DNA of 64,000 nucleotides from Bacillota bacterium (GTDB taxonomy: Bacteria > Bacillota > Dethiobacteria > DTU022). A program made the position numbers and the translations under genes. The DNA is taken from contig JAKPEE010000069.1 in the NCBI GenBank assembly GCA_029552125.1, forward strand, positions 29,641 to 93,640. The letters are read 5' to 3'. Positions 1 to 64,000 of the stretch are shown one piece after another (within the stretch, counting starts at the first letter, position 1; each line of letters begins with the position of its first letter). The notes below the pieces were generated by a model, which worked only from the letters and a program-made list of their open reading frames with translations, made no database searches and had not been told where the DNA came from.

Positions 1-891
1 CTTGCCGTAGGCCATGTATTCGAAAATTTTTAACGGAGACATCCACCGGGCGGTATCGCCGCCGCCGGGAATGGCCACTTTTTCCTGGTACGGTGCCAGA
101 ACAATATCGATTTTACGGTAATAACGGGCCAGCTCTCCGGGCGGGACATGTCCGGTGAAGCAAAGGTTTTCCTGGGAAATACAGGAATTGCGCCACCGCT
201 CGACATCTTTCTCAGAGCCGCCGACAACCAGGAAATCATATTGCGGCAGCCGTTTTGCCAGCTCCAGGATGATTTCCAGGCCCCGGCCGGGGTAAAGGCT
301 GCCGACATAACCGATGGTTGGCCTGCTATTTGGTAAAACAGTATCTTCAACGCCGTCTGAATCCGGTATATCGGAACCATCCGGGGCCACCATAATTTTT
401 TCCTCCGGTAATTCCGGGAATAGCCGGCGGTATTCTTCCTGCAGCGCATTGGTAATCACGATCAATTTCTTCAGGTTTCTGTTGCGCATCAGCCGCCGGG
501 TCAGGCAAAAATGAATGAAAGAGGTAGGAGGTTTGTGCGCTTCAAAATAAAAGGGAACATTGTAAAAAAATGTAGCCAGCGTTAAAGTAAACAAATCCCG
601 GCTAAAAATGAGATCAGGAATAGCGGTTTTTTTAAGAAAAAAATAAAAACGGAGCAGGTAGAAAAACAATCCATGCACTTTGTCGGTGCGGCCCTTAAGC
701 AGGGTAATTTTGAATCTGTTGCTGACTCCATAGTAGTCAAAAAGAGAATCGAGAGGCATTGGCGTATACCGGGCGGCCACGAGATGCAGCTCATGGCCCT
801 GCTGCGCCAGGGCCTGGCACATTTTCATTACCTGCACGCTGTTTGCGGCTTTAGAAGGCAGTAGTGAACGGGAGAGGTAGATTATGCGCAA
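1..891 (-). CDS. Glycosyltransferase family 4 (GT-B), C-terminus truncated by window edge
   Basis: Minus-strand open frame missed by the ORF track because it leaves the window; TTG start at 891, reads (M)RIIYLSRSLLPSKAANSVQVMKMCQALAQQGHELHLVAARYTP... to ...KIFEYMAYGK, with YVGSLYPGRGLEIILELAKRLPQYDFLVVGG typical of GT4. Confidence 0.85.
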   Translation of the reverse strand, partial: MRIIYLSRSLLPSKAANSVQVMKMCQALAQQGHELHLVAARYTPMPLDSLFDYYGVSNRFKITLLKGRTDKVHGLFFYLLRFYFFLKKTAIPDLIFSRDLFTLTLATFFYNVPFYFEAHKPPTSFIHFCLTRRLMRNRNLKKLIVITNALQEEYRRLFPELPEEKIMVAPDGSDIPDSDGVEDTVLPNSRPTIGYVGSLYPGRGLEIILELAKRLPQYDFLVVGGSEKDVERWRNSCISQENLCFTGHVPPGELARYYRKIDIVLAPYQEKVAIPGGGDTARWMSPLKIFEYMAYGK

Positions 892-946
892 ATGAACAAC
901 CTGCTTTCATTGAAATAACCGTCCGGGCTACAGTCAGGCTAAATTT

Positions 947-1618
947 TTATTTCCTGGCGCTGCCCCAGAAATTCGGATAAACCGGCAGGGGCGCCGCATT
1001 TAAAATATGAAGCATTATAATCCCTGGCAGGCCCAGCTTTTTTTTGGCCTTGTTCTTGTTATGGTCGGTTAGTATGGTAAATTTGCCGATGTTGACATCG
1101 TGAAAACCTGCCTCCTGCAGCAGGTTTTTAAGCGTGCCCTTCGTTTGCAGGGAGCAATGATATCTCTTCCACCGGGTCAACGATTTTTGAGAAAATATTT
1201 CCCACGGGATATTTATATATTTGTTCGGTGTTTGGAATAGCAGTAATCCGCCTGTTTTTAAAATCCTGTTCACTTCATCCCGCAGATATTTTTTTACCGC
1301 GGGGATATGCTCGATCACATCAAACATCAGTACCACATCAACAGATTGATCATCACAGGGAATCTGCTGCCCATTATACCAGGCGAGATTAGGGGCAATT
1401 TCCCGGTATGATTGCTTGCCCCGTTCAATCGCTTGTTGATTAACATCAAGCCCGTGAACATCATGATAACCCAGCCTGTACAAATTATAGATCAAGCTGC
1501 CGTAGCGGCATCCGATATCGAGTATTTTGGCATTGTTAGATATCTGGTGCCTTAAAAAAAAATGTACGGATGCTTCGATATTGCCGTGTTCTTTTGTTAA
1601 TGAGATTATTTGATCCAT
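947..1618 (-). CDS. Class I SAM-dependent methyltransferase
   Basis: ILDIGCRYGSLIYNLYRLGYHDVHGLDVN (motif I) and VDVVLMFDVIEHI...LKTGGLLLFQTPN. Confidence 0.85.
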   Translation of the reverse strand: MDQIISLTKEHGNIEASVHFFLRHQISNNAKILDIGCRYGSLIYNLYRLGYHDVHGLDVNQQAIERGKQSYREIAPNLAWYNGQQIPCDDQSVDVVLMFDVIEHIPAVKKYLRDEVNRILKTGGLLLFQTPNKYINIPWEIFSQKSLTRWKRYHCSLQTKGTLKNLLQEAGFHDVNIGKFTILTDHNKNKAKKKLGLPGIIMLHILNAAPLPVYPNFWGSARK

Positions 1619-1639
1619 CGTTGTTTTCCGGCCAGGCTT

Positions 1640-1870
1640 TCGGAATATTAATCAAAACATAAGCATGAAAGAATAAGCGGACAGCGCCGCTACTGCCAGC
1701 AGCAACACATAGAAGCAATCTGTTTACCCGGCGCTTTGCCGTACCGGCCAAACAGGAATGCGGCTATGCCCGGTAGCCAGAAAAATATTATTGAAAACCC
1801 TTTCGACTTTAACCCGGTTTTTGCTTTGGGGTTGTGCCGGGAGACTAATGTCCATGGCAGAAAGCATTAC
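1640..1870 (-). pseudogene. Degraded remnant of an integral membrane protein (possibly a GT39/PMT-like or polysaccharide-export protein)
   Basis: Minus-strand fragments FLPWTLVSRHNPKAKTGLKSKGFSIIFFWLPGIAAFLFGRYGKAPGKQI and FYVLLLAVAALSAYSFMLMF* lie in different frames, consistent with a frameshifted membrane-protein C-terminus. Confidence 0.35.
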
Positions 1871-2120
1871 GGCTAACCAACTTTGCTTTTTAATATGAAA
1901 AAATATTTGGGACAATTGAAAATGCTTTTAAGTATTTATACCATTACATAATGATCATTTCAAGTTAAATCGCGGTTTAAAATGATCTCCGGAAGTGCTG
2001 AAAACAATCGTAAACATCCGCGGACTATCCAGTAGGAATCTAGAGATGAAATGGCGAATAGGATTCATACCTGGGCACCAACCGAAAGTTTTTTATTATA
2101 AACAGCGAGGTGGCGACGAT

Positions 2121-3176
2121 TTGAATATACTGGTAACAGGCGGAGCCGGGTTCATCGGCTCGAATTTTTTAAACCGCTTTGTCTCCCGCTATCCCGAGCA
2201 TAGATTTATTAATTTTGATGCCCTTACATATGCTGCCAACCTGATGAACCTGGCAAAAGTGGCGGATCGGCCAAACTATGTTTTTGAAAAGGGCGACATC
2301 GCCGATTACGACCGGGTCAGGGAAATTTTCGAGCAGTATGAACCGGACCTGGTCATTCACTTCGCCGCGGAAAGCCACGTCGACCGCAGTATCGTCGGTC
2401 CGGCCGCCTTTATGCGCACCAATATCACCGGCACTTTCAACCTGCTCGAAGCCTGCCGCCATTTCTGGGGCCGGAAAGAAGGGAAGCTCTTTCACCATGT
2501 CAGCACCGACGAGGTGTACGGCTCCCTTGGCGCAACCGGCTACTTTACCGAGACTACACCCTATGACCCCAGCAGCCCTTACTCGGCTTCCAAGGCCGCC
2601 AGCGATCACCTGGTCAGGGCCTACAGCCGCACTTACAATCTCCCCGTGGTGGTGACTAACTGCTCCAATAACTATGGACCGTACCAGTTTCCGGAGAAGC
2701 TGATCCCGTTAATGATCATCAATGCGCTGGAGGGCAGGCCGCTGCCGGTATACGGCCGGGGGGAAAACGTGCGTGACTGGCTGTACGTAGAAGATCATTG
2801 CGATGCCATCTGGACGGTGATCCAGAAAGGCAGGCGCGGCGAAACCTATAACATCGGCGGCAATAATGAGTGGAAAAACATTGATATAGTTCATAAAATT
2901 TGTGAAGTTTTAGCGGAAGAGACACAGAAAGATGTCGCTGCCTTGAAGAAGCTGATTACTTTCGTGAAAGACAGGCCCGGCCACGATCTGCGCTACGCCA
3001 TTGACAGCACCAAGATCAGGAAAGAGCTGGGCTGGCGCCCGCAGGAAACTTTTGAAACGGGCTTGCGCAAGACGGTGCGCTGGTACCTGGACAACCAATC
3101 CTGGATTAACAGCGTGAAAACGGGAGAGTATCAGCAGTGGCTGAAACAGAATTATGAGCAGCGCGCGACAGGGTAG
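2121..3176 (+). CDS. rfbB: dTDP-glucose 4,6-dehydratase
   Basis: Start placed at TTG 2121 ([16 protein letters not shown]); Rossmann [43 protein letters not shown]. The longer ATG start in the track lacks RBS support. Confidence 0.95.
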
Positions 3177-3271
3177 GGAAGGGTTTAAATCCACCTGCCC
3201 CCTTTAACAGGGGAGACAGGCGGGGTTCTTCATCATAATAATCAATCCAGTATGGGAAAAGGAGCAAGGCC

Positions 3272-4138
3272 ATGAAAGGGATTATTCTGGCCGGAGGGGC
3301 CGGCACCAGGCTCTATCCGTGCACTATCTCCACGAGCAAGCAGTTGCTGCCGGTATACGACAAGCCGATGATTTACTACCCCCTCTCCACGCTGATGCTG
3401 GCCGGCATCAAGGATATTCTGGTTATATCCACCCCGGAGGACACCCCCAAGTTTGAGGCCATCCTGGGCGATGGAGCGCGGCTGGGCATAAGCCTCTCTT
3501 ACCGGGTGCAGGAAAAACCGGGAGGCATCGCCCAGGCTTTCCTGGTCGGTGAGACCTTTATTGGCAGCGAGAAGGTTTGTTTAATTCTCGGCGACAATAT
3601 CTTTTACGGCCACGGCATGACCGAAGTGCTGCGCCGGGCCAGGGGGCTGGAGCGAGGTGCGCTGGTCTTCGGTTACCAGGTCAAAGATCCGCAGCGATAC
3701 GGGGTTATCGAATTTGATGCCGACGGCACCGCGCTCAGCATCGAAGAAAAGCCGCAGCAGCCGAAATCCAATTACGCCGTGCCGGGCATCTATTTTTACG
3801 ACAACCAGGTGGTGGAAATAACTAAAAGTTTAAAACCCTCCGCCCGCGGCGAACTGGAAATTACCGATGTGAACCGGGCCTACCTGGAGCGGCGGCAACT
3901 GGCGGTAGAGCTGCTGGGCCGGGGCGTGGCCTGGCTGGACACGGGAACTCCCGACAGCCTCATGGAGGCGGCCAATTTTGTGGCCACCATCGAGAGAAGG
4001 CAGGGGCTGAAGATAGCCTGTATTGAAGAGGTGGCCTACCGCATGGGCTATATCAACCGGGAGCAGTTGCGGGAACTGATTGACAGGCTGCCGAAAAGCC
4101 ATTATAAAGAATACCTGGAAACGCTGCTGCAGCAATGA
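3272..4138 (+). CDS. rfbA: Glucose-1-phosphate thymidylyltransferase
   Basis: [46 protein letters not shown]. Confidence 0.96.
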
Positions 4139-4174
4139 GGCACGCCGGCTGGTTTCGTAGAAGAGCACGAAAGG

Positions 4175-4669
4175 ATGAGCTCTTTGCTTTCTTCATGGAA
4201 AAAGGGTAACATTGACGGAGTCGTAATCAAGCCCTTGCGGAAACACCTGGACCGCCGCGGCTTTCTCTGCGAAACATTCCGCCTTGACGAACTGCCCCCG
4301 GATCTCAAGCCGGTGATGAGCTATATCTCTTATACTGAACCGGGGATGGCCCGGGGGCCGCATGAACACCGCGCCCAAACCGATATTTTCAGCTTTCCCG
4401 GGCCGGGCAACTTTCTGCTGAAGCTGTGGGACAACCGCCCGGGAAGCGCCACCCGCGGGAATTACATGGAGCTTTTCGCCGGTGAAGACAACCCGCTTAC
4501 CGTGATTATTCCTCCCGGCATTGTGCATGGCTATAAGAATATCTCCGCCCATAGCCGCGGCATGGTGTTAAACTTCCCCGACAGGCTCTACCGGGGCTGG
4601 GGCAGGGCGGAAGAGGTGGATGAGATCCGGCACGAGGACGACGCGGAAAGCCCGTTTAAACTGGAGTAA
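4175..4669 (+). CDS. rfbC: dTDP-4-dehydrorhamnose 3,5-epimerase family protein
   Basis: Cupin-like KPLRKHLDRRGFLCETFR...GPHEHRAQTDIFSFPG...IIPPGIVHGYKNIS; located between rfbA and rfbD. Confidence 0.8.
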   Translation: MSSLLSSWKKGNIDGVVIKPLRKHLDRRGFLCETFRLDELPPDLKPVMSYISYTEPGMARGPHEHRAQTDIFSFPGPGNFLLKLWDNRPGSATRGNYMELFAGEDNPLTVIIPPGIVHGYKNISAHSRGMVLNFPDRLYRGWGRAEEVDEIRHEDDAESPFKLE

Positions 4670-4740
4670 TTACATCAATCCTCAATGGCGAAGGATGATG
4701 GGAAAACGATCATAAATATTTGGCGAGGCATGTTGTCGAA

Positions 4741-5619
4741 GTGATAATACTGCTGCTGGGGAAAAACGGCCAGATCGGGTGGGAGCTGCAGCGAACCCTT
4801 CCCACGCTGGGGCAGGTGGTGGCCCTGGGCCGGGACCGCCTCGATCTGGCTGACGCGATAGCGCTGCGCCGGACGGTAAGGGAAGTGAGGCCGGACATTA
4901 TTGTTAATGCCGCCGCGTACACCGCGGTGGACCGGGCTGAAGAAGAAGCGGCTCTAGCCATGGCGGTAAACGGCATCGCCCCCGGAATCCTGGCCGAAGA
5001 AGCGGCGCGCCTGAAGGCCCTGCTGGTACATTATTCCACGGACTATGTTTTTGACGGAACCGGCACGGCCCCATACCGGGAAGAGGACCGGCCCAACCCG
5101 CTCAACGTTTACGGCAGGTCCAAGCTGGCCGGAGAGGAGGCGATCCGGGCAAGCGGAGCGCCCCACCTGATTTTCCGGACCAGTTGGGTTTACGGTTTGC
5201 GCGGGAAAAATTTTCTCTTAACCATGCTGCGCCTTGCCCGCGAACAGGAGGAGCTGCGCATCGTCAACGATCAGGTCGGCACGCCCAACTGGTGCGGCAT
5301 GGCGGCTGAAGTAACAACGATGGTTTTACGGGAATACCGGGCCCGCGAAGACAGCTCCCTTGCGGGCACCTATCACCTCAGCGCGGAGGGGAAGGCTAGC
5401 TGGTATGATTTTGCCCGGGCGATTCTGTCCGCCGATCCCCGGAAAGAAGAGCAGGTCTGCCGCAGGATTATCCCCATCGCTACCGCGCAATATCCTACTC
5501 CGGCCAGGAGACCGCTTTACTCGGTTTTGGACAACCGCAAAATTAAAAGCACTTTTAATCTAAAGATGGAGCGCTGGGACAGGTACCTGGAACAACTTTT
5601 ACAGCCTGCACGTGAGTGA
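4741..5619 (+). CDS. rfbD: dTDP-4-dehydrorhamnose reductase
   Basis: VIILLLGKNGQIGWELQRTL, NAAAYTAVDRAEEE, STDYVFDG, YGRSKLAGEEAI. GTG start at 4741 preferred over 4720. Confidence 0.93.
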   Translation: MIILLLGKNGQIGWELQRTLPTLGQVVALGRDRLDLADAIALRRTVREVRPDIIVNAAAYTAVDRAEEEAALAMAVNGIAPGILAEEAARLKALLVHYSTDYVFDGTGTAPYREEDRPNPLNVYGRSKLAGEEAIRASGAPHLIFRTSWVYGLRGKNFLLTMLRLAREQEELRIVNDQVGTPNWCGMAAEVTTMVLREYRAREDSSLAGTYHLSAEGKASWYDFARAILSADPRKEEQVCRRIIPIATAQYPTPARRPLYSVLDNRKIKSTFNLKMERWDRYLEQLLQPARE

Positions 5620-5876
5620 ACCATAACCGGGAAGGCGGCAGCCAGGCCCGGCATGGCTGCGGGCAGCCAAAACAGCGGGGCTGCATGAAAATGCGGTTGA
5701 AGGGAATAATATTAAATTTCCATTTACTACCCGGTTGTTAACGGTAACAGCCAGGAATTATGGCCGGAATACTGGATCAGGAATTTTGGAAACTGAAGCC
5801 GGCGGCTGGCGGCCGGCTAAAGGGAAGCGACCCTGAGGGGCAATAATATTCGGAACCTGGGGGTAAACAGAACTGG

Positions 5877-7676
5877 ATGATTAAAGCGGCCAGGCGTATT
5901 TTTCTGCTCAGTAAAAAAGCCTACGGCCTGCTGCGCCGGGAAGGTTTTAAGGGCCTTTGGCGCAAAGTTGCCTTTTTAAGGAAACTTTCCGCCAAGAACT
6001 CTTACCGGCGCCTTCTTGCCGAAAACCGGCTCACTGAACAGGACCGGGCTGAACTGGCGCGCCGGATCGGGGAGATGCCTTTTCGGCCCCTCATTTCGGT
6101 TTTGGTCCCCGTTTATAATGTTGAAGAGAAATGGCTGCGCCGCTGCCTCGATTCCGTGTTAAACCAGGTCTACCCCCACTGGGAGCTGTGCCTGGCCGAT
6201 GACGCCTCCACCGCTCCCCATGTCCGGCGGGTGCTGCAGGAATATAGCGCGGCCGACCGGCGGATCAAGGTTGTCTACCGGGAAAAAAACGGCCATATCG
6301 CCGCGGCCAGCAACTCCGCCTTGAGCCTGGCCGGCGGAGAATATATCGCCCTGCTGGATCATGACGACGAACTCACCGCAGACGCCCTCTACGAGGTAGC
6401 GCGGCTGTTAAACCGCCATCCCGACGCCGATATGATCTACAGCGATGAAGATAAAATTGACGAAACCGGCCGGCGTCATTCCCCGTTGTTTAAGCCGGAC
6501 TGGTCTTACGATACATTTCTGTCGCAGATGTATACCTGCCATCTCGGCGTCTACCGTACCCGCCTGGTTAAAGAGCTGGGCGGCTTCAGAGAAGGTTTTG
6601 AAGGCAGCCAGGACTACGACCTGGTTCTGCGCCTTTGTGAAAAAACGGAAAAGATCTATCATATACCCCGCGTCCTTTATTCCTGGCGTGAAATTGCCAC
6701 CTCTACCGCGGCCAGCGCCGCCTCCAAGCCCTACGCGCATACCAGCGGCCTCAGGGCGCTTAATGAGCACCTGGCGCGCCGCTACAAGCCCGGGGAGGCC
6801 TGGTGCCAGTCAGGCCGCTGGGATTTCGTCTACGACGTGCGCTACCGGCTGCCGGAGAACACCGGCGTATCCATTATCATTCCCACCCGGGATCGGGTTG
6901 ACTTGCTGAAAAATTGCCTTGACAGCATCATCACTAAAACCGACTACGCGCGCTACGAGATCATTATCATGGATAACGGCTCTGTGGAGGAAGAGACCGC
7001 CCGGTACTTCGAGGCCATCAGGAGTGATAAAATTAAAATCGTTGAAGCGCCGTACGCCTTTAACTGGGCCCGGATCAACAATCACGGGATCGATGTGGCC
7101 GGCGGGGACGTTTTTGTCTTTTTAAATAACGATACAGAGGTGATCAGCGCGGACTGGCTGACCAGGCTGGCGGAAAAAGCGGTCCGCCGGGAAACAGGCA
7201 CTGTCGGAGCCCTGCTGCTCTACCGCGACGGCACTATCCAGCATGCCGGCGTGGTGGTGGGCATGGGCGGCTGGGCTGATCATGTTTTCAAGGGGATGGA
7301 GCCGGTGCACTACGGCTCGCCTTTCATCTCGCCGCTAATCACCCGCAACGTCCTGGCTTCCACCGGCGCCTGCCTCGCCGTATCCCGGAAGACGGTGGAG
7401 AAAATCGGCCGCTTCAACGAAGAATTTATCATCTGCGGCAGCGACGTGGAGTTTTGCCTGCGCGCCCATGAAAACGGCTTGCGCAATATTTATGATCCGG
7501 AGGTGCGGCTCTATCACCTTGAATCCCGCTCCCGGCGCAACCTGGCCATCCCGGAGAGCGATTTCGCCCTTTCAGCCCGCTATTACAAGAAATACCTGGC
7601 CAGCGGCGATCCGTTTTACAACCGCAACCTGGATCTTTTTTCGCCGGTTCCGGCTGTAACACCACAGAGGAGGTAA
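5877..7676 (+). CDS. Bimodular family 2 glycosyltransferase
   Basis: Two GT-A starts: PLISVLVPVYNVEEKWLRRCLDSVLNQ...LADDAS and VSIIIPTRDRVDLLKNCLDSI...VFLNNDTEV. Confidence 0.9.
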   Translation: MIKAARRIFLLSKKAYGLLRREGFKGLWRKVAFLRKLSAKNSYRRLLAENRLTEQDRAELARRIGEMPFRPLISVLVPVYNVEEKWLRRCLDSVLNQVYPHWELCLADDASTAPHVRRVLQEYSAADRRIKVVYREKNGHIAAASNSALSLAGGEYIALLDHDDELTADALYEVARLLNRHPDADMIYSDEDKIDETGRRHSPLFKPDWSYDTFLSQMYTCHLGVYRTRLVKELGGFREGFEGSQDYDLVLRLCEKTEKIYHIPRVLYSWREIATSTAASAASKPYAHTSGLRALNEHLARRYKPGEAWCQSGRWDFVYDVRYRLPENTGVSIIIPTRDRVDLLKNCLDSIITKTDYARYEIIIMDNGSVEEETARYFEAIRSDKIKIVEAPYAFNWARINNHGIDVAGGDVFVFLNNDTEVISADWLTRLAEKAVRRETGTVGALLLYRDGTIQHAGVVVGMGGWADHVFKGMEPVHYGSPFISPLITRNVLASTGACLAVSRKTVEKIGRFNEEFIICGSDVEFCLRAHENGLRNIYDPEVRLYHLESRSRRNLAIPESDFALSARYYKKYLASGDPFYNRNLDLFSPVPAVTPQRR

Positions 7677-7681
7677 GGACC

Positions 7682-8932
7682 ATGGCTGTTGTGGATAACC
7701 TGGTCGACCGGGCCCGCCGGAGCAAAGCCTTAAAATATATCTATCTCAAGCTGTTCAGCCCGTATGTTGATCTGCATATCAAGGAGATCTCATTTACGAT
7801 CAAACCGCGGCCGCAGGACCATGCGGAAAGAAGGCTGAATCTGCTGGTTCCCTCCATCAGCGCCGCCCATGTTTTCGGTGGAATCAGCACCGCTCTTAAT
7901 TTTTTTGAACAGATTGCCCTGGCCGGAGGCTTTAAGGGCAGAATTATCGTCATTAACGCCGAGCCGCAGGCCGGGGAGATTGAGAAAAGCTTCCCCGGTT
8001 ATCGCCTCGGTGACGGTGGCGCCGGCGGCGATATAGACAGGCAGATCTGGCCCTGCCGCCATAAAGAGATTGCTGTTCCGGTGGGGCCGCAAGACTACTT
8101 TATGGCCACGGCCTGGTGGACCGCCTACTGCGCGCAAAACCTGGTCAACTGGCAGGCGGAACATTACCGCTGCAGCCGCAAACCGCTGCTCTACCTGATT
8201 CAGGACTTTGAACCCGGTTTCTACCCCTGGTCCGGCGAATATCTGCTCTGTGAAAGCACTTACCGCTATGACGGCCCCCAGGTGGCCCTCTTTAATACCA
8301 GGCTGTTAAAAGATTTTTTCACGCAAAATGGATTTCACTTTACGCAGGAATTCTATTTTGAGCCCCCGTTAAACGAACAGATCCGGCGCTTGAAAAAAGA
8401 GCTGGCCGGTGTTAAGCGGAAAAAGCAGATCCTGGTTTACGGGCGCCCTTCCACCCCGCGCAACGCTTTTCCGTTGATCCTGGAAGGGTTGAAAGTATGG
8501 GCGGCAGGGCAGCCCGGCGCCCGGCAGTGGAAAATTATATCTGTCGGTGAAAAACACCGCCAGATCGACCTGGGCCACGGAGTGATCGTCCACTCCCTGG
8601 GCAAGGTAAGCCTTGAAGAATACGGGCGCCTGCTGGCGGAATCTTCGGTGGGGGTATCGTTAATGGTTTCGCCTCACCCCAGTTATCCGCCCCTGGAGAT
8701 GGCGGAATACGGCCTGCAGGTCATCACCAACAGCTTTCAGGCCAAGGATCTCTCGCAGCTTTATCCCAACATCGTCTCCCTGCAAAGGTGCCTGCCCGCC
8801 GATATTGCCGCCGCCATCGACGCAGCAACGCAAAAAGAGCCGCTGCCGCTGGCGGAAGCCGGGACGGCCTTAAGGGAGCAGAGCGACTATGAGCAATTAA
8901 GCGCCAGCGTGGCCCGCGCCCTGCTAAGCTGA
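7682..8932 (+). CDS. WsaF-like (rhamnosyl)transferase
   Basis: RLNLLVPSISAAHVFGGISTALNFFEQIA N-terminus and YLIQDFEPGFYPWSGEYLL resemble WsaF-type rhamnosyltransferases; adjacent to rfbBACD. Confidence 0.65.
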   Translation: MAVVDNLVDRARRSKALKYIYLKLFSPYVDLHIKEISFTIKPRPQDHAERRLNLLVPSISAAHVFGGISTALNFFEQIALAGGFKGRIIVINAEPQAGEIEKSFPGYRLGDGGAGGDIDRQIWPCRHKEIAVPVGPQDYFMATAWWTAYCAQNLVNWQAEHYRCSRKPLLYLIQDFEPGFYPWSGEYLLCESTYRYDGPQVALFNTRLLKDFFTQNGFHFTQEFYFEPPLNEQIRRLKKELAGVKRKKQILVYGRPSTPRNAFPLILEGLKVWAAGQPGARQWKIISVGEKHRQIDLGHGVIVHSLGKVSLEEYGRLLAESSVGVSLMVSPHPSYPPLEMAEYGLQVITNSFQAKDLSQLYPNIVSLQRCLPADIAAAIDAATQKEPLPLAEAGTALREQSDYEQLSASVARALLS

Positions 8933-9064
8933 TGGGTTTATGATGCCGCCAGGAAAATGGGTTATAATAATTTTCTAGCCCCCTGATCTCTTTGCAAACA
9001 AAGGGAGGATGGGGGTGAGGGGCGGGAGCTTCCAGCCGGCTTCTGGAAGCCCGGAGCTCCACCC

Positions 9065-10126
9065 GTGAGAAAAGCAAGAATAACAAGGAAAGCAAAGAAG
9101 GTAATAAAAATTAGCAATAGTGGGAAAAATATCTCAAGCGGTGCCCTTTCCGTCGCCCTGTGCACTTACAACGGCGGCGCTTATTTACAGGAGCAGTTGG
9201 AAAGCATTGCCGCGCAGACCCTGCCGCCGGCGGAACTGGTTGTCTGTGACGACGGTTCCACGGACAATACCATGGCCCTGATCCGGGATTATGCACGGCG
9301 GGCGCCGTTTGCGGTGCGGCTTTATGACAACGAGCACCGTCTCGGCGTGATCGCCAATTATTCCCGGGCGGTGAGCCTGTGCCGCGGCGACTATATTGCC
9401 CTGTGCGACCAGGACGATCTCTGGTGCCCGGAAAAACTGGAACTGTCTCTGGACTGCATGCGCGGGGCGGAGGAAAGGTACGGCCAAAAGACACCTTTGA
9501 TGGTGCACAGCGATCTGCAGGTAGTAGACCTGCAAGGCCGGATCATGGCCGCGTCGTTGATGAAATCGCAAAATATACACCATGTCGAAGACGAGCCCCT
9601 GAAAACGCTGCTGGCGCAAAATTTTGTTACCGGCTGCACCGTTTTACTGAACCGCCCGCTGGCGGAAGCGGCCTTGCCGCTGCCTGAAAAGGCACTGATG
9701 CATGACTGGTGGTTTGCCCTGGTGGCTTCGGTCCTGGGCCGGATTGTTTTCTTGCCCCGCCCTACCGTATCCTACCGCCAGCACGGGGGCAACACCGTCG
9801 GCGCGAAAAAATTTATTTCCGTCAAAAGCGCTTCCCGCCTGGCCAGAGTAAAAGAGCTGGAGCATACCATTGCCCGCACCGTGGAGCAGGGCCTGGCTTT
9901 GCTGGACAGGCTGGAACAGAGAGGCACCGCGGCCCTTCCGCCTTACCTGGCCGGCTACCTTAAGGCGGCGCGGCAAAACGGCAAAGAGGCGGCAGCTTAT
10001 GCCCGCAGCCATGGCATCACCAAGCAGGGCCGGCTGCGCCGCTTCGTTTTTCTGCTGCTGCTGGCCAGGGGCCGTTATCTTGAATACCTGGAGGAAAATT
10101 GTGCGGCTGAGCGTAATTATTGTTAA
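9065..10126 (+). CDS. Glycosyltransferase family 2
   Basis: LSVALCTYNGGAYLQEQLESIAAQTLPPAELVVCDDGSTDNT, ALCDQDDLW. Confidence 0.88.
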   Translation: MRKARITRKAKKVIKISNSGKNISSGALSVALCTYNGGAYLQEQLESIAAQTLPPAELVVCDDGSTDNTMALIRDYARRAPFAVRLYDNEHRLGVIANYSRAVSLCRGDYIALCDQDDLWCPEKLELSLDCMRGAEERYGQKTPLMVHSDLQVVDLQGRIMAASLMKSQNIHHVEDEPLKTLLAQNFVTGCTVLLNRPLAEAALPLPEKALMHDWWFALVASVLGRIVFLPRPTVSYRQHGGNTVGAKKFISVKSASRLARVKELEHTIARTVEQGLALLDRLEQRGTAALPPYLAGYLKAARQNGKEAAAYARSHGITKQGRLRRFVFLLLLARGRYLEYLEENCAAERNYC

Positions 10127-11018
10127 CTGGAATGCTAAGGAATTCCTGGAAAGATGCCTGAAATCTGTTTTTGCCAGCGAGTTTAAAGGGGACTTTGAGG
10201 TAATTGTCGTGGACAACAACTCTAGCGATAACAGCGTGGCTTTTGTCCGCGAAAACTACCCCTGCGCCCGGGTTCTGGCCAACCGGGAAAACACCGGTTT
10301 TGCCCGGGCCAACAATCAGGCCATCCGGGAAAGCCGGGGGGATTATATCCTGCTTTTGAATCCCGACACCGAGATCCGCAAGGAGACGCTGCAGGTTATG
10401 GTTGATTTTATGGACAGGAGGCCTGAATGCGGCATGGCCGGGTGCAGGGTTTTAAACCCCGACGGGACGCTGCAACTGGCCTGCCGCCGTAATATTCCCA
10501 CCCTGGCCGACGCCTTTTTTAAACTGATCGGTATCAGCCGCCTTTTCCCCCGCTCCGCCCGTTTTTCCCGCTACAACCTGACCTTTCTCTCGCCTGACGT
10601 GATGACCCGGGTTGATGCTGTATCCGGCGCTTTTCTCATGGCCCGCCGCGAGACGGTGGAAAAGATCGGGCTGCTGGATGAGCGTTTTTTCATGTACGGT
10701 GAAGACCTGGATTGGTGCTGGCGCTCCAGGCAGGCCGGGTATGTCAATTACTATGTGCCCGATACGGCCATTGTCCATTATCACGGCCAGAGCAGTAAAA
10801 AAAGGCCGTTTCGCACGGCTTACTACTTTTACCAGGCCATGTATCTTTTTTACTGCAAGCACAGTGCCCCCCGCTGGGCCTGGCCGCTGGTGCGGGCAGC
10901 CTCCCTGGCGGCGTTCGCCGTGGCTCTGCCCAAAACCGTCTGGACCTTAAAAAAAAGGTGGAGCCAGTCGCCGGGCGCCGGGGCAGGACAATGGATGGAC
11001 GGCGCGAATAATCTATAG
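10101..11018 (+). CDS. Glycosyltransferase family 2 (rhamnosyltransferase-like)
   Basis: Start reassigned to GTG 10101 (VRLSVIIVNWNAKEFLERCLKSVF) preceded by GGAGG; LLLNPDTEI, MYGEDLDWCWR. Overlaps the upstream gene by 26 bp. Confidence 0.88.
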   Translation: MRLSVIIVNWNAKEFLERCLKSVFASEFKGDFEVIVVDNNSSDNSVAFVRENYPCARVLANRENTGFARANNQAIRESRGDYILLLNPDTEIRKETLQVMVDFMDRRPECGMAGCRVLNPDGTLQLACRRNIPTLADAFFKLIGISRLFPRSARFSRYNLTFLSPDVMTRVDAVSGAFLMARRETVEKIGLLDERFFMYGEDLDWCWRSRQAGYVNYYVPDTAIVHYHGQSSKKRPFRTAYYFYQAMYLFYCKHSAPRWAWPLVRAASLAAFAVALPKTVWTLKKRWSQSPGAGAGQWMDGANNL

Positions 11019-11047
11019 AAGAGCATGGGTGGCCGGAGGTGTAACGG

Positions 11048-12397
11048 ATGAAGCGTATCCTGGCAGTGAAAGCGATCGTCGATATCCTGCTCGTACACGC
11101 GGGTTATCTGCTTATATTTTGGATTCGGTCAACCCTGGAAGAGCATAATATCAGCGCCTATCTCACTGTGGCGCCCTGGCTGACCATAGCCGCTTTTATT
11201 ATCTTTTACAGCTACGGTTTTTACTCCCGTGCCTCGGTCCGCCATCAGTGGGACGAAATCTTCTCCAGCCTGGTTTGTGCCCTGGCCCTGCTGTGCTTGA
11301 GCGCCCTGGCCCTGTCATACATCCTCCAGCAGTACGGCTTTCCCCGTTTGTCCATTGTTTTTGCCGCCGTGGTGCAGATGCTGCTGCTCCTTGGTTGGCG
11401 GGCGATCACAGTACGCTGGTCTAAAAAATATGTGGAACCTTTTAAGCTGCTGTTGATCGGCCCGGAAGAGAGCGCCCTCGAGCGGCTAAGACAGTTCCAG
11501 AACGATCAATCGGGCCATTACCAGGTTCTGGCCATCTTAACCCCGGAGAAAAAAACGGCGCCGGAAGCCGTGCCTGTGCCTGTATATGAAGGCTACGAAA
11601 ATTTGGAGCGGGTCCTGGATCAAGTCCAGCCAAACAGCGTTCTGTTCTGTTCGGGCATACCGGATCGAATCCGCATGGAACTGCTCATGCAAACGCTTAC
11701 TTACGGCGCCGATATATTTATTGTCCCCGATTTTTACGATATCATGGTGGCCAAATCGCGGCTGGAACAGTTGAACAACATCCCCGCCTTTCGCCTGACC
11801 GGCTTTGCCGCCAGCAGGGAACAGCTCTGGAAAAGGGCGATGGATATTGCCCTCTCTCTTATATTTGGCCTTCCCGCCCTCATTTTTATCTTTCTCGCCG
11901 CCCTGGCCTTGAAAATCGAACTGCCCCGGGCTCCCGTTTTTTACACGCAGGAAAGGATCAGCCGGAAAGGGCGCGTATTCAAGCTGTACAAGCTGCGCAC
12001 CATGGTGCCGGATGCGGAAAAATATACCGGCCCCGTGCTCTCCGGCGCAGATGACCGGCGTGTCACCGCCGTGGGCAGGGTTTTAAGGCTTACCCGCATC
12101 GACGAACTGCCCCAGCTCTGGAATGTGCTTAAAGGCGAGATGAGCTTTATCGGGCCGCGGGCGGAAAGACCCTTTTTTGTGGAGCAGTACTCCCGTGACA
12201 TACCCGGGTACGATTACCGCCATGTTGTTAACAGCGGCATCACCGGCCTGGCCCAGATTGAAGGCAAATACAGCACCACTGCCGAGGACAAGCTCCGCTT
12301 TGACTTAATCTATGTGCAGACTTTTTCTCCGCTAAAGGATTTGCACATCCTGATGCATACAATCAAAGTGATGCTGCTTAAGAAAAAAGCGATGTAG
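11048..12397 (+). CDS. Exopolysaccharide biosynthesis polyprenyl glycosylphosphotransferase (WbaP/WcaJ type)
   Basis: N-terminal TM segments, CoA-binding-like middle, C-terminal KRAMDIALSLIFGLPALI...FKLYKLRTMVPDAE...RIDELPQLWNVLKGEMSFIGPRAERPFF. Confidence 0.93.
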   Translation: MKRILAVKAIVDILLVHAGYLLIFWIRSTLEEHNISAYLTVAPWLTIAAFIIFYSYGFYSRASVRHQWDEIFSSLVCALALLCLSALALSYILQQYGFPRLSIVFAAVVQMLLLLGWRAITVRWSKKYVEPFKLLLIGPEESALERLRQFQNDQSGHYQVLAILTPEKKTAPEAVPVPVYEGYENLERVLDQVQPNSVLFCSGIPDRIRMELLMQTLTYGADIFIVPDFYDIMVAKSRLEQLNNIPAFRLTGFAASREQLWKRAMDIALSLIFGLPALIFIFLAALALKIELPRAPVFYTQERISRKGRVFKLYKLRTMVPDAEKYTGPVLSGADDRRVTAVGRVLRLTRIDELPQLWNVLKGEMSFIGPRAERPFFVEQYSRDIPGYDYRHVVNSGITGLAQIEGKYSTTAEDKLRFDLIYVQTFSPLKDLHILMHTIKVMLLKKKAM

Positions 12398-12497
12398 TTT
12401 AGATAAGATAGAAGGAATTATGGGGTTACTGTCGAAACAGAAGAAGAATAATCCAACAATTCTTGCCTGGTGGAAAGCTATGGAGGGTTTTTGTGCA

Positions 12498-13034
12498 ATG
12501 AAAAAATTATATGTTGGACTGTTTTTGCTCTTAACCATCTTGCCGGCGTTTACAGGTTGCGGCCCCGAATATGTTTATGATCTGGAAAAATTTAATCACG
12601 TCAACGCCTATGTCCAGGAGATCGTGGCGGCCATTGAAGAAACCGCCTTTGATTTTGAACTCTGGGTGGTTGACCCGGGCAACGCGGAAAAATTGGAGTG
12701 GCTGGAAATGGACGCGGAATGGATCGAGGATATAAATTTACGTTATTTGACCGGTGATTTTCCGGATTATAGCGAACTTGAAACCTGGGTCGTCCCCGTC
12801 TCCAATGATAAAGAGCGCTGGACGATCAAGGGCTCAAGACTGGTTTCCGCCCTGGAGCAAATAGAGGCGTCCACCCCGGAACTGGCCGGGTTGATCTTCG
12901 AGCTGACCGGCGCAGGCGGCGATCTTTTTTTAAATACCAAGAGCGAAGAGATCAGGCCGGTCTTGAACAAAGCCCTGGAAGCGGCGACCGAACTGAAAGA
13001 ACTTTTTCGATTGCAGGAAATAAATGGCGATTGA
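12498..13034 (+). CDS. Lipoprotein of unknown function
   Basis: MKKLYVGLFLLLTILPAFTGCGPEY: signal peptide plus lipobox (FTGC). Start moved from 12420 to ATG 12498. Confidence 0.7.
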   Translation: MKKLYVGLFLLLTILPAFTGCGPEYVYDLEKFNHVNAYVQEIVAAIEETAFDFELWVVDPGNAEKLEWLEMDAEWIEDINLRYLTGDFPDYSELETWVVPVSNDKERWTIKGSRLVSALEQIEASTPELAGLIFELTGAGGDLFLNTKSEEIRPVLNKALEAATELKELFRLQEINGD

Positions 13035-13159
13035 CCTTTTCCCAATTTAGCGAGATTAATGGGCTGCCTGAACAACCCTGCCAGCGGTATGTATCTTTAT
13101 CTTAAAAGTGGAACTATCCTTGTTCAAAATGGTCACAGTTATAGAATCTTGTTATTTAT

Positions 13160-13167
13160 GCTATAAT
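13160..13167 (+). promoter_or_regulatory. Extended -10 promoter (TGCTATAAT) upstream of the LCP-PASTA gene
   Basis: tatgctataat gives TGnTATAAT; -35 weak. Confidence 0.5.
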
Positions 13168-13228
13168 AGCAAGGCAGGCGCAAGAAGGGGGTAAATATAA
13201 TGAGATTTGGTCAAATTGTAAAAAATCA

Positions 13229-15010
13229 ATGACAGGTCTGAAAAACTTACTTAATAAAGCGGCTGCCTTTGTGAAACGGATCATGGCCAAAGTAATCTCA
13301 TACCTGAAAAATATGAAGCGAAAACAGATCATTATCGGGGCTGTAGCCCTGGTGCTTATTGCCGGAGTCGCATTTGCCGCCATATTTATCATGCAGGTCA
13401 CCGATCCCGAGTCGGTTATACTGGGCGGTATCAGGGGCGGCAAAGAGTACAGAGTTGATGAAGAATTTTCAGAAAAAACGGTCAACATTGCCGTGCTGGG
13501 ATTTGACCGCAATGCCGAAAGGGAAGAGTACGCCTATCTTTTTTTACCTGACTTTATCGCTGTTCTTTCCATCAATTTTGAAACGGACCAGGTATCATTT
13601 GTACGGGTGCTCCGTGACTCCTACGTACCCATTGCTGTAACCGGGATAAAAGACAAGATTAACCATTCCTATTACCACGGGTACCAGCATAGCAGCGGGC
13701 CGGATAAAGACGCCGACGGGCTGCAATGTACCCTGGATACGATCAGCAACGTTCTCGGCGGGATACCGATTCATTATTATGTTTCGGTGGACATGGACGG
13801 GCTGGCCTACATGGTCGACGCCCTCGGAGGCGTTGAATACAGGGTCAAGGAAGACCTGTACGACAAGTTTGGCAACAAAGTCCTGGGCAAGGGGACGCAC
13901 TACTTTGACGGGGAAGCTTTCGTTTTATTCGTGCGCCATCGCGATGATAATACCGGCCAGGATGTCGGGCGGGCTGCCAGGCAGTTTGATATCCTGGATG
14001 ACCTTTTTGAAAGTGTCAGGGACAGGGGCCTGTTAAAAAATGCACCCACTTTTTTCAAGGTTTATCGCGATTACGTCGACACCAATATGAGTTTGAAGCA
14101 GGTTGCAGCCCTGGCCTATTACGCCATGGATTTTGATCCGACCCATGATATTTTCTACGTTCTCGATGGCGAAAGCCAGACCAAGGACGGCATCTGGTAC
14201 TGGGTGCTCAATCAGGCCCAGCGCGTCCGGCTGATCAAGGAGGTTTTTGGTATAACCGTGGCCGCCTGGCCGCAGGAGGTCCTCACCGATACGCCGCCGC
14301 CGCCGCTTAAGTTTTTCGACTACAAGGTGGATTTTGATAAAAAAGGCAACCCGTCGGTAGAGCTTACCTGGGAGCCGGGAGATTCGAAGAAAGTGGTTTT
14401 CGAGCTCTACCGGAACGGTGAGCTGCTTGAAGAGTTGGAAGGCATCACCTATTATATCGATACCGATGTGGATCTATTTCAGACCTACAATTATACCCTG
14501 GTAGTGCGCCATTACCGGGCCAAGGGCGACCCGCACGGTCTCACTGTATACGTGGCGCCGCCCGCGGTGGAGGTGCCGGACGTGGTCGGCATGACAGAAA
14601 AGGAAGCCCAGAAGTTGATTGAAAATGCGGGGCTGGATTTCGTGCACGCTGAAGAGTTCAGCGATAAAGTGCCGAAGGGTATTGTGATCAAGACAGTGCC
14701 GGTCGCCGGTACCGAGGTGGAGCCGGGCAGCGCGGTGACCGTGGTGGTATCCCTGGGCCCTGTGCCTGAAAAACAGATACCTGATGCTGATCGTATAATT
14801 GGAAAGACTGAAGACCAAGTTAGGAGAATTCTGGAAGAGCTCAACTTGAATCTACGAATTGAAACAATAAAAAAAGAGTATAAAGAAGGTTTTGAGGATG
14901 GTCAGGTGTATAAAATAGTACCGGCCCCCGGGCAGACTGTAAGATACGGTGACACTGTCACTATTTATGTATCAAAAGGCCCAGAAGAGCCCGTAGATCC
15001 AGGTGAATAA
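13229..15010 (+). CDS. LytR-CpsA-Psr (LCP) family protein with Fn3-like segment and two PASTA repeats
   Basis: TM anchor then VNIAVLGFDRNAEREE...VSFVRVLRDSYV...INHSYYHG...VDMDGLAYMVDALGGVEY; C-terminal VEVPDVVGMTEKEAQKLIENAGL and IPDADRIIGKTEDQVRRILEELNL PASTA units. Confidence 0.9.
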   Translation: MTGLKNLLNKAAAFVKRIMAKVISYLKNMKRKQIIIGAVALVLIAGVAFAAIFIMQVTDPESVILGGIRGGKEYRVDEEFSEKTVNIAVLGFDRNAEREEYAYLFLPDFIAVLSINFETDQVSFVRVLRDSYVPIAVTGIKDKINHSYYHGYQHSSGPDKDADGLQCTLDTISNVLGGIPIHYYVSVDMDGLAYMVDALGGVEYRVKEDLYDKFGNKVLGKGTHYFDGEAFVLFVRHRDDNTGQDVGRAARQFDILDDLFESVRDRGLLKNAPTFFKVYRDYVDTNMSLKQVAALAYYAMDFDPTHDIFYVLDGESQTKDGIWYWVLNQAQRVRLIKEVFGITVAAWPQEVLTDTPPPPLKFFDYKVDFDKKGNPSVELTWEPGDSKKVVFELYRNGELLEELEGITYYIDTDVDLFQTYNYTLVVRHYRAKGDPHGLTVYVAPPAVEVPDVVGMTEKEAQKLIENAGLDFVHAEEFSDKVPKGIVIKTVPVAGTEVEPGSAVTVVVSLGPVPEKQIPDADRIIGKTEDQVRRILEELNLNLRIETIKKEYKEGFEDGQVYKIVPAPGQTVRYGDTVTIYVSKGPEEPVDPGE

Positions 15011-15059
15011 GATTAAGTACTTTTGAACAATATTCAGTTCAAAACATCGAAAAGCATGG

Positions 15060-15088
15060 GGCAACCCGTTATCGGGTTGCCTTTTTTT
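15060..15088 (+). terminator. Rho-independent terminator
   Basis: GGCAACCCG-TTAT-CGGGTTGCC followed by TTTTTTT. Confidence 0.93.
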
Positions 15089-15159
15089 CAACTATAATAA
15101 TTACTCAGGCTGTATGGTTTGCAAAAGAATTAGCGCTTTTGCTCCTGCCCGGGCTAATT

Positions 15160-15199
15160 CCCTCTCCCCCGGCGGGAGAGGGCTGGGGTGAGGGGGGAG
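15160..15199. repeat. Dispersed G/C-rich hairpin repeat, copy 1
   Basis: CCCTCTCCCCCGGCGGGAGAGGGCTGGGGTGAGGGGGGAG; same family as 16574-16596, weaker relatives near 8979, 3199 and 19145. Confidence 0.6.
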
Positions 15200-15464
15200 A
15201 TCCCTCTTTTAGCCGGTTGCCTGAGCAGTAACGTTAAGTTAATGAAAACACGGGAGAACTAGTCTTTTCCGATTTTCCCAGGATAGGCCAGTAAGTGAGA
15301 AAAACATTTTGTGGACAACCGGGCAAAGGGTAAAGATATTGGCATTCGCCTGGTGTTAAGGCAATTTAATTTGACCGATGCGGCGGCGGATAATATAATA
15401 AGAGCATGGACAAGGGCGCGGCTTACCGCGCCCGCATTCTGTCCGCCTAGAAAGATGATCAACC

Positions 15465-16472
15465 ATGCGCCGCCGCAGTAAAACGGCCCTCGTAGTGCTT
15501 CTTGCCTTTGCCCTGTTTGCGGCCGCCCTGGCCGCCTTTTCCATCTACCTGCTCGACCCGCAGCGCCTGTTTGCCCGGGCGGAGGGCAGGAGCGAAACAG
15601 TTGAAAAAGAAGATTTTGCCGGGGAGGACCGGATCAACATTGCCCTGCTCGGCTTTGACCGCTCCGCCGAGCGGGATAAAACCTTTACCATTTACCGGCC
15701 CGATACTATTATGATTGCTTCATTGGAGCTAGAAAAGGGGACGGTTTCCCTGGTCAATATTCCCCGCGACAGTTATGTCGCCATTGCCGGCGGCGGGGGA
15801 TACGATAAAATTAACCACGCCTATATGCACGGCTATTACCGGCCGGGGGCGGATGATCCCCACCAAAGCGGCATTGAAACGACCCTGCAGACGATTGAAG
15901 ATTTTCTCGGCGGCGTGCCGGCGCATTATTATGTTGCCCTGGACATGGACGCCGTGGTGGAGATTGTCGACCGGTTGGGTGGAGTGGACTACGAGGTGGA
16001 ATACCCGGTGCGGGCTGATTTCGGCCGCGGGGAGCTTTTACTGGAGGAGGGCTTCCAGCGCCTGGATGGCCGCAGCTTTTTAACTTATATCCGCGATCGC
16101 AGTGTCGGAGGGGACATCGGCCGATCCCGGCGCCAGCAGCAGGTTTTGATCGCCGCCTTTAGCCAGCTTAAGAATAAGGGCAGTCTTTCCAGCCTCCCTG
16201 CCCTCTACCGGTCGCTCCAGGACAACCTGGAGACAAACCTATCCCCCGCCCAGGTGGCATCCCTGGCCATGTTCGGTACGCGCGTGGAACCGGAGCAAAT
16301 CCGGACTTATGTCTTTCCAGGTAGTATCCAGTTCGCGCCCCAAGGAGAGATAGACGTTTCTTACGTGGTCATTGACGAGGAAGCCCGGGTGGAGTTAATC
16401 AGGGAGGTTTTTGGCGCCGCGGTGGAACAGAGGGCCCAGATTGTTTTACCGGGCCGGCGCCGCGACGCTTAA
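15465..16472 (+). CDS. LytR-CpsA-Psr family protein
   Basis: INIALLGFDRSAERDK...VSLVNIPRDSYVAI...DKINHAYMHG...VALDMDAVVEIVDRLGGVDY. Confidence 0.92.
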   Translation: MRRRSKTALVVLLAFALFAAALAAFSIYLLDPQRLFARAEGRSETVEKEDFAGEDRINIALLGFDRSAERDKTFTIYRPDTIMIASLELEKGTVSLVNIPRDSYVAIAGGGGYDKINHAYMHGYYRPGADDPHQSGIETTLQTIEDFLGGVPAHYYVALDMDAVVEIVDRLGGVDYEVEYPVRADFGRGELLLEEGFQRLDGRSFLTYIRDRSVGGDIGRSRRQQQVLIAAFSQLKNKGSLSSLPALYRSLQDNLETNLSPAQVASLAMFGTRVEPEQIRTYVFPGSIQFAPQGEIDVSYVVIDEEARVELIREVFGAAVEQRAQIVLPGRRRDA

Positions 16473-16573
16473 ATCAGGAGCCGGCTCCGGCTACCGTTTA
16501 TATCACGGGAAAGATAACCCGTACATCCCTGCCCTCCCCCCCGCCAGCCAACCAGCGCTGGAATCCAGAAATT

Positions 16574-16596
16574 CCCTCTCCCCTGGTGGGAGAGGG
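16574..16596. repeat. Dispersed G/C-rich hairpin repeat, copy 2
   Basis: CCCTCTCCCCTGGTGGGAGAGGG. Confidence 0.6.
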
Positions 16597-16750
16597 TAGA
16601 AGGTGCGGGAGCGGTTAACGCCCTGTTTTCTAGATTCACGGGGCTCAGCACAGTAAACGGCAGTTAAATTGTCTGGACCTGGTTAGCCAGGGCGATATAA
16701 TTAGCGGTATAATGATTTAGGAAATTTACCGATCGCAGCCAAAAGGGGGC

Positions 16751-17470
16751 TTGAGCATCATTAAAGCTGAAGAAAGAATTATCTGCGCCCTGGATGTGCA
16801 CCAGGCCGCTGAAGCAAAGCGCCTGGTGGAGCAACTGGACGGCCTGGTGAGCTTTTTTAAAGTGGGGATGCTCCTCTACCTCACCGGCGGTATGCAGTTT
16901 GTGCAGTGGTTACAAAAACGCGGGCTTAAAGTATTTCTGGATCTGAAACTTTACGATGTTCCCGACACCGTCGGCCCGGCCGTGCGCGCGGCTGCCGCGG
17001 CGGGTGTGCAGATGCTCACCGTGCACGGCAACCGGGATATATTGCAGCGGGCGGGGGAAGCGGCTGCCGGAACCGGGTTGAATGTCCTGGCGGTAACGGT
17101 TTTGACCAGCCTGGATCAAAACGATCTGGCGGAGTTGGGCTACCCCGTGGCCGTGGCAGACCTGGTGTTGAACCGCGCCCGCTGGGCCGTGGAAAGCGGC
17201 TGTGCCGGAGTAATTGCGTCACCGCGGGAAGCGGGGAGGCTGCGCAGTGAACTGGGCCGGGATCCTCTCCTGGTGACGCCCGGTATCCGGCCGGCTGGAT
17301 TTGCGGTTGGAACGCATAAGCGGGCGGCTACACCGGGTCAGGCTATCCGCGACGGCGCCGATTACCTGGTTATCGGGCAGCCCATCATTAAATCTGCGGA
17401 GCCGCTGCGGGTTGTGGAAGCGATAATCGGCGAAATCAAGGCGGCGGACGAGTGCAATCCGGATCAATAG
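16751..17470 (+). CDS. pyrF: Orotidine 5'-phosphate decarboxylase
   Basis: IICALDVHQAAEAKRLVEQL, FLDLKLYDVPDTV, LVTPGIRP, ADYLVIGQPI; TTG start. Confidence 0.93.
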   Translation: MSIIKAEERIICALDVHQAAEAKRLVEQLDGLVSFFKVGMLLYLTGGMQFVQWLQKRGLKVFLDLKLYDVPDTVGPAVRAAAAAGVQMLTVHGNRDILQRAGEAAAGTGLNVLAVTVLTSLDQNDLAELGYPVAVADLVLNRARWAVESGCAGVIASPREAGRLRSELGRDPLLVTPGIRPAGFAVGTHKRAATPGQAIRDGADYLVIGQPIIKSAEPLRVVEAIIGEIKAADECNPDQ

Positions 17471-17615
17471 CATAAGCTGAAGTAATAATAGGGGACGGGG
17501 CGTCTTACTAAATACACGGCCGCACAGCCAGGCTAAACAGGAGAGGCGTTCATAAACGGTTTTTCTACGGCGATTGTTACCGCTGTAGGGTAAGACAGAG
17601 GAAGGAGGCAGTTTT

Positions 17616-18179
17616 ATGGAAAACTGGCCCAATAACCTGGCCGCCCTGGTTCCCTGTTACGCCGGAAACGGCGGAAACTGCACCAAAATCTATACCCTGG
17701 AAGGAGAAACTGTCCTGGATCGGCGCACGGTCAGGTGGAACCTGCGCCGCCTGGCGCGCCGTTTCTGTATTGACCTGGAAGCGGCCCGCAGCCGCTATGG
17801 TGAACTTTTGGATTGGAGGCAGGGCGTGCCCATCCCTTTCAGCGCTGCGCTGGTGCTGGTGCCGCTTAAAGTGAGGCATACTGTCGGCAAAAATGACGGC
17901 GCCAGCGGCTATTTTAATGCCGCGGCGGTTGAAGTTTCCCCGGGGGAAGGGGTAGAAGGCTTTCGTTCGGAGCTGTTGCTTCCCGGGGGGCATCGTCTCG
18001 GCTGCTGTTATACAGTGCGGACAGTCAAAAAAAGGCTAAAAGCGGGGCAACTGCTGTTAAAATTTTTTGCCGGGGAAGCAAAACCTGTTGCGGCAGGGGA
18101 GAGTCAAACGCCGGAATACAGCCGTTTCCTGGAGCGCCTGTTTATGGCCGCGATTCAGGCGGCCGGAGCCGGGGAATGA
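17616..18179 (+). CDS. Hypothetical protein, possible ComK-like transcription factor
   Basis: NLAALVPCYAGNGGNCTKIYTLEG...SRYGELLDWRQGVPIPFSAALVLVPLKVR resembles the ALIP...G...RxG...VPIP layout of ComK; preceded by ggaggcag RBS. Confidence 0.45.
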   Translation: MENWPNNLAALVPCYAGNGGNCTKIYTLEGETVLDRRTVRWNLRRLARRFCIDLEAARSRYGELLDWRQGVPIPFSAALVLVPLKVRHTVGKNDGASGYFNAAAVEVSPGEGVEGFRSELLLPGGHRLGCCYTVRTVKKRLKAGQLLLKFFAGEAKPVAAGESQTPEYSRFLERLFMAAIQAAGAGE

Positions 18180-18202
18180 GCTTTTTTCAGCCCGGCACAG
18201 GT

Positions 18203-18964
18203 TCAGGTCTTCTTTCTGCCGCCGAGGCAATAAATCAGCAGCCCGCCGGCCGCGGCGGCCATAATTACGCCGGGCGTGATGGCGGCAGGCAGAAGGGCCC
18301 GGGTTGAACCGAGAATCAAGCCGGCCAGAAGGAAGGTAATGGCGTTGCTGTAACGGCGGTACAGGGCGGAAAGCAGGCGCGCCAGCCCCAGCAGGCCGGT
18401 GATACAGCCCGCGCCAAACACGGCAAGGTTAAGCCACTGCCACTGGTTTACGGCCAGGGTTACATCGTCATAAAGGTTCATGATCACCAGGGCCGCGCTG
18501 CCCGAAACGCCGGGTAAAAGCATGGTAGCGCTGGCCACGGCTCCCCCCAGGAAAAAATGAAAGAGGCTGCCGGGCGGCAGCACGGTCAGGGTGGAGGAAG
18601 GTTCGCCGACGATAAAGAATGTTGTGGCAAAGCCCGCAGCGCCCAAAAGGAGCGGGACCGGAGCGATGCGGGTATTTTCACCGTGCAGCAGCACGACGCG
18701 CACCGACAGCACCATGGCCCCCAGAAAGAAGGCCATGAGCAGGTCTTCGGCCCGGCTTAACAGGAAGCCGATAATCCGCACAAAGGCCAGGGCCCCGATG
18801 GCCCCGCCAGCGAGGTGGAGCAGGTAAGGCCGGACATTGAGCCGGGAAATGCCCTCCAATAAACTGCGGTAGAAGCCGAGCAGCAGAATGACTGTGCCGG
18901 TGCTGATGCCGGGTATAACGAAAGTGACCCCGATGGCGATGCCCTGTAACAATTTCTTAACCAC
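18203..18964 (-). CDS. DUF368 membrane protein (PopT-type polyprenyl-phosphate translocase family)
   Basis: GIAIGVTFVIPGISTGTVILLLGFY and ATMLLPGVSGSAALVIMNLYDDV repeated half motifs. Confidence 0.85.
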   Translation of the reverse strand: MVKKLLQGIAIGVTFVIPGISTGTVILLLGFYRSLLEGISRLNVRPYLLHLAGGAIGALAFVRIIGFLLSRAEDLLMAFFLGAMVLSVRVVLLHGENTRIAPVPLLLGAAGFATTFFIVGEPSSTLTVLPPGSLFHFFLGGAVASATMLLPGVSGSAALVIMNLYDDVTLAVNQWQWLNLAVFGAGCITGLLGLARLLSALYRRYSNAITFLLAGLILGSTRALLPAAITPGVIMAAAAGGLLIYCLGGRKKT

Positions 18965-19254
18965 AATTTATCCTCGACTGCATGGAGTGAAAAAACTGCC
19001 TATAAACCTTCGACAGAGCGCCTGCTTATCCTTTTTTCATCAGTGTTAAATTCGAGTTTTTCTTTTAAAGCAGGCTTTGCTATAATTACCATGACCATAA
19101 CTGGCGCAGCCCGCCGCCCCGGTATACCCTTTGAAGAGGGCTGTCCCCCTCCCCCGGTGGAAAAGGGGCAGGGAAAGGGGCTGTTTAGCGGCCAGCTAAA
19201 AGTATCAAACACGGCCATGCCATGGTCAGCCCTGTCCATGCTGGAGGTGATAAG

Positions 19255-19776
19255 ATGATCACCGTGCGCCCGAAGCACCCGGTCAAAAGGATTGGTGTGG
19301 TATCGGATACGCATATACCCACGCGGGGAAAGATCCTGCCGCCGGCTCTTTTTCGCCTGCTGGCGGGGGTGGATTTGATCTTGCACGCGGGAGACCTGGT
19401 CACTGCAAAGGTATTGGAAGAGTTGGCGGCACTGGCCCCGGTGGAAGCGGTGGCCGGCAATATGGATCCCCCGGAGCTGCATAAACGGCTGGGGCGGCAG
19501 AAGTTGATCCGCCTTGCTTCCGTCTCCATCGGCCTGATCCACGGTGACGGCACTTCCAGGAGTGCAACACCGCTTCGCGCTGCCAAAGCCTTCGCCGCCA
19601 TAAAACCTGACCTTGTTGTTTTTGGCCACAGCCATGTCCCACTTTATGAAAGCCTGGAGGGCGTGGCTCTGTTCAACCCCGGTTCGCCGGTAGATCCGCG
19701 CCGCGCGCCAGGGCCTTCCTGTGGCCTGCTCAGCGTTGACGGAACTTCAATTCGCGGAGAAATATTATTTTTATAA
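19255..19776 (+). CDS. YfcE/MJ0936-type metallophosphoesterase
   Basis: IGVVSDTHIPTRG, LILHAGDL, AVAGNMD, GLIHGDG, VVFGHSHVP, FNPGSP. Confidence 0.92.
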   Translation: MITVRPKHPVKRIGVVSDTHIPTRGKILPPALFRLLAGVDLILHAGDLVTAKVLEELAALAPVEAVAGNMDPPELHKRLGRQKLIRLASVSIGLIHGDGTSRSATPLRAAKAFAAIKPDLVVFGHSHVPLYESLEGVALFNPGSPVDPRRAPGPSCGLLSVDGTSIRGEILFL

Positions 19777-19801
19777 TAAATAAAAAGAAGGGGGAAGAAA
19801 G

Positions 19802-19987
19802 ATGGCAAGAGAGAGCCTCATGGAAAGAGCAAAACAGAGAATCCTGGAGGAAGCACCGCAGCAACGCCTGGCCTGCCGTAAAGCTTTCGCCCTGGCCGGA
19901 GAACTTGGCTTAACGACTGCGGAAGTAGGAAAGCTATGTAATGAATTGGAGATAAAAATTACCCATTGCCAGCTCGGTTGTTTTTAA
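19802..19987 (+). CDS. Small protein (61 aa) with C-terminal CQLGCF motif, unknown function
   Basis: MARESLMERAKQRILEEAPQQRLACRKAFALAGELGLTTAEVGKLCNELEIKITHCQLGCF; strong RBS aagggggaagaaag. Confidence 0.7.
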   Translation: MARESLMERAKQRILEEAPQQRLACRKAFALAGELGLTTAEVGKLCNELEIKITHCQLGCF

Positions 19988-20196
19988 GGCTAGTGCTGGA
20001 GAAAAAGACAATCTCAGTATAAACCCCCACTTAGAAGATCATAATAACCATGTGTACCAAAGAAAAACTATGAAATGTGGCGAAATGAGGTCATTTAATC
20101 TGCCGGATCTATCAATTTTGGGGAATGGAACGCCAGACAAGAAGTAATCATGCTTGCGTTACCACCTTATATTCGCTACTATTTTTAGTGTATTTA

Positions 20197-20225
20197 TTAG
20201 CACTCGGTTATAGTGAGTGCTGCTA
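20197..20225 (+). promoter_or_regulatory. CIRCE-like element (HrcA operator)
   Basis: TTAGCACTC-N9-GAGTGCTgc; 16 of the 18 arm positions match the canonical CIRCE arms; directly upstream of groES. Confidence 0.9.
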
Positions 20226-20264
20226 AGCCACATCTTTCAAAATCACATCTAAAAGGAGGCAGAA

Positions 20265-20555
20265 TTGATGAATCTCAAACCTTTAGCTGACCGCATCGTG
20301 GTCAAGGTCCTGGAGGCAGAAGAGAAAACCGCCAGCGGTATTGTGCTTCCGGACAAAGCCAAGGAAAAGCCCCAGGAAGGTGAAGTAATGGCCGTCGGCC
20401 CGGGGAAAGTTCTTGACAACGGTACCCGCCTGGAGATGGAGGTAAAAGTGGGCGACAAAGTTATCTTTTCCCGCTACGCCGGCACCGAAGTTAAAGTAAA
20501 GGGCGAAGAATACTTAATTTTAAGGCAAGACGATGTCCTGGCTTTAGTTCAATAA
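20265..20555 (+). CDS. groES: Co-chaperonin GroES
   Basis: [46 protein letters not shown]. Confidence 0.98.
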
Positions 20556-20580
20556 ATACTGCGTAAAGGGAGGTTCATAA

Positions 20581-22206
<1,626 letters not shown>

Positions 22207-22228
22207 TAGGCAATATGTAGTAGTAAAA

Positions 22229-22262
22229 GAGGCGGCGTCTGCGGTGCGCCGCCTCTTTTTTG
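22229..22262. terminator. Terminator (probably bidirectional) between groEL and the convergent Gln-rich gene
   Basis: GAGGCGGCG-TCTGCGGTG-CGCCGCCTC followed by TTTTTTT. Confidence 0.9.
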
Positions 22263-22276
22263 GTGTAAAAAGCTGC

Positions 22277-22684
22277 TTATTGAAACTGAAGGCCCGCGGG
22301 AGACTGCATCTCGCCACCCTGCTGTTTGTACTGTTGCTGCTGCTGTTGTTGCACCTGCTGCTGCATCGCCGGAGGATAAGATTGCGGCTGAGTTCCGTAC
22401 TGGAACTGGCCCGGCTGTGGCTGGATCCCTTGCTGGAACTGCGGCTGCTGGAAAGTGTGTTGAAAAGTGGGCTGGGTTTGTTGCAACTGCATCTGAATCC
22501 GGTCAATTTCCTGGTTAAGCTGATTGCAGAGCTGGTTGAGATTGCGCAATTGCTGCTGGGCGTTGGCTTCGTACTGGCTAATCTGCTGCAGCTTTTGTGC
22601 GTTTTGCTGTTCCGCCTGCTCCAGCTGGCGGATAACCTGTTGCATTTGCTGGATATGCTGTTTTGCGGGAAACTGGGTGTACAT
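22277..22684 (-). CDS. Gln-rich low-complexity protein
   Basis: MYTQFPAKQHIQQMQQVIRQLEQAEQQNAQKLQQISQYEANAQQQLRNLNQLCNQLNQEIDRIQMQLQQTQ... with poly-Gln tail; RBS aaggagtg on the minus strand. Confidence 0.7.
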   Translation of the reverse strand: MYTQFPAKQHIQQMQQVIRQLEQAEQQNAQKLQQISQYEANAQQQLRNLNQLCNQLNQEIDRIQMQLQQTQPTFQHTFQQPQFQQGIQPQPGQFQYGTQPQSYPPAMQQQVQQQQQQQYKQQGGEMQSPAGLQFQ

Positions 22685-22880
22685 GCCTGTTTCACTCCTT
22701 TATTAAGTTTACTTAAAGGTTGCCCCACAATAAAAAAGATATTAATGGTGATTTTTGTACTTATAGACAACAATAAGCCTTTTTTGACCCAAAGCAGGAT
22801 TTATAACCATGCCGGCGAAATATTCAAAATACGATGATAGCGGTGCGGGTATTTAAAAATCAGCGCTTAAGGGGTGCGAA

Positions 22881-23591
22881 ATGAAAAAACGAAAAAACCT
22901 GGTCCTGCTGCTTTTTATTACCGCAGTGGCCCCTTTTTTATTGACCGGCTGTTTTAAATTCAGCCTGCACCTTACCGTTAACCGGAACGGTAGCGCCGAC
23001 GTGGATATCGTCATGGCCGCCTCCCGGACGCTGGTTTCCATGGGGACGGGCCTTGAAAACAGCCTCCTCGTTGATAAACGGGAGCAACTGGCCGAACAGG
23101 GATTTGCCATCAGCGATTATACCGCCGAAAACCTGACCGGTTTCCAGGCTACTAAAAGGATGAAGACGCTGGAAGAGTTCTCTTCACTCGGCCTGGGGGA
23201 TGATCTCGGCCTGGGGGATCAAGAACTGTTCACCGTGGAGAAGGACTTCTTTTTTACCACATACCATCTTAATGCTGAGATAAATTTGCTAGATCTTATC
23301 GGTGATAAAATTGGAATGATGGCCCTCTTTTCCCCGGATATGCGCTTTATACTTACTCTACCCGTGGAACCGCTGAAACATAACGCTTCATCTGTTTCCC
23401 CTGACGGTAAAACCCTGGTGTGGATCCTCTCTCCGACACAGGTAAATCAGATCTCATTAAGCGCCAGTGTTCCCAATACTAACGCCCTAGTGACAGTCAT
23501 ACTGGTAGTGCTAATCCTGGTTTTAACCATAGTAATGATTATTGTGCGCCAAAAGCGAAAGGCCGCGGCGGATGCGCCGGTGAAGAAGTAA
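22881..23591 (+). CDS. LppM/DUF3153-like membrane-anchored lipoprotein
   Basis: LLTGCFKFSLHLTVNRNGSADVDIVMAA; C-terminal TM VTVILVVLILVLTIVMIIVRQKRK. Confidence 0.7.
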   Translation: MKKRKNLVLLLFITAVAPFLLTGCFKFSLHLTVNRNGSADVDIVMAASRTLVSMGTGLENSLLVDKREQLAEQGFAISDYTAENLTGFQATKRMKTLEEFSSLGLGDDLGLGDQELFTVEKDFFFTTYHLNAEINLLDLIGDKIGMMALFSPDMRFILTLPVEPLKHNASSVSPDGKTLVWILSPTQVNQISLSASVPNTNALVTVILVVLILVLTIVMIIVRQKRKAAADAPVKK

Positions 23592-23717
23592 AGCCCGGTT
23601 CTAATTTCTGCACCGGCAGGCCTGGTTTGCCATGCGGGCTTTCAGGGTTTCTCGCCGGAAGCCTTTTTATATTTGGCCCATTAACGCCTATGGCGGTATT
23701 AAAGACGGTTCTTGTCA

Positions 23718-23757
23718 TTTAAACAGAAGCTGCCCCCGGGGGCGGCTTCTGTTTAAA
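23718..23757. repeat. Near-perfect 40-bp inverted repeat (possible terminator)
   Basis: TTTAAACAGAAGCTGCCCCCGGGGGCGGCTTCTGTTTAAA. Confidence 0.75.
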
Positions 23758-23869
23758 TTAAAAAAGTGACCGCCGGCCGCGCTTCCGGTATAAATAAAGG
23801 CATCTCTTGATCCGGCAGCGGGAAGAGGGCCATTATCACCGGAATTTTGTGAAAAGTGTGAAATGACTA

Positions 23870-23898
23870 TCGACAGCAAGACAGCGATCAGGTATAAT
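23870..23898 (+). promoter_or_regulatory. Sigma-A promoter upstream of the acyl-CoA dehydrogenase
   Basis: TCGACA-17 bp-TATAAT. Confidence 0.6.
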
Positions 23899-23996
23899 TT
23901 ATTTAATTAGATCAATATTTTCCTTTGTTAAATAAGGAGGTGATCAACCTAGTTAAGGAGTTGAAGCGATAGATCTAAGTTATGGAGGAGGCTGAC

Positions 23997-25151
23997 ATGA
24001 TCGATTTTTCATTAACGGCGGAACAGCAAGCCGTGCAGAAGATGGCCCGGGAATTTGCCCGCTCGGAAATTGCGCCGGCCGCCGCCGCCTACGACCGCAG
24101 CGGTGAATACCCCCGCGAAATTGTACAGAAAGCTTTTGACGCCGGCCTGGTCTACGCCACTGTCCCGGAAGAGTATGGAGGGGGAGGCCTGGGGGCGCTG
24201 GACCAGTTGATTATCGCCGAAGAGTTATCCGCCGGCTGTGCGGGCATCTCCAGTTGTATTGCCATCAATAGCCTGGCAGCCATTCCCCTGGTGCTATTCG
24301 GCAGCGAAACGCAGAAAAAGAAGTACCTCGGTTCCGCCTGCAACGAGCGCAAGTTGATGGCCCTGTGCGTGACCGAACCGGGCGCCGGTTCCGATGTGGC
24401 CGCCATGACTGCCACGGCGCGGCGCGTAAACGGCGAATACGTGATTAGCGGCCAAAAGTGCTTTATCACCAACGGTGGGGTAGCGGACTATTATATTGTT
24501 TTTGCCACGGTGGACAAATCCAGGGGCCATAAGGGGATCAGCGCTTTCGTGGTGCCCCGGGAGACACCGGGGGTGTCCGCCGGTAAAAAAGAAGACAAGA
24601 TGGGGCAGCGGGCCGCCAATACCACCGATGTTATTTTTGAAGAAGCTGTCGTTCCTGCCGCCAACCTCATCGGTGAGGAAGGCTTTGGCTTTAAGATAAT
24701 CATGCAAACTTTCAATCATTCCCGCCCCGGGGTGGCCGCTTCGGCAGTAGGGGTAGCCAGGGCGGCCATGGAATATGCCCTGAAATATTCCAAAGAGCGG
24801 GAGCAGTTCGGGTTGCCCATCTTTATGCACCAGGCGGTTATGTTTATGCTTGCCGACATGGCCAAGGACATCGCCGCCGGGCGCCTGCTGGCCTGGCTGG
24901 CGGCCTGGAAGGGAGAACGGGGCGAAAACAACGCCAAAGAAGCGGCCATCGCCAAGGCGTTCTGCGGAGACATGGTCATGCGGGTGACCACCGATGCAGC
25001 CCAGATATTAGGCGGCTATGGTTATATCAAAGATTACCCGGTAGAGAAATTGATGCGCGACGCCAAAGTTTTTCAAATATACGAGGGAACGGCCCAAATC
25101 CAGCGCCTGTTGATCGGGCGCGCGCTCTTTCAGGAAAGCCTGTCCGGATAA
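23997..25151 (+). CDS. Acyl-CoA dehydrogenase
   Basis: MIDFSLTAEQQAVQKMAREFARSEI, CVTEPGAGSDVAAM, GGYGYIKDYPVEKLMRDAKVFQIYEGTAQIQ; RBS ggaggagg before ATG 23997. Confidence 0.95.
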   Translation: MIDFSLTAEQQAVQKMAREFARSEIAPAAAAYDRSGEYPREIVQKAFDAGLVYATVPEEYGGGGLGALDQLIIAEELSAGCAGISSCIAINSLAAIPLVLFGSETQKKKYLGSACNERKLMALCVTEPGAGSDVAAMTATARRVNGEYVISGQKCFITNGGVADYYIVFATVDKSRGHKGISAFVVPRETPGVSAGKKEDKMGQRAANTTDVIFEEAVVPAANLIGEEGFGFKIIMQTFNHSRPGVAASAVGVARAAMEYALKYSKEREQFGLPIFMHQAVMFMLADMAKDIAAGRLLAWLAAWKGERGENNAKEAAIAKAFCGDMVMRVTTDAAQILGGYGYIKDYPVEKLMRDAKVFQIYEGTAQIQRLLIGRALFQESLSG

Positions 25152-25178
25152 AGCTGTATGCCTGTGCCGGAAAATTTG

Positions 25179-25213
25179 GCCACAGCGCCCGCTTTTTCAG
25201 CGGGCGCTGTGGC
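25179..25213. repeat. Perfect 15-bp-stem inverted repeat after acyl-CoA dehydrogenase
   Basis: GCCACAGCGCCCGCT-TTTTC-AGCGGGCGCTGTGGC; no downstream T-tract. Confidence 0.8.
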
Positions 25214-25260
25214 GTAGTGTCTGCGGCGGTAAAAATTTGCGAACCGGTAGGTCTTGAGAA

Positions 25261-26691
25261 TTGCACGCCGAATTAAATATAGATGCAGGCAGTCTTACTT
25301 ACGCCGGCTGGAGAAGGGAGAGCGGTCTCGTGGAAAAGATGGAGTGCTCTTTAAAATTTATCCTTACTGAACCCGCTGGAACGGGGGAGCCACTGCAGGG
25401 CGAGGCCCGGGCGGTATTATCGGAAGAGGATTTGACTGTAGCGCCGCGGCACGGCGAAGAGATTTTTATCTCCCTGCGCGACATCGAGCATATCGCCGCT
25501 GAAGATTACCGGTTGGAGCTGTTGCTCTCCTCCGGTGAACAGCTACAGCTCTTTCACCTCGGCCGGGCCTATGAAGATTTTTTGCGGGAACTGACCCGCC
25601 TGCGCCATGAACTGATCAGCAAGGATCTGCTCATGCATGAACGCCAGCGCAAGGAGGGGCAGGAAGCGCGGCTGGCCTGGCACGGCGCGGACGGAGCGGT
25701 TAAGTATGAAGGCCGGGCTGAATTGCGCCTCTATGAAACGGGGCTGGTCATCTTCCCCGCTACGGGCGACCCTTTCCGGATCCCCTACAGCAGCATTGAG
25801 GATGTAAGCGAAGGCGATTATATGCTTACCCTCAATACTGATCCGGGGGAGAGATTAGTTTTTTCCATGATGGGGCGCGGTTTTGAGCCTTTCCGCGAAG
25901 CCTTAAATGAAGTAATGAGCGAGCTGTCAGCGAAGGTACAAAAAACGCTGCAGGAGTTGCTGCCCGAAGCCGGTCCGGCGTTAATCCGCCAGGCTGCCGG
26001 CCTGATGCGAGAAGGAAAGGCGGCCAGGCGCAGCGATTTGGAAGCGCTGTCGCCGCAGTTGTGGGTTGCGTTGGAGCAGCGTCTCGATGCAGCGGGTCTG
26101 CGCCATGAATACGACTTTTTAAAGGAACTGTCGCGCCGGGAAAAGTGCTGCATCGGTATAAAACGGGGGCTCATGGGAGATTTAACCGGTGATTATATCT
26201 GGCTTTTGATGCCCCTGTATAGCAACGCTACCGATAAACCGGGCAATGCCATCGCCATGGCAGCCGCTTCCGGGAAGGGCGGGGGCCGGGCCACTTATTT
26301 TTTTAGAATGGCCGATCCGGAAGAATACCGGCAGTACCGGGACCTGGAAGCCCTGGATCGGCTGGCCGATACGATGATTACCCGCATCAACCGCTGCATG
26401 CTGGCCATAAACTTCCGGCGGGAGCCCATTTATCTTTCTGAAGAGAAGCTGGGGGAAGAACAATACCGCAAATACAGGCAGGCGGTGCGCAAAATACCGG
26501 CGCTGCAGGAGCTGCGCCGCCTGTTTATCGGCCGCGTTTTTCACCGGACGCCGGAGCAGTGGGAAGAAGAGGTACAGGAGCTTTTGCACTTAAATAATAT
26601 CTCTCCTGGCACCTGGAAATGGAGCGGGAGAGGACAAGAATTAGCCGATGACGAATGCGAAGCGGAACCGGAGGCTCCGGCAGAAGGCTAA
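25261..26691 (+). CDS. Hypothetical protein with two related N-terminal beta-rich repeats
   Basis: 476-aa ORF (TTG start); segments EARAVLSEEDLTVAPRHGEEIFISLRDIEHIAAEDYRLELLLSSGEQL and GRAELRLYETGLVIFPATGDPFRIPYSSIEDVSEGDYMLTLNTDPGERL align by eye. Confidence 0.75.
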   Translation: MHAELNIDAGSLTYAGWRRESGLVEKMECSLKFILTEPAGTGEPLQGEARAVLSEEDLTVAPRHGEEIFISLRDIEHIAAEDYRLELLLSSGEQLQLFHLGRAYEDFLRELTRLRHELISKDLLMHERQRKEGQEARLAWHGADGAVKYEGRAELRLYETGLVIFPATGDPFRIPYSSIEDVSEGDYMLTLNTDPGERLVFSMMGRGFEPFREALNEVMSELSAKVQKTLQELLPEAGPALIRQAAGLMREGKAARRSDLEALSPQLWVALEQRLDAAGLRHEYDFLKELSRREKCCIGIKRGLMGDLTGDYIWLLMPLYSNATDKPGNAIAMAAASGKGGGRATYFFRMADPEEYRQYRDLEALDRLADTMITRINRCMLAINFRREPIYLSEEKLGEEQYRKYRQAVRKIPALQELRRLFIGRVFHRTPEQWEEEVQELLHLNNISPGTWKWSGRGQELADDECEAEPEAPAEG

Positions 26692-26708
26692 CCGGTCAGG
26701 TAAAAAAA

Positions 26709-26747
26709 GGGGCTATCCTCAGATGTCTGTCAGGATAGCCCCTTTTT
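26709..26747. terminator. Bidirectional intrinsic terminator between convergent genes
   Basis: GGGGCTATCCT-N12-AGGATAGCCCC-TTTTT, with AAAAAAA on the other side. Confidence 0.92.
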
Positions 26748-26748
26748 G

Positions 26749-28113
26749 TTAGCCGATTTTCGGCAGCCGGGCTATGGACTGCTCGATTAAATCCTGCGGG
26801 TAGTTGCAATCTTCCATTTTTCCCGAAAGGTAGGATTCATAAGCAGAGAGGTCAAAGTGGCCGTGACCGCTGAGGCAGAATAAAATTGACTTGGCTTCAC
26901 CCGTTTCTTTGCATTCAAGGGCCATATCGATGGCGGCGCGAATGGCATGGGCCGATTCGGGGGCCGGCAGTATGCCCTCGGTACGGGAGAAGGTTATGGC
27001 CGCTTCAAATACGGAAGTCTGGCCGTAAGACCTGGCTTCGATTAAACCGTCATGGTAAACCCGGCTGACCAGGGGAGATTCGCCGTGGTAGCGCAAACCT
27101 CCGGCATGGATACCCGGCGGCACAAAATCATGGCCCAGGGTATACATCTCCATCAGGGGCGTAAACCTGGCCACATCGCCAAAATCATAGGTGAAAGTAC
27201 CCCTGGTTAGAGTGGGGCAGGCGCTGGGCTCCACGGCGATTAAGCGGGTCGCTTTATCTTGTTGTATCTTTTCACGGAGGAAAGGGAAGGCAATCCCGCC
27301 AAAATTGCTGCCGCCGCCGCAGCATCCGATGACCACGTCCGGGTAGTCATCAATCATGGCAAACTGCTTCAGGCATTCCTCGCCGATAATGCTTTGATGC
27401 AGCAGGACATGATTGAGCACACTGCCCAGGGCATAATTGGTGTCGCTGCGCCCGGCGGCATCTTCCACCGCTTCGCTGATGGCGATGCCGAGGCTTCCCG
27501 GCGAGGCGGGGTTTTCTTGCAATACTTTGCGCCCGGTTTCAGTCAACTCGCTGGGGCTGGCTGTGACCTGTGCGCCCCAGGCTTCCATCAGGGAGCGGCG
27601 GTAAGGCTTCTGCTGGTAGCTGACCTTAACCATGTAAACAGAGCATTCCAGGCCGAAGTAGCTGCAGGCCAGGGCCAGGGCGCTGCCCCACTGCCCGGCG
27701 CCGGTCTCAGTGGAGAGCCGCTTGATGCCGGCCTGCTTGTTGTAGTACGCCTGCGGCACGGCCGTATTGGGCTTGTGGCTGCCGGCTGCACTCACACTTT
27801 CATTTTTATAATAGATCTTCGCCGGGGTTCCCAGGGCCTGTTCCAGGCGGTACGCGCGGATTAACGGGGTGGGCCGCCAGAGAGCGTATATCTCCAGGAC
27901 TGCGGGGGGGATATCAATCCACCGCTGCCGTGACATCTCCTGCTCGATCAGGGCCGGAGGAAAGATGGCACTGAGATCTTCCGGGCCGGCAGGCTGCCGC
28001 GTGGTCGGGTTTAACGGCGGGCTTAAAGGTGCAGGCAAGTCGGCCTGGATGTTGTACCATTGCTGCGGCAACTCCTTTTCCGGCAAAAGTATTTTGTACT
28101 GTTTGGCGCTCAT
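26749..28113 (-). CDS. trpB: TrpB2-type tryptophan synthase beta-like PLP enzyme
   Basis: 454 aa, long N-terminal extension; [39 protein letters not shown] (PLP Lys), [28 protein letters not shown]. Confidence 0.92.
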
Positions 28114-28140
28114 TGTGACAACCTCCTTGTTTTATAAAAT

Positions 28141-28425
28141 AAAAAAACTCTCATCCTGGGACGAGAGTTTGCTCGCGGTACCACCCTGGTTGCCTGCATG
28201 AAAAGCAGGCCGCTCTGTTCAGGTGCGGGAAGAATTGCTCTTCCGAGACCTGCTTTCTTTTAACGGTGAAAGTTCCGGCCGGGCCTACTTTTCTGAAGGA
28301 ATTTCAGCCGGCAACTCAAGGATCCATTCGCCTGGCGCGGCGGTACCGGAATCGCAGCTTTGGAATTGTCTTCCTCCATCCGGCTCTCTGAACCGCCCCT
28401 ATCCGGGTTACTAGTTCCTATCATC
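28141..28425 (-). promoter_or_regulatory. T-box leader with intrinsic terminator upstream of trpB2
   Basis: Minus strand carries the T-box core GGGTGGTACCGCG (28174-28186), terminator AAACTCTCGTCCCAGGATGAGAGTTTTTTT (28141-28170), and GCGAATGGATCCTTGAGTTG with candidate UGG specifier at 28324-28326. Confidence 0.93.
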
Positions 28426-28598
28426 GTCTCATATATTTATTTTCTGTCATGCTAACACAGTTGCCGGCCCTTGTCAACAGAAATATTTGGCCGGTTTGTC
28501 CGGCGCGGGCGACCTTTAGCCCGCGCCCCCATTTAAGCGGAAGTTCCTCTCCCGGGGCTGGATTAAAAGTCAGCGGGGACGGCCCCGTTAAGCCAAAT

Positions 28599-29120
28599 CT
28601 ACCGGTCGAAATAGATGCTTTTGCCGGTGGCCGAGAGGGGCACCCCGATGGCTATTTCACCCTCAATTAAGTTCATTTTTCTGGCCACCACACCGATACG
28701 ATACATGACCCGGTTGTCCGCATTGAGCAGCGAAGCAGTTTTGACCGCCGAACCGAGGGCAATGCCCAGGTCCAGCACTCTCCAGGCGCAGGTAGGGCCT
28801 AAAAATTCTTCACCTTCTTTGCGGGCGGCTTCGGCGGCGGCACAACTGGGAAAGCCGCAGGCGCCGCAATTTGTGCCGAGGTTTCGTGCATTAAGAAGGG
28901 ACAATAAAAGGACAGCTTCGGAGCGGCGCACATTTTCACCGTCACGGTCATAATTGGGCCGGCCACTTTCCAGGCCATATCTGACCATTTCATTGGCCAG
29001 TTGTTCGATCTCCTGGCCGGTAATGATTTTTATTTGCAAAAAATCCTGGCCTACCGCCTTGGGAGCGGTACGGGCCGACAGCGCCATCAGGCCGGCCACT
29101 GTTTCCATAATTTTTTCCAT
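28599..29120 (-). CDS. DUF2148 / ferredoxin-domain protein
   Basis: LLSLLNARNLGTNCGACGFPSCAAAEAARK...CAWRVLDLGIALGSAVKTA; start moved to ATG 29120 behind AAGGAGG. Confidence 0.8.
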   Translation of the reverse strand: MEKIMETVAGLMALSARTAPKAVGQDFLQIKIITGQEIEQLANEMVRYGLESGRPNYDRDGENVRRSEAVLLLSLLNARNLGTNCGACGFPSCAAAEAARKEGEEFLGPTCAWRVLDLGIALGSAVKTASLLNADNRVMYRIGVVARKMNLIEGEIAIGVPLSATGKSIYFDR

Positions 29121-29142
29121 AGTGCTAAAACCTCCTTGGCGG

Positions 29143-29619
29143 TTATGACTTGCCGGCGGTAGCAGCACTGCTATCCACCGGCTTTTTAGAATCCAGCCAG
29201 TATGCCATCGCCCGGGTTACTACGACAGCGAGGGCAAGGCGGCTAATTAATAGCATCGGAAAATTTGCGCCCAGCGCAGCAAAAAGAAGATTGTCTTCAA
29301 TAATACTGTGATTCAAGGCCAGGAACGTGCCCAGAAGAACCATATCACGCTTAGAGATGAGTTGCTGTCGCGAAAATTCAATTAGTACTGCGGCACCATA
29401 CACTACTCCGAAAAAAAGCCCGATGACCAGGGGAAAAGCCGCGGCGGGAGATAGGGTCAGCCACCGGGTCAGCCAGTTAAAGTAGCGGGATAGCTTCTCA
29501 ATCAGGCGGTAGTGCCGGGCGTATTCGAACAGGATCATAGTGGGGATTAGAAAGGCCATCAACAGCAGGACCGTGGAACAACTTTTAGTTAAACCTTCTA
29601 TTAGAATTGAAAGGACCAT
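29143..29619 (-). CDS. Nucleoside-recognition (GATE) domain membrane protein
   Basis: TM-rich; FPLVIGLFFGVVYGAAVLIE...LALNHSIIEDNLLFAALG. Confidence 0.7.
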   Translation of the reverse strand: MVLSILIEGLTKSCSTVLLLMAFLIPTMILFEYARHYRLIEKLSRYFNWLTRWLTLSPAAAFPLVIGLFFGVVYGAAVLIEFSRQQLISKRDMVLLGTFLALNHSIIEDNLLFAALGANFPMLLISRLALAVVVTRAMAYWLDSKKPVDSSAATAGKS

Positions 29620-29622
29620 CGG

Positions 29623-30060
29623 CTATCCTCCCAGCCAACCGTAAATCATGTTAATGACAAAGCCGAAAAGCAACGCCGCCGCAATACGTATAAGCGTGGA
29701 TTTTAGCGGAGAGAGGCCGGTATATTTAAGCACCGGGCCTTCCATGGTCAGAGAGTGGCTGGTCAGGATTATTGCCGACAAAACCGTAACTTCACGGGCT
29801 GATAGGGGTAGAACGGCAATAACGCCAAAAGAAGCGTAATTATTAACAAAAAAACCGAGCAGTAAAGCCAGGGCTGTTTCCCCGGGCAGCCCCAAAAAGC
29901 GGACCACGGGGCTAAACCAACGCGCCAGGGGAATCATCAGGCCTAGCTGCTCCAGCGCCACCACTGCCAGGGTTACCGGTATAACAATTTTTGCCAGAAG
30001 AAGGGTTGTTTTCAGGGCTTTAAGGACGCCGTCCCGCGCCAGTTGCAGGTGAAGGTTCAT
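29623..30060 (-). CDS. Nucleoside-recognition (GATE) domain membrane protein
   Basis: LLLAKIVIPVTLAVVALEQLGLMIPLARWFSPVVRFLGLPGETALALLLGFFVNNYA. Confidence 0.75.
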   Translation of the reverse strand: MNLHLQLARDGVLKALKTTLLLAKIVIPVTLAVVALEQLGLMIPLARWFSPVVRFLGLPGETALALLLGFFVNNYASFGVIAVLPLSAREVTVLSAIILTSHSLTMEGPVLKYTGLSPLKSTLIRIAAALLFGFVINMIYGWLGG

Positions 30061-30256
30061 GTTCGTTCTCCTTTGTTTAACCGGCCATTATCTCTAATAT
30101 TACTACGAGCGCCATTTGAGAACAAGAAATTCTCCATTATTTTTCCCGGTAAGAGCAGGAAAATCGGCTGTGCTGTCGAAATATATGAAAGTAAAACCGC
30201 TGGGCAGGGACATTCTGGTTACAGAAAATGTCGTTAAAAATTATATTTTTCGCGAG

Positions 30257-30372
30257 GGAAAGTGTACCTAGGGTTCCGCCGGGTGCAGGCCCGGGACTGG
30301 TTCGAGTGGTACAGGCGCCGGCCGCGGCCGGCGCTACACCGGAGGGATAAAAGCCCAGGCGGGTAGGTTTCC
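30257..30372 (+). ncRNA. PRPP riboswitch (ykkC subtype 2b)
   Basis: GGAAAGTGTACCTAGGGTTCCGCCGGG...GGACTGGTTCGAGTGGTACAGGCGC...GCGCTACACCGGAGGGATAAAAGCCCAGGCGGGTAGGTTTCC contains the ykkC core (CTAGGGTTCCG, ACTGG, GGAGGGATAAAAGCCC) and lies upstream of purE. Confidence 0.9.
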
Positions 30373-30397
30373 TCACAACCTACCCGCCTGGGCTTTT
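30349..30397 (+). terminator. Expression-platform intrinsic terminator of the PRPP riboswitch
   Basis: AAAAGCCCAGGCGGGTAGGTT / AACCTACCCGCCTGGGCTTTT: 21-bp perfect stem, 7-nt loop, ending in TTTT; 5' arm overlaps the aptamer 3' end. Confidence 0.95.
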
Positions 30398-30534
30398 GAA
30401 TTAAGGAGGTGAAGGCGTAAACGACTAAAGATCAGTGAGATAAGGCACCCTGAAGGTAGAACAATTTAACAGAAGGTATTTTTAAGAAAGCATTTGCTTC
30501 TGTTTAATTAAAAAAAGCTAAAGGAGTGAACCCT

Positions 30535-31050
30535 GTGCCTCAGGTAGCTATCGTCATGGGCAGCGATTCGGATCTGCCCATTATGGCTGAAAGCGCCATG
30601 GCGCTGGATCTATTTGATCTTGAATACGAGATGATCGTGGCCAGCGCCCACCGCCACCCGGACAAAGTTGCCCGCTACGCCAGGGGGGCGGCGGAAGCGG
30701 GAATAAAAGTAATTATTGCCGGCGCCGGAGGGGCGGCGCACCTGCCGGGGGTCATCGCCGCCATGACCACGCTGCCGGTAATCGGCGTCCCGGTGGCCAT
30801 ACCGCCGCTGAATGGAGTTGATTCGCTCTACTCCATAGTCCAGATGCCGCGGGGCATCCCGGTAGCCACCGTAGCCATAAACAATGCCTTTAATGCCGGG
30901 TTGCTGGCCGCGCAAATCCTGGCCCTGGGCAATGAAGATTTGCAGGAGAAGTTAAACAGCTATCGCCAGGAGCTGGCGGCCAAAGTGGAAGCACAAGACT
31001 GCCGCCTGCGGAAAATGGGCTGGGAGTACTGCCTGAAAGAGAAGGAGTGA
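30535..31050 (+). CDS. purE: 5-(carboxyamino)imidazole ribonucleotide mutase
   Basis: [46 protein letters not shown] 30535 preferred by RBS spacing (track start 30526). Confidence 0.96.
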
Positions 31051-31055
31051 GTGCT

Positions 31056-32369
31056 ATGATTGACCGTTATGCCCGCCCGGAAATGAAGCGGCTCTGGAGC
31101 CTGGAAAACCGCTTCGCCAAGTTTTTGCAGATCGAAATCCTGGCGGCCCGGGCCTGGGCCGAGCTGGGCGTAATTCCCAGGGAAGCGGCCCGCTTAATCG
31201 AACAAAACTCGCGCTTCTCCGTAGAACGCATCCTGGAGCTGGAGCAGGAAACCCGCCATGATGTGGTGGCCTTTACCCGCTGCGTGGCCGAATCGCTGGG
31301 CGACGAGAGCCGCTATTTTCATTATGGGCTGACCTCCTATGACGTAGTGGATACGGCCCTGTCGGCAATGCTGGTGGAAGCGGCAGCACTCATTAAAGAG
31401 GGGCTGCACCGGCTGGAGGAGGCCCTGAAAGAGCAGGCTCTGCGGCATAAACAAACCGTGATGGCCGGGCGCACCCACGGTGTTCATGCCGAGCCGACCA
31501 GCCTCGGGCTGAAGTTTGCCCTCTGGCTGGCCGAAACCAGGCGCAACCGGGAACGCCTGGAGCGGGCCACAGAAAATATTCGCGTCGGCAAGCTATCCGG
31601 TGCGGTGGGCCACTATGCCCATATTGATCCCTTTGTCGAGGAATATGTTTGCCGCGAACTGGGATTGGCCGTGGCACCGGTATCGACCCAGGTGCTGCAG
31701 CGCGACCGCCATGCCGAATTTGTGACCGTTCTGGCCCTGGTGGGCGCTTCCCTGGAAAAGATTGCTCTGGAGGTGCGCAACCTGCAGCGCACTGAAACCC
31801 GCGAACTGGAGGAGCCGTTTTACCGCGGGCAAAAAGGTTCCTCGGCCATGCCGCATAAACGCAATCCTGTCACCTGTGAACAGATTTGCGGCCTGGCCCG
31901 GGTGTTGCGGGGCTATGCCTCCGCAGCCCTGGAAAACGTAGCCCTGTGGCATGAGCGGGATATTTCACACTCATCGGTAGAACGGATCATTTTGCCGGAC
32001 AGCACTACTCTCGTAGACTACCTGCTCCACCAGGTGGCCCGCGTTATACGCGAACTGCATATTTATCCGGAACAGATGACCCGCAATCTTGGCCTTACCG
32101 GAGGGTTGATTTACTCGCAAAGGGTGCTTCTGGCGCTGGTAGATAAAGGCCTGAGCCGGGAAAAGTCATACGACCTGGTGCAGCGCTGCGCCATGGAGTC
32201 ATGGACCAAAGGGCTTTCTTTTAAAGATCTTCTGTGGCAAGAACCGGCAGTGCGGGAGCAATTTAGTGAAAGGGAGCTTGACGGATTATTTGATCCCGCC
32301 TATTACCTGCGGCGAGTGGATCTGATCTACCGCCGCCTGGGTCTGGGTGAGGAAGCGCAGGCCGAATGA
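31056..32369 (+). CDS. purB: Adenylosuccinate lyase
   Basis: MIDRYARPEMKRLWS, GRTHGVHAEPTSLGLK, GQKGSSAMPHKRNPVTCE signature. Confidence 0.97.
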   Translation: MIDRYARPEMKRLWSLENRFAKFLQIEILAARAWAELGVIPREAARLIEQNSRFSVERILELEQETRHDVVAFTRCVAESLGDESRYFHYGLTSYDVVDTALSAMLVEAAALIKEGLHRLEEALKEQALRHKQTVMAGRTHGVHAEPTSLGLKFALWLAETRRNRERLERATENIRVGKLSGAVGHYAHIDPFVEEYVCRELGLAVAPVSTQVLQRDRHAEFVTVLALVGASLEKIALEVRNLQRTETRELEEPFYRGQKGSSAMPHKRNPVTCEQICGLARVLRGYASAALENVALWHERDISHSSVERIILPDSTTLVDYLLHQVARVIRELHIYPEQMTRNLGLTGGLIYSQRVLLALVDKGLSREKSYDLVQRCAMESWTKGLSFKDLLWQEPAVREQFSERELDGLFDPAYYLRRVDLIYRRLGLGEEAQAE

Positions 32370-32500
32370 ATCATCGTTAATGGGATATCCAGCCGGCGGC
32401 AGTTGGCACACGAAAGCAGCGGCAAGGGGCAAGGCAGGATTAAAGCTGTAGCCAAGCTGTATTGTTTTGCAATCCAGGATTAAAGTAGGAGGGTTAAACG

Positions 32501-33235
32501 GTGAATCGGGGGGAAATTTTATACGAAGGCAAGGCCAAGAAAGTTTTCCGCACCAGCGATCCGGATTTATACCTGATCGAATATAAAGACGATGCCACTG
32601 CTTTTGATGGGCTGAAAAAAGACAGGCTGGAAGGCAAGGGTGTTCTGAACAACGCTCTTTCCGCCATCTTTTTTACTTTACTGGAAGAAAAAGGAGTAGA
32701 AACGCATTTTGTCCGCAAGCTCAGTGAGCGGGAAATGCTGGTCAAAGCCCTGGAGATTATTCCGGTGGAAGTAATCGTGCGTAATATTGCTGCCGGAAGT
32801 CTTTCCAAGCGCCTCGGCATTCCCGAAGGGACCGTTTTGGGCCGGACCGTGCTTGAATTTTACCTGAAAGACGATGCCCTGCACGATCCGATGATTAACC
32901 ATAATCATATTTACGCCCTGGGGCTGGCTTCAGCGGAAGAGGTGGCGCAGCTTGAGGCGGCGGCCCTGGAGGTAAACGCTGTCTTAGCGCCGTATCTGAA
33001 GGAGCGGGGGCTAATCCTGGTGGACTTTAAGCTGGAATTTGGCCGGCACAAGGGGAAAATCCTTCTGGGTGACGAGATTTCTCCAGACACCTGCCGCTTC
33101 TGGGATTCCTCCAGCGGCGAAAAACTGGACAAAGACCGCTTCCGCAGGGATCTGGGCGGGGTCGTGGAGGCCTACCGCGAAGTGTGGCGGCGGGTAAAGG
33201 GGGGCGAAAACGGTGCTCTGGAAAGCCAGGATTGA
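32501..33235 (+). CDS. purC: SAICAR synthetase
   Basis: [55 protein letters not shown]. Confidence 0.97.
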
Positions 33236-33470
33236 GATCACCTTGAAAAAAGAAGTGCTGGATCCCCAGGGCGCCGCCGTCGAGAATGCCTTGAAGGCCC
33301 TGCACTATAACAATGTTAAGCAGGTACGCATCGGAAAATATATGGAGCTCTACCTGGAGGCGGAGGAAAGGGAAGCGGGGGCGAAGCAGGTGGAGGAGAT
33401 GTGCCGCCGCCTTCTGGCCAACCCGGTCATTGAAGATTTTAGCTACACGCTGACGGAGGCGGAGCGATGA
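33213..33470 (+). CDS. purS: FGAM synthase subunit PurS
   Basis: [45 protein letters not shown]; overlaps purC and purQ. Confidence 0.94.
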
Positions 33471-34180
33471 AATTCGGGATTATTGTTTTCCCCGGGTCCA
33501 ATTGCGACCTTGACGCCTATCATCTGGTTAAAGATGTGCTTAAAAAAGAAGCCTCCTATATCTGGTGGGAAGAAACCGACCTTTCCGGTTATGATGCTCT
33601 CATTCTTCCCGGGGGCTTCTCCTACGGGGACTACCTGCGCGCCGGGGCCATCGCCCGCTTTACCCCGGTGATGGGAGCGGTGATCCAATTTGCGCGGCAG
33701 GGCGGGCTGGTCCTGGGCATTTGCAACGGTTTCCAGGTGCTGACGGAGGCGGGGCTGCTGCCGGGAGCCCTCTACCGTAATGCACACCTGCAATTCCGGT
33801 GCGGCTGGACTTATGTACGGGTGGAGAACCACACCCTGCCGTTTACCGGCGCCGCCCGTCCGGACCAGGTGCTGAAAATACCGGTTGCGCACGGCGACGG
33901 GAACTACTATGTGGGCCCGGAGGTGCTGCGCCGCTTGAAAAAGAACCGGCAAATTGTATTGCGTTACGTGGATGCAGCGGGCCGTGAAAGTGCCGCGGCC
34001 AACCCCAACGGTTCCCTGGATCATATTGCCGCAGTATGCAATGAATCCGGCAATGTGCTGGGCATGATGCCCCACCCGGAGCGGGCCGGGGAAGCGCTCC
34101 TCGGTTCGGAAGACGGCCTGGTGATCTTCCGTTCCTTGCTCCAATATTTCGATCAGCGGGGAGGCGGCAGCGGTGACTGA
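33467..34180 (+). CDS. purQ: FGAM synthase subunit PurQ
   Basis: [55 protein letters not shown]. Confidence 0.97.
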
Positions 34181-36383
34181 AACAGGCAGGCATCTCTGGC
34201 GCCGGCTGGGCTTGAACGATGGGGAATATGAGCGCATCTGCGCCGACCTGGGCCGGGAGCCCAACCGGGTCGAATTGAATATGTACAGCGTGATGTGGTC
34301 AGAGCACTGTAGCTACAAGCATTCAAAGTCAACTTTGCGCCTCTTTCCAACCAGCGGCCCGCGGGTGCTTTTAGGTCCCGGGGAAAACGCCGGAGTGGTG
34401 GATATTGGCGGGGGATGGGCCGTTGCTTTTAAGATTGAAAGCCACAACCATCCTTCCGCCATCGAGCCGTACCAAGGCGCGGCCACGGGAGTAGGCGGCA
34501 TTATCCGCGATATCTTTACCCTGGGCGCCCGCCCGGTGGCGCTGTTAAACAGCCTGCGCTTCGGCAGCCTGGAGGACGCCCGGGTCCGCTATCTATTTGA
34601 TAACGTGGTGGCCGGAATCGGCGGCTACGGCAACTGTATCGGCATCCCCACCGTGGCCGGAGAGATCGCCTTTGAGCCCTGTTACCAGGATAACCCCCTG
34701 GTCAACGCCATGTGCGTGGGACTTCTGCCCGTAGAAAAGCTTGTCCTGGGCCAGGCGCCCGGCGCCGGGAACCTGGTGGTCCTGGTGGGAGCCCGCACCG
34801 GCCGCGATGGGATCCATGGCGTTACCTTTGCTTCTGAAGAGCTCTCGGAAGCGTCGGCAGAAAGGCGCCCCGCTGTGCAGGTGGGCGACCCCTTCCTGGA
34901 GAAGCTACTACTGGAAGCCAGCCTGGAAGTTATCGCGGGCGGCCTGGCGGTGGGAGTACAGGACCTGGGCGGGGCCGGGCTAACCTGTGCCGTCACGGAG
35001 ACAGCAGCCCGGTCCGGCAGCGGCATGGAGCTGGAACTGGACAAGGTGCCTTTGCGCGAGGCGGGGATGTCTCCCCTGGAAATTATGGTTTCCGAATCCC
35101 AGGAGCGCATGCTCTTCATTATTGAGCCCGGCCGGTTCAATGACGCGGCAAAGGTTTTCCGGCGCTGGGGGCTGTCTTTTGCAGTGATCGGCCGGGTCAC
35201 CGCCGACGGGTGGATTACGGTCAAACACGGCGGTCGTACCGTGGCCCGGGTACCGGCGGCAAGTGTGGCCGGCGGAGCGCCGCTGTATGAGCCCGACAGC
35301 CGGGAACCGGAGTATTATCGAGAGCGGCAAAGCGTTGATCCCCTGGATTATCCCGCGGTGGAGGATTGTACAGAGGCGCTGTTAGAAGTTTTAGGTTCAC
35401 CGGATGTGGCCTCCAAGCAGTGGGTCTGGCGCCGCTATGATTATATGGTCCGCACCTGTACGGTGCAGGGGCCGGGCGGCGATGCGGCCGTAATCCGCCT
35501 GCGGGAGACGGGGCAGGCGCTGGCGCTGGCCGTGGACGGCAACGGCCGCCACACTTACCTGGATCCGTACCGGGGCGGCATGATGGCCGTGGCGGAAGCC
35601 ACCCGCAACCTGGCCTGCACCGGGGCTGAACCGATTGGGATAACCGATTGCCTCAATTTCGGGAACCCGGAGAAGCCGGAAATATTCTGGCAGTTCCGCC
35701 GGGCCGTGGAAGGCATGTCCGAGGCCTGCCGCGTCCTGGAAGTGCCCGTGGTCGGCGGCAATGTTAGTTTCTACAACGAGGTGGAGGGGGAAGCAATCTA
35801 TCCTACCCCGGTGGTGGGGGCGGTGGGCCTGCTGGAAAACCCGGATCAACAGTGCGACATTGCCTTCAAAAAGGCGGGAGATCTGCTCTACCTGGCGGGA
35901 AGCAGCACAGTATCGCTGGGCGGGAGCCAGTTTATCAAGGTAATCCATCAGGCCGTAGCCGGGTCGCTTCCACCGGTGGACCTGGCCCTGGAAAAGAGGC
36001 TGCAAAAGCTGCTCGTCCAGGCCGTGCGGGCCGGTCTGCTCAGTTCGGCCCATGATCTCTCCGATGGCGGCCTGGCTGTGGCCCTGGCCGAGAGTTGCAT
36101 CGCCGGCGGGCTGGGGGCGCAGGTTACATTGCCCGGGCACCCCCGGCCGGAGCTGCCCCTGTTTGGAGAAGGCCCCTCCAGGGCCATCGTTTCGGTAAAG
36201 GCAGCAGCCAGGGAAAAGCTGCTGGCACTGGCGGCCAAACTTGAGGTGCCGCTGCTGTTCCTGGGAGAAGTGGGAGGGGATAAACTTTCGATCAGCGTTA
36301 CCCACGTGCCGGTGGTAGATGTCACGATCTTTGAACTAAAAAAAATTTACGAGGAGAGCATCCCATGTATCATGGAGCAATAA
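34173..36383 (+). CDS. purL: FGAM synthase subunit PurL
   Basis: [49 protein letters not shown]. Confidence 0.97.
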
Positions 36384-37774
36384 TTGGTCCAAAATTAAAA
36401 GAATCGTGCGGAGTCTGCGGCGGGTTTTCCCGGGGCGATAATCTGCCCTACCTGACCTGTTTTGCGTTATACGCGCTGCAGCACCGCGGCCAGGAAAGCG
36501 CCGGCATTGCCGTAGGCGGCGGCGGAGAAAAGAAAATCTGGTTGAAGCGGGGCATGGGACTGGTTTCCGAAGTTTTCCCCACTACGGATGAGTTAAAAGA
36601 GCGGCGCGGCAACCTGACCGTGGGCCACGTGCGCTACTCTTACGGCGAGGAAGGATGGCACCCGGAGAACGCGCAGCCTCTATTATTAAAATACCGTCAC
36701 GGGGAGCTTGCTATAGCTCATAACGGGCTGTTGTTAAACGGGCCGCAGTTGCGGGAAGAGCTGGAGGAGAAGGGTGCTATCTTTCAAACCGGCAGCGATA
36801 GCGAGCTTCTGGCCCACCTGGTGGCCCGCCAGGGAAGCCCCGATCTGGAAGAGTCGCTCGCTGCGGTCGTTCCCCGGCTGGCGGGCGCTTTTGCCTTTGT
36901 TCTCACTGACGGGAAAAAAGTGATCGGCCTGCGCGACCGCCACGGGTTCCGGCCTCTCTCCCTGGCCGCGCTGGGTAATGAAGGATATTTCCTGGCCTCT
37001 GAAACATGTGCCTTCGACACGATCCGGGCCCGGTTCTTGCGGGATGTAGAGCCTGGCGAAATGGTGGTGCTGGATCAAAACGGATTGCGCAGCCGCAGAA
37101 TCATGCCAGAGGAACAACCCTCCCTCTGCATATTTGAATTCATCTATTTTGCCCGCCCGGATAGCAATATCCACGGTGTCAATGTTCACCTGGCCCGGCG
37201 GGAACTGGGCCGTACCCTGGCCCGGGAGCATCCCGCAGCCGCGGATATGGTTACCGGGGTGCCTGACTCCAGCATCGCCGCAGCATCAGGATATGCCGAA
37301 GAGGCCGGCCTCCCGTACGAGATGGCCCTGGTAAAAAACCGTTATATCGGGCGCACTTTTATTCAGCCGAGCCAGAAGTTGCGGGAAGAAGGGGTCGATC
37401 TGAAGCTGAATGCCGTGCGCAAAATTGTGGAGGGGAAAAGGGTGGTTATCGTGGACGATTCCATCGTGCGCGGCACCACCAGCCTCAAACTGGTGCGCAT
37501 GGTCCGGCGTGCCGGGGCGCGGGAGGTGCACCTGCGGATCAGTTCCCCCCCGGTTATCGCTTCCTGCTTCTACGGTATCGATACGCCCACCCAGGAAGAG
37601 CTCATCGCTCACGGGCGCACTCCTGCCGAGGTGGCGGAAATGGTTGGCGCCGATTCAATCGGCTTTTTAAGCCATGAAGGTATGATCAGCTCGATCGGAC
37701 TGCCCGGTGACCGCGTTTGCCAGGCCTGCTTTACAGCCAGGTACCCTGTATTAAATCCCGCAGCCGGGTCCTGA
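36365..37774 (+). CDS. purF: Amidophosphoribosyltransferase
   Basis: [44 protein letters not shown] motif. Confidence 0.97.
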
Positions 37775-37948
37775 AAAAATCGATACAGTAGCTGAAAAAA
37801 GCCGCCAGATTAACCCGGAGGCTGTTTCCAGGCTGGGGAGGGCGGGCACCCTGGTTTAAGCCTGGGTGCATCCGGCGGCCCGTGGTTAAAAGAATATTCA
37901 TGTTGGCGAACGGCGCTTCGCAAGGTATGGCCTGCTATTTTGAATTGT

Positions 37949-37968
37949 TCTGTATAAATCTGTATAAA
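37949..37968. repeat. Two tandem 10-bp repeats upstream of hppA
   Basis: TCTGTATAAA TCTGTATAAA. Confidence 0.6.
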
Positions 37969-38045
37969 TAAGCAGGGATTTTAGGCTCTGATCATGTATA
38001 ATTAAGGTTGTACTTATCAATCGCAAAAGGAGGCAGGTTAACTCA

Positions 38046-40031
38046 ATGGATGGTTATCTTTATGCCGTCCCCGCCTGTGCCCTGGTGGGCCTGGTCTTTG
38101 CCCTGATTCTCTGGGCCAGGATGACCCGGGCCGATGCAGGAACGGATCGCATGAAAGAAATCGCCGGGGCCATTCGGGAAGGCGCCATGGCCTTTTTGAA
38201 GCGGGAGTACTCTTACCTGGTCGTCTTTGTCCTGGTGCTGGCGGTTTTACTGGCGGTACTGCCGGGGATTGGCTATCTTACCGCCGTCTGCTTTGTGGTG
38301 GGTGCCGTATTTTCAGCTACAACCGGTTTTGTGGGGATGAGAGTGGCCACCAGCGCCAATGTACGCACCGCCCAGGCAGCCCGCTCGGGCGTCAACCCCG
38401 CCCTGACCATGGCCTTTTCCAGCGGCACGATCATGGGCATGATGGTGGCCGGGCTGGGCCTGTTCGGGCTGGGCATCCTCTATATCATCATCAGAGATCC
38501 GGTAGTGGTAAACGGCTACGCCCTGGGAGCCAGTTCCATCGCCCTCTTTGCCCGTGTCGGCGGCGGCATTTATACCAAGGCCGCCGATGTGGGGTCCGAC
38601 CTGGTGGGTAAAGTGGAGGCGGGCATCCCCGAGGACGATCCCCGCAACGCCGGCGTCATCGCCGACAACGTCGGCGACAATGTGGGCGATGTGGCCGGCA
38701 TGGGCGCGGACTTGTTTGAATCCTATGTAGGCTCTATGGTTGCCGCCATGACCGTGGGGGTTGCTGTCTTTAACCTCAGCGGCCTCTCTTTCGAAGCAAC
38801 ACTGCTGCCCCTGCTGGTGGCTTCAGTGGGAATCCTGGCCTCGGTGTTGAGCTTTTTCTTCGTGCGGGCCAGAGAAGGCCAGCACCTGGGCGCAGCCCTG
38901 GAGCGGGCCCTGTGGATCAGCGCCGCCATTGTAGTGGTCATCGCTTACTTTATCACCAGATATCTGTTGGGGGAAATGGGTCCTTTCTACGCCGTGCTGT
39001 CCGGCCTTGTGGCCGGAGTGGCCATCGGGCGGATCACCGAGTTTTATACTTCGGATCAATATAAATCGGTGCAAGGGATTGCCAGGGCTTCGCTTACCGG
39101 CACCGCCACCAATATTATCAGCGGGCTGGCCGTAGGGATGAAGAGCACCTCCCTGCCCCTACTGGCAGTGGTCGGCGCCATCCTGGTTTCTTACCATTTT
39201 GCCGGGATCTACGGTATCGCCGTCGCTGCGGTGGGCATGCTTTCTACTGTGGGCATGACCGTGGCCGTGGACGCTTACGGACCGGTGGCCGACAACGCCG
39301 GCGGTATCGCTGAAATGGCCGGACTGGAAAAAGAGGTCCGCCAGATTACCGACCAGCTTGATTCTGTGGGCAACACCACCGCCGCCATCGGCAAAGGCTT
39401 CGCCATCGGCTCAGCCGCCCTGACCGCCCTGGCCCTCTTTACCGCCTATGCCCAGGTGGCCGGGCTAAAGGCCATCGATATTATGAGCGCCAGGGTTATC
39501 TCCGGCCTGTTCATCGGCGGGATTCTGGTCTTTTTCTTCAGCGCCCACACCATGGAGGCCGTGGGCAACGCCGCTTATAAGTTAATTGAGGAGATCCGCC
39601 GCCAGTTTAGGGAGATTCCCGGGCTCATGGAAGGAAAAGCGCGCCCGGAATACGCCCGCTGCGTCGATATCAGCACCAAAGCCGCCCTCCGCGAGATGAT
39701 TCTCCCCGGGCTGCTGGCCGTGGCCGTGCCACTGGCGGTAGGCTTAATCCCCTTCCTGGGCAAAGAAGCCCTGGGCGGGGTGCTGGCCGGGGCCACACTT
39801 ACGGGGGTGCTGCAGGCTATATTTATGGCCAATTCCGGGGGGGCCTGGGACAATGCTAAAAAATATATTGAAGCGGGCCAGCACGGCGGCAAAGGCAGCG
39901 AAGCCCACAAGGCCGCCGTCGTGGGCGACACCGTGGGCGATCCCTTCAAGGACACCGCCGGCCCATCCATGAACATTTTGATTAAATTAATGAGCATAGT
40001 GGCTTTAGTATTTGCCCCGCTCTTCTTCTAA
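38046..40031 (+). CDS. hppA: Membrane-bound ion-translocating pyrophosphatase, K+-dependent type
   Basis: [74 protein letters not shown] (Ala rather than Lys at the K+-dependence position). Confidence 0.95.
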
Positions 40032-40064
40032 GGACAGGCCATGGCAAGCCGCACTTTACACCAG

Positions 40065-40099
40065 GGGGGCTGCCCCAAGAGGGCAGCCCCCGCCTTTTT
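40065..40099 (+). terminator. Intrinsic terminator after hppA
   Basis: GGGGGCTGCCC-CAAGA-GGGCAGCCCCC-gcc-TTTTT. Confidence 0.92.
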
Positions 40100-40407
40100 C
40101 CGGTGAAAAGCAGTTTGATGCCCGCCGCGGGCCAAGCAATTTGTGATCAAGACCCGGCCGGTAACATGGACCTGTTGTGCATGTTTCGCGCAGTAGCCGC
40201 TGCTTTGTTGAACTCAGTACTGCCTTCATCTTCTGCGGCGCGATCAAAGCTGCGGTATTCAAGAAATTCTTGCGACCGGGCAGCCCGGCGCTGTTCATTG
40301 AAGGGTTTGATTGGTTTTTACTGTTTAGCAATTCAGGTCCTATTTTTAATCAATAACAGAAAACCGGGCTGTCACGGCGCCGGAGAACTAAGGTTTTAGA
40401 ATACTGC

Positions 40408-41205
40408 TTACCCGGTATACTCCTTGCGGTGCAGCAACAGGAAGCCCAGGGCTGTACCCAGGAGGAAAACAAGCAGTAAAAAGAGCATTCCCGGGTAAAA
40501 AGGTTTGCCTGCCGCGGCATCTTCAAATCCGGCATAGTAGTAGACAGTGAAGTATCTCAAAAAATGCAGCTTCTCCGTTGTTTTGCTGAGAGCGTCCACC
40601 AGGAAGAAGCCGAAACCGAGGGCCACCCCCAGCGTGGTGGCGGCTGAGACCTGGTTGATCAGGGGAGCAGCGGCGAAAGCGATACCTCCTGCAGCCAGGG
40701 TGGCCAGCAGCCCGGCCAGGTGCACCCACAGTTGCCTGGTAGTGTTAAAAGCTCCCGGATCAACCGCAGCTGCTAGAACCAGGGCAGCCATGTAGAGAAG
40801 CATCCACAGTAATACCATCATCAGTAGAAATACGGTCACCTTGGCCGCCAGAATGCGGTTGCGTGTTACCGGGCGGGTGAAGAGGAATTCAGCCGTATTC
40901 AGGTCTGCTTCGCGGCTGATGAGCCGTCCGGCCAGCATGGCTGCATAGATGGAAGTTAAAAGGAGCAAATATGGCAGCACCTGCAAGGCGTGGTAATAGT
41001 TGATTTCTTCAAAAACAATTTGATGTATATTGAAGGCATCTTTCAGCGCTGCGGGAAAACCTTCCAGCAGTTCGCTGTATTCGGGGCTTTGTATATAGGG
41101 GAAGAAAGAAAGGTAGAGGACCAGCACTGCCATGATCATGGCGGTCCAGATGAGAAAGCCACGCCGGTTCAAGCGGAACTCCTGGCGAAAAACATTAACG
41201 GACAT
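40408..41205 (-). CDS. ABC-2 type transporter permease
   Basis: MSVNVFRQEFRLNRRGFLIWTAMIMAVLVLYLSFFPYI; six hydrophobic segments, GRLISREADLNTAEFLFTRPVTRNRILAAK; overlaps the ATPase gene. Confidence 0.82.
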   Translation of the reverse strand: MSVNVFRQEFRLNRRGFLIWTAMIMAVLVLYLSFFPYIQSPEYSELLEGFPAALKDAFNIHQIVFEEINYYHALQVLPYLLLLTSIYAAMLAGRLISREADLNTAEFLFTRPVTRNRILAAKVTVFLLMMVLLWMLLYMAALVLAAAVDPGAFNTTRQLWVHLAGLLATLAAGGIAFAAAPLINQVSAATTLGVALGFGFFLVDALSKTTEKLHFLRYFTVYYYAGFEDAAAGKPFYPGMLFLLLVFLLGTALGFLLLHRKEYTG

Positions 41206-42112
41206 TTGCAGCCTCCCCTTTCTCCGGTGCATCGTACATGGCCAAAAACAGCTCTTCGATACTGGGATCGCTAATTTGAATATATTCCAGGTCAAGCCGC
41301 GCCATCTCCCTGACGATTTCGCCCGGCGGGGCCTGGACAGCCAGCCGGTAACGCCCCGGCCGGCCTTCCACCGGAACGGGCTGGCCCCATGACTCCGGGA
41401 GTCCCCGCGGCGGGCCGCCGCCGGATACTTCCAGGGTAATTAATTTCATCCGGCGGCCGGGAAGCTCCTCCAGGGGCGACAGGTGGATCAGGCGCCCTTC
41501 TTTAATCAGACCTACCCGGTGGCATATTCGTTCGATCTCTTCCAGGACATGGGTGGAGAAAAAAATGGTCATACCGAGGACGTTCAGCTCTTGCAGCAGG
41601 TTAAAGAAATTCTGCCTCATCAGCGGATCCAGGCCGCTGGTGGGCTCGTCCAGCACCACCAGGCGGGGGCGGTGCAGCAACGCCTGGATAATTCCCAGCT
41701 TCTTGCGGTTTCCGGTGGAGTAGGTTCTGATGCGGCGGGAGGGGTCGAACTGCAGTATCTCCACAAGCTTCCGGATCCAGCGGCGGTCCACCCGGGGGTA
41801 GAAGCCGGCAGCGTAGTCAATCAGCTCTTGCCCGCTCATTTCGGGATAATAGTTGACTTCGGCGGGCAGGTAGCCCACCTGGTGATAAAGGGGGCCGCCA
41901 CCGGGAGGAATTGTACTGCCGAAAATGCGCGCTTCGCCGGCAGTGGGGCGGATTAATCCCATCAGGGTGCGGATGGTAGTGGTCTTTCCGGCGCCGTTGG
42001 GGCCGATGAATCCAAAGATCTCGCCTTCTTCCACCGCGAAGTTTAAGTTTTCAACACCCCGGTTTTTCCCGTAATACTTGGTCAGATTCACCAGGGCTAT
42101 CGCTTCGGGCAT
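41195..42112 (-). CDS. ABC transporter ATP-binding protein
   Basis: GFIGPNGAGKTTTIRTLMGL (Walker A), YSTGNRKKLGIIQAL, LVVLDEPTSGLDP. Confidence 0.95.
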   Translation of the reverse strand: MPEAIALVNLTKYYGKNRGVENLNFAVEEGEIFGFIGPNGAGKTTTIRTLMGLIRPTAGEARIFGSTIPPGGGPLYHQVGYLPAEVNYYPEMSGQELIDYAAGFYPRVDRRWIRKLVEILQFDPSRRIRTYSTGNRKKLGIIQALLHRPRLVVLDEPTSGLDPLMRQNFFNLLQELNVLGMTIFFSTHVLEEIERICHRVGLIKEGRLIHLSPLEELPGRRMKLITLEVSGGGPPRGLPESWGQPVPVEGRPGRYRLAVQAPPGEIVREMARLDLEYIQISDPSIEELFLAMYDAPEKGEAANVR

Positions 42113-42353
42113 CGTTGTGGAGCACCTCTTTTCGGTTTGGATATTTTATCCTCCCGGTAATTGTACCCCTGGCCGCAATTCCGGTCAAGGGCGGCCGAAC
42201 TTCCAGCTCTATCTGTTGAATCGTAAGCAAGAATGAGTCCTTCTGAGAGCCTTTCTCAGGGAGGACGGTTGGGCACCGCCGGAAGTTTCATTCTCTTTTG
42301 ACTCCCCGATCACCGTTCAAAACCTTGCATAAACAGACCAAATCCCAGGTGAA

Positions 42354-42382
42354 TTGACAAGCCTGTCATGCAAAATTATACT
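42354..42382 (+). promoter_or_regulatory. Sigma-A promoter for the purM-purD segment
   Basis: TTGACA-17 bp-TATACT; overlaps palindrome TGACA-agcc-TGTCA. Confidence 0.8.
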
Positions 42383-42461
42383 GGTCTGGGAGGATATCTT
42401 GTTTGGCCAGTGGAATATGTAAAAATAGGCCCCACGTATCGATTGATAGGAGGAATAAGCC

Positions 42462-43517
42462 TTGAGCCAGGAGATAGATTACCGCCAAGCGGGCGTCAAT
42501 ATTGAAGCGGGAGAAGCGGCTGTTGAACGAATCAAAGGCCTGGCCCGCTCTACCGCCGGACCGGAAGTTTTACAGGGACTGGGGGGGTTTGCCGGGCTGT
42601 TTGCCCTGAATACGGCCCGGTATCGCGAACCGGTTCTCGTTGCCGGATGCGATGGCGTCGGCACCAAGTTGAAACTTGCATTTGCCGCAGGCCGTCATGA
42701 CACTGTAGGTATTGACTGCGTAGCCATGTGTGTTAACGACATCCTGGTACAAGGGGCCGAGCCCCTCTTTTTTTTAGATTACCTGGCCGTCGGTAAACTG
42801 GATCCGGAGCAAGTGGAAAAGGTTGTGGCCGGTGTGGCGCAGGGCTGCCGGCTGGCGGGCTGCGCGCTTTTGGGAGGAGAAATGGCGGAAATGCCCGGTT
42901 TTTATCCTGCGGGGGAATATGACCTGGCCGGATTTGCCGTGGGTGTGGTTGAGCGCGAACAGATCATTGACGGATCAAGAATTGGAGTCGGAGATACGAT
43001 CATCGGACTGGCTTCCACCGGCCTGCATAGCAACGGCTTTTCCCTGGTCCGAAAAGTGCTTCTGGAGCGGGCCGGGTTAGCCCTGGAAAAGACACCGCCG
43101 GGACTTGAAGTTCCTTTAATAGAAGAGTTGCTTAAACCCACCAGGATTTATGTCCGGGCGGTGCTGCCGTTAATGAAAAAATATACCGTAAAGGGCGCGG
43201 CTCATATTACCGGGGGAGGGCTGCCCGGAAATCTGCCCCGCATTTTACCCCGGGGTCTGCAGGCGATCATAAGGGAGGGTTCCTGGCCTGTACCGCCTGT
43301 TTTTTCACTAATCCAGGGCCTGGGTCCGGTTCGCGTGGAGGAAATGTACCATACGTTCAATATGGGCATCGGTTTTGTGCTGATTGTTCCCCCGGAGCAG
43401 GCTGAGGCGGTGCTGGCCGATCTGCAGAAAGAAAATAATCCAGCCTGGATCATCGGAGAGATTGCAGCCAGCGATACCCCTTACCGGTTCGTCCCGGGCC
43501 CGGCCTCAGGAGATTAA
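42462..43517 (+). CDS. purM: AIR synthetase
   Basis: [50 protein letters not shown]. Confidence 0.97.
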
Positions 43518-43557
43518 ACCTTTCTTGCCCTATACCAATCGATCAAAGGGGTTGCCG

Positions 43558-45732
43558 ATGACCAGCAATTCTAGTTTTACCGCCGGCGAACAGCAGGCTT
43601 TTGTGGGCCCGGCGGGATTAAACACACTGGAAGGGGTGCCCGTCCAGGTCAACCCGGTTTCACCATGGGATCACCCGGCTACAGGCGAAGGCCCGTTTAA
43701 ATACGCGGTCCAGGACGGATATGCCCTATCCGTGGCGCGGCGTTTGACCGGTTTTAAAAATAACCACCATGGTTTCCGGATGGCGGGAAGCGGGGCTAAC
43801 CGGGAGGTTGCTTTATTCTTAAAAGATGAAATGACCGCCCTCGGTTTGACCGATGTGCAAATCCGGGATTTTCCGGTCTACGGGTGGACCTTCAGCGAAG
43901 CCTCCCTCGCTATCGGGGACATTCAATTCAACGCTGTCCCTTACGTGTCCACTCCTTCCACTTCCGCTTCCGGTTTAACCGCTCCTCTTGTCTTCGCCGG
44001 CAACGGGACGCGGCACTGTTACGAAAACTTGCAGGTAGAGAATAAGATTGTGCTGATCGGGCTGGACTACCGCAGGCTGCCCTGGCCTTCCCTGGCCGCC
44101 CTGCAGGCGCAGCAATATGGTGCCGCCGCTGTGGTTATCTTCAATGAAAATAGCTACGGCCAGGGACATAGAGGCACCGCCCTGACCCAGCAGGATTGGC
44201 GCAACCACGCCCCTTCAATACCGGTAGTCAATGTATCGCCCAATTGCGGGAGGACCCTGGCCCGGGCCGCCTCGGCGCATCCGCTTACCGTAAAGCTGTT
44301 GTCGCTGACCGGACATAACCCCTCGGCCACAGCCGGCAATGTGATCGGCACGCTGCCGGGACGTCTATTCCCCCATGAATATATCTTGCTGGCCGCCCAC
44401 TTTGACGGATATTTTCAAGGCTTTCAGGATAATGCCCTGGGAGTGGGGGTTGCCCTGGCGGTGCTAAAAGGTCTTATCGAAAGCGGCTACCGCCCGCGGC
44501 GCACTATTGTCCTGGCCCTGGTCGATGCGGAGGAGTTTGGCAGCAAAGGAGTCTGGGATGATTGGCTCATCGGCTCCTGGAACCTGGTTCGGGCACAGCG
44601 CCGCTGGTGCGGACGCGTTATCGCCGTGATTAACCTGGAGTTAATGGCTTACCGCCGCTCCCGGGCTATCGGCGCGCGGGCCTGCGACGAACTGGTCACC
44701 TTTCTCGGATCTTACGGCCACAACTACGGTCCCTCTTCCGAAGCATTCCCGGAGGCGGCGGTACGGCTATACCGGGGGGTAGCCACGCGGACCGGTGAAT
44801 GGCCCTACAGTTTTTTTGGCCTCCCCACTTGTGGTAGCAAAGCCGATCCGGAAATGATGGAGCAATATTATCATACCCAGTATGATACGCCGGACCTGGT
44901 CTGCCCGCGCAAAGCAGACGAAATGGTGCGTTTTTATGGAGGGCTGCTGCTGCGGCTGGACAATTGCCTCTACCACCCCTACGATTTGTCGGTGCGCCCC
45001 CAGGAATACCTTGCCTCTCTGAAAACCCGCGAGTTATCGGCGCTGGGCGTCGATACCCGGGAAGTGGTAAAGGAAGCGGCGGCTTTGCACATGGAAGCGC
45101 TGGCCCTGCGTCAAAAAATCCTGTCCGCTGAAGAAAGATATCAGAAGATTCTCACAGGAGCAAGGGAGAAACGGGTTCTTAAAGCGCTGCGACAGGAGGC
45201 CCAGGAGTATAATGCTGCCGTCAGGGCGCTGTTAAGGGAGATTATGCAGGAAACCCAGTTTTTAGGGAGCGCTTATCCGGAAGCAATAGTGGCCCGGGCT
45301 GTCCATTATCAGCATGATTTCAGCGTCCTCCACCAGCTAGAAAAACTAATCGCCGCCGGACGGGTTGGTGAAGCGGCGGAACTGATGACGCACCCGGAAC
45401 ACGGCCCCTACGGCCTCTCCTATGTCGGGGAAATGACCCGGGAAGTTTTTCAAAGCCATTTTATTGCCGGTTTCTTTGGACAGGGTACAGATCATCCTGC
45501 CAACTGGACAAGCGGGCGGGTTCTTGAGTACCATGATCTCTGGGAGGCGGTGTCTACTCTTAACCGCGGAAGAATTTCTGCAGGCGCGCACCGGCAGTTG
45601 CTTAACCGCGTCAAGCAGGCCCGCTCCCGGGCCGAAAAGAATTTGCGGCTGGCCCTGGCTCAAGATGCAGCCCTGTGGCGGCGGGCCAGGCAAGCTTTGC
45701 AAAAATTTCCTCCGTTGACCCGGCCGGGTTAG
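43558..45732 (+). CDS. M28-family peptidase-like protein with PA-like domain
   Basis: LLAAHFDGYFQGFQDNALGVGVALAVLKGLIE...TIVLALVDAEEFGSKGVWDDWLIG; start moved to ATG 43558; no signal peptide visible. Confidence 0.75.
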   Translation: MTSNSSFTAGEQQAFVGPAGLNTLEGVPVQVNPVSPWDHPATGEGPFKYAVQDGYALSVARRLTGFKNNHHGFRMAGSGANREVALFLKDEMTALGLTDVQIRDFPVYGWTFSEASLAIGDIQFNAVPYVSTPSTSASGLTAPLVFAGNGTRHCYENLQVENKIVLIGLDYRRLPWPSLAALQAQQYGAAAVVIFNENSYGQGHRGTALTQQDWRNHAPSIPVVNVSPNCGRTLARAASAHPLTVKLLSLTGHNPSATAGNVIGTLPGRLFPHEYILLAAHFDGYFQGFQDNALGVGVALAVLKGLIESGYRPRRTIVLALVDAEEFGSKGVWDDWLIGSWNLVRAQRRWCGRVIAVINLELMAYRRSRAIGARACDELVTFLGSYGHNYGPSSEAFPEAAVRLYRGVATRTGEWPYSFFGLPTCGSKADPEMMEQYYHTQYDTPDLVCPRKADEMVRFYGGLLLRLDNCLYHPYDLSVRPQEYLASLKTRELSALGVDTREVVKEAAALHMEALALRQKILSAEERYQKILTGAREKRVLKALRQEAQEYNAAVRALLREIMQETQFLGSAYPEAIVARAVHYQHDFSVLHQLEKLIAAGRVGEAAELMTHPEHGPYGLSYVGEMTREVFQSHFIAGFFGQGTDHPANWTSGRVLEYHDLWEAVSTLNRGRISAGAHRQLLNRVKQARSRAEKNLRLALAQDAALWRRARQALQKFPPLTRPG

Positions 45733-45827
45733 CTGTATAAACAGCCTTTCTGAAATACTTATCCGGGGAGAGAGCCGATAGGGTTTAACCGGTCTGGGAA
45801 AAATTTTACCGGGAGGAGGTGCAATCA

Positions 45828-46439
45828 TTGAAGAGACTGGCCATACTGGCTTCCGGCCAGGGGACAAACATGGAGGCTATTTTAAACGCCATAGAGCGGG
45901 GCGAGGTGGCCGGACGGGTAGTCCTGGTTCTAAGCGATAGGGCCGAAGCCCCGGCGCTGCGGCGGGCCCGCGCCCGCGGCATTAAGAGCCTGTGGATCGA
46001 TCCGTCGCTATACCCCGACCGGGCCGCCTACGACAGGGCGCTGCTGCAGGAACTCAACGCGGCCGGTGTGGAGCTGGTAATTTTAGCCGGATTTATGCGT
46101 CTGCTTTCCCCGGTGCTCATTGAGGCGTTTCCGCTCCGCATCATGAATATTCACCCCTCCTTGCTGCCCGCTTTCCCCGGTACGGACGGGGTGGAGCAGG
46201 CGCTGGCTTACGGGGTTAAGGTAACGGGCTGCACCGTGCATTTTGTGGACGAAGGCCTGGATACCGGGCCGGTGATCCTGCAGGAGGCGGTGCCGGTAAT
46301 ACAGGAGGATACTGTAGAAACGCTGCACCAGAGAATTCATGCCGCCGAATACCGGATTTACCCCCGGGCGATAGACCTTTTCTGCCGGGGAAAAATTATA
46401 ATAGAAGGAAGAAGGTGCCGGATCATTGACGGAAATTAA
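45828..46439 (+). CDS. purN: Phosphoribosylglycinamide formyltransferase
   Basis: [52 protein letters not shown] 45828 preferred by RBS spacing. Confidence 0.96.
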
Positions 46440-47973
46440 TCGTGCTTTAATCAGTGTATCGGACAAAAAAGGTGTAGTTGAACTGGGCCGGGAGTTGCAG
46501 CGACTGGGCTGGCAGATTATCTCAACCGGCGGCACCGCCCGTACTTTGCGCGAGGCGGGAATTACGGTTACAGCGGTTGAAGAGGTGACCGGTTACCCGG
46601 AAATCCTTGACGGCAGGGTTAAAACTCTCCATCCCCGCATTCACGGCGCCATACTTGGCCGGACCGACCTGGAAGCGCACCGCCGCCAGATGGAGCTGCA
46701 GGGCATTATGCCGGTTGACCTGGTAGTGGTTAACCTCTATCCTTTTGCGCAAACCATATCCCGCCCGGGGGCCACCCTGGAGGAAGCCATTGAAAATATT
46801 GATATCGGCGGGCCGGCCATGATCCGTGCGGCGGCCAAGAATCATTCCCGTGTGGCCGTGGTGGTCAACCCGGAGCGCTACCCGCAGCTTATCGCGGAAA
46901 TTAAAGCCAATGGAGGCGTCAGTGCGGAAACACGCTTTCAACTGGCTGTTGAAGCATTTGCCCATACGGCCCATTATGACGCTCTCATTGCCGCTTACCT
47001 GACCGGGCTGCCCGGATGGCAGGGCGGGATCTTTCCGCCTACCCTGACCCTTCCGCTAACCAAAGTGCAGGATTTGCGCTACGGCGAAAACCCGCAGCAG
47101 CAGGCCGCCTTTTACGCCTCCACATTTCCGCGGCAGGGCCTGGCGGCGGCAGAGCTGCTTCAGGGGAAAGAGCTGTCCTATAACAATCTTAATGATTTAA
47201 ACGCCGCCTGGGAGCTGGTGTCCGAGTTTAGCGAACCGGCTGCGGTGGCGGTCAAGCACACCAATCCCTGCGGGGTTGGTACAGCTTCCACTCTGGCAGA
47301 GGCGTACCGGCTGGCTTACGATGCCGATCCTGTGTCCATTTTCGGGGGGATTCTGGCTTTCAACCGCCCTGTGGACCAGGAAACCGCCACCGAAATGGTT
47401 AAAATATTCCTCGAAGTGGTGGCCGCCCCGGACTTCACCCCGGAGGCCCTGGCCATACTGCAGCGTAAAAAAGACCTGCGGCTGCTAAAACTGGATCTCT
47501 TGTCCAGGACTTCGGATCCGCTGGAACTGAAAAAAGTATCCGGAGGTGTGCTGGTGCAAACCGTGGACCGGGAACCGCCGGATGAATCCCGTTTCGAGGT
47601 CGTAACAAAAAGGAAGCCTACCGAGCAGGAACTGAGCCGGCTGGCTTTTGCCTGGAAAATTGTCAAACATGTTAAATCAAACGCTATCGTCGTCGCCGGC
47701 GACAGGCAGACCCTGGGCGTGGGAGCCGGCCAGATGAGCCGTATCGCCGCCGCCCGCATCGCCCTGGCCCAGGCCGGGGAGCGCGCCAGGGGTGCAGTTC
47801 TGAGCTCGGATGCTTTTTTCCCGTTCGCCGATACTGTGGAAGAAGCGGCGGCGGCAGGGATTACGGCGATTATACAACCCGGCGGCTCTTTAAAAGATGA
47901 AGATTCCATTGCCGCCTGCGATCGCCACGGCCTGGCCATGGTCTTTACCGGGCGCCGTTATTTTAAACACTGA
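46426..47973 (+). CDS. purH: AICAR transformylase / IMP cyclohydrolase
   Basis: [47 protein letters not shown]. Confidence 0.97.
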
Positions 47974-47995
47974 ATTGGGCAAAGGAGGGATAAAG

Positions 47996-49282
47996 GTGAG
48001 GGTTTTAATCGTCGGAGGCGGCGGGCGGGAACATGCCCTGGCCTGGAAACTGTCGCAAAGTCCTTTACTGGGCGAACTATACTGCGCTCCCGGCAATGCG
48101 GGAATCGCCTCCCTGGCGGAATGCCTGGAGATCAAAGCTGAAGATACCATGGCTATAAAACAATGGGCTGTTGCGCATAAAGTGGATCTGGTGGTCGTGG
48201 GGCCGGAGGCACCGCTGACAGCCGGCCTTGGCGACGAATTGCGGGCCGAAGGAGTGGCCGTATTTGGGCCGGGGCGAGAGGGAGCCCGCCTTGAAGGCAG
48301 CAAAATCTGGGCCAAAGAGCTGATGCGGCGCTTGAACATACCTACGGCCGATTTTGCTGTATTTGACAGCTATGACGGTGCGAGAAGCTATCTGGAGAAT
48401 CTGGGCGATAAACCCATTGTAGTTAAAGCCGACGGCCTGGCAGCCGGAAAAGGGGTTACGGTGGCCCGTACCGCCGCCGAGGCTGAAGCGGCCCTTCAGG
48501 ATCTCATGATCAATAAAAAGTTTGGAGCCTCCGGCGAGAGAGTGATCCTGGAAGAGTGCCTGAGCGGTGAAGAAGTATCGGTGCTGGCGATCACCGATGG
48601 CAAGGAGCTGGTCATGCTCCCGTCAGCACAGGATCACAAGGCCATCGGTGAGGGGGACAAGGGCCCCAATACCGGCGGCATGGGCGCTTATGCACCGGCC
48701 CCAATCTATACCCCCGAAATAGCCCGGCAGGTGGAGCAACAATTGTTCCGGCCTTTATTGAAAGGCTTCTCCGATCTGGGTATCGACTACCGCGGTGTAA
48801 TCTATGCCGGCCTGATGATCGAACAGGGTTCATTTAAAGTGCTGGAATTCAACGCCCGCTTCGGTGACCCTGAAACTCAGGCGATCTTACCGCTGATGCA
48901 ATCAGATCTTTTGCCGTTGCTTATGGCGGCTGCCGCCGGCAACCTTACGGGCGTGAAAGCAGAGTGGAGCGATGAGGCGGCTGTTTGCGTGGTTCTTGCT
49001 TCAGCCGGTTATCCGGGAGCCTATGAAACAGGTTATCGCATTGAAGGGCTGGAACATTTTAACCGCAATTTGGCGGATAAAATGGTCCTCTTTCACGCGG
49101 GGACCGCGTTCCGCCACGGCGATATCGTTACAGCCGGCGGGCGGGTGCTGGGTTTAACGGCCTGGGCCGCTGATTTAACCGCGGCGGTGGAAAGAGTATA
49201 CCGGGCCGTGCATAAAATTAAATACCGGGGCTGTTATTACCGTGGCGATATTGCCCGGCGCGCCCTTAAGCCGCTGGAGTAG
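47996..49282 (+). CDS. purD: Phosphoribosylamine-glycine ligase
   Basis: VRVLIVGGGGREHALAWKLSQSP; GTG start at 47996; LEFNARFGDPETQAILPLM. Confidence 0.97.
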   Translation: MRVLIVGGGGREHALAWKLSQSPLLGELYCAPGNAGIASLAECLEIKAEDTMAIKQWAVAHKVDLVVVGPEAPLTAGLGDELRAEGVAVFGPGREGARLEGSKIWAKELMRRLNIPTADFAVFDSYDGARSYLENLGDKPIVVKADGLAAGKGVTVARTAAEAEAALQDLMINKKFGASGERVILEECLSGEEVSVLAITDGKELVMLPSAQDHKAIGEGDKGPNTGGMGAYAPAPIYTPEIARQVEQQLFRPLLKGFSDLGIDYRGVIYAGLMIEQGSFKVLEFNARFGDPETQAILPLMQSDLLPLLMAAAAGNLTGVKAEWSDEAAVCVVLASAGYPGAYETGYRIEGLEHFNRNLADKMVLFHAGTAFRHGDIVTAGGRVLGLTAWAADLTAAVERVYRAVHKIKYRGCYYRGDIARRALKPLE

Positions 49283-49348
49283 CTTTTGGACACCAGTTCA
49301 AGCCGATGTTCCTGCTTGTGAAAAAAACGTAAGGAGGTAACAACGACT

Positions 49349-50371
49349 TTGCCTGAACAGGATTTCTCCTTGAAAGAGAAAAAAGAGGTTGTCTACAGGC
49401 CGGCCGGCAGCCGCAGGCTGTTTTGTAATCCTGATGCTGACGCGGCGCGGGAATACTTTCACCAAAAATCACGCCGCAAAGTGGACAAAACCACTACGGT
49501 GGCGGAGGCGGTAAAGCGCCTTGTTTGCGACGGCGATTACATTGGCGTGGGCGGCTTCGGCTCCAACCGGATCCCCACGGCGGTGCTGCATGAAATCGTG
49601 CGCCGGCGCAAGAAGAACCTGGGCCTGGCCGGGCACACCGCCACCCATGACTTTCAGATCCTAGTCGCGGGAGGCTGCATTAATCGCTGCGACGCCGCCT
49701 ACATCATCGGGCTGGAGGCGCGGGGCCTTTCCAAGAGCGCCCGCCGGGCAGTGGAGCAGGGTGAAGTGGAGATCACCGAATGGACCAACGCCGCCCTGGC
49801 CTGGCGTTACAAGGCGGCGGCCATGGGGCTGTCATTTATTCCGGCGCGTTCCATGATGGGCACCGACACGGTTAAATACAGCGCCGCCGTGGAGATGGAA
49901 TGTCCCTTTACCGGCAAGAAGTATCTGGCCCTGCCCGCTCTTTATCCTGATGTGGCCATCATTCACGTGCACCGCGCCGATGTTTACGGCAATTGCCAGA
50001 TCGACGGGATCATGGTCTCGGATTATGACCTGGCCCGGGCGGCGAAAAAGTTGATTATCACCACCGAAAAGCTGGTGCCGGAAGAGTATATCCGCCGGGA
50101 TCCGGAGCGTACCGTGATCCCCTATTACCTGGTTGACGCGGTGATCGAAGTTCCTTTTGGGTCTTATCCGGGTAATATGCCTTACCTCTACTTTAGCGAC
50201 GAAGAGCACCTGCAGGAGTGGCTGCAGGCGGAACAAGAGCCCGAGAGCCTTGAACAATTCCTGCAAAAATATATCTACGGGGTGGAAGATTTCTGGGGTT
50301 ATCTGAACCTCAGGGGGGGCCTGGCCCGCTTATCCAGCCTGATGCAGCAGGAAAACCTGGTGGAGAAATAA
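49349..50371 (+). CDS. CoA-transferase alpha subunit (GctA-like)
   Basis: VAEAVKRLVCDGDYIGVGGFGSNRIPTAVLHEIVRR...PALYPDVAIIHVHRADVYGNCQIDG. Confidence 0.85.
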   Translation: MPEQDFSLKEKKEVVYRPAGSRRLFCNPDADAAREYFHQKSRRKVDKTTTVAEAVKRLVCDGDYIGVGGFGSNRIPTAVLHEIVRRRKKNLGLAGHTATHDFQILVAGGCINRCDAAYIIGLEARGLSKSARRAVEQGEVEITEWTNAALAWRYKAAAMGLSFIPARSMMGTDTVKYSAAVEMECPFTGKKYLALPALYPDVAIIHVHRADVYGNCQIDGIMVSDYDLARAAKKLIITTEKLVPEEYIRRDPERTVIPYYLVDAVIEVPFGSYPGNMPYLYFSDEEHLQEWLQAEQEPESLEQFLQKYIYGVEDFWGYLNLRGGLARLSSLMQQENLVEK

Positions 50372-50420
50372 GACTGGCTTGATTCAATAGGCTGCAAACA
50401 CCATGAAGGAGGATTAAACC

Positions 50421-51191
50421 ATGGAATATAACCGCATGGAGCTGATGATTTGCCTGGCTTCACGCTTTCTGGAAGACGAAAGCCTGGTTGTGGTCGGCAC
50501 CGGTGCGCCCTGCGCTGCGGCCATGCTGGCGCAAAGCTTATATGCCCCCAACCTGATGATCATGTTTGAAGCGGGCGGGATTGGCCCGTTGCTGCCGTCA
50601 ATGCCCATTTCCGTGGGCGATTCGCGCACCTTTTACCGCGCCCTGGCCGCCGGCAGCATGCCCGAGGTCATGGAGACCTGCCAGCGCGGCATGGTTGATT
50701 ACACCTTTCTTGGCGGCGCGCAGATTGACATGTATGGCAATATCAACTCGACCATGATCGGCCGGGATTTTGACCGCCCCAAAGTCCGTTTTCCGGGCAG
50801 CGGCGGTGCCAATGACCTGGCTTCTTTTTGCTGGCGGACCATGATGATTACCGTGCAGGATGCGCGGCGTTTTACCAACAATATTGATTTTATCACTTCT
50901 CCGGGTTACCTGACCGGCAAGGGGGCCCGGGAAGCGGCGGGGCTGCCCCCGGGCAGCGGCCCGTACAAGGTAATTACCGACCTGTGCGTGCTCGGCTTTG
51001 AGGAAGAAAGCAAGCGCATGCAGGTGGAAAGCATCCATCCGGGAGTGACCCGGGAGCAGATTATCGAGAATACAGGGTTTGAACTGCTCTGGTCGCCCGA
51101 CCTTCTGCCCAGCGAGCCTCCCACGGCCGAAGAGCTTAAAATCCTGCGGGAGAAGGTGGACCCATACCGCTATATAATCGGGCGCAATTAA
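50421..51191 (+). CDS. CoA-transferase beta subunit (GctB-like)
   Basis: MELMICLASRFLEDESLVVVGTGAPCAAAMLAQ...MFEAGGIGPLLPSMPISVGDSRT. Confidence 0.85.
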   Translation: MEYNRMELMICLASRFLEDESLVVVGTGAPCAAAMLAQSLYAPNLMIMFEAGGIGPLLPSMPISVGDSRTFYRALAAGSMPEVMETCQRGMVDYTFLGGAQIDMYGNINSTMIGRDFDRPKVRFPGSGGANDLASFCWRTMMITVQDARRFTNNIDFITSPGYLTGKGAREAAGLPPGSGPYKVITDLCVLGFEEESKRMQVESIHPGVTREQIIENTGFELLWSPDLLPSEPPTAEELKILREKVDPYRYIIGRN

Positions 51192-51272
51192 ATAATTGAA
51201 AATTGCAGGAAAAAACATGCTTTATAAAGAAATTATGTTAAGATTGCAGAATTAAACCAAAGAGGTGAGGCC

Positions 51273-52454
51273 ATGGGAAGCACCGTGGTTGTCGGCTACG
51301 CCCGCACCCCCTTTGGGCGCTACCTGGGAAGCTTGAAAAGCCTGGCGGCGGTAGATCTGGGAGCCGTGGCGCTGCGGGAAGCGCTGCGCCGGGCAAAGGT
51401 GGCCCCGGAGGCCGTAGATTATGTGTACATGGGCATGGTGCTACAGGCCGGCGCCGGACAGATTCCCTCCCGCCAGGCGACGATCAAAGCGGGACTGCCC
51501 GCCACTGTCCCCTCCGACACGATTAATAAAGTCTGCGCTTCCGGAATGCGGGCGGTAAACCTGGGAGAGATGATGATCCGCAGCGGTGAAGCCGCAGTAG
51601 TGGCGGCCGGTGGCATGGAAAATATGAGCGCCGCCCCCTATCTGCTGGAACAGGCCCGAACCGGCTTGCGGATGGGCGACGCCGCCTGGGTGGACGGAAT
51701 GATCAAAGACGGCTTGTGGTGCCCCTTTCATCAAGTTCATATGGGTGTGCACGGCAGCAAAATCCCGGCAGCCCACGGTATCACCCGTGAAGAGATGGAT
51801 CGCTGGGCGCTGCGCAGCCATCGCCTGGCCATTGAGGCCATGGACAGCGGCAAGCTTGCGGAGGAGATAGTCCCGGTAGCGGTGCCGCAGCGAAAAGGCG
51901 AGCCGCAATTAGTGAAAGATGACGAGCTGCCCCGCCGGGATACTACCTATGAGAAACTGGCCGCGCTGCCGCCTGCTTTTGAACCGGATGGATTGATCAC
52001 TGCCGGAAATGCACCCGCCATCAGCGACGGCGCTGCAGCCTTAGTGCTGGCCTCTGAAGAGAGGGCGAGGGAATGGGGGCTGGAGCCCCTGGCCGCCCTT
52101 GTAGCCCACGGGCACGCTTCCCTGGAACCTCCGTACATAGCCACCGTGCCTTACCATGCTGCCGAAGCGGCGCTTCGCAAAGCGGGCCTGACGGCTCAAC
52201 AAATGGATCGCATCGAGGTGAATGAGGCTTTTGCCGCCGTAGCGCTGACTGCAATGAAGCTCGGAGACTGGCCTGAGCATAAGGTTAATGTCAACGGCGG
52301 AGCAGTGGCGCTGGGACACCCCATTGGCGCCAGCGGGGCCCGCATCTTAATTTCTTTAATCGCCGAGCTGCGCCGCAGGGGAGGCGGCTACGGCCTGGCC
52401 ACCATCTGCAGCGGCGCCGCCCAGGGGGAAGCGGTGATTGTAAAGGTAGGCTGA
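51273..52454 (+). CDS. Thiolase / acetyl-CoA C-acyltransferase
   Basis: INKVCASGMRAVNLGEMMI (active Cys), NGGAVALGHPIGASGARI, ICSGAAQGEA. Confidence 0.93.
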   Translation: MGSTVVVGYARTPFGRYLGSLKSLAAVDLGAVALREALRRAKVAPEAVDYVYMGMVLQAGAGQIPSRQATIKAGLPATVPSDTINKVCASGMRAVNLGEMMIRSGEAAVVAAGGMENMSAAPYLLEQARTGLRMGDAAWVDGMIKDGLWCPFHQVHMGVHGSKIPAAHGITREEMDRWALRSHRLAIEAMDSGKLAEEIVPVAVPQRKGEPQLVKDDELPRRDTTYEKLAALPPAFEPDGLITAGNAPAISDGAAALVLASEERAREWGLEPLAALVAHGHASLEPPYIATVPYHAAEAALRKAGLTAQQMDRIEVNEAFAAVALTAMKLGDWPEHKVNVNGGAVALGHPIGASGARILISLIAELRRRGGGYGLATICSGAAQGEAVIVKVG

Positions 52455-52516
52455 AGCACTACCTGGTAAGGCAGGTCTGGAGGATGAAATAATTTAATCC
52501 CTTTGGAGGGAAGACA

Positions 52517-52538
52517 GAATTCAGAATCCAGAATTCAG
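52517..52538. repeat. 22-bp dispersed repeat, copy A
   Basis: GAATTCAGAATCCAGAATTCAG, identical to 58280-58301. Confidence 0.8.
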
Positions 52539-52662
52539 GAGCAAGGTTTTAGAGACGAGTTAAACGGCACCGCTAACCATAGAAGGCAGAGACTAGGAAA
52601 AGGGACTTTTCATTAAACTTCTGACCTCCAACTTCTAACTTCCAACTATGAGGAGCAAGCGC

Positions 52663-53790
52663 ATGGATTTTTGTTTGTCACCAAAACATGCCGCGCGGCA
52701 GATCGAGTTCCGGGAATTTGCCGACCGGGAGCTTCAGCCGGCCGGCCACACTTTTCCCCGGGATAACCTGCGCAAAATGGCCGGGCGGGGCTATATGGGC
52801 CTGCCGGTACCGCGGGAATGGGGCGGCCAGGGAGAAGATTTTTTTACCTACATCCTGTTAATTGAAGAAATTTCCCGGATTTGCGCCTCCACGGGAGTAA
52901 TCCTGGCGGTGCATACTTCCGTAGGCACCTTTCCCCTGCTATACTACGGCACTCAGGCCCAAAAAGAGCGTTATCTGCCCGGGCTGGCCCGGGGTGAACT
53001 GCTGGGGGCTTTCGCCCTTTCCGAAGCGGGAGCGGGATCCGACGCGGCGGCCTTGCGCACGTCGGCCAGGCGGATAGAAGAAGGATATTGTATCAACGGC
53101 GGCAAAGTCTTTATTACCAGCGGCGGCGAGGCTGACCTGTATACAGTTTTCGCCACGCTGGATCAATCTTTAGGCAGCAGGGGAATCTGCGCTTTTCTGA
53201 TTGAAAAGGGTACCCCGGGCTTGACCGTTGCTCCACCGGAAAAAAAAATGGGGCTGCACGGCTCTGCGACTACGGAGTTACAGTTTACTGACCTGGTAGT
53301 CGGCGCTGACCAGCTCCTTGGAGAAGAAGGCAAGGGCTTTGCTCTGGCCATGTCGCTCTTGGATGGCGGGCGTATCGGCATCGCCGCCCAGGGCCTGGGA
53401 CTGGCCCGGGCTTCCCTGGAAGCCACGGCGGCTTACCTGGCTTCCCGCCTGGAGAAGGGAGATCAGGTCAGCCAGTGGGCCCGTTTTACCCTGGCCGATC
53501 TATTTTCCCGGCTGGAGGCGGCCCGCCTCCTTACGTACAGGGCCGCCCTGTTGAAAGAAAAAGGGCAGCCTTGCAGCAGGGAAGCGGCCATGGCCAAGTG
53601 TTTCGCTACAGACCTGGCGGTTGAGGCGGCCATTCGCTGCATTGATCTCTGGCCTCCGGATGAATATGAAGGTGAATATCCCCTATTCCGGTATTTTTGC
53701 GACGCCAAAGTGACCCAGATTTATGAAGGGACAAACCAGATTCAGCGCCTAGTTATCTCCAGGGATGTCCTCAAAACTTTCCATAAATAA
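52663..53790 (+). CDS. Acyl-CoA dehydrogenase, divergent
   Basis: ALSEAGAGSDAAALRTSARR, CDAKVTQIYEGTNQIQRLVIS, but usual [13 protein letters not shown] replaced by IDLWPPDEYEGEYPLF; ATG 52663 behind GAGGAG. Confidence 0.88.
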   Translation: MDFCLSPKHAARQIEFREFADRELQPAGHTFPRDNLRKMAGRGYMGLPVPREWGGQGEDFFTYILLIEEISRICASTGVILAVHTSVGTFPLLYYGTQAQKERYLPGLARGELLGAFALSEAGAGSDAAALRTSARRIEEGYCINGGKVFITSGGEADLYTVFATLDQSLGSRGICAFLIEKGTPGLTVAPPEKKMGLHGSATTELQFTDLVVGADQLLGEEGKGFALAMSLLDGGRIGIAAQGLGLARASLEATAAYLASRLEKGDQVSQWARFTLADLFSRLEAARLLTYRAALLKEKGQPCSREAAMAKCFATDLAVEAAIRCIDLWPPDEYEGEYPLFRYFCDAKVTQIYEGTNQIQRLVISRDVLKTFHK

Positions 53791-53807
53791 CGAGGAGGTA
53801 GGGTAAG

Positions 53808-54950
53808 ATGAATTTTGCTCTTACGGAAGAGCAGGAGATGACCCGGAAGATGGTGCGTGATTTTGCCGAGAAAGAGGTTAAACCGGGCGCCGCAGAGCGG
53901 GACGAAAACGAACATTTTTCCCGCGAGCTTTTTGACAAAATGGGTCAACTCGGCATCACCGGCATACCCTGGCCCGAAGAATACGGCGGGGCCGGAAGCG
54001 ACTTTCTCAGTTATGTTATCGCCGTAGAAGAGCTATCCCGGGTGGATGCCTCGGCCGGAACAACGTTGTCAGCGCATATTTCCCTGGCAAGCTGGCCTAT
54101 TTTTAAATACGGGACCGAAGAGCAGAAGAAAAAATACCTGGAGCCCATGGCCCTGGGCGAAAAACTGGGCGCATTCGGTTTGACTGAGGCGACGGCGGGA
54201 ACCGACGCGGCGGCGCAGCGGACTACCGCCGTGCTTGACGGCGACAGTTATATTTTAAATGGAAACAAAATTTTCATCACCAATGCCGGTGAAGCTGAGA
54301 TTTACATCATCTTTGCCGTGACCGACAAGGAGAAAAAAGCCAGGGGTATCAGCGCTTTTATTGTAGAGAAAGGAACGCCCGGCTTTTCTTTTGGCAAAAA
54401 AGAGCGGAAAATGGGTTTGCGTTCTTCGCCCACCCTGGAGTTGATTTTTGAAAACTGCCGCGTGCCCAAAGAAAACTTGCTGGGCCAGGAAGGTGAAGGA
54501 TTTAAAATTGCCATGAGTACTCTGGATGGGGGGCGCAATGGCATCGCCGCCCAGGCAGTGGGCATCGCCCAGGGAGCACTGGAAGAGGCTGTAGCCTACG
54601 CTGCGAGCCGCGAGCAATTTGGCCAGCCCATCGGCAACTTCCAGGCCATATCGTTTATGCTGGCGGACATGGCCACCAAAATTGAAGCAGCCCGCCTGCT
54701 GACTTACCAGGCCGCTTTCCTGGAGAGCCAGGGCCTGCCCTATGGGAAGGCGTCGGCCATGGCCAAACTCTTTGCCTCTGAAGCGGCCATGGAGATAACC
54801 ACCAACGCGGTCCAGATTTTTGGCGGTTATGGATACACTAAGGACTATCCGGTAGAACGGTTTATGCGCGATGCAAAGATTACCCAGATTTATGAAGGCA
54901 CCAGCGAGGTGCAGCGCCTGGTAATCTCGCGTTATCTTTTGAAAGGCTAA
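53808..54950 (+). CDS. Acyl-CoA dehydrogenase
   Basis: [72 protein letters not shown]. Confidence 0.96.
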
Positions 54951-55046
54951 AATCAAGCTCATGGTGTTATGCTTCCATGGGGCACCATTTTAACCTAAAC
55001 TGCGACAGGGGAACGCTTGACCGGAATGACGAAAGGAGAGGGGATA

Positions 55047-55574
55047 ATGAGCACTAAGGAACGCGGTCTGGTCATGGTCTACACGGGAAACGGGAAAGGA
55101 AAGACTACCGCTGCGGTAGGGCAGGCGTTGCGGGCCATTGGACACGGCTATCGTGTCTATATGATCCACTTTATGAAAGGGCGGGATTACGGTGAATTTC
55201 TGGCCGCCGGCCGCCTGCCCAACCTGACAGTAGTGCGGGCCGGAAGGGATGTTTTCGTAAACCGTGAAAATCCCGAACCGGTTGATATTGAGCTGGCCCG
55301 CGATGGTTTTGAAAGGGCCAAAAAAGCTGTCTGCAGCGGCGAATATGATCTGGTGGTTTTAGACGAAATCATTGTGGCGGTTGATTATGGTCTCATTTCG
55401 GAAAAGGAGTTGTTTGAATTGCTGGAGCAGAAGCCACCCAGGGTTGACCTGGTTCTTACAGGGCGAGGCGCCTCTCCTGAGCTGGTCAAGCGGGCGGATA
55501 TGGTCAGCGAAATACTGGCAATCAAACACCATTACGATGCCGGCGTAGATGGACGGAAGGGAATCGAATACTAG
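55047..55574 (+). CDS. cobO: Cob(I)yrinic acid a,c-diamide adenosyltransferase (CobO/BtuR type)
   Basis: GLVMVYTGNGKGKTTAAVGQALRAIGHGYRVYMIHFMKG, LVVLDEIIVAVDYGL, LVLTGRGASPEL. Confidence 0.94.
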   Translation: MSTKERGLVMVYTGNGKGKTTAAVGQALRAIGHGYRVYMIHFMKGRDYGEFLAAGRLPNLTVVRAGRDVFVNRENPEPVDIELARDGFERAKKAVCSGEYDLVVLDEIIVAVDYGLISEKELFELLEQKPPRVDLVLTGRGASPELVKRADMVSEILAIKHHYDAGVDGRKGIEY

Positions 55575-55635
55575 GCCGGTACGCTCTCGAAGGACTACGT
55601 GTTATAACAACTGGACAGGATGTGTGTACTAGACT

Positions 55636-56586
55636 ATGCAGCTAGTTAAGGAGTTACTGGAAGGCAACCGGCGGGCCCTGGCCCGTTTAATTTCCCTGGT
55701 AGAAAATGGAGATCCACAAAAATATGACCTTTTACAGGAGCTCTACCCGCATACCGGAAACTCTTATGTCATCGGCATTACCGGGGCACCGGGGGCGGGT
55801 AAAAGTTCACTGGTAGACCGGTTATTAAAGGAAATGCGACGGGATGGCTATTCAGTGGGAGTGATTGCCGTTGATCCAACCAGCCCGTTTACCGGGGGAG
55901 CCATTTTGGGGGACCGGATTCGCATGCAGGATCACGCTCTCGATCCCGGGGTTTTTATTCGCAGCATGGGTACCAGGGGCAGCCTGGGGGGGCTTTCCCG
56001 GGCCACGCAGGAGGCCATCCAGGTCCTTGATGCTTTCGGCCAGGATTTTATCCTGGTGGAAACGGTCGGCGTGGGCCAGTCGGAGGTTGACATTGTAAAA
56101 ACCGCCGATTCCACCGTGGTTGTCCTGACCCCTGCGGGCGGAGACAGCGTGCAGACCATGAAGGCGGGCATTATGGAAATTGCCGATATTTTCGTGATCA
56201 ATAAGGCCGATTTGCCGGGTGCCGAGCGGACTGCAGCAGAAGTCGGGGTCATGCTGGACATGAAAGAACAGTATGACTGGCGCCCTCCCGTTGTTTCTAC
56301 GGTTACACTGCGCGAGGAAGGAATCGACAAGTTATGGCGCTCGCTACAAGAGCACCGGTCTTACCTGGAAACCAGCGGGAAACTGCACCAGTTACGCAAA
56401 GAACGGGTCAGGCGGGAGTTGACTGAACAGGTGGAGCACCTGGTAAAAAGCAGAGTCTGGCAACAGATTCGTTCGCGCATCCCTTTGGAAGATTTGATCG
56501 AAGAAATCGTGCAGCGACGGCGTGACCCTTACAGCGCGGCACGCGACCTGCTGGCGAATATTGTTTTTCCACATAACGATTCCTGA
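55636..56586 (+). CDS. meaB: MeaB/ArgK-type G-protein chaperone of B12-dependent mutase
   Basis: [67 protein letters not shown]. Confidence 0.96.
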
Positions 56587-56599
56587 GGAGGCGGGGTTG

Positions 56600-58261
56600 A
56601 TGTGGGATCAAGAAAAAATGGCGGAGCTCAAAGAAACGGCCGCACGGCAGGCTTACCGGGGTAAAAACGGCGAACGCTGCAGCGCATTTACGACCATTTC
56701 CGGGGCGGCGGTCAAGGACCTGTATACTCCCGCTGATATTGAAAACCTGGATTACCTTCGGGATCTCGGCTTCCCGGGAAAATACCCTTATACCCGGGGT
56801 GTCCAGGAAAACATGTATCGCGGCCGCCTCTGGACCATGCGCCAGTTCTCAGGCTTCGGCGACGCTTATGATTCCAACCGGCGTTACCGCTACCTGCTCG
56901 ATCAGGGACAGACCGGATTGAGCGTTGCTTTTGACATGCCGACGATCATGGGTTACGATTCGGACCACCCGCGAGCGGAAGGAGAAGTGGGACGCTGCGG
57001 GGTAGCCATAGACTCCCTGGCTGACATGGAGGTGCTCTTCAGCGGCATCCCGCTGGATAAAATCACCACTTCCATGACCATCAACGGCCCGGCTTCCGTG
57101 CTCTGGTGCATGTACCTGGCGGCAGCCGAAAAGCAGGGGGTAACCTGGGATAAAATAGGGGGAACCATCCAGAACGATATCCTCAAGGAATATATCGCCC
57201 AGAAGTCCTGGATTTTTCCTCCCGAGCCCTCCATGCGCCTGATTACCGACATTTTTGCCTTTGCTTCCCGCCACGTGCCTCGCTGGAATACCATCAGCAT
57301 CAGCGGCTACCATATCCGCGAAGCCGGCTCCACTGCGGTCCAGGAACTGGCCTTTACCCTGGCAGACGGCTTTGCCTACGTGGAGGCCGGCATCGCCGCC
57401 GGCCTGGATGTGGATGAATTTGCGCCGCGCCTATCCTTCTTCTTTAACGCGCACCTCGATTTCTTTGAAGAAATCTGCAAATACAGGGCTGCCCGGCGTA
57501 TCTGGGCGCGGCGGATGAAAGAGCATTACGGCGCCAAAAATCCGCGCTCCTGGATGATGCGTTTTCATACCCAGACCGCAGGATGCTCCCTGACGGCCCA
57601 GGAGCCGGAAAACAATATCGTGCGCACCGCCCTGGAGGCCCTGGCGGCGGTGCTGGGCGGCACCCAATCGCTGCATACCAACTCCATGGACGAAGTGCTG
57701 GCTTTGCCCACTGAAAAAGCGGTCCGCATCGCCCTGCGCACCCAGCAAATTATCGCCTATGAAAGCGGCGTGGCCAATACCATCGACCCCCTGGGCGGCT
57801 CTTATTTCATCGAAGCTTTAACCAGCCGGATGGAAGCAGAAGCAGAGGACTATTTTAAACGTATCGATGAACTGGGAGGGGTTCTCGCCGCCATTGACCG
57901 GGGCTTCTTCCAGCAGGAGATTGCCGACGCCGCTTACGCGTTCCAGCAGGCGGTGGAGCAGGGGGAAAGGATCGTGGTTGGCGTCAACCGTTTTGCTTCC
58001 GGCGAACCGCTGCAGATCGAACTGCTCAAAATTGACCCGGCGGTGGAACAGAAGCAGGTAGAGCGTTTACGTGAATTAAAGCAAAAACGCGACGCCATAG
58101 CGGTCAGCGTCTGCCTGGATCGGTTAAAGAAAGCCGCCGCCGGCACCGAAAATTTGATTCCCCATATCCTGGAGGCGGTCAAAGCCTATGCCACGGAAGG
58201 CGAAATAATTGCCGCGCTAAAAGAAGTGTTTGGGGAATATAAAGAGCAACCGCTATTCTAA
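56600..58261 (+). CDS. B12-dependent acyl-CoA mutase large subunit (methylmalonyl-/isobutyryl-CoA mutase family)
   Basis: [100 protein letters not shown] 56600 behind GAGGAGGCGGGG. Confidence 0.93.
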
Positions 58262-58279
58262 TCAGAAACTTTAGTATAA

Positions 58280-58301
58280 GAATTCAGAATCCAGAATTCA
58301 G
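58280..58301. repeat. 22-bp dispersed repeat, copy B
   Basis: GAATTCAGAATCCAGAATTCAG, identical to 52517-52538. Confidence 0.8.
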
Positions 58302-58450
58302 AAGACTGTGAATCAAATTTTCCGGGGTGCGACGTGACGCGCCTGCGGGTCTAGAGCCACTGACAGGGGTAAACCAGGGAGAATATGCCAAACCATAGTG
58401 GGCGTGGCGAGCCACGCCCGCGAAACAATTATAAACGGGGAGGAAATCTG

Positions 58451-58615
58451 GTGAAAGCGATTGTTTTATGGGCCAGCATGTTGATCTGGGCGGTGGTGAT
58501 CCTGGCATCATCCTTGACCGAACCGGAAGCTTTCCCCAACCTGGTGTTGATTCTCGGCGGTGGCGCGGCATTTCACCTGATTTTGCTGGGCTCACAGATT
58601 AGAAAACAAAAATAA
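58451..58615 (+). CDS. Small membrane protein (54 aa), unknown
   Basis: GTG 58451 behind ggggagg; (M)KAIVLWASMLIWAVVILASSLTEPEAFPNLVLILGGGAAFHLILLGSQIRKQK, two hydrophobic segments. Confidence 0.6.
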   Translation: MKAIVLWASMLIWAVVILASSLTEPEAFPNLVLILGGGAAFHLILLGSQIRKQK

Positions 58616-58674
58616 GCGGGTAAAGCATTGGCGGAGCACTGGAGATGGAGAGAAACAGGGGGTGGGGTTTGACC

Positions 58675-59079
58675 ATGAGTGAGAGAAAGATCCGGGTGCT
58701 GGTGGCCAAACCGGGGCTGGACGGGCATGACCGCGGCGCCAAAGTGGTGGCCCGGGCGCTCAGAGACGCCGGCATGGAGGTAATTTACACCGGCCTGCAC
58801 CAGACACCGGAGCAGGTGGCCGAGGCGGCGCTGCAGGAAGATGTGGATGTGGTGGGCCTGAGCATCCTTTCGGGAGCGCACATGACCCTGGTACCGCGCA
58901 TTAAGGAGCTGTTGGCCGGCCGGCAGATGGCAGATGTGCCCCTTATGGTCGGAGGCATTGTCCCCGAGGAGGATGCCCAAAAGCTGCTGGCCGAAGGTTA
59001 TGCCGACGCGGTCTTCACGCCCGGCGATCCCCTGGAAAAGATTATTGACTGGATTAAAGAAAAATGCCGGGGAGAGTAG
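58675..59079 (+). CDS. Acyl-CoA mutase small subunit, B12-binding
   Basis: [47 protein letters not shown] (DxHxxG), [13 protein letters not shown]. Confidence 0.96.
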
Positions 59080-59153
59080 CGGCCGGGTGAAAAGGCGGCC
59101 TGTTTATTAATATACACACCCGCTAATTTTTCCCAAGCCGGCAAAACCCGGGC

Positions 59154-60203
59154 CTAGCCCGGGTTTTCTGTGGCGCGGGCGCCTTTGATGCGGTAGGCCG
59201 GCCTGCGCTTTTTACTGGTAAAATGCGGGTGATAATATTCTCGATGCCAGGCGATGAAGTCGGCTATTGTTTCCTGCAGCGGCCTGGCCGTGTAGCCCAG
59301 TTCTTCAACTGCTTTGGCGCAACTAAATGCCGAATTGTCGACGATAGTCTGCAAGGAATAAGGGGTAAAACGGGGTGTTAATTTTAAGAGGCGGTAGTAG
59401 TACTGCAAAAAAGTACTGCCAAAGAGAGCCAGCTTAAAAGGCAGGATCAACCGCGGGGATCTACAACCGCTGCAGTTCTGTGCCATTTGCCAAATTTGCT
59501 CCAGAGTAGCCCGGTTTCCGGATAGAATATACTTTTCGCCTCTACGCCCCTTTTCTGCGGCCAGGATTAATCCTTCCGCCACGTCGCGTACATCCACAAA
59601 ATCAAAGGCCCCGTTCACCAGGAAATGTATTTTTTTTGCCGCAAAGTCAAGCACGGCTCTGCCCAGCTCTGATCCCTGGAAGTCGTACGGTCCGATGATG
59701 CCGGTAGGGCAGACGATTACCGCATTGAGCCCCTGTTCAACCAGTTTCAGCGCTTCCCGGGTCCCTTCAGCCTTGGTGCGGTCATAAGCTCCGTCTGTGC
59801 TGCCGATTGCCAGCGGCGTTTTTTCATCGATGATCTTTCCATGGGGTTCACGCTGGAAAGCATGGATGGAGCTAACGTGGACAAGGCGCCTGACGCCTGC
59901 TTTTAGTGAGGCTTCGGCGATATTGCGCGCACCGGTCACATTTACCTGGTGCATAATCTCATCGTCACCGGAAAGAATGGAAATTACGCCGGCCAGGTGA
60001 TAAACTGTATCGACATCCGCCACGGCCCGCTTCAGGATTTCCCGGTCAAGGATATTACCCACGATAACTTCGACCATCAACCCATTGAGCGCAGTAAGCG
60101 GCTCTCCGGGTAGAACCAGCGCTCTGACCCGCCGGCCTCTTTCCAGAAGTTTGCGCACCAGGACATTGCCGAGGTGGCCGGTAGCCCCTGTAACCAGAAT
60201 CAT
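59154..60203 (-). CDS. NAD-dependent epimerase/dehydratase (dihydroflavonol-4-reductase-like)
   Basis: MILVTGATGHLGNVLVRKLLERGRRVRALV, VDTVYHLAGVIS, YDRTKAEGTREAL. Confidence 0.9.
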   Translation of the reverse strand: MILVTGATGHLGNVLVRKLLERGRRVRALVLPGEPLTALNGLMVEVIVGNILDREILKRAVADVDTVYHLAGVISILSGDDEIMHQVNVTGARNIAEASLKAGVRRLVHVSSIHAFQREPHGKIIDEKTPLAIGSTDGAYDRTKAEGTREALKLVEQGLNAVIVCPTGIIGPYDFQGSELGRAVLDFAAKKIHFLVNGAFDFVDVRDVAEGLILAAEKGRRGEKYILSGNRATLEQIWQMAQNCSGCRSPRLILPFKLALFGSTFLQYYYRLLKLTPRFTPYSLQTIVDNSAFSCAKAVEELGYTARPLQETIADFIAWHREYYHPHFTSKKRRPAYRIKGARATENPG

Positions 60204-60392
60204 TTTAAGATCTCCCTCCGTTTCATGTCATGCCATCGAAAAATATGGGCCCACTATCCTGGAGCACTTTCCCCCAGATTGCGCCGCCAGGGTCAAGCAG
60301 GGCCTGCTGGCATATCCCGCCGGCCAGGGAGATCATTGACTGAGAGCAGGATACCGGGCGGCGTGCTTATTGCTCGCAAACTTTCTCCTCAG

Positions 60393-60406
60393 AGACCGAA
60401 CGGTCT
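60393..60406. promoter_or_regulatory. 14-bp perfect palindrome, possible TetR-family operator
   Basis: AGACCGAACGGTCT in a divergent intergenic region. Confidence 0.4.
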
Positions 60407-60525
60407 TTTACTAGCATATGCCAGGCAGCAGCAGGTGTCAAGAACAAAACAAAAAAACGGCCGGCAAGACGGAACCTATACCGCCGGTATGCCATATTAT
60501 ATATCACCGGGCAGGGGAGAGCGGT

Positions 60526-60768
60526 ATGGACGATTATATTCTGGATCTAGATAATTTATGCAGCTTGATCACCGGCGCCTTGCGCAGGATGGGCCCGTTG
60601 AGCACTACTGAAATAACAGCCATGCTCAGCAGCAATAAGCTGGAAGACCTGGTTTTAGAGGCTATCGGTGTTTCCCGGGATAAACTTAGCGAAACAGAGC
60701 AAAGGCGTTTTGCCGCGCTGCTGCTGGAGGTTTTAGCCACACTGCACCTGGAGGGAAATTCTCAATAG
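60526..60768 (+). CDS. Small hypothetical protein (80 aa)
   Basis: MDDYILDLDNLCSLITGALRRMGPLSTTEITAMLSSNKLEDLVLEAIGVSRDKLSETEQRRFAALLLEVLATLHLEGNSQ; RBS gggga before ATG 60526. Confidence 0.6.
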   Translation: MDDYILDLDNLCSLITGALRRMGPLSTTEITAMLSSNKLEDLVLEAIGVSRDKLSETEQRRFAALLLEVLATLHLEGNSQ

Positions 60769-60935
60769 TTGTTCTTTTCCCCTTACCCCATGGAGCAGGG
60801 CAAGAAGCTAAGGATCAGGAAGAAGCGGCCGGACAGCTCGGTCCCGGCAACAATTAAATTTCTCAATTGCCCCTGCCCCACCACGGAAGGAATTGTCATG
60901 TTTGCGGCGAAAGTTTTAATGCCTTGGAGTGATAG

Positions 60936-63065
<2,130 letters not shown>

Positions 63066-63128
63066 CCCCCGGCGCGACGCCACCCTGTTTTAATTTCAGA
63101 ATCATCAAGGCGAGGAGTGATAAATAAG

Positions 63129-64000
63129 ATGGCCGCTTCCCCGCCGCCGCTTGCGTTTCCCTGGCAGTCGTTTTTGGAAGAGCTTGAAGAAGGAATTGTC
63201 TGTATAAATGCGGAGGGGCAGGTTGTTCTTTGGAACAACCGCGCCCGGCAACTATGCCGGCCGGATCAAGATAAAAAAGACCTTCCTTCCATGCTGCAAG
63301 CGATCTTGAAAGAGAATTTTTTCCCCGCCACCCTCGTCCTGAACGGCATCAAAATAGCTGTTTCCCGCCTGGACAGTGAAGATCAAACATGGCTCATATT
63401 GAAAGAAGTTACCGATAAAACTTCTACCGCCGAAGAAGGGCGGCTGCTACTGCAAACCGTCATAGACTCTCTCTCCGATGCCGTTTCCGTGGTCGACGAA
63501 AACGGAATGGGCCTGATGATTAACCGGGCTTACACCCGGCTTACCGGGATGACGGAGGAGCAGGTTCTCGGCCAGCCGGCCAACGTGGATATCGCCGAAG
63601 GCGAAAGCGTGCATTACCAGGTGTTGAAAACCGGCAAGCCGATAAAAGGTGTGCCAATGAAGGTAGGCCCCTACCGCCGGGATGTGGTGGTTAGCTGTGC
63701 CCCGGTAATCATCAACGGCAAATTGAAAGGCAGCGTCGGCGTCATTCATGATATTTCCGAGATCCGCCGCCTCATGGATGAACTGGCCAGAACGCGCCGC
63801 CTCGTGCGCCACCTGGAATCGCGCTACACTTTTGAAGACATCATTGGCCGCAGCGCCCGGTTGCTTGAAACAGTGGAGCGGGCGCGGCTGGCGGCGCGCA
63901 CCCCGGTAAGCGTGCTGCTGCGCGGCGAGTGCGGCACCGGTAAAGAACTTTTTGCCCATGCCATCCATCATGCCAGCGAGCGGGCGGAGAAGCCCCTTAT
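63129..64000 (+). CDS. Sigma-54-dependent transcriptional activator with PAS domains, 3' truncated by window edge
   Basis: Open frame from ATG 63129 not in the ORF track; PAS-like LEEGIVCINAEGQVVLWNNRA and TVIDSLSDAVSVVDENGMGLMINRAYTRLTG, then FEDIIGRSARLLETVERARLAARTPVSVLLRGECGTGKELFAHAIHHAS (AAA+ Walker A). Confidence 0.93.
   Translation, partial: MAASPPPLAFPWQSFLEELEEGIVCINAEGQVVLWNNRARQLCRPDQDKKDLPSMLQAILKENFFPATLVLNGIKIAVSRLDSEDQTWLILKEVTDKTSTAEEGRLLLQTVIDSLSDAVSVVDENGMGLMINRAYTRLTGMTEEQVLGQPANVDIAEGESVHYQVLKTGKPIKGVPMKVGPYRRDVVVSCAPVIINGKLKGSVGVIHDISEIRRLMDELARTRRLVRHLESRYTFEDIIGRSARLLETVERARLAARTPVSVLLRGECGTGKELFAHAIHHASERAEKPL

Follow-up and report, generated by a model that had tools for sequence, protein, structure and literature searches.

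The window analysed here, a 64,000-nucleotide stretch of DNA, carries seven genes of de novo purine synthesis on its forward strand. Open reading frames and Pfam matches place purE, purB, purC, purS, purQ, purL and purF, in this order, at 30535 to 37774, and the likely ribosome binding site of purE, AAAGGAG, lies at 30520 to 30526 on the same strand. The leader of this operon holds an inverted repeat, a ykkC-type aptamer, a long hairpin that shares a strand with the aptamer, and a Shine-Dalgarno-like site, all on the forward strand. On the reverse strand, a T-box leader (28154-28433, 100.8 bits) precedes a tryptophan-synthase-beta-like open reading frame (26749-28113), and a T-box likewise lies near the riboswitch locus in several relatives. 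Two small divergent genes at 29143-30060, also on the reverse strand, encode nucleoside-recognition Gate domains (PF07670; the second is just below the cut-off), and this pair resembles the spore maturation proteins SpmA/SpmB.

We propose that the leader is very probably a singlet PRPP riboswitch of ykkC subtype 2b that serves the genes of de novo purine synthesis as a transcriptional ON switch. The evidence comes from the aptamer and its diagnostic nucleotides, from the structural overlap with the hairpin, from the conservation of this overlap among relatives, and from the identity of the operon.

A ykkC aptamer with the diagnostic nucleotides of subtype 2b

The preliminary description of this DNA had placed a ykkC core and a subtype 2b tail upstream of purE, and both are present. 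The full length of the covariance model RF00442 (ykkC/guanidine-I) aligns to 30257-30363 of the forward strand. The match scores 76.4 bits, where the gathering score is 63 (E = 7.8e-12 for the window, 6.2e-14 in a local search), and the tail GGAGGGATAAAAGCCCAGGCGGGTAGGTTTCC is found in the window. The 2.56-Mb genome holds no second match to this model. RF00442 is named Guanidine-I, yet it spans the entire ykkC fold, guanidine-I and variants together, and it is the only Rfam family that matches here. Therefore, the choice between PRPP and ppGpp was decided by diagnostic nucleotides and gene context rather than by competing models. The covariance search that had been suggested as a check thus put the aptamer above threshold, but it did not separate the subtypes. 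All other Rfam families at the locus scored far below threshold; at 30477-30531 a match resembling SAM-II, with 14.6 bits against a threshold of 44, was dismissed as chance.

Subtype 2 is marked by a pyrimidine where guanidine-I has A46, which is position 49 in the T. mathranii aptamer (PMC6031431). Subtype 2b, the PRPP class, has G96, which is more than 97% conserved, where subtype 2a, the ppGpp class, has A, C, U or nothing, and the conserved 5' and 3' tails of 2b pair into an extra helix, P0 (PMC6031431). In the window, U30307, within GGUUCGAGUGG, is the pyrimidine at the equivalent of position 49. G30358, in GCCC-A-G-G-C, is the equivalent of G96, whether numbered from C77 or from A103-G105. 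The tail UAGG corresponds to U102-A103-G104-G105, with A30365, G30366 and G30367 as A103, G104 and G105. These positions were counted from the residue numbers of the paper rather than by structural alignment, and both ends of the count agree.

U30307, G30358, UAGG and P0 together with the purine operon point to the PRPP subtype, and about 95 related loci agree with this assignment, as it had first been made. A rival reading is a ppGpp riboswitch of subtype 2a through which starvation would turn on the purine genes. The consensus sequences of 2a and 2b are very close, and the single change G96A converts PRPP binding to ppGpp binding (PMC6031431). However, the equivalent of G96 is G here, and the genes behind the aptamer are a purine operon rather than the amino-acid genes that accompany 2a. 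We consider a ppGpp riboswitch very improbable, a judgement made by the published criteria alone because no subtype-2a example was identified among the relatives for a model-to-model comparison. The possibility of a guanidine-I riboswitch (subtype 1) is raised by the name of the matching Rfam family, and it can practically be set aside. The diagnostic nucleotide is U, not A; the conserved 5' and 3' tails are present, whereas guanidine-I aptamers are without them; and the operon serves purine synthesis, not guanidine export or metabolism. Among the relatives, the top-scoring true guanidine-I aptamers instead have A at the diagnostic position (G in two), and for those with A at position 49 the genes behind are in the main transporters of the small multidrug resistance type, in line with expectation for guanidine-I. 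Guanidine-I and ppGpp riboswitches have the ykkC fold and core in common with the window but differ from it in diagnostic nucleotides and gene context.

With P0 and its tails, the PRPP aptamer occupies 30254-30375, as judged from RF00442, the diagnostic nucleotides and a constrained fold. In this fold the 5' strand of P0 (GAGGGAAA, 30254-30261) pairs with 30368-30374, where the 3' strand UUUCCUC has its first two bases in the 5' arm of the terminator and the remainder in the terminator loop. The Rfam alignment and the fold place the P1/P1a/P1b stem-loop, with the ykkC core sequences CCUAGGGUUCCG and GGUUCGAGUGG, at 30263-30313 and the P2 hairpin, of 9 bp, at 30314-30335. P3 and the binding-pocket tail ACACCGGAGGGAUAAAAGCCCAGGCGGGUAGG follow at 30336-30367, a placement in which the sequences of relatives were also used. 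With the 3' arm of the terminator blocked, the predicted fold is the four-way junction known from the crystal structure, with P0, P1, P2 and P3. This junction and the contact residues are common to the window and the T. mathranii PRPP aptamer (6CK5; Knappenberger et al. 2018, PMC6031431), in which P0 is part of the expression platform, as it is here. However, the T. mathranii aptamer comes from a tandem guanine-PRPP system, whereas the window holds a singlet, and its A101 is G in the window, a position at which either purine is allowed.

We searched 60 relatives, as well as the class and the phylum, for RF00442 and added a pattern scan, which together yielded 96 distinct PRPP-type aptamers. 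The inner four pairs of P0 are kept in 95 of these. The outer pairs covary: with their own partners the 96 aptamers averaged 3.22, against 2.38 ± 0.10 with permuted partners.

Overlap of the aptamer with the terminator

A perfect 21-bp terminator that shares the 3' strand of the aptamer and ends in TTTT had also been described, and the repeat is there. Its 5' arm (30349-30369) is complementary to its 3' arm (30377-30397), which ends in UUUU, at 21 of 21 positions (100%) across a loop of 7, and the hairpin has a predicted energy of -41.6 kcal/mol. The 5' arm begins within the P3 loop and spans the 3' strand of P3, the pocket-forming tail and the start of the 3' strand of P0, and it takes in the greater part of the 3' tail. 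Therefore, the aptamer and the terminator are mutually exclusive. For the whole leader the predicted folding energy is -89.9 kcal/mol, whereas dinucleotide shuffles give -63.3 ± 4.2 (z -6.4), and the duplex between the tail and its downstream partner outdoes 100 of 100 shuffles. The same holds for this duplex in the 95 relatives with enough downstream sequence: in 88 of them it outdoes all 100 shuffles, and in every one it outdoes at least 95.

In the proposed mechanism, bound PRPP would hold the 3' tail in P3, the binding pocket and P0. With the tail held, the 21-bp terminator could not form, and transcription would read through into purE-purB-purC-purS-purQ-purL-purF. In the absence of PRPP, the same 3' strand would pair with 30377-30397, and transcription would stop near the UUUU at 30394-30397. 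Blocking the terminator 3' arm costs about 27 kcal/mol of predicted stability (-59.0, against -85.9 for the terminated fold), and PRPP could therefore act only kinetically, during transcription. We infer the ligand and the direction of switching from family membership, and the efficiency of termination is likewise inferred. The ligand-dependent antitermination that had been suggested at the outset agrees both with the published definition of subtype 2b and with about 95 related loci.

The strength of the terminator is uncertain because its U tract is short: just UUUU, itself within the stem, with GAAUUAA coming next. A simple terminator scan, which wants 5 T in 8, called no terminator at the locus. 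These features would suit a PRPP aptamer with a non-classical output, in which the hairpin mainly pauses the polymerase or a factor is needed for termination. Poor U tracts are moreover common among the relatives, and several are even poorer than that of the window, for example GGGCTTAAAC in L031. However, no pair in the stem is mismatched, and every relative examined retains the overlap between the stem and the aptamer tail; we therefore consider a non-classical output unlikely. Control of translation by the hairpin is also unlikely because purE has its ribosome binding site outside the stem, at a distance of about 120 nt.

Classical antitermination by PRPP is a published mechanism. The PRPP riboswitch was described in 2018 by Sherlock et al. 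(PMC5912903), and the singlets before purB in Heliobacterium modesticaldum and purC in Facklamia ignava (PMC5912903) resemble the window in having a single aptamer before purine genes, in being ON switches, in using P3 as an antiterminator and in having a terminator that shares the 3' strand of the aptamer. The window differs from them in its host, in its perfect 21-bp repeat with only four U, and in a family-specific repeat upstream. Among 257 known PRPP riboswitches, 130 (about half) are singlets, and the mechanism of the H. modesticaldum purB singlet works in vitro and in vivo (PMC5912903); the window element is therefore of a known kind and a further example of singlet PRPP riboswitches with this mechanism. 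The finding of a PRPP riboswitch in itself alters nothing in existing knowledge, and with it a known purine-control RNA gains an example in an uncultured Bacillota lineage.

Genes behind the related aptamers

We assigned the genes downstream of the related aptamers from their N-terminal sequences, with Pfam PF00860 used for the permease copy of L032. Nearly always, the gene behind a non-guanidine relative is purE, purB, purK, purC, purL, purD or a purine permease, and glyA and formate-tetrahydrofolate ligase are also found behind PRPP-type aptamers. The exceptions are two nucleoside-transport-like lipoproteins and one peptidase-like gene, the latter behind a divergent aptamer. Most members of the window's own family, f1, have a purine permease behind the aptamer, and in some loci purE comes next. 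In L032, a relative from the same genus, the leader is shared up to ACAATTTAA and is then followed by the permease, whereas the window continues to purE (30397-30535 compared). A search of the window's genome, an 87% complete assembly, found no match to the permease elsewhere, without a positive control for the search. This comparison of sequences suggests that the permease was lost in the window's lineage. Some Tissierellales-like relatives carry two PRPP-type aptamers within a few kilobases (L024, at 5089 and 7327; L016; and L027). One of the pair stands before a permease or purC and the other before purE or purL.

Singlet and tandem forms and the upstream repeat

As the preliminary description had noted, there is no guanine aptamer in tandem. 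The guanine aptamer model RF00167 gave no match up to E = 10 in 30050-30560, no guanine (purine) riboswitch was found anywhere in the window's genome (incomplete, 87%), and the guanine aptamer is absent from the family-f1 loci scanned. This absence is meaningful because the same kind of search finds the guanine aptamer in the sister family f6 and several others (17 of 20 loci, and 6 of 20 in another set). Nor is it unusual, since about half of known PRPP riboswitches are singlets. A recognisable relic of a degenerate guanine aptamer in f1 is unsupported, with no RF00167 match up to E = 1 at 13 loci.

Tandem guanine-PRPP riboswitches are found in family f6, of the same class, before a purine permease, purE or purK. 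The tandem loci are L060, L063-L067, L137, L140-L143, L145, L146, L003 and L059. The tandem form has the same PRPP aptamer as the window, but the window has a plain inverted repeat at the place of the guanine aptamer. One bacterial class thus holds both the tandem (guanine and PRPP) and the singlet form before the same purine genes, and therefore offers a natural system for how a two-input RNA gate becomes one-input.

The repeat in the window, TCGTTAAAAAT-TAT-ATTTTTCGCGA (30231-30255, forward strand), forms 10 of 11 pairs, and its 3' arm overlaps the 5' strand of P0. Across f1 the repeat is mostly TCGTTAAAA-N5/6-TTTTAACGA-GGG, with the 3' arm running into the P0 5' strand; L002, L010, L013, L014, L020, L032, L046 and others also have it. 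At the place of the f1 repeat, f6 has the guanine P1, CUCGUA/UACGAG, whose 3' strand UACGAG doubles as the P0 5' strand (CGAG common). The upstream stem reaches p <= 0.05 against shuffles in 22 of 31 f1 members. The f1 arms pair at a mean of -6.6 kcal/mol with their own partners, against -4.98 ± 0.30 kcal/mol with permuted ones (minimum of 500 permutations, -5.85), a difference that is inflated by relatedness. A candidate sigma-70-type promoter, GTTACA-18-TATATT (30218-30247, forward strand), is weak, with 9 of 12 matching positions, and the region holds 2 such sites against 0.5 expected by chance. The f1 repeat may stand in for the guanine aptamer without binding a ligand, may stabilise the RNA as a 5' hairpin, or may belong to the DNA of an operator or promoter.

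Past the terminator, the window has a Shine-Dalgarno-like sequence, the near-perfect AAGGAGGTGA, at 30403-30412 on the forward strand, 132 nt before purE and with no nearby ATG, GTG or TTG start. The site is conserved in the family: in 22 of 29 f1 leaders the region past the terminator contains an uninterrupted run of 7 or more letters of the Shine-Dalgarno complement. This run is typically GGAGGTGA; it lies some 75-180 nt ahead of the gene, and in most cases no start codon follows it. We rejected a second riboswitch past the terminator, for which there was no Rfam match and alignment across genera kept only the GGAGGTGA block, and a conserved leader peptide behind this block, for which start codons and frames were not conserved in f1. 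Stabilising Shine-Dalgarno sequences (STAB-SD) are known from Bacillus. The site at 30403-30412 is possibly of this type, or possibly a remnant of a leader frame.

A speculative and rather doubtful scenario would link the two elements. In f1, a plain 5' hairpin (30231-30255) would have replaced the guanine aptamer and would compete with P0 constitutively. This competition would set the PRPP threshold and convert a two-input IMPLY gate into a biased one-input switch. The sequence at 30403-30412 would in turn exert its effect on the read-through transcript, for instance through ribosome binding that stabilises the mRNA. Competition between P0 and the guanine P1 in tandem systems is not in itself a new idea, for Knappenberger et al. 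2018 had already put it forward. In f6, a short ATG reading frame often comes after a site similar to that at 30403-30412.
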